DNA of 38,216 nt, taken from positions 1 through 38,216 of the forward strand of contig JAFSLV010000034.1 in NCBI GenBank assembly GCA_017448245.1, in the 5' to 3' direction. This DNA is from Lachnospiraceae bacterium (GTDB taxonomy: Bacteria > Bacillota > Clostridia > Lachnospirales > Lachnospiraceae). This document shows, one piece after another, positions 1-38,216 of this stretch. The position numbers and the translations under genes are program-made. Each line of letters starts with the position of its first letter. The first letter of the stretch is position 1. The notes below the pieces were generated by a model. It saw nothing but the letters and a program-made list of their open reading frames with translations, was not told the DNA's origin and did no database searches.

Positions 1-73
<73 letters not shown>

Positions 74-124
74 CGATAAATGAGTAAGTGCGACCGGACT
101 GACGCGCAAGCTTGCTTGCGGCGG

Positions 125-475
125 CAGTTACGACTGGACGGACATAAGCGGCGAAGCCGCGGGACGACAGACCGCAGGTCTGGCGTACCTCGCACTTACG
201 GATGTCCTCTCCCCACGCTTGCTTCGACCGGCAGGCGATGACGGACGGGCATAAGCGGCGAAGCCGCGGGACGACAGACCGCAGGTCTGGCGTACCTCGC
301 ACTTACGGATGTCCTCTCCCCACTCTTGCTTCGACCGGCAGGCGATGACGGACGGACATAAGCGGCGAAGCCGCGGGACGACAGACCGCAGGTCTGGCGT
401 ACCTCGCACTTACGGATGCCCTCTCCCCATGCCTTCTTCAATCGGCAGTTGCGACCGGACGGACGTAAGCGGCGT
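125..475. repeat. 107-bp tandem repeat, three copies plus a partial fourth
   Basis: The word ATAAGCGGCGAAGCCGCGGG starts at 144, 251 and 358, and a variant GTAAGCGGCG starts at 465, giving an exact 107-base period. Copies 1 and 2 differ at about two bases; copy 3 diverges in its last third. The flanks around 125-143 and 441-464 resemble each other (GCAGTT.CGAC.GGACGGAC). Each unit holds two short hairpins, GCGGC-GAA-GCCGC and CAGACC-GCA-GGTCTG. The period is not a multiple of three and open frames shift between copies, so it is very unlikely to be coding. The stretch 75-143 holds another small palindrome (CGCAAGC/GCTTGCG) and an inverted copy of TCGCACTTAC, and no gene. Confidence 0.9.
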
Positions 476-497
476 TTTTCGCGAACGCAGCCTTAAT

Positions 498-526
498 AAT
501 ATATCACCCGCGCGCCCCCGTGTCAA
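498..526 (-). promoter_or_regulatory. Sigma-A promoter reading toward the repeats and tRNA-Ile
   Basis: On the minus strand TTGACA (521-526) is followed after exactly 17 bases by TATATT (498-503). Transcription would start near 491, run through the tandem repeats and reach the tRNA-Ile gene. It lies downstream of the terminator-like hairpin of the surface-protein gene, so it probably serves the repeat/tRNA transcript only. Confidence 0.7.
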
Positions 527-531
527 CCGCA

Positions 532-566
532 AGCGCCCCGGCGGTCAGGCAAACCGCCGGGGCGCT
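532..566 (-). terminator. Strong GC-rich hairpin after the surface-protein gene
   Basis: A perfect 14-bp stem (AGCGCCCCGGCGGT against ACCGCCGGGGCGCT) closes a 7-base loop, 20 bases beyond the stop codon at 586. No good T-run follows on either strand, so it is a probable but not canonical terminator. It separates the surface gene from the promoter at 498-526. Confidence 0.55.
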
Positions 567-585
567 CCCTTTATAAATGCAGAAC

Positions 586-3500
586 TCAGTCTTTCTTTTT
601 CTTTGTCCCCATGCTCATCAGCACAATCAGCCCGCTCATCGCCCCTGTAAAGAGCATCATATGGCGCGTCTGCCTGATCCCGCCCGTAGGTCCTCTTCTG
701 GCCCCGAGGACCGCCGGTTCACCGGGTCTGCGGGCACCCAGTACCTGGGGTGCTTCCTGCACGGCCCCCAGAACCGCAGGGACCTCCGGTACTTCCGGAG
801 GAGGCGGTATTTCCGGAGGGGTCTCCGGCGGCGGAGGGGTCTCCGGCGGCGGAGGGGTCTCCGGCGGCGGAGGATTGTCCGGCGGCGGAGGGTTGTCCGG
901 CGGCGGAGGAGTTTCCGGCGGCGGCGGAGTCTCCGGCAGCCGGTTGGTGATCGTAGCCGACATCAGATATGCTTCCTTTTGCGTGATGGCACTGTAGCGC
1001 ACCTCAAAGCCGCCCGTCACTTCACGCAGAGACAGCGCATCCTTTGCCGTTGCGGGGATGCTCGTAAAGATCGCCGACCATCCGTTATCCGCGGTCAGTA
1101 CAGCACGGTCCCTGACCACACCGTTTTCCAGTAGTTCCACAACGATCTGTGCGGGCATGTCGGCATCCGGCACATCCTCCCAGATCTTTTGCACCTCCAG
1201 CGACCATTCTTCCGGCTCATCGCCCGTGATCGTCATATTTCCGTTGGAGCCGATGCCGCCCCCGTATCTGGCCTGATTGCCCGTAATGACGAGACTCGTT
1301 GCCCCGCGTGCGAGCTCCTTGTCCGCCCCGGTGACGATTGCCTTTAATGCCAGATAATCCACGGATCCCTGCACATGAATGCGCTCTCCGGGATTGGAGG
1401 AATCAAACCGCGGTACGGAGGTATCCGCAACGCCGTAATCCGTAATGACATTTCTTGCCAGCGCACCGTCCCCGTACCAGGCCACGGCGCCTCCTCCGGG
1501 CAGACGGTCACTCAGATGGACCTCAAGCACCTTGCTCGTCCCGAAGTAATCCGATGATCCGGTGCCGGACCCGCTTCTGAGCGATACAAAATCGTCTCCG
1601 GCCTGTTCCGCTGTATTGTCAAAGAGCGCCACGCCGTTATCCGCAAAGAGTCTCGCCGACCCCGTCGGGCACAGCCAGATCCCTCCGCCGAGTGACAACG
1701 CCTTATTGGCGGTGATCAGTGTATTTTCGAGATAGAGCGTCCGGGGTACCTGCGATACGTAGATCCCGCCGCCCTTGCTGCTTGCGACATTATTTTCGAT
1801 CCTTCCCGCGCTCAATACCACATGATCCGAGTTGAGATAGATCCCTCCGCCGGTCTCGGCGCGGTTACCGGAAATCGTCCCGCCCAGCATGGAAAAGGTG
1901 CTGGCGTGCGCGATATTGCTCTGTGCGCTCTGTCCGGGACCTGCCTGTCCTGCTTTCGGCCCCATACCGGTGACACAGATACCGCCGCCAAAGTGATCCG
2001 CGCGGTTATTGGTAATTGACCCGCCGGTCATGGTCAGCGAGGAATCGCCGATGATCGTGACACCGCCGCCGTTATAGCTTGTATTGCCCGTGATCTCCCC
2101 GCCGCTCATATTCATCGTGGCAGGGCCGCCGCCCCAGTCTTTGACGATCACGCCGCCGGCAACATAATTGTTAAAAGAATTCGCGCTTTTGTAAAACGTG
2201 TTCCGGTTATTAAAGATCCTGCCGCCGGACATGTCAAATGTACCGCCGTCATTGATATATACCGCGGAAGAAAACGATGCTTCCGCGATGGTATCCCTGA
2301 CGCAGCCGCCGGTCATGATAAAGGTCGCCCCCTTCAGCACCGTGACGGCACCCGTGTTCTGGCTGCTCACTGTTCCGCCGTAGATATCTCCGGAAGACAG
2401 CGTAAACCGTGCGCCCTGCGCACTGACCCTGACCACGCCGCCTTTGGCGCCGGCAAGGTTGGGACCGTTGAGCGTAAGCGAACCCTTTACATCAAACAGC
2501 GGAGTCGTCATCTCCGGCGCGGCCTCGATATGTACGTTGCTTTGCGGTGCGCGCGTCATTGTCTGTTCGTTGACGAGGATGATCTCCTTTTCCGCCGGCA
2601 CAACCACCGTTTCCGTGACCAGAAGAGACGTATCGATCACGATCTCGGTCGGTGTATGATCGGGTGCGGCATAGATCTTTTCCTGCAGCGTACTGCCGTC
2701 CCCGAGACCGGTGGCTTCCGTTTTTTTGGCAAAAGCAATCACCGCCGGGCGATACAGTTCCATCGAAACGATGTCTTTTGCGGGATCCAACTGCACCTCA
2801 AACACCTCATCCGGCGCATCGACGGTCTGCCCCGATGCCGTCAGATAAGAAATGATCAGATCCTCCCGGGACGTCGCCCCCAGTGCGGACAGTTGTCCCT
2901 CACCAAAGGTAAACCGGTAGGTGACGGCCTCCGGATTGTAGGAGACTTCCTCTCCCTCGGGATTTACAAACAGATACTTGCCGATATAAGAAGGGCCCGT
3001 AAAGGACAGCCGGTACAACAGCGTGTTGTCATCCGAAAAATCATCCGCATCCAGTGACGTCAGATTGCTCTTGTTTTGATTGAGCCGGTCGTAATAAGGC
3101 GCCGCATCCGCCCCCGAAAGACGTGTGGCATGCAGCACGATACCGTCCGGTATCCTCCCGTAATACAGCGCGTCGGGCTTTGTCTCGTCATCCTCGTCCG
3201 CATATAATGCGGCATCCACCGTGACCGTGCCTTCGGCTGCCTGATAGAACCGTTCTGTTACGATCTGTGCCACCGGCCGGTATTGTAACCGGAGCACCAC
3301 ATCCTCATTCAGATCAAAACGCACGCCGTACATGGTCAGACAGTAATACTGCACACTTCCGTCCGGCTGCTCCTCCCTGTGCAGGGAATACGCCCTGCCC
3401 AGCGTGCGCATCGTATCCGAGCCGTACATGGCGGCCGGATATACCACGGCATCGTTGAGTCCTTCCCAGGCAAATACACCGGATGCTCCGTCCACAACAC

Positions 3501-4098
3501 AGGGAATCTCCTGCGGCAGTCCGCCCGGTGCGGTGTCTTTGGTTCTGAAAGCAACCGTATCCGTATCGTCAGGAAAACTCCACGGGATCAGATCCAGTTC
3601 GTCCACTTTATAGCCGGAATAGTTATAGATCTCCAGTTGAAAGCCGATCTCTCCGCCCGATGCGGCCTGTGCGGGAACCGTCGTCCCGGCGCGCAGCAAA
3701 TCTTGCGGCACGGGATCCGCGGAAAGCGTACCTTCCGGCACCGTGTCCGTCTCCCGCGGCAGTGCATCCTCCGGCGACATGTCCGTGTTTTCGGGCAGTG
3801 TGCCCTCCGGTACAGTGTCCGTCTCCCGCGGCACCGTATCACCCGTCAGGGCGTCCGTCTCCTGCGGCAGCATATCTCCGGGAGATGCGTCCGCTTCCTG
3901 TACGGAGACTTCCTCCGGGGTGGCTGCCTCGTCCCCCGCGGAAGGATCCGTCAAAAGCGCATCACCGCTTTCCGCAGCCTGCTCCGTTATGACGGGGTTC
4001 TCCGCCGGATCTTCTTCTGCCATCGAACGGGTATTGATCGATACGATCAGGGCAAGACACAACAAAAAAGACAAAGATCTCTGCACCAGGTTGTTCAA
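586..4098 (-). CDS. Secreted beta-helix / Cna_B surface protein with atypical wall-sorting tail
   Basis: A protein of about 1170 residues, predicted to be exported and held at the cell surface. In order: a signal peptide (MNNLVQRSLSFLLCLALIV..., cleavage near SMA-EE); an acidic repetitive stretch at roughly 35-135 built of variants of PRETDTVPEGTL; an N-terminal region of unknown fold; a right-handed beta-helix-like part at roughly 500-900 with many GGGI/SGGxI...N turns; one Cna_B domain (about 960-1046, starting WSLEVQKIWED); a proline-rich stalk (about 1048-1103); a repeated VLGARR motif; and a hydrophobic segment ending in KKKKD. No LPXTG is present; GPTGG before the hydrophobic segment is the likeliest sorting signal (inference). 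I chose the TTG start at 4098 because GGAGGAG lies seven bases upstream. In-frame ATG codons at 4119 and 4179 lack such a site. Likely an adhesin or structural surface protein. Confidence 0.85.
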   Translation of the reverse strand: MNNLVQRSLSFLLCLALIVSINTRSMAEEDPAENPVITEQAAESGDALLTDPSAGDEAATPEEVSVQEADASPGDMLPQETDALTGDTVPRETDTVPEGTLPENTDMSPEDALPRETDTVPEGTLSADPVPQDLLRAGTTVPAQAASGGEIGFQLEIYNYSGYKVDELDLIPWSFPDDTDTVAFRTKDTAPGGLPQEIPCVVDGASGVFAWEGLNDAVVYPAAMYGSDTMRTLGRAYSLHREEQPDGSVQYYCLTMYGVRFDLNEDVVLRLQYRPVAQIVTERFYQAAEGTVTVDAALYADEDDETKPDALYYGRIPDGIVLHATRLSGADAAPYYDRLNQNKSNLTSLDADDFSDDNTLLYRLSFTGPSYIGKYLFVNPEGEEVSYNPEAVTYRFTFGEGQLSALGATSREDLIISYLTASGQTVDAPDEVFEVQLDPAKDIVSMELYRPAVIAFAKKTEATGLGDGSTLQEKIYAAPDHTPTEIVIDTSLLVTETVVVPAEKEIILVNEQTMTRAPQSNVHIEAAPEMTTPLFDVKGSLTLNGPNLAGAKGGVVRVSAQGARFTLSSGDIYGGTVSSQNTGAVTVLKGATFIMTGGCVRDTIAEASFSSAVYINDGGTFDMSGGRIFNNRNTFYKSANSFNNYVAGGVIVKDWGGGPATMNMSGGEITGNTSYNGGGVTIIGDSSLTMTGGSITNNRADHFGGGICVTGMGPKAGQAGPGQSAQSNIAHASTFSMLGGTISGNRAETGGGIYLNSDHVVLSAGRIENNVASSKGGGIYVSQVPRTLYLENTLITANKALSLGGGIWLCPTGSARLFADNGVALFDNTAEQAGDDFVSLRSGSGTGSSDYFGTSKVLEVHLSDRLPGGGAVAWYGDGALARNVITDYGVADTSVPRFDSSNPGERIHVQGSVDYLALKAIVTGADKELARGATSLVITGNQARYGGGIGSNGNMTITGDEPEEWSLEVQKIWEDVPDADMPAQIVVELLENGVVRDRAVLTADNGWSAIFTSIPATAKDALSLREVTGGFEVRYSAITQKEAYLMSATITNRLPETPPPPETPPPPDNPPPPDNPPPPETPPPPETPPPPETPPEIPPPPEVPEVPAVLGAVQEAPQVLGARRPGEPAVLGARRGPTGGIRQTRHMMLFTGAMSGLIVLMSMGTKKKKD
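821..928 (-). repeat. 18-bp tandem repeat coding for the PPPPET/PPPPDN stalk
   Basis: Six consecutive 18-base units of the form GTCTCCGGCGGCGGAGGG (+ strand) encode the proline-rich cell-wall-spanning stalk of the surface protein. Units differ mainly at the Glu/Asp and Thr/Asn codons. In-frame copy change would alter stalk length without a frameshift. Confidence 0.9.
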
Positions 4099-4105
4099 TG
4101 ATCTT

Positions 4106-4112
4106 CTCCTCC
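4106..4112 (-). promoter_or_regulatory. Ribosome binding site deciding a TTG start
   Basis: GGAGGAG on the minus strand ends seven bases before TTG at 4098. The alternative ATG at 4119 would lie upstream of this site, so the site itself would be inside the coding region. Confidence 0.7.
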
Positions 4113-4150
4113 AACTCATGCATACATATATACCGCTATACCTGACTATG

Positions 4151-4179
4151 AATATAATATAAATCGGAAAAAAAAGCAA
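4151..4179 (-). promoter_or_regulatory. Promoter of the surface-protein gene
   Basis: TTGCTT (4174-4179), a 17-base spacer and TATATT (4151-4156) on the minus strand give a start near 4144 and a leader of about 45 bases. The -35 box overlaps the 3' arm and T-run of the terminator that ends the pyr operon. Confidence 0.6.
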
Positions 4180-4196
4180 CTGCCCGCAGGCATTAC
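4168..4196 (-). terminator. Terminator of the pyrC-sulfatase-pyrK operon
   Basis: The minus strand reads GTAA-TGCC-TGCG-GGCA-G-TTGC followed by eight T. It forms an eight-pair stem with a one-base bulge and a U-tract, and it starts inside the pyrK stop codon region. It is short but otherwise a normal intrinsic terminator. Confidence 0.6.
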
Positions 4197-4996
4197 AGAA
4201 TCACGCGGGACGCTTCAAACACCGGTCCCTCCGTGCATACACGGGCGTTATGCACCATCGAATGCGGATCGGTATCCGCCGTTTCGCACACACAGCCGAG
4301 ACACACCCCCACACCGCAGGCCATGCGCTCCTCCAGGGACAGATAGATTTCACCGGCAGGAGCCGCCTTTTTGACGGCAGACAGCATGGGTTTTGGTCCG
4401 CAGGAACAGATCATGTCCGCCGCGATCTTTTCTTTTTTGAGCGCATCGAGCACCGTGCCGCGGATTCCCCTGCTGCCGTCCTCGGTCGCAATCAGGGTTT
4501 TGCCGTATGCGGCACACTCCGCGGATAAAAAAGCATCCGCATTACGATATCCCAGCACCGCACACACGGACCGCGGCGCACCGGGCGTTCCCGAAAGATC
4601 ACGTCCCAGCACGCGCATCAGATATACCATCGGCGGAATGCCGATACCGCCGCCCAGGAGCACCACGTCCCTGCCCGCGGCCTTATCCAGCGGAAAGCCG
4701 TTGCCGAGAATCCCGATCAGATCCACGCTGTCATTTTCCGAAAGGGCGGACAATCGTCCGGTGCCATCCCCGGCCACACGATAGACAAGACGCAGCATAT
4801 CGCCCGATGCATCACAGATGCTGACCGGGCGCGGCAGCAAGAGATCATTTCCGGGAATATATACCCCCACAAAGGTCCCCGGCCGTGCATCATAGGCCAG
4901 TGCGCACTGCAGGCGCAGATCAAATATCCCCGGTGAGATCTCTGACTGCGATACCACAAGCGCGTGTACCTTTTTCTTTTTGGTCTCGGGATTCAC
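4193..4996 (-). CDS. pyrK: Dihydroorotate dehydrogenase electron-transfer subunit
   Basis: 267 residues, the size expected for PyrK, the FAD and [2Fe-2S] subunit that passes electrons from the PyrDB flavoprotein to NAD+ in pyrimidine synthesis. The FAD-binding motif RPVSI is at about 56-60 and the NAD-binding glycine loop LLGGGIGIPP at about 113-122. The iron-sulfur cysteines are C227, C232, C235 and C254 (pattern C-x4-C-x2-C...C). The GTG start overlaps the stop of the preceding gene by four bases (GTGA), indicating translational coupling. A pyrD gene usually adjoins pyrK; here the next gene downstream is the surface protein, so the catalytic partner must be encoded elsewhere. Confidence 0.93.
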   Translation of the reverse strand: MNPETKKKKVHALVVSQSEISPGIFDLRLQCALAYDARPGTFVGVYIPGNDLLLPRPVSICDASGDMLRLVYRVAGDGTGRLSALSENDSVDLIGILGNGFPLDKAAGRDVVLLGGGIGIPPMVYLMRVLGRDLSGTPGAPRSVCAVLGYRNADAFLSAECAAYGKTLIATEDGSRGIRGTVLDALKKEKIAADMICSCGPKPMLSAVKKAAPAGEIYLSLEERMACGVGVCLGCVCETADTDPHSMVHNARVCTEGPVFEASRVIL

Positions 4997-7275
4997 GGCT
5001 GCCCCTCCGCGGGAGGCGCTTCCGCAGGAGCCGCTTCCGCGGGAGGCGCTTCCGCGGGAGGCGATTCTCCCTCCGCGGGCGGTGCTTCTCCTTCCGCGGG
5101 CACTTCCCCTTCCGCGGGAGTCTCTTCCGTCTGCGGGAACGGCGGTGTCACGATCTGCGGCTGCACAATGCCCTCTCCCAATGTGTCGCCAAAGACATGA
5201 TAATAATAGTCGTTATAGGTGAGCGAACGGCAAAACTCGATCTTGTTGTTGACCACCTCGCACACCCTTTCCACGTAATCGGACGGCAGCTCCGCAAGAT
5301 CCGCGTCCGGATGCGGCACAAACTCCCCGGTTGCGGCGGTATAGGAGCCGTATTCCGTCTTCCAGTCATAGCTGATATTAAAGACCAGCGCCGGCGCATC
5401 GGACAGCGCATCGCGCCCCGGAAACAGCCGCGAGTCAAATTCCATCCCGAAGAGATTGAGGAGCGTCGGCAGCACGTCCAGGGAAGAAACCGGCGTATCG
5501 ACCACAACCGGCTCCGACTCCTCGAGCATGGGCGTCCATATGATCAGACTGTTGGCGTCGCGGTCTAAGTCGTTTGCGATCGGATGTCCGTAAAGCTCCT
5601 CCAGATAGACCTTGTAGCCGCCGCCGTCATTGATCCCGTAGGGAAAGTGATCCGCGCACATCACGATCACGGTATCCTCGAGAATGCCGTATTCCTCCAG
5701 CATATCCAGGAGTCTCTGTGCCATATCCTCCACTTCCAGGTTGCAGGCGATATAGTATTTGAGCAGGTCCGAGTATTCCGTACCGGCCACGCGCTCAATG
5801 TTTTTCTCGGCAAAATAGTTGGTGCCGTTGGGTCCCGTCCCGTACGGATTGCCGGCATAATAACTGTTGGCCGGCGAATACGGCGCATGTCCCGACACCG
5901 TCATGTAATAGACGTTAAAACGCTCTTCTGAGGCATAGAGAGGAAGCGTCGCTTCAATCATGTCAACATCGCTCCTGGGCCACGGACGCTCGATCAGTTG
6001 CTCGAGCCCGCTGCCGTATGCCATATACGGCGAGGTATAGCCGAGCCGGTTGTGTGTCAGGTAACGGTCATAATAATAGGCATCGCCGTTGTGATATGTC
6101 TGGCCGAAATATCCCTCCCGCGAAAAGAACGAACCCAGTGTCATGTAATTATGAAAATAGGCGGTGTTTGGCATCGACGCAGCGCCCGCCATCGGAAGAA
6201 GTCCCTTGAGCAGGGAATACTCCCCTCCCGTGGTCGAAGCACTCGACGGCTGGTAAAAGTCCGTAAAGAAAATTCCCTGATGCTGCATCCGGTACAGGGT
6301 CGGTGTCAGTTCCTCATCGATGATAAACCCGCTGAATGCTTCCAGCGTCACAAAGATCAGGTTTTTTCCCTCAAAGATCCCCGTATAGGCCGTTTTGGAG
6401 GAAGGCACCTGGGATGCGACATAGCCGTCGATGCCCGCAAAGGCGCCTCCCGCCTCCGCAAGTGCCGCAAAATCAATCTCCAGTTCGTTGACGCCGTAAT
6501 CGATTTCGATCTCGATCCGTTCTTCCGCCGCAGGGTCGGCCTCCACGCGTGGCGGTCTCGTGGGGATCGTTACGGTCTCATTGGTAAACGTCGCCTGCCG
6601 GTCGCTTCCGCTCAAAATGCCGGCCGCATCCCTTACCACTCCCGGGATCAGTCCAAACTGACGCACCGCGGCCGCATAGGAATAATTCTTTCCGAATGTC
6701 GCATAGAGCCGCGGATGCAGCCTGACGATCACCAGCGCGGCTCCCAGCGAAAAAACAAAGGCCGCCGTCAGCGCCAGTCGTTTTTTCAGATGATATCTCG
6801 GACGGAAGCCGGTATGCTGCACATGCAGCACGATCATCCCCGCCACATAGAGAAGGAACGGCAACAGAAATAAGAAAATATGCGAAATCCCAGCAAACGA
6901 TGTGACCAGACGCGCGATCTCTCCGCCAAATCCCTGCGTCGCGTCCTTTGCGCCAAAGAAAATGGTATTCAGGTCATAGTATACCTTGAACTGCAAAAAC
7001 ATGATATAAAACGCACTGTAAAATACCGCGGGAACCAGCAGCAATACCGATGTCAAAATCCTGCGCGGCAGACGGTGCGACGTGGCGGAACGAATCAGCT
7101 GCAGTAAAAATCCGGTCGCAAGGGCAAAGAGCATCGATACCGCAAACGAAAAGAAACCGTACCCTCCGATGGTCGAAATATGCATGACCAGCTCGTAATA
7201 GCACATGACCAGCGGAAGAAACCACATCTCCACATGATGGATATTCAAAAAGCGCAGCAGTTTAACCAGCTTCAT
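4993..7275 (-). CDS. LtaS-like membrane sulfatase (phosphoglycerol transferase family)
   Basis: About 760 residues. Several membrane helices fill the first 200 residues, followed by an extracellular alkaline-phosphatase/sulfatase-fold domain like lipoteichoic acid synthase. Family-type metal and catalytic residues can be seen: the Glu of VTLEAF (about 312), the Thr pair of SASTTGGEY (about 348) and the ADH of CADHFPYG. It probably transfers phosphoglycerol from phosphatidylglycerol to a surface polymer or glycolipid; the acceptor cannot be told. The C-terminus is a Pro/Ala/Glu-rich tail (PPAEGE, PPAEAP repeats) not found in typical LtaS. The start at 7275 (MKLVK) has AAGGGA ten bases upstream; the ATG at 7284 lies too close to that site. 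The gene overlaps pyrC by 14 bases and pyrK by 4. Confidence 0.85.
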   Translation of the reverse strand: MKLVKLLRFLNIHHVEMWFLPLVMCYYELVMHISTIGGYGFFSFAVSMLFALATGFLLQLIRSATSHRLPRRILTSVLLLVPAVFYSAFYIMFLQFKVYYDLNTIFFGAKDATQGFGGEIARLVTSFAGISHIFLFLLPFLLYVAGMIVLHVQHTGFRPRYHLKKRLALTAAFVFSLGAALVIVRLHPRLYATFGKNYSYAAAVRQFGLIPGVVRDAAGILSGSDRQATFTNETVTIPTRPPRVEADPAAEERIEIEIDYGVNELEIDFAALAEAGGAFAGIDGYVASQVPSSKTAYTGIFEGKNLIFVTLEAFSGFIIDEELTPTLYRMQHQGIFFTDFYQPSSASTTGGEYSLLKGLLPMAGAASMPNTAYFHNYMTLGSFFSREGYFGQTYHNGDAYYYDRYLTHNRLGYTSPYMAYGSGLEQLIERPWPRSDVDMIEATLPLYASEERFNVYYMTVSGHAPYSPANSYYAGNPYGTGPNGTNYFAEKNIERVAGTEYSDLLKYYIACNLEVEDMAQRLLDMLEEYGILEDTVIVMCADHFPYGINDGGGYKVYLEELYGHPIANDLDRDANSLIIWTPMLEESEPVVVDTPVSSLDVLPTLLNLFGMEFDSRLFPGRDALSDAPALVFNISYDWKTEYGSYTAATGEFVPHPDADLAELPSDYVERVCEVVNNKIEFCRSLTYNDYYYHVFGDTLGEGIVQPQIVTPPFPQTEETPAEGEVPAEGEAPPAEGESPPAEAPPAEAAPAEAPPAEGQP

Positions 7276-8503
7276 AGACCACATTTCCCTTACAGATTGT
7301 CATCTTTACCACTCCCGGCAGCGTCATGCCGGTAAAAGGGGAATTGGACGCTTTGGACCGGTAATGACCGGCCACCCATGTCGCTTCCGGATCAAACACA
7401 ACGACATCCCGGATCTCCCCGTCCAGTGTCCCCGCGGGGATGCCCGTGATTACGGCGGGCAGGTACGTCATCAGGCGGATGAGACGTGCAAGCGTCAGAT
7501 GCCCGGGCTGAACAAGGTATTTGATGCCCAGGGACAAAGCCGTCTCCAGTCCGATGATGCCGCTCGGCGCCTTGACAAATTCCCTCTCTTTTTCTTCCTT
7601 TGTGTGCGGCGCGTGATCGGTGGCAATCATATCGATCGTACCATCCTTTAAGCCTTCGATAATCGCCAGCCGGTCTTCTTCCGTGCGCAGCGGCGGATTC
7701 ATCTTGGCGAGCGCACCGTGTATCCGCACGGCTTCCTGCGTCAGGGAAAAATGATGCGGCGTTGCCTCCGCGTGAATGTGCGGATACGTCTTTTTTGCTT
7801 CCCGGATCAGTGCAACCGATGCGGCGGCGGAGATATGCTGCACCGTGACGGAGCAGCCCGTCTCCCTTGCGATGGCGATGTCACGCGCAACCATCGTGAT
7901 CTCTGCTTCTTCCGACGCGCCCTCGAGCCCCATCTCTTTGGCCACGCTTCCCGCATGCACGCCCGGCTGTCTGACAAAGTCCGGCGCCTCCTCGTGCAGG
8001 GAAATCATTTTATTCAGCGACGCCGCCTTCTTACAGGCGCTTCGCATCACTTCTTCATCCGTAATCGGGAGGCCGTCGTCGGTAAATAATACCGCCCCCT
8101 CCGCCGCGAGCGTCTCCATGTCCGTGAGCCTGCTTCCCTGCATGCCAATGGTGACATTGGCGGACGCATAGACGTGCAGCGGTGTCCTCTTCCCTTTTTC
8201 GATCATGTAACGCAACGTTTCCGGATTGTCCGGATGCGGATCGGTATTACCCATCATAATGACGGATGTGTAGCCGCCCCGGGCCGCAGCCGCGGCACCC
8301 GTAAAAATATCCTCTTTTTGTGTCTGTCCTGGATCGCGGAAATGCACGTGCGGATCCACGAGCCCTGCCGTCACGATACAGCCCGTCGCATCGATCGTGC
8401 GCGATGCCCCGTCCGTTTTAATGCACAGATCCTTCTCCGTATACGTCTCCGTTACGGGATCCAGCACGCGTCCGCCTTTGATAGTGATCGTTTCTTTGCC
8501 CAT
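7262..8503 (-). CDS. pyrC: Dihydroorotase
   Basis: 413 residues, full length for the type I amidohydrolase that cyclises carbamoyl aspartate to dihydroorotate. The metal motif HVHFRDPG is at residues 52-59. Later metal or substrate motifs are the histidines of SLHEEA and VQHISAA, and TDHAPHT. It heads a three-gene overlapping operon with the sulfatase and pyrK. GAAGG lies directly against the ATG, too close for normal use. A CATATT eight bases upstream may be a -10 box, so this too could be a leaderless transcript, but no convincing -35 box is seen. Confidence 0.95.
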   Translation of the reverse strand: MGKETITIKGGRVLDPVTETYTEKDLCIKTDGASRTIDATGCIVTAGLVDPHVHFRDPGQTQKEDIFTGAAAAARGGYTSVIMMGNTDPHPDNPETLRYMIEKGKRTPLHVYASANVTIGMQGSRLTDMETLAAEGAVLFTDDGLPITDEEVMRSACKKAASLNKMISLHEEAPDFVRQPGVHAGSVAKEMGLEGASEEAEITMVARDIAIARETGCSVTVQHISAAASVALIREAKKTYPHIHAEATPHHFSLTQEAVRIHGALAKMNPPLRTEEDRLAIIEGLKDGTIDMIATDHAPHTKEEKEREFVKAPSGIIGLETALSLGIKYLVQPGHLTLARLIRLMTYLPAVITGIPAGTLDGEIRDVVVFDPEATWVAGHYRSKASNSPFTGMTLPGVVKMTICKGNVVYEAG

Positions 8504-8524
8504 CCTTCAAAAATATGCTACTAT
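8496..8524 (+). promoter_or_regulatory. Promoter of the acyltransferase gene
   Basis: TTGCCC (8496-8501), 17 bases, TACTAT (8519-8524), giving a leader of about 40 bases to the start at 8569. It overlaps the first codons of the divergent pyrC. Confidence 0.5.
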
Positions 8525-8568
8525 GGCTGTGTAGCTGTTTGATGCATGACCGTCACACGGAGCACCGT

Positions 8569-9321
8569 ATGATTCGCACTGTTCTGATCCTGCTTTTCCT
8601 TGTTTTGTACCTGATCATCAGCCTGCCGCTTCTGATCGTCGAAGCGCTGATTTCCGCCGTTCGCCCCTCTTTGAAAAAACGCGCCGTTGTTTTCCGCTGG
8701 GTCACCGGCGGCTTTCGCCTGATCACCCTGCTGTCCGGAGCAAGGCTCACCGTAATCGGCCGCGACAGGATCCCCGCGGACGAGCCGGTGCTGTATATCG
8801 GCAACCACCAGAGCTATTTTGACATTGTGATCTCATACGGTCTCGTCCCGTCCTATACCGGCTATATCAGCAAGGACAGCATGAAAAAGATTCCGTTGCT
8901 TTCCTGGCTGATGGTCTACGTCAACTGTCTCTTCCTCGACCGCAGCGATGTCAGGCAGGGGCTTCAGACCATCCTCGAGGCGATTGAGCTGATCAGGGGC
9001 GGCATCTCCATGGCGATCTATCCGGAGGGCACGCGCAATGCGGATCCCGACCGTTTCATGGAATTCCACAAGGGCTCTTTCAAAATCGCCCAGCGCACAA
9101 ATTGTCCGATCGTGACGATGACGATCAACGGCTCGCGGCAGATCTTCGAAGACCATGTGCCCTTTGTGCGCTCCGCACCCGTTATCCTCGAATACGGTAC
9201 GCCTTTCCGTTTTTCCGACCTGTCCGCGGAGGACCGTAAATCGATCCATACCTATACCGCAGAGCTGATCCGGCACACCTATGAGAAAAATAAAGGCGCG
9301 CTACAGACGGACGCCCGCTAA
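8569..9321 (+). CDS. 1-acyl-sn-glycerol-3-phosphate acyltransferase family protein
   Basis: 250 residues of the PlsC family, which acylates lysophosphatidic acid at the membrane in phospholipid synthesis. An N-terminal hydrophobic helix (MIRTVLILLFLVLYLIISL...) anchors it. The catalytic NHxxxxD motif is NHQSYFD at about 79-85, and the substrate motif YPEGTR is about 75 residues later. The start at 8569 is chosen because GGAG lies six bases upstream; earlier in-frame ATG codons at 8515 and 8542 have none. It converges on and overlaps the end of the D-Ala-D-Ala ligase gene by 21 bases, with no terminator between them. Confidence 0.9.
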   Translation: MIRTVLILLFLVLYLIISLPLLIVEALISAVRPSLKKRAVVFRWVTGGFRLITLLSGARLTVIGRDRIPADEPVLYIGNHQSYFDIVISYGLVPSYTGYISKDSMKKIPLLSWLMVYVNCLFLDRSDVRQGLQTILEAIELIRGGISMAIYPEGTRNADPDRFMEFHKGSFKIAQRTNCPIVTMTINGSRQIFEDHVPFVRSAPVILEYGTPFRFSDLSAEDRKSIHTYTAELIRHTYEKNKGALQTDAR

Positions 9322-10533
9322 GACATTGGTGTCAAAGGAATAGAGGATCTGCTCCTCCTGCCTTTCTTTCTTCAGCGCAATCTCTATCATCCGGTCGATA
9401 AGCTCCCGGTAGGAAACACCCGCCGGCTCCCACAGATAAAAAGAGAGGGACCCCGGGACGGTATTGATCTCGTTGAGATAGACCCTGTCATCATCTTCTT
9501 TGTCGATCATAAAATCGATCCTGGCAACGCCCGCACAGCCGAGCACGCGAAAGGCGCGGACGGCCAGCGCCCGGATTTCCTCTCTCTTTTCCGGCGTAAT
9601 ATCCGCAGGCAGTTTTCTCGTCAGCGAAGCCATGCCAGCGCCCTTTGCGCCGGATGCGCCGCTCTTTGCGCCTTTGGCGGGCACCGTTCCTTTAACGCCC
9701 TTTTGGCCCTTTGTAGCGCCCTTTGCGCCGGACATATATTTGTCCTCAAAGCTCAGTATTTCATCCGCGCCAAGCGGCGATTCGCACTCCGAGGCCTCCG
9801 CTTCCTCCTCGTCGCCGAGCACCGCGCAGTTGACCTCCTTGAGTCGGGTGATGGCGCGCTCGACGAGAATCCTTTTGGCAAAAGAAAAAGCAAGCGACAG
9901 CGCTTCTTCCAGCTCCTTGCGGTTGTCCGCCCGGCTGATGCCGATCGAGGACCCCAGGTTGACCGGCTTGACGATGACCGGATAGGAAAAAGAACTCTCG
10001 ATTTCATTCATCAGATTTTCCTCGTCCTCGTAGTCTTTCCATCCGTAGGTCCTGCAGTCGAGCACCGGTATGTCATGCGCCTTGCATACCGCCTTCATCA
10101 CGGCCTTGTTCATGCCGACGGCGCCCGAGAGCACATCGCATCCGACGACCGGCAGACGCAGCGTCGCAAAAAAGCCCGTCAGCGTTCCGTCTTCGACGTT
10201 GGTGCCGTGCACCACGGGAAAGACGACGTCCACCTCCGAGATGACATTTTCGCCAAAGCGCTTTCTTTCATGGCGCATCAGAAGGACCCGGTTGCCCTCC
10301 CTGATAAAGTCGACCTGTACGGCGCCCGCAAGCATCCTGGCGATATCCCCCTGAAACGAGGAGATGTCCCTGAGCAGATCCCCGGTATAGCTTAGGTTTT
10401 CCTTGGTCATATAGACGGGAATCACTTCATAACGTTCCGTATCAAATGCACGCATCGCCTGAACCGCGGAGATAATGGAGATCTCATGCTCCGTGGAGCG
10501 ACCGCCGTAGACTACCGCCACCCGTATCTTCAT
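9301..10533 (-). CDS. ddl: D-alanine--D-alanine ligase with a Gly/Ala/Lys-rich insertion
   Basis: 410 residues. An ATP-grasp ligase making the D-Ala-D-Ala dipeptide for peptidoglycan. Visible motifs: VVYGGRSTEHEIS at the N-terminus, PVVHGTNVEDGTLTG, VKPVNLGSSIGIS (ATP binding), and LNEINTVPGSLSFYLWEP near the C-terminus. Residues 269-300, between FEDKYMSG and MASLTRKLPADI, form a low-complexity Gly/Ala/Lys/Ser insertion with KGAKSG- and GAKGA-like repeats. This lies in or next to the loop that covers the active site and is about 25 residues longer than usual. The flanking catalytic residues are intact, so the enzyme is probably active. AAAGGGG precedes the ATG. Confidence 0.93.
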   Translation of the reverse strand: MKIRVAVVYGGRSTEHEISIISAVQAMRAFDTERYEVIPVYMTKENLSYTGDLLRDISSFQGDIARMLAGAVQVDFIREGNRVLLMRHERKRFGENVISEVDVVFPVVHGTNVEDGTLTGFFATLRLPVVGCDVLSGAVGMNKAVMKAVCKAHDIPVLDCRTYGWKDYEDEENLMNEIESSFSYPVIVKPVNLGSSIGISRADNRKELEEALSLAFSFAKRILVERAITRLKEVNCAVLGDEEEAEASECESPLGADEILSFEDKYMSGAKGATKGQKGVKGTVPAKGAKSGASGAKGAGMASLTRKLPADITPEKREEIRALAVRAFRVLGCAGVARIDFMIDKEDDDRVYLNEINTVPGSLSFYLWEPAGVSYRELIDRMIEIALKKERQEEQILYSFDTNVLAGVRL

Positions 10534-10566
10534 GTGTGCCCCTTTCCGTAAAAAAATGCCTGTATG

Positions 10567-10595
10567 ATTATAGTATGCCTTGCGCTATTTGGCAA
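10567..10595 (-). promoter_or_regulatory. Promoter of ddl
   Basis: TTGCCA (10590-10595), 17 bases, TATAAT (10567-10572) on the minus strand, with a leader of roughly 25-30 bases and a good ribosome site. Its -35 box occupies the same bases as the -35 box of the divergent Nudix promoter. Confidence 0.75.
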
Positions 10596-10618
10596 ACTTC
10601 ATTAATTTATGTTAAAAT
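10589..10618 (+). promoter_or_regulatory. Promoter of the Nudix gene
   Basis: TTGGCA (10589-10594), 18 bases, TAAAAT (10613-10618). The start ATG at 10627 begins nine bases after the -10 box, so transcription should begin at or next to the start codon. Confidence 0.65.
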
Positions 10619-10626
10619 GTGCCCCT

Positions 10627-11187
10627 ATGAAGCGATTGCTGTCCATCGAACAACAGGCGGACGGGTTCTTAAAGAAATACCGGCTCCGTTATGATCTCGG
10701 CAACGGCTCCCGTTATGACTGGGAGATGGTTTCCCCGCGTCTCATCAAAGACGCAAAGGACCTGCATCACGGCGCCAATGCCGTTGAAATGGTTGCCCGC
10801 TTTCCGGACGGGGATTTTCTTTTGCAGAAAGAATACCGTTATCCCGCCAACCGCTTTATCTATTCCTTTCCCTGCGGCATGATCGATCCCGGTGAGTCCG
10901 CCGAGGAGGCGATCCGGAGAGAACTCTACGAAGAAACGGGCGTTTCGCTTCTTCGCATCGACCGGCTCCTTCCGCCCGCGTTTCTTGCGGCGGGGCTCAC
11001 GGACGAGATGATGCAGATTGCGCATGTCACGGTAGACGGCGTCCCCGAGGCACATCCGGATTTCTGCGAGGAAATCATACCGATGAAGCTGTCCAAAGAA
11101 GAGATTCTGCACATTCTGCAGGAAGACCCTCTGTCCATCAATCTCTCCTGCTTACTCGTGCTCGATACCTTTTTCAACGGACTGTGA
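10627..11187 (+). CDS. Nudix hydrolase, probable ADP-ribose pyrophosphatase type
   Basis: 186 residues from the ATG at 10627. A complete Nudix box is present: G-MIDPG-E-SAEEAIR-RELYEETGV, matching Gx5Ex7REUxEExGU. The size and the beta-strand-rich N-terminus fit ADP-sugar pyrophosphatases, but the substrate is not proven by sequence. Another in-frame ATG at 10609 lies inside the promoter spacer and is unlikely. No Shine-Dalgarno sequence precedes 10627, and the -10 box ends eight bases before it, so translation is probably from a leaderless mRNA. It diverges from ddl with a shared -35 region. Confidence 0.9.
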   Translation: MKRLLSIEQQADGFLKKYRLRYDLGNGSRYDWEMVSPRLIKDAKDLHHGANAVEMVARFPDGDFLLQKEYRYPANRFIYSFPCGMIDPGESAEEAIRRELYEETGVSLLRIDRLLPPAFLAAGLTDEMMQIAHVTVDGVPEAHPDFCEEIIPMKLSKEEILHILQEDPLSINLSCLLVLDTFFNGL

Positions 11188-11189
11188 TA

Positions 11190-11219
11190 TTGCGCTGTCC
11201 GCGGCGGTTATGATACACT
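11190..11219 (+). promoter_or_regulatory. Promoter of citrate synthase
   Basis: TTGCGC (11190-11195), 18 bases, TACACT (11214-11219). A leader of about 30 bases carries GGGGGA ahead of ATG 11257. It is a weak match and TATGAT at 11210 is an alternative -10 box with poor spacing. Confidence 0.4.
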
Positions 11220-11256
11220 TTAAAGATGTAAGAACGTTTCAAACGGGGGATTTCAC

Positions 11257-12654
11257 ATGACAACGACAAATCTGAAACGCAAAAAGAGATATCTGGGCTT
11301 TGAGGACCAGATGCTCGCTTATGCACAGACCCAGGTCAAAAGACTGGTCAAAAATGATACGATCGACGATGCGCTGTTTGAAAAATTCAGCGTCAACCGC
11401 GGTCTTCGCGATCTGAACGGACGGGGCGTCCTGACGGGGCTCACCAACATCTCGGCCGTCATCTCCTTTGACGATTCCAACGGCAAGCACACACCCTGCG
11501 ACGGACAGCTGTGGTATCGCGGGTACAATGTCAAGGATCTCGTGCGCAAATACGGCAATCACCGCTTTGCCTACGAGCATCTGGCCTATCTCCTTTTGTT
11601 CGGGGATCTTCCGAGCGACCATCAGGCAAAGGTCTTCTTTGAAAAGCTTGCGGAGAACAGGAAGCTTCCGACCAACTTTGTGCGCGACGTCATCATGAAG
11701 GCGCCCTCCAGGGACGTGATGAATTCCATGACGCGCTCGATCCTGACGCTGGCCTCCTATGACCCGTATGCCGACCGGATCGACCTCGAAAATGTCATCC
11801 GGCAATCGCTCTTTCTGACAAGCGTGTTTCCGATGCTGGCCATCTACGGATATCACGCATATAACCACTATGACAACCTCGACAGCATGTACATCCATCG
11901 TCCGGAGGAGGATCTTTCCATCGCGGAAAACATCCTGCTGATGCTGCGTCCGGACAAAAAGTTTTCCAGGACGGAGGCGCGCGTGCTCGATGCGGCGCTT
12001 GTGCTGCACATGGAGCACGGCGGCGGTAACAACTCGTCCTTTACGACACGCGTCGTGACGTCTTCGGGTTCCGATACCTACGCCACCATTGCGGCTGCCA
12101 TGTCCTCCCTGAAGGGACCCAAGCACGGCGGCGCCAACCTAAAGGTCATCGAGATGATCGGCAACATCAAGGAGCATGTCCGCGACTGGAACGACGACGA
12201 CGAGATCTTTGCCTACCTCTCGAAGATCCTCGACGGCAAGGTCTTTGACCATCAGGGACTCATCTACGGTATGGGACATGCGGTGTATTCGCTTTCCGAT
12301 CCGCGCGAGAGGATCTTTCGCAAGTTTGTCGAAAAACTCTCCGTCGAGAAAAAACGGGATGCGGATATGGGCCTCTATCACGCGATCGAACGGATCGCGC
12401 CGAAGGTCATTGCCGAAAAGCGTCATATCTACAAGGGCGTCAGCCCCAACGTCGACTTTTACTCGGGCTTTGTCTATGAGATGCTGGGGATTCCGCTCGA
12501 GCTCTTTACGCCGATCTTTGCGATCGCGCGCATCGTCGGGTGGAGTGCGCACCGCCTCGAGGAGCTCGTCAGTGCCGGCAAGATCATCCGTCCGGCCTAC
12601 AAGAGCGTGATGGAAGCAAAGGCGCCGATTGTACACATTCCGGAGGCGGAATAA
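11257..12654 (+). CDS. Citrate (Si)-synthase family enzyme
   Basis: 465 residues. It condenses acetyl-CoA with oxaloacetate; a methylcitrate synthase role cannot be excluded from sequence. Family motifs: HMEHGGGNNSSFTTR (first catalytic His), GPKHGGAN, GMGHAVYSLSDPR (second His), and the late Asp in SPNVDFYSGFVYEMLGIP. The length exceeds the usual 370-430 because of an N-terminal extension, typical of clostridial forms. GGGGGA precedes the start. Glycogen phosphorylase follows 24 bases later on the same strand without a terminator. Confidence 0.93.
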   Translation: MTTTNLKRKKRYLGFEDQMLAYAQTQVKRLVKNDTIDDALFEKFSVNRGLRDLNGRGVLTGLTNISAVISFDDSNGKHTPCDGQLWYRGYNVKDLVRKYGNHRFAYEHLAYLLLFGDLPSDHQAKVFFEKLAENRKLPTNFVRDVIMKAPSRDVMNSMTRSILTLASYDPYADRIDLENVIRQSLFLTSVFPMLAIYGYHAYNHYDNLDSMYIHRPEEDLSIAENILLMLRPDKKFSRTEARVLDAALVLHMEHGGGNNSSFTTRVVTSSGSDTYATIAAAMSSLKGPKHGGANLKVIEMIGNIKEHVRDWNDDDEIFAYLSKILDGKVFDHQGLIYGMGHAVYSLSDPRERIFRKFVEKLSVEKKRDADMGLYHAIERIAPKVIAEKRHIYKGVSPNVDFYSGFVYEMLGIPLELFTPIFAIARIVGWSAHRLEELVSAGKIIRPAYKSVMEAKAPIVHIPEAE

Positions 12655-12678
12655 TCATCTGACACAAGGAGGATTGCC

Positions 12679-14985
12679 ATGGCCAAGCATACGTCACTCC
12701 AACGGGACATTCTGATCATGCACCTCGAGGAACAGCTCGAGGACTGTGCAAAGGAGCGTTATCACAAACGGCTCAAACAGCTTTCCGTGCGGCAGGTTTA
12801 CCGTGTGCTGGTACAGGTGGTCAATGATCTTCTTGCCTCGTCGGAGCCGTGTGCGGGAGAGAAAAAGATCTATTACATTTCGATGGAATTTCTGATCGGA
12901 AAGCTCCTGTCCAACAATCTGATCAATCTGCGGATCTACGACGATGTGGCCAGGATCCTCAAAAAGAACGGATTTGATCTCGCCGACATCGAGGAAGAGG
13001 AGGCGGAGCCGGCGCTCGGCAACGGCGGGCTCGGACGTCTGGCCGCCTGTTTTCTCGATTCGATCACGACGCTGCATCTGCCCGGCGAGGGCATCGGACT
13101 TGCCTGGCACTACGGACTCTTCCGGCAGGTCTTTTCGTCCAATCTGCAGCGCGCCAAAAAAGATGTCTGGATGTCGGATGACACGTTTTTGATCCGCACG
13201 GATACGACCTTTGACGTGCATTTCGGCAAAAAGAAGGTGACCGCAAGGCTCTACAACCTGCCCGTGACGGGCTATGATTCCGGCGTCAACCAGCTGCGCC
13301 TTTTTGATCTCGAGACCGTGGACGAATCTCTCGTTACCTCCGGGATCCGTTTTGACAAAAAGGCCGTCCGCAACAACCTGACCCTCTTCCTCTATCCGGA
13401 TGATTCGGACGAGGACGGCAATCTGCTGCGTATCTATCAGGAATACTTTCTTTCAAGCTGTGCGGCACAATTGATTCTGTCCCAGATACGTGAAAAGCAA
13501 TATGATCTGCACCGTCTGCCCGATTACGCGCAGATCCAGATCAATGACACGCATCCGACACTCGTGATCCCGGAGCTCATCCGTATCCTTGTCGAGGACA
13601 AGGCTTTCTCCATGGATGATGCGATCGACACGGTGACAAAAGTCTGTTCCTACACCAACCACACGATTCTCTCGGAAGCGCTCGAGACATGGCCCCTCTC
13701 CTATCTGCGCCGCGTCGTGCCGCAACTCATCCCTTATATCAGGGAACTGGATGCGCGCATCGCCAAAAAATGTCCCGAACGGAGCGTACAGATCATCGAC
13801 AGCAAAAAGAAAGTGCACATGGCACATATCGATATCCATTATTCACACTCCGTCAACGGGGTGGCGGCGCTCCATACGGAGATCTTAAAGACCACGGAGC
13901 TGCATGATTTTTACAAGCTCTATCCCTCACGCTTCAACAACAAAACCAACGGCATCACCTTCCGCCGGTGGCTGATGCTCTGCAACCGGCCGCTTTCGGA
14001 TTATCTGACCACGATGATCGGCTCCGGTTTCAAGAAAAAGGCCTCGCAGCTGACGAGGCTCCTGCGTTATTCCGATGACGAGGAGGTGCTCGACGCTCTT
14101 GACGAGATCAAGCGTTACAACAAAAAACGTCTTGCGGAATATATTCTGGAAAAAGAAGGCGTGGTTATTGACCCCGACGCGATTTTTGACATCCAGGCCA
14201 AGCGGCTGCACGAGTACAAGCGTCAGCAGATGAACGCGCTCTATATCATCCACAAATACCTGGAAATACGGCGGGGCAAAAAACCCGCGCGGCCCGTGGT
14301 ATATATTTTCGGTGCCAAGGCAGCCCCCGCCTATGTGATCGCGCAGGACATCATCCACCTGCTCCTTGTGCTTCAGCAGCTCATCAATAATGACAAAAAA
14401 GTCTCCAAATACATGAAGATCATCATGGTAGAGAATTACAACGTCACCTACGCGGAAAAACTGATCCCCGCCTGTGACGTTTCGGAACAGATCTCCCTTG
14501 CCTCCAAGGAAGCGTCCGGTACCGGCAACATGAAATTCATGTTAAACGGCGCGGTGACGATCGGCACGGAGGACGGGGCCAACGTGGAGATCCACCACCT
14601 CGTCGGCGATGACAATATCTACATCTTTGGCGAACGCGCCGAAAAGGTGATCGAACATTACGCAAAAGCGGATTACGTTTCCGCGGATTACTACAAAAAG
14701 AGCAAGGTGATCCGCGAGGCGGTGGATTTTATCGTTTCCGACAAGTGCATGAAGATCGGTCACAGGCGCAACCTCACGAGACTCCATAAAGAGCTGCTCC
14801 AAAAGGACTGGTTCATGACGCTTCTGGATCTCGAGGATTATATCCGCACCAAGGACCGCATGTTTGAAGACTACGAGAACCGCGACAAGTGGAAGCGCAT
14901 GATGCTCGTCAATATCGCAAAGGCCGGCTTCTTCTCCTCCGACCGGACCATCGCGGAATATAACCGCGATATCTGGAGGCTGTGA
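12679..14985 (+). CDS. glgP: Glycogen/starch phosphorylase
   Basis: 768 residues. It releases glucose-1-phosphate from alpha-1,4-glucans with pyridoxal phosphate. Motifs: [17 protein letters not shown] near residue 115, the phosphate/glucan site [15 protein letters not shown] with the PLP lysine in GNMK, and [10 protein letters not shown]. It is slightly shorter than the 800-840 residue family average. AAGGAGG stands nine bases before the ATG. Only three bases separate its stop from pseF, and the pseF ribosome site lies inside its last codons, so sugar-phosphate release and the nonulosonate genes are likely on one mRNA. Confidence 0.94.
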
Positions 14986-14988
14986 CGC

Positions 14989-15693
14989 ATGGAGCAGGCT
15001 ATCTGCGTGATCCCCGCCAGGGGCGGTTCCAAACGCATCCCTCACAAAAACATCCGGCCGTTCCACGGAGAGCCCGTCATCTCGTATTCCATCCGTGCGG
15101 CGCTGGACAGCGGTGTTTTTGACGAGGTCATGGTTTCGACCGACGATGAGGAGATCGCCTATATTGCCAGAAAATGCGGCGCTTCGGTGCCCTTTATGCG
15201 CAGCCAAAAAAATGCGGACGATCATTCCACCACCAATGACGCGCTGTTGGAGGTTCTCGAACAGTACCGGTCTTTTGACCGTTCCTTTCGATATCTTGTC
15301 TGTGTTTACGCAACTGCCCCCTTTGTCACCGCGGACAAACTGCGCGCGCTTCTTGCGACGATCCGGAAACAAAAGGCGCATGAAGTGATTCCGGTGACTG
15401 CCTTTTCCTTTCCGCCACAGCGCGCCTTTGTGATCGGAGACGACGGATTCCTGTCTTACCGTTATCCGGAATACGCACTGAGCCGCTCCCAGGATCTGCC
15501 CGTGCATTATCATGACATCGGGCAGTATTACGCCTACGATACGGCCGCTTTTATCGAGGGAAAGGGACATGTTTCCGGGAGGCGTTTTCCTCTGATCGTC
15601 GAAAGGGATGAGGCCCAGGACATCGATACCGAAGAAGACTGGAAGGAAGCGGAACTCAAGTACCGCCTGCTTAAAGAAGCGGGCCGCCTGTAA
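14989..15693 (+). CDS. pseF: Pseudaminic acid cytidylyltransferase (PseF-like)
   Basis: 234 residues of the acylneuraminate cytidylyltransferase family, which activates a nonulosonic acid as its CMP sugar. The CTP-binding motif IPARGGSKRIPHKNI is at 8-22, and VSTDDEEIA and DIDTEEDW follow the family pattern. The size and the KRIPHKNI form favour pseudaminic over sialic acid. The start at 14989 uses GGAGG in the end of glgP. It is the first gene of a compact block with the ATP-grasp gene, pseG and the aminotransferase. Confidence 0.88.
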   Translation: MEQAICVIPARGGSKRIPHKNIRPFHGEPVISYSIRAALDSGVFDEVMVSTDDEEIAYIARKCGASVPFMRSQKNADDHSTTNDALLEVLEQYRSFDRSFRYLVCVYATAPFVTADKLRALLATIRKQKAHEVIPVTAFSFPPQRAFVIGDDGFLSYRYPEYALSRSQDLPVHYHDIGQYYAYDTAAFIEGKGHVSGRRFPLIVERDEAQDIDTEEDWKEAELKYRLLKEAGRL

Positions 15694-15703
15694 AGGACAC
15701 AAG

Positions 15704-16663
15704 ATGCATCTTCTCATTCTCAGCTGCGGCACACGAACGCTGCTCACCGGATATTTCATGGACCGTGCCAACGGCTTTGACCGGGTCGTGACAACGGACT
15801 GCTCCGCCCTTGCGCCGGCACTCTATGTGTCCGACGCCTGTGTCATTGCGCCGCGCATGGACGATCCCTCTTATCCGTCGTTTCTTCTTGAACTGTGCGA
15901 CAGGGAACAGATCGACGTGATTCTCCCGCTTCATGAGGACGAGCTTTTGTTTCTGGCAAAAAACCGCGCGATGTTTGAATCGCGGGGCATCACCTGCGTC
16001 ATCTCCGGAGAGGAGACCGTTGCGTTGTGCCGCGATAAGGCGGCTTTTGCGGATGCCATGCGTAAAGAGGGTATCCCCGTCGCGGAAACGCATACCGCAA
16101 AAGAAGTCGCGGAGGGCACCTTTTCCCCCTCCTTTCCCGTCTATGTCAAACCCCGTGCGGGTGCTGGCAGCGAAGGGAATCAGGTCGTGCGTACGCGTGC
16201 GCTGCTCGACGCGCTGTGTGAAGAATCCCCGGATCTCATCCTCCAGCCGTATCTTACGGGGACGGAATACGGAGTCCATCTGTATGCCGATCTTTGTGAC
16301 TCGCATCCGGCCGGCGCTTTTGTCCTGCAAAAAATCCGCATGCGCGCAGGGGAAACGGAAAAATCCGTCTCCGTACGCAGGGATGACATCCGGGATCTCG
16401 CGTTTCGGGTCGCAACGTCCTGTCCCTTCCGCGGTCCCGTCGACATGGATGTGATGGAGACGGAGGAGGGGCTTTTCCTTCTGGAGGTCAATCCCCGTTT
16501 TGGCGGCGCTTATCCGCAGGCCTATGTCTGTGGCGTCAACTTCCCGAAGATGATCGCACAAAATGCCGGAGGGGTCCGCCTCAGCGAAGGCTTTGACGAG
16601 TATCCCGAAGGCGTTACGGCGCTCAGATATGCGGACATCTGTGTCCGGGAGTCCCTTTTATGA
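15704..16663 (+). CDS. ATP-grasp ligase in a pseudaminic acid block
   Basis: 319 residues. An ATP-grasp enzyme of the carbamoyl-phosphate-synthase-like type: an N-terminal Rossmann-like part (MHLLILSCGTRTLLTGYF), the ATP-binding YVKPRAGAGSEGNQVV, and the metal-binding LLEVNPRFGGAYP. The substrate is unknown. Such enzymes join a carboxylate to an amine or thiol. The position between pseF and pseG suggests it adds an acyl or amino-acid group to the nonulosonic acid or a precursor (inference). AAAGGA precedes ATG 15704, and the stop overlaps pseG by four bases (ATGA). Confidence 0.85.
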   Translation: MHLLILSCGTRTLLTGYFMDRANGFDRVVTTDCSALAPALYVSDACVIAPRMDDPSYPSFLLELCDREQIDVILPLHEDELLFLAKNRAMFESRGITCVISGEETVALCRDKAAFADAMRKEGIPVAETHTAKEVAEGTFSPSFPVYVKPRAGAGSEGNQVVRTRALLDALCEESPDLILQPYLTGTEYGVHLYADLCDSHPAGAFVLQKIRMRAGETEKSVSVRRDDIRDLAFRVATSCPFRGPVDMDVMETEEGLFLLEVNPRFGGAYPQAYVCGVNFPKMIAQNAGGVRLSEGFDEYPEGVTALRYADICVRESLL

Positions 16664-17706
16664 GTACCGGGACGCATATCCTCTTCCGCACGGACGGAAA
16701 CGGCGGCATCGGTCTGGGGCACGTGATGCGCTGTCTCACCATCGCCGACGCCTTAAAGGAGATGCATGCCATGGCTTCCTTTGTCACGTCGGACCGTATC
16801 CCCGAGGCGCTGATCACCTCAAGAGGATATTCCTGCCGTGTGCTGGACAACGATTTCCGGAAAAAAGACGAAGCGGATGCCCGGGAGACGGTTTCCGTTG
16901 CGGATGAGGCCGGCGCGTCGCTTGTATTTGTCGACAGTTACGCTGCGGATGATCCCTATCTTCTTGCGCTTGGAAAAAAAAAGCACGTTGCTCTGATCAG
17001 CAATCTGCCAAAAACGTTTCCGGCAGATCTTCTCATCAACGACAACCTTGCCTGTGACACAGACGGCATGCGCGCCCTCTATCAGGGAACGCAGACGGTG
17101 TTGCTGCTGGGGTCTTCCTATGCGCCCATCCGGAAGGAGTTTCTTGAAGCATCCTGTACCGTGGAGCCGGTGGTCCGCACGGTCCTCATCACCACCGGCG
17201 GCGGTGACCAGACAGGTTTTATGCCCGCCTTTCTTACACATGCGCTCAAGCATCCCTTGTGCAAAAATCTGCATTATATCTGCGTTTCCGGTTTCTGCAA
17301 TACGCACCGTGACCGCCTCGTTTCACTCGCCGGCATGTATCCGCAGCTCGAGATTCTCGAGGATGTCAGGGACATGGCCTCGCTGATGGAGCGTGCGGAT
17401 CTTGCCATCTCCGCAGGGGGCACCACGGTACTCGAGCTTGCGGTGGTAGGTGTTCCGACGATTGCTTTTTCCTCCGCGCCCGATCAGGTGCCGGGGCTTT
17501 TGTACATGCAGCGCGAAGGCATGTGCCGTTACGCGGGACAGGCTGCGGACGAGGGATTTATGGACCGGATGTTTTATCATTTTGACGAGCTGCTCACGGA
17601 CGACCGGCTGAGGCTTCGTCTCCACACGGAGGCGCGCAGGCATCTTGACGGAAACGGTGCCGCAAGAATCGCCGGAGCACTGATCCGTGCGGGAGGAGGC
17701 GCCTGA
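16660..17706 (+). CDS. pseG: UDP-2,4-diacetamido-2,4,6-trideoxy-beta-L-altropyranose hydrolase (PseG)
   Basis: 348 residues. A GT-B-fold hydrolase that removes UDP from the trideoxy-altrose precursor of pseudaminic acid. The N-terminal RTDGNGGIGLGHVMRCL holds the catalytic loop with its His; the C-terminal nucleotide-binding part has ISAGGTTVLELAVVGVPTI. Length and motifs match PseG, not the GlcNAc transferase relatives. It is coupled to the genes on both sides: ATGA with the ATP-grasp gene and TGATG with the aminotransferase gene. Confidence 0.92.
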   Translation: MSTGTHILFRTDGNGGIGLGHVMRCLTIADALKEMHAMASFVTSDRIPEALITSRGYSCRVLDNDFRKKDEADARETVSVADEAGASLVFVDSYAADDPYLLALGKKKHVALISNLPKTFPADLLINDNLACDTDGMRALYQGTQTVLLLGSSYAPIRKEFLEASCTVEPVVRTVLITTGGGDQTGFMPAFLTHALKHPLCKNLHYICVSGFCNTHRDRLVSLAGMYPQLEILEDVRDMASLMERADLAISAGGTTVLELAVVGVPTIAFSSAPDQVPGLLYMQREGMCRYAGQAADEGFMDRMFYHFDELLTDDRLRLRLHTEARRHLDGNGAARIAGALIRAGGGA

Positions 17707-18791
17707 TGGAAATCGGCAGCATGCTCGAAATACAACCTTCCGCGCTGTTTGAAGGGAACCGCACCGGATCCTTTGCCCTGCCCCTGGAGGCGGACGCCTC
17801 TTACCATGCCTCCTATTACAACACGGGACGCAGCGCCATTACGCATCTTTTGCAGTTTCTCGGCCGGTCGCGTCGTGTATTTTTGCCTTCCTTTATCTGT
17901 ACCTCGGTCACCGATGCCGTACACAGGGCCGGCAACCCCGTTGTTTTCTATCCCGTCGGGGAAGACCTGCAGCCGGACTCTTCCTTTTTGTCCTCCGCCT
18001 CACCCGCACCCGGCGATCTCGTCTATATCTGTCAGTATTTCGGCACGGTCATCGAAGACGATGCAATGGAGTTGTTTTTGTCGCTGCAAAAAAAGGGCAT
18101 CCTGCTCATTGAAGATATCACGATGTCTCTTCTGTCGACAGCCGGCGCGCATTTTGCGTTCGGGGATTATCTGATCGGAAGCATCCGCAAATGGTTCGCC
18201 GTGCCGGACGGCGGCATTCTCTACGGAAAGGAAAAACTCCCCGAACTCCCCGGGGATGTGCAGTCGGTCAATGAATATACAACGTATTATTTTACGGCAC
18301 AGATGATGAAGCAGATGTATCTGGATGCGCCGGACCTCTACGACAAGGATGTCTATCTGTCTCTGATGCGTCACGCAAACGACGTCCTCTTTTCCGATTA
18401 TACGATCCGTCCGATGTCCGACCTGGGCATGCGTCTGCTCGAGAGCACCGATGTGGCACAGGTGAGAAAACAGCGTGAAGATAACTACCGGCTGCTCCAC
18501 GGGCTGTTATCGGACGAGGAGGCGATCACGCTGCTGCCCGCGCCCGCGGACGGCATGATTCCGTTTTGTCTGTTTCTGTTGAACGAAAAAAGAGACGACC
18601 TCCTGCGCCGTCTCATCGATGCGGATATCTATTGTAATATTCACTGGCGGCCCAATGATGCCACGGACCGTTTTCCGTCTTCTTGTGCGCTTGCGAAAAA
18701 CTGCCTCTCGATCCCCGCGGACCAGCGTTATGGCGCATCGCACATGCAGCATATCGCAACGGTCCTGAAAGATGCGCTTTCTTTTCTTTGA
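17706..18791 (+). CDS. DegT/DnrJ/EryC1-like PLP aminotransferase, divergent
   Basis: 361 residues. It resembles sugar aminotransferases of the DegT family: YNTGRSAITHLL (phosphate-binding region), LLIEDI with the conserved acidic residue near 136-137, and SIRKWFAVPDGG with the PLP lysine at about 162. The usual Gln/His after the acidic residue is absent, and the sequence is far from typical PseC, so the substrate is uncertain. It may supply the amino group of the nonulosonic acid or of another sugar on the same glycan. The ATG shares one base with the pseG stop. The gene ends three bases from the convergent pseI stop, with no terminator. Confidence 0.75.
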   Translation: MEIGSMLEIQPSALFEGNRTGSFALPLEADASYHASYYNTGRSAITHLLQFLGRSRRVFLPSFICTSVTDAVHRAGNPVVFYPVGEDLQPDSSFLSSASPAPGDLVYICQYFGTVIEDDAMELFLSLQKKGILLIEDITMSLLSTAGAHFAFGDYLIGSIRKWFAVPDGGILYGKEKLPELPGDVQSVNEYTTYYFTAQMMKQMYLDAPDLYDKDVYLSLMRHANDVLFSDYTIRPMSDLGMRLLESTDVAQVRKQREDNYRLLHGLLSDEEAITLLPAPADGMIPFCLFLLNEKRDDLLRRLIDADIYCNIHWRPNDATDRFPSSCALAKNCLSIPADQRYGASHMQHIATVLKDALSFL

Positions 18792-18794
18792 CCC

Positions 18795-19868
18795 TTAGGT
18801 GAGTCCTTCCACGTCATCCTTTGTCAGGGGATCTCCCGTTTCGAGATCTCTTATTGCGGTTTTTCCCAGCACCTGATCGATCATCACCGGCGGCAGTCCT
18901 CCGCCCGGACGGATGGATCGTATGTTTTCTTCCGTAAACACCTCTCCACGCCGTATGTCTTTTGTCACAAAAAGGGAGCGCGCACCGGCATCGCGCCGCT
19001 GTTTCTGGAATGCCGTCAGATCATATTCTTTTTGTCCGAGCGCGGCATGTGCATGGCGGACATCCTCGACCATGCGGGCAAATTCTTCCGGCTCCATGGA
19101 GAAGCCGGCATCGGGTCCTCCGTCCGCACGACGAAGCGTCAGATGCTTTTCGATCATCCTCCCGCCGAGCGCGACACTCGCCACCGGTACCGCGCCTCCC
19201 ATCGTATGGTCGGAGATTCCCGTAATACAGTGATACGTCTCCTTGAGCCATGTCATCATGCGGAGATTGCACGCCTCATAGGGAGTCGGGTAGGCGGAGA
19301 CACACTTGAGCAGTACGATCTGTCCGTTGCCTTCCGCAAGACATGCCTCGACCGCTTTTTCGATATCCTCCCTCGTAGCGACACCCGTCGCGATGATCAC
19401 CGGTCTGCCTGTTCTTGCGCACAGACGGATCAGGGGAATATCCGTGATCTCATATGATGCGATTTTGCAGGCAGGCATCCCGCACTCCTGCATAAAAGCA
19501 ACCGCCGTCGGATCAAAGGGCGAAGAAAACAGTTCCATCCCGTACTTTTTCGCTTCCTCCATGAGGCCCGGGTGCCACTCCCACGGAGTCGATGCCTCCT
19601 CATACAGCCGATAGCTCGGTGTTCCTTCCCAGAGATTGCCGTGCTCGACAAAACGCTCCTTGTCACAGTTGAGCGTCAGCGTATCCGCCGTATAGGTCTG
19701 TAGCTTGACGGCATCTGCGCCGGCTTCGGCGGCCTCGCGGATGATGCGGCAGGCTCGTTGGTAATCCTTGAGGTGGTTGGCACTCATCTCGGCAACGACA
19801 AATACCGCGTCGTCCGATACGGTTTTATTCCCGATCTGTATGCTTTCTGCTATCCGTGTCTTTTCCAT
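18795..19868 (-). CDS. pseI: Pseudaminic acid synthase (NeuB family)
   Basis: 357 residues from ATG 19868. It condenses a 6-deoxy-2,4-diacetamido-altrose with phosphoenolpyruvate to give pseudaminic acid. The NeuB domain has VAEMSANHLKDYQRA, KLQTYTADT, SSPFDPTAV, CVSAYPTPYEACNL and GISDHTMG. A C-terminal SAF (antifreeze-like) domain begins near SLFVTKDIRRGEVFTEENI. It is transcribed against pseF-pseG from its own promoter. The ATG lies eight bases after the -10 box with only a weak AAGTGG, so the mRNA is probably leaderless. The upstream in-frame ATG at 19904 lies inside the -35 box and is not used. Confidence 0.93.
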   Translation of the reverse strand: MEKTRIAESIQIGNKTVSDDAVFVVAEMSANHLKDYQRACRIIREAAEAGADAVKLQTYTADTLTLNCDKERFVEHGNLWEGTPSYRLYEEASTPWEWHPGLMEEAKKYGMELFSSPFDPTAVAFMQECGMPACKIASYEITDIPLIRLCARTGRPVIIATGVATREDIEKAVEACLAEGNGQIVLLKCVSAYPTPYEACNLRMMTWLKETYHCITGISDHTMGGAVPVASVALGGRMIEKHLTLRRADGGPDAGFSMEPEEFARMVEDVRHAHAALGQKEYDLTAFQKQRRDAGARSLFVTKDIRRGEVFTEENIRSIRPGGGLPPVMIDQVLGKTAIRDLETGDPLTKDDVEGLT

Positions 19869-19875
19869 GCCACTT

Positions 19876-19904
19876 AGTATACGGCAAGGTGTCTTTATTT
19901 TCAA
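19876..19904 (-). promoter_or_regulatory. Promoter of pseI
   Basis: TTGAAA (19899-19904), 17 bases, TATACT (19876-19881) on the minus strand. The -35 box overlaps the stop codon of the upstream coiled-coil gene. The expected start site is at or one base before the pseI ATG. Confidence 0.75.
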
Positions 19905-22018
19905 GGCTTCACCGCATCCGTTTCAATGATAAAGCGCACGCTTGCACGGTACCCTTCTCCCGCGCCGGAAAACGTGGTATACGCGTCATCCGCCGCCTTG
20001 ACCGTGCGCAGTGCTTCAATCACACACGAGAGTTCCTCGCCCGCAAGCTCATTCAGTGCGTCGATCGCCTCCCCGTCAAAGGTGCGCATACCGTCCGCAA
20101 GCTCGCGGATACCGGAAAGGAGTGCGTCATATCCGTTCAATAATTCCGTTCCTGCGGATGCAAAAGCGGACGTACCGTCCGCAAGTTCCCTTGCGCCCGC
20201 GGCGGCACCGGCGACGCCCGCCGTATAGGTCCCGACACCGTCTGCCAGAACGGACGCGCCTCCGGACAGTTGCGCAACGCCTTCCCGCAACGCGGTTAAC
20301 CTCGAGGAAAGCGAGGATACGATGTCTCCGAGCTCCGTCATCTGCTGCATGTAGGGCTGCATGCCCTGCAGGACACCGGTCATCCCCTGTGCCGCCTGCA
20401 AAAGATTGGTCGGATCGTAGGACGGTGTCTGCGCATTTTGAAGACCCTGCGCGATCTGTTCGAGTTGCGGTACGCAGGTAAGAATCGTCTGTGCCTGTGT
20501 CCGTATCGTGTCTGACGCGGCCGATGCGGCACCGAGCGCGCTTTTAACATCATTGCATGCATCGAGCGCCGTATCCGTTGCCTGCTTTGCGCTTTGTGCG
20601 GCCGAAAACGCATCCTGCGCCGCCTGTTTGGCCTGTGCATGCGCGGCATCGTTCCCGAAAAGGGAGATCTGTGTTTGAAGCTCTGTGATTGCACTTTCCA
20701 TCTGTGTGGAGGAGGACGATAACTGTGCGATTTGTCCGTCGATATTTGCCTGCAGTCCGTCCAGCGTCGTCTTTAAGTAGTTGCTTTGTGTGACGATCTC
20801 CTCCCCGCCTGACCGGATGACCGTTGCACTCTGTGCGAGAGCATCTCCCGTATTTTGCAGATTGGTGCCTGCTCCCTGTGAAAGGGATGACAGATTCTGC
20901 AGCTCTGTCGCAAGCGTTGCCGCATGTGTGGCAATCGCCTGCGCCGCAGCGGACAGATCCGGCGCCTGCTGCGAATTGCCGGACAGTGCCGCGGGGTTGA
21001 TGCCGGACAGCGCCTGTTGCAACTGCGCCGCGCCGTCCCTGAGTGCTTCGGCACCGCGGTTCAGGGTATCGGCATGATCTCCGAGCTGTCCGAGTCCCTC
21101 GGCAAGCGCCCCCGCTCCGTCCCTGAGTGCCGCACCCGCTTCCGTATAAGAAGAAAGCGCACCGCGCAGCCTTTCTGCGCCCTCCAGCAGATCCGTGGTG
21201 CCGCTGACCAGCGCGGCGGACGCATCGGATATCTCCTCCATGCCGTCGACGAGGTCCTGCGCGTCGTCTAGATCATCCGTTTCCAGGTCGCCGAACAGGC
21301 CGTTGGTCACCAGCGTAACGGTAAAATCCAGCGCAAAGACATCGGCCGTTGCCGTAATCTCCATATGTTCCGGGATACGGATGTCCTTTGTCCCCTCATA
21401 TTCGGACAAATGCAGCGCCTCGGACAATCCCGGGATCACATATCCGTATACAATCATATGATCACCCATCCTGGTCACGGACGCGTTTTCGCATGTCACA
21501 TCCGTAAAAACATCCACGGGCAAAAGCACCGCCGTGACAAAAAGGAACGGTACGTACTCCTCGCCCGCGGTCAGATTGTCATATGTAAACCGCATGGTCA
21601 CCTCTCCGCTTTTTCCCGCGATTTCTTCGGGTGTCATTTCTTTTCCGTCCAGATAATAGCGGATACGGATCGCAAACGGCAGATCACCGGGGTTTGCCTC
21701 ACCCTCGTAGCGGATGTCATATCCGAGGTTGTCCCAGGTAAGCGCCCCTCCGCTGCCGGTATGGAATTCCTCCTCTCCGTCCGTATTACGGATATCCGTA
21801 AGAAAAGATACATCGCGCACGGCGCCGCGGACATGGGAAACCGCAAGGATATTCTCGCTTGTTACGCGGTAGACGGTTCCTGCGGCATCGGCCTTGATGC
21901 TGACGGATTCCTCCTTTTCCGGCTCCATGGCACGGGCGCTGAGTGCACCTTGTGCCGGAAGCATAAGCGCAGTCATAAGCGACGCAATCACCAGCGCGGA
22001 TACGATTCTTTGTTTCAT
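19901..22018 (-). CDS. Secreted YhgE/Pip-like coiled-coil protein of an ABC system
   Basis: 705 residues from ATG 22018, which has AAGGAGG eight bases upstream. A signal peptide (MKQRIVSALVIASLMTALM...) is followed by a beta-rich N-terminal half. From about 250 on, heptad-like repeats contain Asp-Gly/Ala-Leu signatures such as LRDGAGALAEGLGQL and RELADG, as in the extracellular part of YhgE/Pip proteins. Unlike those, it has no C-terminal membrane helices, so it looks exported and soluble or surface-bound. It is the third gene after an ABC ATPase and an FtsX-like permease, suggesting that it is a partner or substrate of that transporter. Function unknown. Confidence 0.8.
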   Translation of the reverse strand: MKQRIVSALVIASLMTALMLPAQGALSARAMEPEKEESVSIKADAAGTVYRVTSENILAVSHVRGAVRDVSFLTDIRNTDGEEEFHTGSGGALTWDNLGYDIRYEGEANPGDLPFAIRIRYYLDGKEMTPEEIAGKSGEVTMRFTYDNLTAGEEYVPFLFVTAVLLPVDVFTDVTCENASVTRMGDHMIVYGYVIPGLSEALHLSEYEGTKDIRIPEHMEITATADVFALDFTVTLVTNGLFGDLETDDLDDAQDLVDGMEEISDASAALVSGTTDLLEGAERLRGALSSYTEAGAALRDGAGALAEGLGQLGDHADTLNRGAEALRDGAAQLQQALSGINPAALSGNSQQAPDLSAAAQAIATHAATLATELQNLSSLSQGAGTNLQNTGDALAQSATVIRSGGEEIVTQSNYLKTTLDGLQANIDGQIAQLSSSSTQMESAITELQTQISLFGNDAAHAQAKQAAQDAFSAAQSAKQATDTALDACNDVKSALGAASAASDTIRTQAQTILTCVPQLEQIAQGLQNAQTPSYDPTNLLQAAQGMTGVLQGMQPYMQQMTELGDIVSSLSSRLTALREGVAQLSGGASVLADGVGTYTAGVAGAAAGARELADGTSAFASAGTELLNGYDALLSGIRELADGMRTFDGEAIDALNELAGEELSCVIEALRTVKAADDAYTTFSGAGEGYRASVRFIIETDAVKP

Positions 22019-22061
22019 GACATTCCTCCTTGCAGCCGCAACCGGGAGCGGCCGTTCTTTT

Positions 22062-24389
22062 TTACTCGACATTTTTCAACGCCTCACTCATCGGAATTCT
22101 CCGGATCCTGAACATTTCCAGTATAGCTACCAGACCGTAGACCAGACAGTCCATCCATACCATACGGACATATACATCGAACCCTATGTAATAAGGAATC
22201 CATCCGTTCATCTTGGACAAAACGATTACCCGGAACAGGGTTTTAATCACATGATATCCGACCGGCAGCGAGATCAGCACAAAAAGCACCACCATGACGG
22301 AGGTGGAGACAATATACAATCTGCCGATCTCTCCTCCGGTATATCCGAGAATCTTGGTCATCGAAATCGACTGTGCGTTTTTTTCGATAATGGTCTTTGA
22401 CATCAGATAGATCAGCGTGACAAAGATGACCAGGGAAAAGGCATTCATGACCGACAGGGCCTCTCCCAGCGAGCGGTCCAGCTGCCTCGACACCTTGGTG
22501 AGTGCGTCGATGTCGATCACCTGGCCCAGATACGCTTCGTCGATGTCTTCAATCGGCGTATCGGAGAGATATCCGGTAAAGGTGTTTTTCCCGAGATCAA
22601 AGCGTGCATTCAGTTCCTCCTTTGGCATAAAGACGCAGATCGCACCTTCATAGTCCGAGACCCCGGTCACCGTAAAATCATAACGTTGATCTCCGTAAGG
22701 CTCGGTCAGCGTAAAGGTATCACCTTCCCCGATGCGGAATTTTTCCGCAAAGGTCGATGAAATCACAACGGCCCCCTCCGGCAGCGGATCCCTGACATAG
22801 CGGCTGTTTTCCCCTATTCCGTACAGCATGATGTCCTCGCCCCGGTAATCGCCTTCCGGCAGACTCTTGAGAACAAAAGCGGAAAACTTTTCGGCATCGG
22901 TGTTTTCCGTTGACACGGCACGCTCATACAACATCATCTGAAACAGCGCTTCGAGCTTTTCTTCTTCATCGACGGCGCCCGCCGGTAACTGCAAAATATA
23001 CTGGTAATTGCATAACATATTTTCCGGAAGCCTCTGCTCGTACCGTTCCAGGATGGAGGGCATCATCAGTCCGAACATCAGGATAAAATTGGCAAACAGG
23101 ATTCCGAAAAGCAGCACGGCGTAGTTACCCGCATTTTGCAAAATCACCCTTATCCGGAATCTGGAAAAGAACGGAATACGTTTGTTGAGCGGCAGTGCCC
23201 TTGTCTTGCTTTTTCTTTTCAGTTCCCTGCGTAAAAACTGCAGCGGGGAAAGCGCAAGCTTCCTTGTCAGTATCACGAGGTTAATGACAAGCATCATGAC
23301 AATCGGTAAAACCGTGGTTTCAAGAAAGGCTGTCGCGTTCCATCTGGTGGTATACGTCGTCAGGGAATAACTGTTATAGTACAGTCCCGCATTCCAGTCC
23401 TTGAGGATCGTATACCCCAGGACATTTCCGATACACGCGGCAATCAGCGTGACAAATAACGGCAAAAACAGATAATGACGAACGAGCTCTCCCCTGGTAT
23501 ATCCGCTTGCGCGGAGCGTGCCGATCACGGCAGACTCCCTTGCGATCGTATTGGATGTCGTGATTGCAAATACAAAAGCAAGAATAAGTATCACGATATA
23601 AAGGAACACCTCGATCATCGCACGATCCGCTCCCAGATCCGTTCCGCTGAAACGGATCGCCTGATTCAGATAGCGGGGGATATAGCCGGTGAGATCGGTG
23701 ATCCTTGCCAGTTCTTTTATAAACGCTTCGGAGCGCGTATTCTCCTCTTTTTCGTCCGCAGGCGCCTCGTCATATTTCCACGCATATCTGTAATGCAGGC
23801 TGTCCGCGGAAAAATGCGCAAAATCCTCCGGCGTCACCACTGCCACGCCAAACAGAACCGCGTCAAACATGGTATCGTTGTTGTCGGAAAAGAGCGCCGA
23901 ATAATCCGACAACGCCACCAGCCCCGTCACGGTATAGCTGCGACCGTCTCCGCTGATCACATCGCCGATTTCTATGTGATTGTTTTTTGCGCACATTCTG
24001 TCGATGGCTATCTCTCCCAACCGCTCCGGGAGCCTGCCCTCCATCACGCATACGAGATTGACCTCTTCTCTGTCGGCAAAGATGCGCAACACAAGACCGC
24101 TGTCCGTCTGCCATTCCGTAAAAAACAGATCATGGACGGATACGCCCAGCTCCGTGATGCGTTTTCGCTGACCGCTGTTCAGCTTTTTCTCCGCCGTAAA
24201 ATTGCCGTCCTCGATCCGGTAGGCTTCAAAGCTCTCGTCATATGCGCGCTGCATGGAGGTGCTTGCGACGAGATAGCCGGAGACCTCGCTGATCAGAAGA
24301 ACCAGCAATACGAAGATGACCGCATACTTCCCGACATCTCCCTTCAGCTCCCTGAAAAACCGCTTGTTGAGAGGATTCTTCTTCACCAC
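22062..24389 (-). CDS. FtsX/MacB-like ABC transporter permease
   Basis: 775 residues. One membrane helix lies near 22-44, a large extracellular domain follows, then helices near 260-290, 320-350 and 370-390, a second helix/extracellular module from about 430, and three helices near the C-terminus. This is the duplicated FtsX layout of clostridial export or mechanotransmission ABC systems. The GTG start uses GGAGG seven bases upstream and overlaps the ATPase stop by seven bases. The cargo is unknown. Confidence 0.88.
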   Translation of the reverse strand: MVKKNPLNKRFFRELKGDVGKYAVIFVLLVLLISEVSGYLVASTSMQRAYDESFEAYRIEDGNFTAEKKLNSGQRKRITELGVSVHDLFFTEWQTDSGLVLRIFADREEVNLVCVMEGRLPERLGEIAIDRMCAKNNHIEIGDVISGDGRSYTVTGLVALSDYSALFSDNNDTMFDAVLFGVAVVTPEDFAHFSADSLHYRYAWKYDEAPADEKEENTRSEAFIKELARITDLTGYIPRYLNQAIRFSGTDLGADRAMIEVFLYIVILILAFVFAITTSNTIARESAVIGTLRASGYTRGELVRHYLFLPLFVTLIAACIGNVLGYTILKDWNAGLYYNSYSLTTYTTRWNATAFLETTVLPIVMMLVINLVILTRKLALSPLQFLRRELKRKSKTRALPLNKRIPFFSRFRIRVILQNAGNYAVLLFGILFANFILMFGLMMPSILERYEQRLPENMLCNYQYILQLPAGAVDEEEKLEALFQMMLYERAVSTENTDAEKFSAFVLKSLPEGDYRGEDIMLYGIGENSRYVRDPLPEGAVVISSTFAEKFRIGEGDTFTLTEPYGDQRYDFTVTGVSDYEGAICVFMPKEELNARFDLGKNTFTGYLSDTPIEDIDEAYLGQVIDIDALTKVSRQLDRSLGEALSVMNAFSLVIFVTLIYLMSKTIIEKNAQSISMTKILGYTGGEIGRLYIVSTSVMVVLFVLISLPVGYHVIKTLFRVIVLSKMNGWIPYYIGFDVYVRMVWMDCLVYGLVAILEMFRIRRIPMSEALKNVE

Positions 24390-25081
24390 TCCAGATCCTC
24401 CGCCGCCACCTTTTGTGTATTGTGTTCATCCTTGCGGATGATACCGTCACGAAGTCTTATCACGCGGTCGGCCATCAGACGGATCGCGTCATTGTGTGTC
24501 ACCATGATGATGGTGTTGTGATACTTCCTGTTGACGGTTTCGATCAGCTTGAGAATCTCCTTGGACGTTTGATAATCCAGTGCGCCCGTCGGTTCGTCGC
24601 AGAGCAGGATATCCGGATTTTTGACAATGGCGCGGCCGATGGAGGTGCGCTGCTGCTGTCCGCCGGACAGCTGGTTGGGGAGCTTTGCCTGATGTTCGGA
24701 GAGCCCGAGCGTCCCGAGGAGCTCGTCGACATCCAGCGGTTGTTTGGAGAGATATGCACCGACCTCGATGTTTTCCCTGACGGTAAGATTGGGGATCAGA
24801 TTATACATCTGGAAGATATAACCCAGATGCTGTCTGCGATAGGACGTCAGACGTTTTTCGTTCATGTGTCCCATGGATTCTCCTCGGATGTTGATGTCTC
24901 CCGCATCCGATGTGTCGATGCCGCCGATGATATTTAACAGCGTCGACTTTCCGGATCCGGACGGCCCGAGCAGCACGACAAACTCTCCCTCCTCCACCTT
25001 CAGTTCAATCCCCTTGAGTACATCGACCCTGGCATCTCCCGTGCCGTAGGATTTTTGAATGCCGTTGATTTCCAAAAACAT
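24383..25081 (-). CDS. ABC transporter ATP-binding protein (LolD/MacB type)
   Basis: 232 residues, a single nucleotide-binding domain. Walker [15 protein letters not shown] is near 38-51, the signature [14 protein letters not shown] near 139, and Walker [13 protein letters not shown] near 160. It powers the FtsX-like permease encoded next to it. GGAG stands seven bases before the ATG. No clear -35/-10 pair was found in the 116 bases upstream; a TATAAA-like box on the minus strand at about 25096-25101 has no good partner. Confidence 0.93.
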
Positions 25082-25197
25082 GGTTTGTCTCCTCTATTTA
25101 TGGTGAGTGCTCTCTAACTGATGCCCCTGAAAATTGCCGCCATACCGCGGATTGTTTCGTTGTTTTGCAGCTCATGCAGGCATGGCTGCGTCCCGCT

Positions 25198-27147
25198 TCA
25201 GACCCTGTATCCCAGCATTCGCATCGAATTGAGAATCGCGATCACCGCGACGCCCACATCCGCGAACACGGCAAGCCACATGGACGCAAGCCCGAGTGCC
25301 CCGAGTGCAAGGATGAGCAGCTTCACGCCGATCGCAAATACGATATTCTGCTTCACGATCGTCAGTGTCCTGCGTGCAATATCCACCACGGTCGCGATTT
25401 TTGTGATGCGGTCATCCATCAGCACGATGTCCGCCGCTTCGATCGCGGCATCCGAACCCATCGCGCCCATGGCGATGCCGACGTCGGCGCGCATCAAAAC
25501 GGGAGCATCATTCACGCCGTCGCCGACAAAGGCAACCTTCTCATCCGCTTCCTCTTTCATAAGGTTTTCAAGCGCCGCAACCTTATCGCCCGGCAGAAGC
25601 TCCGAGTGTACCTCGTCGATGCCGGCCTCCGCCGCAACCGCCCCGGCAGTGGCCTTGTGATCGCCTGTCAGCATCACGCACTTTTTGACGCCCGCGCGCT
25701 TCATCTGCGCGAGTGCGCCTTTGGTTTCTTCTTTGAGTTCGTCGGAGATCACGATCGCGCCGAGGTATGTACCGTCATGTGCCACATGCACGATTGTGCC
25801 GGATACGGCATCCGCGCCGGTCTGTATTTCGTGCGACGTCATCAGTTTTTCATTTCCCGCGAGCAGTTCTTTTCCTTTATATACCGCCCGCACGCCGTGT
25901 CCTGCTTCTTCCGTGACGTCACGGATGTCCTCCATGTTCATTTCTGCGGAAGCATCCGCACGAAGCACTTCCTCATACGCCTCGCGGACGGAACGCGCGA
26001 TCGGATGGTTGGAGTATTGTTCGGCAAGTGCCGCCAGCCTGAGTAATTCGATCTGTGCTTCGTTCCATGCATCGTTTCCGGAAGGATCTTCGATAATCTT
26101 TTCATTTTCCGCTCCCGCAGGCAAAATCTGCATCACGCGGAAGTTCCCCTTCGTCAGCGTGCCGGTTTTGTCAAAGACCACCGTCTTTACACGGGCGACC
26201 GCCTCCAGATAGTTGGAGCCCTTGACCAAAATCCCCATACGGGACGCCGCACCGATCCCGCCGAAGAAGCCGAGCGGCACGGAAATCACGAGTGCACAGG
26301 GACAGGACACGATCAGAAAGACACAGGCGCGGCGGATCCATTCGGACCACGCGGCGCCGATGGCGAGCGGCGGTATTACAGCCAGTAAAACAGCGCCGAT
26401 CGTGACCACCGGTGTGTAATACCTTGCAAAGCGCGTGATAAACTGTTCCGTCTCCGCTTTTTTGTTGCTGGCATTTTCGACGAGGTCCAGAATCTTTGCG
26501 ACCGTGGAATCTTCGTATTCCTTTGTCACCAGGATGCGCAGCGTCCCTTCGCCGTTGACGCAGCCGCTGATCACCGTGTCGCCGGGAGAGGCCTTTCTCG
26601 GCACGGATTCACCGGTCAGCGCGGCGGTGTCAAGGAAGGATTCACCGTCGGTTACTTCGCCGTCGAGCGGAATCTTTTCCCCGGGCTTTACGAGGATCAC
26701 CGCGCCGACAGAGACTTCCTCCGGATCCTCCTCCGTAAAGGAGCCGTCCTCGCATAAGACATGTGCGATCTCCGGCGCGATCTCCATGAGATCTTTGATC
26801 GACTGTCTGGATTTTCCGACCGCATAGGACTGGAACCATTCACCGGTCTGGTAAAAGAGCATGACCGCGAGCGCCTCAGGATACTCACCGATTGCGAAAG
26901 CGGCGAATGTCGCGATCATCATCAGAAAGTGTTCGTCAAAGACCTGACCGTTACGGATCGTCTTACAGGCCTTGAGGATGACATCATATCCGATCAGAAG
27001 ATAGGGAAGGGCAAAGAGCGCAAACTCCGCATACCACGGCAAAGCCCAGGCCTCGAACCGGCCCGTGTGCTCCAGGACGAGGAGTACGGCAAAGAGGGCG
27101 AGGGTGATGAGAATGCGGTATAAGTTTTTGCGCAGCTTTGCAGTCAT
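25198..27147 (-). CDS. P1B-type heavy-metal-exporting ATPase, likely Zn/Cd
   Basis: 649 residues. It pumps soft metal ions out of the cell at the cost of ATP. Motifs: actuator TGES (178-181), the metal motif SCPCALVISVP with CPC at 282-284, phosphorylation site DKTGTLT with Asp 326, GDGVNDAP, and the last-helix signature ADVGVAVIAILNSMRML. CPC with that last helix is typical of the Zn2+/Cd2+/Pb2+ group. There is no N-terminal HMA domain; a separate small HMA protein is encoded upstream. AAGGA precedes the ATG. With arsR and the HMA gene it forms a metal-resistance group. Confidence 0.92.
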   Translation of the reverse strand: MTAKLRKNLYRILITLALFAVLLVLEHTGRFEAWALPWYAEFALFALPYLLIGYDVILKACKTIRNGQVFDEHFLMMIATFAAFAIGEYPEALAVMLFYQTGEWFQSYAVGKSRQSIKDLMEIAPEIAHVLCEDGSFTEEDPEEVSVGAVILVKPGEKIPLDGEVTDGESFLDTAALTGESVPRKASPGDTVISGCVNGEGTLRILVTKEYEDSTVAKILDLVENASNKKAETEQFITRFARYYTPVVTIGAVLLAVIPPLAIGAAWSEWIRRACVFLIVSCPCALVISVPLGFFGGIGAASRMGILVKGSNYLEAVARVKTVVFDKTGTLTKGNFRVMQILPAGAENEKIIEDPSGNDAWNEAQIELLRLAALAEQYSNHPIARSVREAYEEVLRADASAEMNMEDIRDVTEEAGHGVRAVYKGKELLAGNEKLMTSHEIQTGADAVSGTIVHVAHDGTYLGAIVISDELKEETKGALAQMKRAGVKKCVMLTGDHKATAGAVAAEAGIDEVHSELLPGDKVAALENLMKEEADEKVAFVGDGVNDAPVLMRADVGIAMGAMGSDAAIEAADIVLMDDRITKIATVVDIARRTLTIVKQNIVFAIGVKLLILALGALGLASMWLAVFADVGVAVIAILNSMRMLGYRV

Positions 27148-27346
27148 ATCGGTATCCTTCTGTGCGCACCGGTTCGTTGATTTCCTAAGCTGTATCTATT
27201 GTGATCACCCGGCCTGTCGCTGCTAACGCAGCTTTACCAGGCCTCATCATTCGGAACTCCCGCGCTGCTCCGCATCGCTTCGTTCCTCATGATGCACGTT
27301 CGCTGAATGTCAGCGCCGGTTCGTGCAAGCACGACCGGGCTGCCGC
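27148..27346. other. Structured spacer between the HMA gene and the metal ATPase
   Basis: About 200 bases without a gene. A nested hairpin occupies 27211-27243 (GGCCTG...CAGGCC enclosing GCTGC-TAAC-GCAGC). A second one at 27316-27338 pairs CCGG-TCGTGC with GCACGA-CCGG. Neither is followed by a T-run on the minus strand. They may stabilise or partly end the mRNA between the two genes, or be a dispersed palindromic element. Confidence 0.5.
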
Positions 27347-27565
27347 TCAGCTCACTGTGATCACAGCATCCGGCTCGACCTTTTTGCACGCCTTGACGGC
27401 CAGCTGTACGATTTCGTCAAAGCGGTCGTCTTCCGCCTCGAGCGTAAACTTCTGCGTCATGAAATTCACACGCGCGTCAATGACACCGTCGATCTTCTTG
27501 ATGGCGTCCTCCATCTTGGCGGCGCAGTCCGCGCAGTCCACTTCGCAGTTGAATTTCTTTTTCAT
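27347..27565 (-). CDS. Free-standing heavy-metal-associated (HMA) domain protein
   Basis: 72 residues from ATG 27565, with AAAGGAG upstream. The ferredoxin-like HMA fold carries its metal site as DCADCAAKM (Cys 11 and Cys 14). The Asp before the first Cys fits Zn/Cd HMA domains better than copper chaperones. It probably acts as a detached metal-binding domain or chaperone for the P1B ATPase, which lacks its own. Confidence 0.9.
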   Translation of the reverse strand: MKKKFNCEVDCADCAAKMEDAIKKIDGVIDARVNFMTQKFTLEAEDDRFDEIVQLAVKACKKVEPDAVITVS

Positions 27566-27591
27566 GATGGTGCTCCTTTCATTTTGTCCTT

Positions 27592-27644
27592 GCGTGAATG
27601 CGCCCCTTGGTCCATTCACCTGTGTTCACGCGTGAATGCGCCCC
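27592..27644. repeat. Direct repeat with a central palindrome between arsR and the HMA gene
   Basis: GCGTGAATGCGCCCC occurs at 27592-27606 and 27630-27644. The perfect palindrome TTCACGCGTGAA is at 27625-27636, and a further ATTCACGC begins at 27661. It lies in the transcribed gap behind arsR. Possible roles are a regulator site or an mRNA processing hairpin; none can be assigned. Confidence 0.6.
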
Positions 27645-27658
27645 GTCGCTGCAAAATC

Positions 27659-27973
27659 CTATTCACGCAGGTGTTCCAATCCGATCGCGATGATCGAACG
27701 AACATGGTCGTCCGCGAGAAAGTAAAAGATCTGCTTGCCCTCGCGGCGGTTACCGACAAGCTTCGACTGCTTCAAAATCTTGAGCTGGTGCGATACGGCC
27801 GACGGGGTCATCTTGAGTCCGTCCGCAATATCCTGCACGCAGCACTCCCTGCCGTACAGTGCCGACAGGATGCGGATCCGCGTGGAGTCTCCGAATACCT
27901 TGAACAGCTCCGCCAGATCGTATAACTCGTTTTCATCCGCAAAATTCATTTTATCATTTGAATAATTGTTCAT
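27659..27973 (-). CDS. ArsR/SmtB-family metal-sensing repressor (CzrA/SmtB type)
   Basis: 104 residues from ATG 27973. A winged-helix repressor with the recognition helix in MTPSAVSHQLKILKQ. The C-terminal helix reads DDHVRSIIAIGLEHLRE, matching the alpha5 zinc site D-x-H-x10-H-x2-E of SmtB/CzrA sensors. It also has ECCVQD at the alpha3 position used by Cd/Pb sensors, so both sites may exist. Released by Zn or Cd, it should derepress itself, the HMA gene and the ATPase. The start is set by the consensus promoter ending seven bases upstream, which implies a leaderless mRNA. GGAGGAAGGAGGAG upstream is promoter spacer, not a ribosome site. Confidence 0.92.
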   Translation of the reverse strand: MNNYSNDKMNFADENELYDLAELFKVFGDSTRIRILSALYGRECCVQDIADGLKMTPSAVSHQLKILKQSKLVGNRREGKQIFYFLADDHVRSIIAIGLEHLRE

Positions 27974-28009
27974 ATGTTGAATTATATATCTCCTCCTTCC
28001 TCCTGTCAA
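27955..28009 (-). promoter_or_regulatory. Consensus promoter and ArsR/SmtB operator of the metal operon
   Basis: TTGACA (28004-28009), 17 bases, TATAAT (27981-27986) on the minus strand. Just downstream, covering the start site and first codons of arsR, is ATATGAACAATTATTCAAAT. Its core TGAACA..TATTCA (27959-27972) matches the known inverted repeat of SmtB/CzrA operators. Binding there would block RNA polymerase at the start site. Confidence 0.85.
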
Positions 28010-28122
28010 GAGGATTATTTACGTTTTTGCATCAACAGAAGATTATTTCCGCTTTGGTTTCAATCCGACTTTATGTCCGAATTTTCAAATCCCGCATGCA
28101 TCTTTGTCCGCAGATCCGGCAC

Positions 28123-28151
28123 TTGACTTCCCGCATAAAAGGGTGTAATAT
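28123..28151 (+). promoter_or_regulatory. Promoter of the aroF-pheA operon
   Basis: TTGACT (28123-28128), 17 bases, TAATAT (28146-28151). The expected start is at about 28158-28160, the first base(s) of the leader peptide ATG. The stretch 28010-28122 before it holds no gene that I can see. Confidence 0.8.
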
Positions 28152-28159
28152 ACCCCATT

Positions 28160-28258
28160 ATGTGCAGAAAACAGACGGGACAAACACAGAACGGATTTTT
28201 TTACTTTTACGGAGGCTATTACTTTACGTCCTCCGCTGTTTTGGTTGCCCGGATATAG
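28160..28258 (+). CDS. Phe/Tyr-rich leader peptide (attenuator peptide)
   Basis: A 32-codon open frame, ATG to TAG, too short for routine gene calls. Residues 13-22 read FFYFYGGYYF, so eight of ten residues are Phe or Tyr. It lies between the promoter and aroF-pheA, whose products make phenylalanine and tyrosine precursors. The -10 box ends eight bases before the ATG and there is no ribosome site, so the mRNA would be leaderless. Ribosome stalling at these codons when charged tRNA-Phe or tRNA-Tyr is scarce would change folding downstream, as in classical pheL attenuation. Confidence 0.8.
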   Translation: MCRKQTGQTQNGFFYFYGGYYFTSSAVLVARI

Positions 28259-28320
28259 ACTGCGTCGAGATTGTTTTGTAGACATGAAGCGGTTCTGCCG
28301 GGTGGCGGGACCGCTTCTTT
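28210..28320 (+). promoter_or_regulatory. Transcription attenuator of aroF-pheA
   Basis: Hairpin 1 (28210-28215 with 28230-28235, CGGAGG/CCTCCG) has the Tyr-Tyr-Phe codons in its loop. Hairpin 2 (28286-28293 with 28310-28317, GAAGCGGT/ACCGCTTC, plus inner GCC/GGC) is followed by TTTGT and looks like a weak intrinsic terminator just before the aroF ribosome site. TTGCCCGG at 28244-28251 can pair with CCGGGTGG (28298-28305) inside hairpin 2, including three G-U pairs, and is a candidate antiterminator. The pairing scheme is my inference from hand folding. Confidence 0.65.
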
Positions 28321-28340
28321 GTAATCAGGGAGGATAAGCC

Positions 28341-29348
28341 ATGATCGTCGTATTAAAAAACAACGTGCAGGAAGAAAAACGTACACAGCTCATCGAGTGG
28401 ATCGAATCGCAGGGCTTAAGAGTCCATGTCTCCACCGGCGATTATCAGACCGTGCTCGGCCTTCTGGGCAATACCGACAGAATTGACATGGAACTGATTG
28501 CCAGCATGGAAATCGTGGATACGGTGAAGCGGATCAGTGATCCCTTCAAACGCTGCAACCGCAAATTTCATCCGGAGGATACCATTGTTGATGTTGCGGG
28601 CGTGAAAGTGGGGCATGGCAACTTCTGCGTGATTGCGGGTCCCTGCTCCGTGGAATCCGAGGAACAGATCAAGGAGGTCGCAAGAGCCGTCAAGACGGCC
28701 GGTGCGCAGATGCTCCGTGGAGGCGCCTTCAAGCCGCGTACATCTCCTTATGATTTTCAGGGACTCAAGGCGGACGGCCTCGAGCTGTTAAAGGCCGCCC
28801 GCGAAGAAACGGGGCTTCCGATTGTATCGGAATGCATGGGTGTGACGGATCTTGCGCTGTTTGAGGATGTGGACGTCATCCAGATCGGCGCCAGAAACAT
28901 GCAGAATTTTGAGCTGCTCAAGGCGGTCGGACGGCTCAGCAAGCCCGTTCTTTTAAAGCGCGGGCTGGCCAATACGCTGAAGGAATTTCTGATGAGTGCG
29001 GAATATATCATGTCCGAGGGCAATGACCGTGTGATTCTGTGCGAACGCGGCATCCGTACCTTTGACGATTATACGCGCAACACGCTGGATCTGGCTGCGG
29101 TTTCGATGCTCAGGGAACTGACACACCTGCCGATCATTGTCGATCCCTCCCACGCCACGGGAATCGCAAGGCTCGTTCCCCCGATGGCGCTTGCGGCGAC
29201 AGCCTCCGGCGCGGACGGTCTCATCATCGAGGTGCACAACGATCCGATGCATGCGCTTTGTGACGGCGCACAGTCCCTGAAGCCGGAAGAATTTGATCGT
29301 CTGATGCGGCGGATCGGACGTATCCGCGACATCATCAGCGAATCCTGA
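28341..29348 (+). CDS. aroF: 3-deoxy-7-phosphoheptulonate synthase (DAHP synthase, type I beta)
   Basis: 335 residues. First enzyme of aromatic amino acid synthesis, joining phosphoenolpyruvate and erythrose-4-phosphate. A ferredoxin-like N-terminal domain (about 1-70, often the feedback site) precedes the barrel. Barrel motifs: [43 protein letters not shown] and DPSHATG. GGGAGGA precedes the ATG. It is followed by pheA after 25 bases, and both sit behind the Phe/Tyr attenuator. Confidence 0.96.
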
Positions 29349-29373
29349 ACCATTGCAAAGAAAGGCGGAAACC

Positions 29374-30516
29374 ATGGAACTGCACACATACCGGGAACAG
29401 ATCAACGAAATCGACGAACAGCTTCTGCAATTATTCGAACAACGGATGAAGGTATCCCTGGATATTGCTGAGTGGAAAAAGAAGGAGGGGCGTCCCGTAC
29501 CCGATCTGCAAAGAGAGCGGGAAAAGATCAATGAAGTCAGGGACCGTCTTCCGGAGGAATTAAAGGATTACGGAACGAGCCTGTACGGTCTGCTGATGGA
29601 TCTGTCCAAATCCTATCAGCGAAGCCATACCTCAGAACAGGGAAAAACGTCTGCGGGGATCGGGGACGCGTTAAAGAAGACGCCGCAGGTGTTTCCGGAG
29701 GATGCGGCGGTGGCCTGCCAGGGCGTGGAGGGCGCTTATTCGCAGATCGCCTGTGCGCGTATTTTCCGGCATCCGAACGTCTTGTATTTTGATACCTTCC
29801 CTGCCGTGTTCTCCGCCATCGAGAAAGGACTGTGCCGCTACGGCATGTTGCCTCTCGAAAATTCCACGGCAGGCAGCGTCAACCAGGTCTATGATCTGAT
29901 GATGCAGCATCATTTCAGTATCGTCCGAAGCGTGCGTATCAAGGTCGATCACCATCTGCTGGCAAGAAAAGGCGTTGCGCTGTCCGATATCCGCACGATT
30001 TATTCGCATGAGCAGGCAATCAGCCAGTGTGCGGGCTTTCTTTCCACCCTGCAAGGCGTAAACGTTGTGCCCTGCGAAAACACGGCGGCTGCCGCGCGAA
30101 TGGTTGCGGAGTCCGAAAGAGAGGACATCGCGGCACTATCCTCCCGTTCCTGTATGGATCTGTATGATCTGGCGTGTCTGAAGGCGGATGTGCAGGACAG
30201 CGCCAACAACTATACCCGGTTTATCTGCATCTCAAAGGAGCCGGAGATCTATCCGGGTGCGGACCGCACCTCGATGATGCTGGTGCTGCCGCACACCCCG
30301 GGCTCTCTCTACCGGACACTGTCGCGCTTCTATGCACACGGAATCAATATCAACAAGCTGGAATCCCGCCCGATGCCGGAACGCAATTTTGAATTCATGT
30401 TTTATTTCGACATTGAAGGAAGCGTCTATGCACCGCGCTTTACGCGTCTGATCGATGATCTGGAGAGCAGTTGCGAGAGTTTTGTATATCTGGGCAGTTA
30501 TACGGAGATTTTCTGA
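29374..30516 (+). CDS. pheA: Bifunctional chorismate mutase / prephenate dehydratase
   Basis: 380 residues from ATG 29374, preceded by AAAGGCGG; the ATG at 29353 has no site. It makes phenylpyruvate from chorismate. The domains are an AroQ chorismate mutase at 1-90 ([19 protein letters not shown], then KKKEGRPV), a prephenate dehydratase at about 110-290 ([23 protein letters not shown], and YTRFICIS with the catalytic TRF), and a C-terminal ACT domain with the Phe-binding ESRP in [14 protein letters not shown]. Phe feedback is therefore likely in addition to attenuation. Confidence 0.96.
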
Positions 30517-30551
30517 GGTCAGATGTCGTCCCTCCGCCCCGGGTCGCAGGA

Positions 30552-30580
30552 TTGACAATTGCGGGGTGCGCTTATATAAT
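30552..30580 (+). promoter_or_regulatory. Consensus promoter of the tRNA-Pro/tRNA-Gly genes
   Basis: TTGACA (30552-30557), 17 bases, TATAAT (30575-30580): a perfect sigma-A promoter 30 bases before tRNA-Pro. A GC-rich stretch follows the -35 box. A second TTGACA at 30595 has no -10 box before the tRNA. Confidence 0.9.
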
Positions 30581-30610
30581 GGATTTTGCGTTGGTTGACA
30601 GCGATCCCTG

Positions 30611-30684
30611 CGGGGTGTGGCTCAGTTTGGCAGAGCGCCTGGTTTGGGACCAGGAAGTCGCAGGTTCGAATCCTGTCACCCCGA
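30611..30684 (+). tRNA. tRNA-Pro (anticodon TGG)
   Basis: Complete cloverleaf of 74 bases. The acceptor is CGGGGTG/CACCCCG with discriminator A, the anticodon stem CCTGG/CCAGG encloses TTTGGGA (TGG at 30645-30647), and the T arm is GCAGGTTCGAATCCTGT. CCA is not encoded. Confidence 0.97.
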
Positions 30685-30742
30685 TGCGTGTATAAACAGG
30701 ACTGTGCACCTGTTGCACAGACCGTAAGAACGGGTGAATTGT

Positions 30743-30813
30743 GCAGATGTAGTTCAGTGGTAGAACACCAGCCTTCCAAGCTGGATATGCGGGTTCGATT
30801 CCCGTCATCTGCT
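30743..30813 (+). tRNA. tRNA-Gly (anticodon TCC)
   Basis: Complete cloverleaf of 71 bases. The acceptor is GCAGATG/CATCTGC with discriminator T, the anticodon stem CCAGC/GCTGG encloses CTTCCAA (TCC at 30775-30777), and the T arm is CGGGTTCGATTCCCG. It lies 58 bases after tRNA-Pro, likely on one transcript. It abuts the stop codon of the convergent permease gene, and no terminator is visible between them. Confidence 0.97.
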
Positions 30814-32001
30814 CTATGCTTTTTCCGAACGCTTTTTGATGATGTAAAGCGTGAGCATGAGAAGTGCGGCGGCGAAGGCGCCCTGGATCAGGAAGGACTG
30901 CCGGATCAGGGAAAGGTCCGCCGTATTCAGCCCGCCCTGCCGCATCCCGAGCATATTGCAGACGCGCACATACCACCAGACCGGCAGAAAGCGGGAAAAG
31001 CGCTGCACGTTTTCGTTTAGGACATCGAGCGAAACGAAGACGCCGCCGAGGAAGCACATCCCGAGGCTGATCACATTGGTGAGCGCCGTGATGGCGATCT
31101 CGCTCTTTGCGATATTGCCGATGAAAAAGGCGATGGAGGCCGCCACCATCAGGAACAGGAAGGAATTGAGCAAAAACCATCCGCGGTGCGGACTGAAGAA
31201 AAAGTCCGTGCCGTCCGCCGCGAGCAGGATCAGGATGGACAGCACCCAGAACACCACAAAGACGAGGCAAAACGCCACCAGCCCCTGCAACGCCTGCGTG
31301 CGCTCCGGTATGGGACAGGCTTTTAGGCGGTCCGCCACCTGCTTTTCCCGGAAGGCCTTGAGTACAAAGCTCACGCTGAAAATCAGCACGGCAAGATACA
31401 GATAAGGATAGTAGTTGAAGGTGTAGGCGTATTCCGGCATGTGGTCGTAATCATAGGCACCCTCCGCAATCCGCACCTCCGACTCGCTTCCCTTGAGCGC
31501 AAGCACTTTCTCCACCGCTTCCTTTTCCTCGTAGCCCGCCGCAAGGTAGGTGCCGACACGCGAAAGAAACTGCTCGATGTCGGCATCAAGGTAATATCCC
31601 GCGGCATTGCCGGGCAGCTTGACGACCTCGAGCTGTGGCTCGGATGAGGTGTCTGTAAGGCTTTCCCCAAACCCCTCCGGGATCGTCAACACATAAACGG
31701 CCTCGCGGTAGTAGAGCTTTCTTGTCAGCTCCGTCTCGTTCCCGTCGGAGGGAATGATCTCGTTTTCCTGCGCAAGAAAATCGATCAATCCCTTTGAAAT
31801 CACACTTTCGTCACGGTCTGTCACCGCAATCCCCACCGCGCTCTTCGCAAACATTTGACGCACGACGTCTCCCTGCGATCTCGTGATCATGACGGAAATC
31901 GTCATGAAGATCGCAAAGTACATCAGCATGTAGCCGGCATTTTTCCGGATCATTGCCAGATACAGATGAAACACGGTCATCGATCGTTCAGATGCTTTCA
32001 T
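30814..32001 (-). CDS. ABC-2 type transporter permease (second permease)
   Basis: 395 residues. One N-terminal membrane helix (about 20-40), an extracellular region of about 150 residues, and a cluster of about five helices near the C-terminus form the ABC-2 exporter layout of YhgE/NatB-like permeases. GGAGG precedes the ATG at 32001, and the gene overlaps the upstream permease by 14 bases. With that permease and the ATPase it forms an exporter of unknown cargo, perhaps a peptide, antibiotic or lipid. Confidence 0.88.
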   Translation of the reverse strand: MKASERSMTVFHLYLAMIRKNAGYMLMYFAIFMTISVMITRSQGDVVRQMFAKSAVGIAVTDRDESVISKGLIDFLAQENEIIPSDGNETELTRKLYYREAVYVLTIPEGFGESLTDTSSEPQLEVVKLPGNAAGYYLDADIEQFLSRVGTYLAAGYEEKEAVEKVLALKGSESEVRIAEGAYDYDHMPEYAYTFNYYPYLYLAVLIFSVSFVLKAFREKQVADRLKACPIPERTQALQGLVAFCLVFVVFWVLSILILLAADGTDFFFSPHRGWFLLNSFLFLMVAASIAFFIGNIAKSEIAITALTNVISLGMCFLGGVFVSLDVLNENVQRFSRFLPVWWYVRVCNMLGMRQGGLNTADLSLIRQSFLIQGAFAAALLMLTLYIIKKRSEKA

Positions 32002-33112
32002 AACGCGTCCTCCGTAAGGAAAGGAAGGCCAAAAGGGTCATCACGGCCGCAAAGGCAAAGAGCAGGATGAGGCGCAGCCGCAGTGCCGCAGGATCGTTGT
32101 AAATATTGAGGTAATACAGCGCATCGCTGATGAGGGCCGCCGGGTTGATGCGGTTGAGCACGGGCACATTGCGCTCGATGATCACCTTCATCTCGCCAAA
32201 CATCAGCCCTGCCAGAAAACACAGGAAAAGCGGCAGTCCCACCAGAATCGTCGTCTTTGCGCCCGCGGACAGCTTCGTGCCGCCGACAACCATCCCGAGC
32301 GAGACGCCGACCATCGCGCCGAGCAGACAGATAAAAGCCATCCCGAAGAAATTGCCGCCGAGGGAAATCCTCAGGACATATTGCAGAAAGAGCAGGAACA
32401 CGATCGCGGAAACAAACTGAACCGTGATGCCGACCAGGAGATCCGTCAGCACCGCCCTGCTCTTGTACTCCGGCGAAATGCTGCGTCTCGCCGCGCAGGC
32501 GGAGACATTGGCCGCGCTCTCCTCCCCGAGCTTCTGTCCCGTGAAGCAGCCAAAGAAGCACATCATCGCGATGCAGGCAAAGAAGTATTCCAGCACCGTT
32601 TCATAAGTCTTTCCGCCAAGCGTCACCTCGCGGATATGGGAGACATCCTCTCCCATCACGGCGACCGCCTCCTCGATCCGCTCCGGATGCTCCATGCCGA
32701 TCTCCCGGTACATCGTCGCGTTTTTGATATAAGCATCCAGCAGCATCGAAAGCACGGTTTCCCGGATGCCGCTTTTGCCGACAGTGAGGGTGGGATTGCC
32801 GTCTGCGCCGTCCGCAAAAAAAATGCCCTCGACACCCTCCGCAGCAAGCGCCTCCAGCGCTTCTTCCTCCGTCATCCTTGTAACGGTGATGAGCTCTCCG
32901 TCCATGGCATCAATAAAGGAAGCAAAGAGGGCAGACGGCGCTTCCCCCTCCTCCGTCACCAGCGCCACGGGGATCTCTGTCCAGGTATCCTTGCCGAGAT
33001 CGCCGAAGGCGATGTAAAAAAAGCTCGCGAGGATGATCGGATAAAAGAGTCCCCAGAACATGTTGCCGTAACCGCGGAGCGTTTGTAAAAAGCGGTACTT
33101 CATCGTCTGCAT
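31988..33112 (-). CDS. ABC-2 type transporter permease (first permease)
   Basis: 374 residues. One helix near 20-38 (GLFYPIILASFFYIAF), an extracellular domain, and five or six C-terminal helices. The family is that of the neighbouring permease, but the sequences are only distantly alike, pointing to a heterodimeric exporter. The ATG shares one base with the ATPase stop (TGATG). A second ATG nine bases further in could also serve. Confidence 0.88.
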   Translation of the reverse strand: MQTMKYRFLQTLRGYGNMFWGLFYPIILASFFYIAFGDLGKDTWTEIPVALVTEEGEAPSALFASFIDAMDGELITVTRMTEEEALEALAAEGVEGIFFADGADGNPTLTVGKSGIRETVLSMLLDAYIKNATMYREIGMEHPERIEEAVAVMGEDVSHIREVTLGGKTYETVLEYFFACIAMMCFFGCFTGQKLGEESAANVSACAARRSISPEYKSRAVLTDLLVGITVQFVSAIVFLLFLQYVLRISLGGNFFGMAFICLLGAMVGVSLGMVVGGTKLSAGAKTTILVGLPLFLCFLAGLMFGEMKVIIERNVPVLNRINPAALISDALYYLNIYNDPAALRLRLILLFAFAAVMTLLAFLSLRRTRYESI

Positions 33113-34041
33113 CAGTCGCGTAACTCCTTTCCGGTGATTTCGAGAAAGACATCGTTCAAGGTCGGCTGCTCCGAAAAGACATTGGCAAAGCGGACCTCCT
33201 CCCCCTCCAGATAGTGCAACAGCGACAGCAGATGCCCCGTGCCGTTTTCGTATTTGATTTTCAGCTCCTCGTTTTCATAGGAAAGATCATAGACATGCGG
33301 CATCGTGCGGATGTGTTGCTGCTGTTCCTTAGTCAGCGCCACCCCCTCCACCGTCACCGTCTCTCCGGTGCGGATCATTTCCTTCAGCTCCTGGCTCGTA
33401 CCGCAGGCCACCTGCTGCCCGTGATCGATGATCGCGATGCGCGTGCAGATCTGCTCGACCTCCTCCATGTAATGGGAGGTGTAGATGATCGTGGAGCCCG
33501 ACTTATTGAGCGCACGGATATCCTCGAGAATGCGGTTTCTGCTCTGCGGGTCGACCGCGACCGTCGGCTCGTCCAAAATGATGAGCCTCGGCTTGTGCGC
33601 GATGCCGCAGGCGATGTTTAAGCGGCGAAGTAAGCCTCCGGAGAGCTTTTTCGGTACTTTTTTGCGGTATTCCGCAAGGCCCGTGGCTTCTATCGCCTCC
33701 TCCACGAGCTGCCTGCGTTTTTCTTTGTCCGGCACATACAGGCCGCAGAAGTAATCGATGTTTTCCTGCACGCTGAGTCTGTCAAAGACCGCGACGTCCT
33801 GAAAAACCACGCCGATCTGCCGTTTGAGGTCATAGGCGGTCGGCGACATCTCCCGTCCGAACAGGCGTATGTCTCCGCGGTCGTATTTGAGAAGCGCAAG
33901 CATGCAGCCGATCGTCGTCGTCTTGCCGGATCCGTTTGGCCCGAGCAGCCCGAAGATTTCGCCCTCCTCCACCGTCAGGTCCAGATGATCGAGCGCAAGC
34001 GTGTCACCGTAGCGTTTTACCAGGTCCTTGATTTCTACCAT
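33112..34041 (-). CDS. ABC transporter ATP-binding protein of the ABC-2 exporter
   Basis: 309 residues. Walker A LLGPNGSGKTTTIG is near 33-46, the signature KLSGGLLRRLNIA near 137, and Walker B LIILDEPTVAVDP near 158. The C-terminal extension of about 90 residues fits drug or lantibiotic exporter ATPases (CcmA/NatA group). AAGGAGG lies nine bases before the ATG. It is the first gene of the three-gene operon and is preceded by TGACAT-type sites that may bind a regulator. Confidence 0.94.
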   Translation of the reverse strand: MVEIKDLVKRYGDTLALDHLDLTVEEGEIFGLLGPNGSGKTTTIGCMLALLKYDRGDIRLFGREMSPTAYDLKRQIGVVFQDVAVFDRLSVQENIDYFCGLYVPDKEKRRQLVEEAIEATGLAEYRKKVPKKLSGGLLRRLNIACGIAHKPRLIILDEPTVAVDPQSRNRILEDIRALNKSGSTIIYTSHYMEEVEQICTRIAIIDHGQQVACGTSQELKEMIRTGETVTVEGVALTKEQQQHIRTMPHVYDLSYENEELKIKYENGTGHLLSLLHYLEGEEVRFANVFSEQPTLNDVFLEITGKELRD

Positions 34042-34062
34042 CGAAAAAGCCTCCTTCTTCCT

Positions 34063-34139
34063 GATGTCACCAGTTTACACCGGAGGAGGAGGCTTTATAA
34101 GTGAAGGATGTCACCTTTTCCTGCATGACAAATGTCACA
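34063..34139 (-). promoter_or_regulatory. Upstream control region of the ABC-2 operon
   Basis: The perfect palindrome TGACA-AA-TGTCA is at 34126-34137. The nonamer GATGTCACC occurs at 34063-34071 and 34107-34115, and AATGTCACA at 34131-34139. On the minus strand TATAAA (34093-34098) could be a -10 box, with no good -35 box at 17 bases, which fits an activator-dependent promoter. The DesK-type two-component system encoded at 36201-37989 is a candidate regulator (inference). The stretch to 34185 also holds a GCCCG/CGGGC hairpin without a T-run. Confidence 0.45.
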
Positions 34140-34185
34140 TTGCCGCGGTGCGACATGCCCGTAACGGGCAAAACGACTATTTTCC

Positions 34186-35535
34186 CTACTGCGATATCCG
34201 GAAACCCTCCTCCGCATTTCCCGTGAGGATCAGTGTTTGAAGGGTTCCGGAGGCGTTCGGGAAAACGATACGATCCGCCACGCGATGTTCTTTTCCGTCG
34301 GTCGTGTGAATGATAAACTCGAGATGCATCTCCTCCTGGGAAGGAGCCGGCGCTTCTATATCAAACCACATCGTATCTCCGCCCAAAAGAGGTGTCTCAT
34401 CCGCATTCATGCCGCCTCCGCTTTGCACAAGCGCATCCCCCCGGAACAAAGCGAACGTGATATAGGAGATTTCCTCCTCCGTGTCCATCCGCATGCCAAA
34501 CCGGAGGCTGTGATCAACCGGAGGAGTTGTGCTGTCAAAATACGAATAGGAATCGAGATTTGCCTTGTGGAGGAGCTCATCCGTCAGCCTCGCGCTCGTC
34601 ATGCAGTTTTTGACATCCTGCCCGAAAAATGCGGACGCGTCCTCCTTCGTGACGGCTGTCGAAAGCGTTTCCCCGTCACAATCGTACACGAACTCCACCG
34701 CGTCCAGGTTCCCGATGACCGCAAGCATCATATATGCAAAGGAATGCATCAGGCGCTCCTTGTCCTCCCTGTTTTCGGACGGAATGTCCTCCTTTATCAG
34801 AAGCCTCCATGTGAGCGGCGCAGCGTCCGACTTCAGCTCATTTTCGTACGGTCCGAAATGCGCCCCCAGATTCAGGACATTTGCGGTTTTCTGATTTGCG
34901 GGCATATCGCCCATATAGTCATGGCGCGTCTCATATACATCGGACGCAAGCGCGGAAACACGCGCCCCGTCATGCCAGATGATCCGTCCGTCCAGGCAGA
35001 CCGTATGGATATCCACATCATAATCATAATCGGCGTTGAATGTCAGTCTCTCTTCATCCATGAAAAAGAGTCTGCGCCTTCCCCTTGCCGTAAACGTCAC
35101 AACACCGTCCTGCTCCGTTTCGGAAAAACCCTTGATGATGTAATACGCGTTGGACCTTGCCTCTCCCTGAATGGATAAATGATTTCCGTCCACCCGGATA
35201 TCAAAGATGTTGATGGCGCCGTACATCGGCTCTCCAATGACAAAAACGCGGACACAAAACAGGGCAAGAAAACACAGTACACCAAGGACGGCGCCCGCTA
35301 AAATGATGCGGTTGCGTTTTCTGTTTTTCTTCAGAAAATCGATTTCCTCCGCATCCGCCCGGTCCGGAGTCCCGGGGATTTCCTCCTCCGTGCGCATGGC
35401 CTGCAACGTGCGCCGGCAATCCTCGCAGCCTGCCACATGCGCTTCCAGCAGGGCATTGCTCGCTCCGGAGGTCAGCCCGTCTATATAGGACGGCATCAGA
35501 TCCTTTGCCACATCACAAGGAATGTCATTCATCAT
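34186..35535 (-). CDS. Anti-sigma factor with zinc-finger and single membrane helix
   Basis: About 449 residues. The cytoplasmic N-terminus has the anti-sigma pattern CDVAKDLMPSYIDG then EAHVAGCEDC (HxxxCxxC). One membrane helix (about 73-98, IILAGAVLGVLCFLALFCV) follows, and then a large extracellular domain of about 350 residues with no recognised fold. It should hold the ECF sigma factor encoded immediately upstream until a surface signal is sensed. I start it at 35535 because AAAGG is nine bases upstream; 35544 is too close. It overlaps the sigma gene by 11 bases. Confidence 0.85.
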   Translation of the reverse strand: MMNDIPCDVAKDLMPSYIDGLTSGASNALLEAHVAGCEDCRRTLQAMRTEEEIPGTPDRADAEEIDFLKKNRKRNRIILAGAVLGVLCFLALFCVRVFVIGEPMYGAINIFDIRVDGNHLSIQGEARSNAYYIIKGFSETEQDGVVTFTARGRRRLFFMDEERLTFNADYDYDVDIHTVCLDGRIIWHDGARVSALASDVYETRHDYMGDMPANQKTANVLNLGAHFGPYENELKSDAAPLTWRLLIKEDIPSENREDKERLMHSFAYMMLAVIGNLDAVEFVYDCDGETLSTAVTKEDASAFFGQDVKNCMTSARLTDELLHKANLDSYSYFDSTTPPVDHSLRFGMRMDTEEEISYITFALFRGDALVQSGGGMNADETPLLGGDTMWFDIEAPAPSQEEMHLEFIIHTTDGKEHRVADRIVFPNASGTLQTLILTGNAEEGFRISQ

Positions 35536-36004
35536 ATCCCACATCCTTTCTCAGCTTTTCTTTGCCCCGGTAAAACGTGATTCTTGCCCAGTTTTCCGTC
35601 TTTCCGAATACCGTGCCGATTTCCCGGAAGGAAAGCGCGCCGTAGATTCTCAGATACAGCACCTCCCGGTACGGCTCGGGCATGTTGTGCAATCTGGCGA
35701 TCATCTCCAGGTGTCCTGCGGACTGCAGCGCCTGCGTTTCGGCGGACGGGACGGTGTGCGCCTCCGGCCGCAATTCCTCCGCCGGAGGATTTTTTCTCTG
35801 CCATGTGCGGAAGACGTTTTTGGCAATCGCGCACAGCCATGTGGAGAGCTTTGCCTTTCCGTCATATCTGTGGATCGTCCGGACAGCCTGAAAGAAGGTT
35901 TCCTGCGTCAGCTCCTCCGCAAGATGTGCATTCCGTGTAAAAGAATACAGGTAGCGGTATACCATCTGCGCATACTGCCTGTAAATCTCATCCATGGACT
36001 GCAA
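35525..36004 (-). CDS. ECF RNA polymerase sigma factor
   Basis: 159 residues from a TTG start at 36004, which has GGGAGG eight bases upstream. ATG 35995 lies 17 bases from that site, and the ATG at 36085 lies upstream of it. Region 2 (IYRQYAQMVYRYLYSFTRNAHLAEELTQETF) and region 4 (MPEPYREVLYLRIYGALSFREIGTVFGKTENWAR) are both clear. It is coupled to its anti-sigma factor. Target genes cannot be read from the window; the ABC-2 operon next door is a candidate. A stretch TTTATATATAA lies upstream, but no reliable promoter was assigned. Confidence 0.93.
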   Translation of the reverse strand: MQSMDEIYRQYAQMVYRYLYSFTRNAHLAEELTQETFFQAVRTIHRYDGKAKLSTWLCAIAKNVFRTWQRKNPPAEELRPEAHTVPSAETQALQSAGHLEMIARLHNMPEPYREVLYLRIYGALSFREIGTVFGKTENWARITFYRGKEKLRKDVGYDE

Positions 36005-36188
36005 ATCGGCTTCCTCCCTTCGTCCGGTTATATATATAAATGCAACTCTTGAGCCGTTCGTTACAAAGCTTTTCTTATTTTTCAAAAAAAGAAGACCGCG
36101 CCGCGAAACGACTTCTTTCTCATCATATCATAATCACCTCCGCCGCCTCATAAAGGGCACGATATCCCCTGCCCCGCCCCGGATGTGA

Positions 36189-36194
36189 TATGAT
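36189..36194 (+). promoter_or_regulatory. Possible -10 box of the histidine kinase gene
   Basis: TATGAT lies six bases before ATG 36201. There is no recognisable -35 box, and AGAGGA directly abuts the ATG. Either the transcript is leaderless or the promoter needs an activator. Confidence 0.4.
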
Positions 36195-36200
36195 AGAGGA

Positions 36201-37277
36201 ATGGAGCTTGCTTTTACCCTTGGTGTGAAAACCCTGTTTGCGCTGACGGGCCTCGTCCACGCGATGCAGATGGAGCAGGGCAGCCGCCTTGTGCTGTGCC
36301 TGTTTACGGCGCTCGCCCTGTCCTTTGCCGCGCAGCTGCCGGCAAGCCGTATCCTGTTCATGGTGCTGTGCGGGGTGTTTTGTCTTCTGCCGCTTGCGCT
36401 GCCGCAGATGCTCTGCTTTCTGCCGCTCATCACGTTTGACGCCTGTTACCGCAGAGAGATACTGCCCCTGATTGCAGCGCTCCCCGCCTTTTTTGTCGTG
36501 CGTCCCCGGACGGAGCTGCTGGTGCTGATTGTCGCCGGGTGCCTTCTGGCGGCGATGCTGGCGATCGCGCTTGCATGGCTGATACATCTCCGAAAGGAGC
36601 TGCAATCCGTCAAGGACGAGGCGGAGAGCGAGACGCGGTCGGCCTCGCAGGAAAAGAAGGCCTTAAGCGCACAGCAAAACGCGGAAATCCACGCCGCAAC
36701 GCTCCAGGAGCGCAACAGGATCGCCAGGGAAATCCATGACAATGTCGGGCACATGCTCTCGCGCGCCATCCTGCTTACCGGCGCACTGCAGACCGTCAAC
36801 AAGGACGACGCGATGACTGAGCCCCTGCACAGCTTAAACGAATCGCTGAACGACGCGATGACCTCGATCCGCGAGAGCGTACACGATCTGTACGACGATT
36901 CGCTGGACCTGGAGCGTGCTTCGAAGACGCTGCTGGACGAGTTTCAGTTTTGTCCGGTGGACTTCCGCTTCCAGTGCTCGCGCTCCATGCCGCGCGAGGT
37001 CAAATACTGCTTCTTTACTATTCTGAAGGAGGCGCTTGTCAATATCGCAAAGCATTCCGGGGCCACAAAGGCAACGGTCTCCATGACGGAGCATCCGGCG
37101 CTGTACCAGATGATTGTGCAGGATAACGGCAACTCACCCGCGGCGGGCGACAGGCGCGGCATCGGTCTCGCCGGTATGAGCGAGCGGGTAAATGCACTGG
37201 GCGGCACGATCCGCTTCAACGATGACAACGGATTCCGGATTTTTCTGACGGTACCGAGAGAACAGGAAGCGTCCTGA
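36201..37277 (+). CDS. Sensor histidine kinase, NarL/DesK-type partner (HisKA_3)
   Basis: 358 residues. About five membrane helices fill residues 1-130 with almost no extracellular loop, as in intramembrane-sensing kinases. A short coiled coil follows (about 130-170). The phosphoacceptor is His179 in RNRIAREIHDNVGHML, and the ATPase domain has LKEALVNIAKHSGATK and RRGIGLAGMSERV. The response-regulator gene follows after 28 bases. It diverges from the sigma factor gene and probably senses membrane or envelope stress. Confidence 0.92.
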   Translation: MELAFTLGVKTLFALTGLVHAMQMEQGSRLVLCLFTALALSFAAQLPASRILFMVLCGVFCLLPLALPQMLCFLPLITFDACYRREILPLIAALPAFFVVRPRTELLVLIVAGCLLAAMLAIALAWLIHLRKELQSVKDEAESETRSASQEKKALSAQQNAEIHAATLQERNRIAREIHDNVGHMLSRAILLTGALQTVNKDDAMTEPLHSLNESLNDAMTSIRESVHDLYDDSLDLERASKTLLDEFQFCPVDFRFQCSRSMPREVKYCFFTILKEALVNIAKHSGATKATVSMTEHPALYQMIVQDNGNSPAAGDRRGIGLAGMSERVNALGGTIRFNDDNGFRIFLTVPREQEAS

Positions 37278-37305
37278 CAGATGCAAAACACAAGGAGAAA
37301 CACGG

Positions 37306-37989
37306 GTGGACAATGTAATCAGAATCCTGCTGGCAGATGATGACGAGCTGGTGACCATGGCGCTGAAGACCATTCTCTCTGCGAAGGAGGGGATGGAGGT
37401 CTGCGCGGCCTGCACTTGCGGCGCGGAGGCGGTGGCGCTGTATGAGGAGTATGGGCCGGATGTGGTGCTGAGTGATATTCGGATGCCTTATGGAGGAGGG
37501 GGCGGGGAAGGTGTGCCCGGCGGGCTGGAGGCCGCGGAGCGGATTCTGAGGGCGCACCCGCAGGCCTGCATTCTTCTCCTCACGACCTTTCTTGATGACG
37601 AATACATCATCCGCGCCCTGCGACTCGGGGTCAGCGGCTATCTCTTAAAGCAGGATTACGGCGCGCTGCCCGCGGCAATCCGCGCGGCATACGAGGGACA
37701 AAACGTGTTTGGCGCAGAAATCACTGCGAAGATGCCGACACTTCTGTCCGGGGCCGCGAAAGAAAACGCCGTGGGGACGACATCCCATCTCGCCGTCCTC
37801 AACGAGCGCGAGCAGGAGCTGACCGCCCTGATTGCGGAGGGTCTCTCCAACAAGAAAATCGCGGAAAGGATGTTTTTAAGCGAGGGAACGGTGCGCAACT
37901 ATCTGAGCACCGTTCTCGAGAAACTTGCGCTGCGCGACCGCACGCAACTTGCGATCTTTTATCTTACGGGGAGACGCACGCAGGGATAA
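37306..37989 (+). CDS. NarL/LuxR-family response regulator with a glycine-rich insertion
   Basis: 227 residues from a GTG start with AAGGAG upstream. The receiver domain has acidic DDD at 11-13, phosphoacceptor Asp57 (LSDIRMP), LTTF and the Lys of LLKQD. The LuxR-type helix-turn-helix at the C-terminus is LNEREQELTALIAEGLSNKKIAERMFLSEGTVRNYLSTVLEKL. Residues 63-73 (GGGGGEGVPGG) replace the usual short MDG loop after Asp57, an insertion of about seven residues next to the phosphorylation site. It likely acts with the kinase on the ABC-2 operon (inference). Confidence 0.93.
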   Translation: MDNVIRILLADDDELVTMALKTILSAKEGMEVCAACTCGAEAVALYEEYGPDVVLSDIRMPYGGGGGEGVPGGLEAAERILRAHPQACILLLTTFLDDEYIIRALRLGVSGYLLKQDYGALPAAIRAAYEGQNVFGAEITAKMPTLLSGAAKENAVGTTSHLAVLNEREQELTALIAEGLSNKKIAERMFLSEGTVRNYLSTVLEKLALRDRTQLAIFYLTGRRTQG

Positions 37990-38011
37990 AAGCCGCACGC
38001 AGGGATAAAAG
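37975..38011. repeat. 19-bp tandem duplication across the regulator's stop codon
   Basis: CGCACGCAGGGATAAAAG occurs at 37975-37992 and 37994-38011. The first copy contains the stop codon TAA, so the second copy lies just outside the gene. The remaining stretch to 38040 holds nothing that I can identify. Confidence 0.85.
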
Positions 38012-38040
38012 GCGCCCGTCCAAAAAGAACGCGGACCGGG

Positions 38041-38077
38041 AAAATAAAAAGGTGTGACGCGCATTTGCGTCACACCT
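38041..38077 (-). terminator. Strong minus-strand intrinsic terminator
   Basis: A perfect 11-bp stem (AGGTGTGACGC/GCGTCACACCT) is followed on the minus strand by TTTTATTTT. It ends a transcript entering from the right, outside the window, and is back-to-back with the end of the response-regulator gene. On the plus strand no T-run follows, so it serves the minus strand. Confidence 0.85.
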
Positions 38078-38089
38078 CAGACTGAAGAC

Positions 38090-38127
38090 AAAGCGGGTCT
38101 GGGGAGAATCCCCAGGCCCCTTGCTTT
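38090..38127 (-). other. Long imperfect hairpin ahead of the minus-strand terminator
   Basis: On the minus strand, segments AAAGC, GGG and CTGGGGA pair with TCCCCAG, CCC and GCTTT, giving about 15 pairs with small internal loops. It lies some 12 bases before the terminator. Together they could be the 3' end of a structured small RNA or the 3' untranslated region of a gene beyond the window. The bases from 38128 to 38216 show no gene or clear promoter. Confidence 0.5.
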
Positions 38128-38216
38128 ATCCTTAAATCAAAACGAGAAAGCGATCCGATATTGAAAGAATAAAATAGAACGAAAAAGGGAAGATTTCCCT
38201 ATCCTCTGCATCATAA

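Follow-up and report, generated by a model that had tools for sequence, protein, structure and literature searches.

The pheL and pheST leaders of enterobacteria combine runs of Phe codons with an antiterminator/terminator switch, as does the leader described here, although pheL senses Phe in front of pheA alone, unlike our mixed Phe/Tyr leader. In ilvL, another leader, several amino acids from the same pathway, that of the branched-chain amino acids, are represented by codons. In Firmicutes, the T-box riboswitch (RF00230) senses tRNA charging, and control of this kind in Clostridia is commonly attributed to T-boxes. T-boxes differ from the present leader in that they bind tRNA directly, and none was matched in it. 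Earlier papers place T-boxes before Tyr biosynthesis genes in the B. cereus group and before aromatic genes of some Bacilli (PMC2494555), and describe His leader attenuators of hisS/hisZ in Firmicutes (PMC2965389). The DNA analyzed here, referred to as the window, is a stretch of 38,216 nt from a Lachnospiraceae bacterium (assembly GCA_017448245.1, contig JAFSLV010000034.1), in which the leader before aroF-pheA is probably a ribosome-mediated transcription attenuator that would sense Phe/Tyr starvation, as judged from sequence and folding models. For the leader class as a whole, ribosome-stalling attenuation is very likely.

The first gene of the operon is aroF (28341-29348; all coordinates are on the + strand unless stated), which encodes a type I-beta DAHP synthase (NF006421, 488 bits) and is the one PF00793 match in the genome. 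It is followed by pheA (29353-30516), which encodes a chorismate mutase-prephenate dehydratase recognized by Pfam CM_2 and PDT; its matches to ACT and to the NCBIfam PheA model were just under the cut-offs. Upstream of aroF, sequence reading and a scan both located a promoter-like TTGACT-17-TAATAT element at 28123-28151 (TTGACT at 28123-28128, a 17-nt spacer and TAATAT at 28146-28151). By eye, GGGTgtaatatACCC at 28141-28155 forms an imperfect inverted repeat across the -10 box, which is lacking in L082, the nearest relative. A leader-peptide frame of 32 codons plus a stop extends over 28160-28258, from ATG 28160 to TAG 28256-28258, with the predicted product MCRKQTGQTQNGFFYFYGGYYFTSSAVLVARI (32 aa), and its regulatory codons, Phe-Phe-Tyr-Phe-Tyr-Gly-Gly-Tyr-Tyr-Phe (FFYFYGGYYF), were placed at 28196-28225 by sequence reading and folding. 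A short frame with eight Phe/Tyr in ten arose in none of 20,000 dinucleotide shuffles of 28041-28340, and seven in ten were reached in 22. Among 427 short-ORF stops on the + strand and 387 on the - strand, the leader is the sole short frame of the window that is so rich in Phe/Tyr. Both the promoter and the FFYFYGGYYF frame, which a prior sequence-only reading had claimed, were thus recovered, and the locus has what an attenuator of this pathway is expected to show, a short leader frame with many codons for the amino acids made.

No Shine-Dalgarno-like site was found 4-16 nt before ATG 28160, from which the end of the -10 box is 8 nt away; neither point was raised in the sequence-only reading. 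Provided that the promoter is assigned correctly, the transcript would begin only a few bases from the ATG, which would call for a leaderless start. With the ATG present, such a leaderless start is possible for the frame.

The window's genome as a whole contains 33 sites with five Phe/Tyr codons, fewer than the 67 in the backward control. We read 25 of these 33 sites in frame, with nine re-inspected, and, besides the leader, one short ATG-opened frame outside longer open frames had a Phe/Tyr run: L223 (G000:C36:33698-33712), a frame of 36 codons with YLFFFFY at a contig end. Two other candidates, L212 and L207, were rejected as further leaders; although start codons are present, both are contained in a longer open frame or lie opposite one.

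The region between 28158 and 28340, in which competing structures had been expected, was folded as a whole and gave a z-score of -3.45, with only 1 of 200 shuffles folding equally well and with alternative 1:2, 2:3 and 3:4 helices. Segment 1 (28162-28194) pairs with 28236-28251 and 28260-28266 when not covered by a ribosome; the 1:2 duplex reaches -21.9 kcal/mol, a value equally low in 5/200 shuffles. At its tip is a GGAGG/CCTCC hairpin (28210-28235), in or beside whose loop lie the Tyr-Tyr-Phe codons 28217-28225. This hairpin, as stressed by the sequence-only reading, was confirmed by folding, but in our models it is only the tip of the longer 1:2 structure, and the switch appears to be that between 1:2 and 2:3. 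Segment 2 (28247-28275), the 5' strand of the antiterminator, overlaps the leader stop codon and pairs with segment 3 (28281-28303) at -20.6 or -21.5 kcal/mol in two computations, a 2:3 duplex equally low in 2/100 shuffles. Segment 3 is common to antiterminator and terminator, which makes the two structures mutually exclusive, as in known attenuators. The 3:4 terminator hairpin (28286-28317; 14 bp, -25.6 kcal/mol by scan and folding) is followed by the T-tract TTTGTAATC and ends 23 nt before the aroF ATG at 28341, where the sequence-only reading had placed it. An intrinsic terminator therefore precedes the structural gene, though its U-tract is weak.

Known RNA families do not account for the region: Rfam 15 at the gathering cut-off matched no family, T-box included, in 28123-28340, and hence a T-box (RF00230) or another known RNA was rejected as the window's leader. 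Two sub-threshold matches in 28000-28400 had 22-23 bits. A search of 40 related loci (30 under the leader cut-off used below and 10 above it) likewise matched no Rfam family. The sole T-box-like match of the window's genome (L140, 1501-1771; 70 bits, under the cut-off) precedes, by eye, a tryptophan synthase beta chain-like gene. A Clostridiales-1 RNA (RF01699, 67 bits) lies elsewhere in the window at 27202-27363 on the - strand, between genes for an ArsR-type regulator and a heavy-metal P-type ATPase on the same strand.

Folding with a ribosome in place, with the transcript start taken as 28158 and the footprint size assumed, indicated how the helices may be selected. When the transcript ended at 28305, the mean antiterminator probability was 0.54 without a ribosome, 0.83-0.87 with a ribosome at Phe13-Tyr17, 0.53-0.75 at Tyr20-Phe22 and 0.03 at the stop codon; at transcript end 28309, the corresponding values were 0.01, 0.84-0.87, 0.01-0.11 and 0.00. 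The second codon cluster (codons 20-22) frees segment 2 less well than does FFYFY. Codon placement in these models is therefore that of an attenuator, in which a stall frees the antiterminator and a ribosome at the stop blocks it. At full length, the complete terminator beats the antiterminator in every ribosome state, so that the antiterminator must form first and read-through rests on the order of folding.

From the codons and alternative helices observed here, and from their recurrence in relatives, we infer where transcription begins, that the frame is translated, that the terminator acts and that Phe/Tyr supply is sensed, in the following course. RNA polymerase would start near 28158, and the 32-codon leader would be translated by a ribosome. 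If charged Phe-tRNA and Tyr-tRNA are plentiful, the ribosome would reach the stop at 28256 and cover segment 2, and the 3:4 terminator would form upstream of aroF. A shortage of either charged tRNA would stall the ribosome on codons 13-22, above all on FFYFY, and segment 1 would be covered; the free segment 2 could then pair with segment 3 while segment 4 is still to be transcribed, and this 2:3 pairing would let transcription continue into aroF-pheA. If the leader is not translated at all, the 1:2 structure would favor the terminator.

We then compared the region upstream of aroF in relatives, which were drawn from the best 80 of at least 594 AroF matches, together with the genus and the family; in the family sample, 178 of 397 genomes had an AroF match, and 29 further loci were fetched. 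After removal of two duplicates (L116 and L121), one locus with 57 nt upstream (L072) and two with partial AroF (L083 and L086), 110 upstream regions were analyzed, nearly all of 300 nt. A frame of at most 60 codons with at least six Phe/Tyr/Trp in ten was counted as leader-like, and such frames were present in 80/110 regions, compared with 2/110 reverse complements and 1.6% of shuffles; with at least seven in ten, the counts were 65 regions, 0 reverse complements and 0.09% of shuffles. Two of the 80 frames (L047 and L127) proved to be PheA gene ends (E about 1e-14, 45-48% identical to the window's PheA end). They were left in the 80-region leader, hairpin, 1:2 and 2:3 counts and removed from the composition, Shine-Dalgarno and ribosome-folding counts, which leaves 78/110 leaders, L126 among them being doubtful. 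A chance frame in front of an ordinary intergenic terminator is strongly disfavored, and is the least probable explanation we weighed: L082 does have a hairpin without a frame, but none of the 20,000 shuffles matched the window's frame, and such frames occur in these 78 relatives.

The aromatic cores of the 78 leaders contain 285 Phe, 288 Tyr and 8 Trp codons, and Phe and Tyr are both present in 76/78. The sequence-only reading had regarded a mixed Phe/Tyr sensor as unusual in a clostridium, which is not the case: leaders are common before this type of aroF, and mixed codons are the rule. The less common feature of the window is rather pheA as the second gene. The gene after aroF was a TyrA homologue in 85/108 loci, AroB in 10/108, PheA in 7/108 and others in six, in a count that includes duplicates and for which one TyrA and one AroB representative were checked. 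Trp also occurs in 7/78 leader cores (L002, L007, L071, L115, L123, L125 and the doubtful L126), and this composition suggests three-amino-acid sensors in some species. The F share of codons was 0.66 in pheA operons (n=5) versus 0.47 in tyrA operons (n=61; p 0.10), and 0.63 in aroB operons (n=9; p 0.007), with L047, L127, L013, L120, L084, L085, L054 and L136 excluded by hand; a codon mix that tracks the gene after aroF would be a lead only. Upstream of 63/78 leaders, a Shine-Dalgarno site preceded some in-frame start, the rate for single random windows being 6.8%. Before more distant AroF genes of the family (49-60% identity), leader-like frames by the same cut-off of six in ten were found in 9/60 regions (reverse complements 1/60), seven of the nine falling in the first 17 regions, those with closer AroF, and a simple pattern found a T-box motif before 4/60 of these genes. 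Contigs titled Treponemataceae, Lentisphaerae, Thermoguttaceae and Sutterella (L022, L042, L060 and L071) also carry this aroF type with Phe/Tyr leaders, which would reflect either transfer or mis-binned MAG contigs.

A T-tailed hairpin lies between leader and aroF in 80/80 regions, with a mean of -20.3 kcal/mol and 78 below -8; when the downstream part was shuffled, the mean was -8.2 kcal/mol and 77/160 were below -8. This result bears on translational control, in which alternative folds would hide or free the aroF ribosome-binding site by pairing CCTCC 28231-28235 with the GGAGG before aroF. By sequence, CCTCC is indeed complementary to either GGAGG, and the weak U-tract of the terminator would suit such a role. 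The T-tailed hairpins are nevertheless stabler than in shuffles throughout the set, and the hairpin of the window ends 23 nt before aroF with that gene's GGAGG outside it, so that we consider translational control very improbable. A sequence-specific arrest peptide that senses a free amino acid, in place of a leader that counts codons, is slightly less probable still. TnaC is an arrest peptide of this kind, and some leaders do share aromatic-rich cores such as FYFYGYYFF, but the Phe/Tyr order and the other residues vary between leaders.

For the competing helices, segment 2 was taken near the leader end and segment 1 upstream of the aromatic codons or where they begin; L063 and L066, with segment 2 too short, were left out of the 1:2, 2:3 and ribosome-folding counts. 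The 2:3 pairing was better than 95% of shuffles in 36/78 leaders and better than 99% in 17/78, and its own pairs averaged -15.8 kcal/mol versus -12.3 for swapped ones. For 1:2, the respective values were 26/78, 10/78, -17.1 and -13.3 kcal/mol. Individually, 42/78 leaders (2:3) and 52/78 (1:2) failed the 5% level against shuffles. When ribosomes were placed on 76 leaders, the mean antiterminator probability was 0.28 without a ribosome, 0.64 for a mid-cluster stall, 0.46 when the stall was at the final aromatic codon, and 0.09 at the stop; this computation gives the window 0.70 without a ribosome, compared with 0.54 in the window-only folding. The stall value exceeded the stop value by at least 0.2 in 57/76 leaders (the reverse in 2) and exceeded the value without a ribosome in 44 of 76 (the reverse in 1). 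Because the footprint at the stop reaches segment 2 in 73/76 leaders, blocking by a stop-codon ribosome is largely a matter of the position of this segment.

A subclass alignment of 22 leaders, hand-chosen from 33 with a shared segment-2 motif, gave uneven results. For the antiterminator, 85.2% of cells were paired, compared with 34-52% when slid and 82.9% in shuffles, of which 5/500 reached 85.2%, and 11 cells were doubly changed, a number also reached in 5/500 shuffles; only two pairs changed doubly, which was not above shuffles, nor were pair types. For the terminator, 9/11 pairs showed compensatory change, which 0/500 shuffles reached, and RNAalifold on the 22 leaders predicted the terminator only and not the antiterminator. 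In another alignment (A2, 24 leaders), Tyr-Tyr-Phe codons TATTACTTT were seen by eye to be complementary to AAAGTAATA just before segment 2 in many members. Judging from this complementarity, the sensing codons themselves may be part of the 1:2 helix. The recurrence of Phe/Tyr leaders, terminators and competing helices in relatives supports the ribosome-stalling attenuation with Phe and Tyr codons that the sequence-only reading had put forward.

A covariance model, R1, was built from 24 of the 33 motif-sharing leaders and run over 391 genomes of the class, where it gave 44 matches at E 0.01 or better in 42 genomes and 26/222 genera. We fetched 30 of the 44, at least three being copies of training leaders; 27 lie before aroF, L239 before pheA-aroB and L248 before tyrA-aroB, so that 29/30 precede aromatic genes and L258 precedes none of these. 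A leader with at least six aromatic residues in ten was present in 29/30. Since L239 and L248 stand before pheA-aroB and tyrA-aroB, the element is not tied to aroF. The window itself gave no R1 match up to E 10; according to our models, it works like the R1 subclass but is not filed under it.

The window's own lineage gives a mixed picture of conservation. AroF matched at E < 1e-60 in 5 of the 78 other genomes of the genus, two of them partial, with a third partial match (G043) counted. On the AroF tree, L082 is the partner of the window (100/99), and the pair is joined by L005 and L010 (100/93), whose leaders are Tyr-rich with a score of 5, under the cut-off of 6. Leader presence required 20 label changes on this tree versus 27.9 in shuffles, which indicates that the leader is clustered, yet often lost or missed. 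Conservation in relatives was expected from the sequence-only reading, and it holds across the wider clade; it does not hold for L082 (G040:C136), the nearest relative, which is of the same genus, has 83% AroF identity and is without a leader. L082 has a TTGACG-17-TAAGAT promoter before its aroF and a terminator hairpin, both resembling those of the window, with no leader between them in the 100 nt before aroF, and by eye an acetyltransferase-like gene ends just upstream. L082 is perhaps a natural loss of the Phe/Tyr sensor. A DNA search for the window's leader in the 78 other genomes of the genus gave no match.

These observations leave room for decay, since L082 is without a leader, the genus gave no DNA match and the window has no Shine-Dalgarno site. 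An ancestral leader would then have worked, with the present lineage losing it, with little translation of the frame and with a hairpin that only lowers aroF expression to a constant level. We consider this the main rival, albeit an unlikely one. It would fit the similar promoter and terminator of leaderless L082 and, in the window's copy, the missing Shine-Dalgarno site, weak U-tract and failure to match R1. What speaks against decay is the integrity of the copy: neither the frame with its Phe/Tyr run nor any of the four pairing segments is disrupted, and against shuffles both duplexes, 1:2 and 2:3, rank in the best few per cent (5/200 and 2/100).

If the attenuation reading is true, many lineages of Clostridia control DAHP synthase, the gate of aromatic amino acid synthesis, by ribosome-mediated attenuation. 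With no Rfam match in 40 loci, such leaders are likely unannotated, and a class model would let them be found and yield natural two-amino-acid sensors with which to test the effect of codon mixtures on sensitivity. More interesting than the supposed rarity of the class, which is not supported, is how broad it is. A more tentative, and rather doubtful, extension is that a Clostridia attenuator class reading Phe and Tyr (sometimes Trp) codons is a main control of entry into the whole aromatic pathway, that it takes the place occupied by T-boxes in some relatives, its mixture of codons being adjusted to each operon, and that the window's version is read from a leaderless mRNA with the leader ATG as first codon, the sister species having lost it.

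Among the papers listed in literature searches, of which the longer result lists were covered at their top, no Phe/Tyr attenuator class before aroF in Clostridia was recognized, with the qualification that PMC6429828 may overlap. The Fig. 6b legend of that paper, a study of five genomes that include Clostridium novyi, names two candidate uORFs that, like the leader here, have notable Phe and Tyr residues before shikimate metabolism genes; unlike for the leaders here, the passages on them do not give the genomes and genes or 1:2/2:3/3:4 switching. The uORFC-13-1 motif, as presented in passages of PMC8632094, is alike in having a uORF before aroF, a U run coding for Phe, an adjacent intrinsic terminator and proposed attenuation; it differs in being confined to Acholeplasma and environmental sequences (24 examples), with at least one Phe and with Tyr unmentioned in those passages. 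Histidine leader attenuators, as excerpted from PMC9413887, likewise represent leader-peptide attenuation in Firmicutes, including Peptostreptococcaceae, but respond to histidine, with three lineages named. The ilvB-II leader of Corynebacterium, as outlined in part of PMC11109978, resembles the window's leader in that a single leader serves more than one amino acid from the same pathway through its codons, the difference being that it concerns branched-chain amino acids and other genes.
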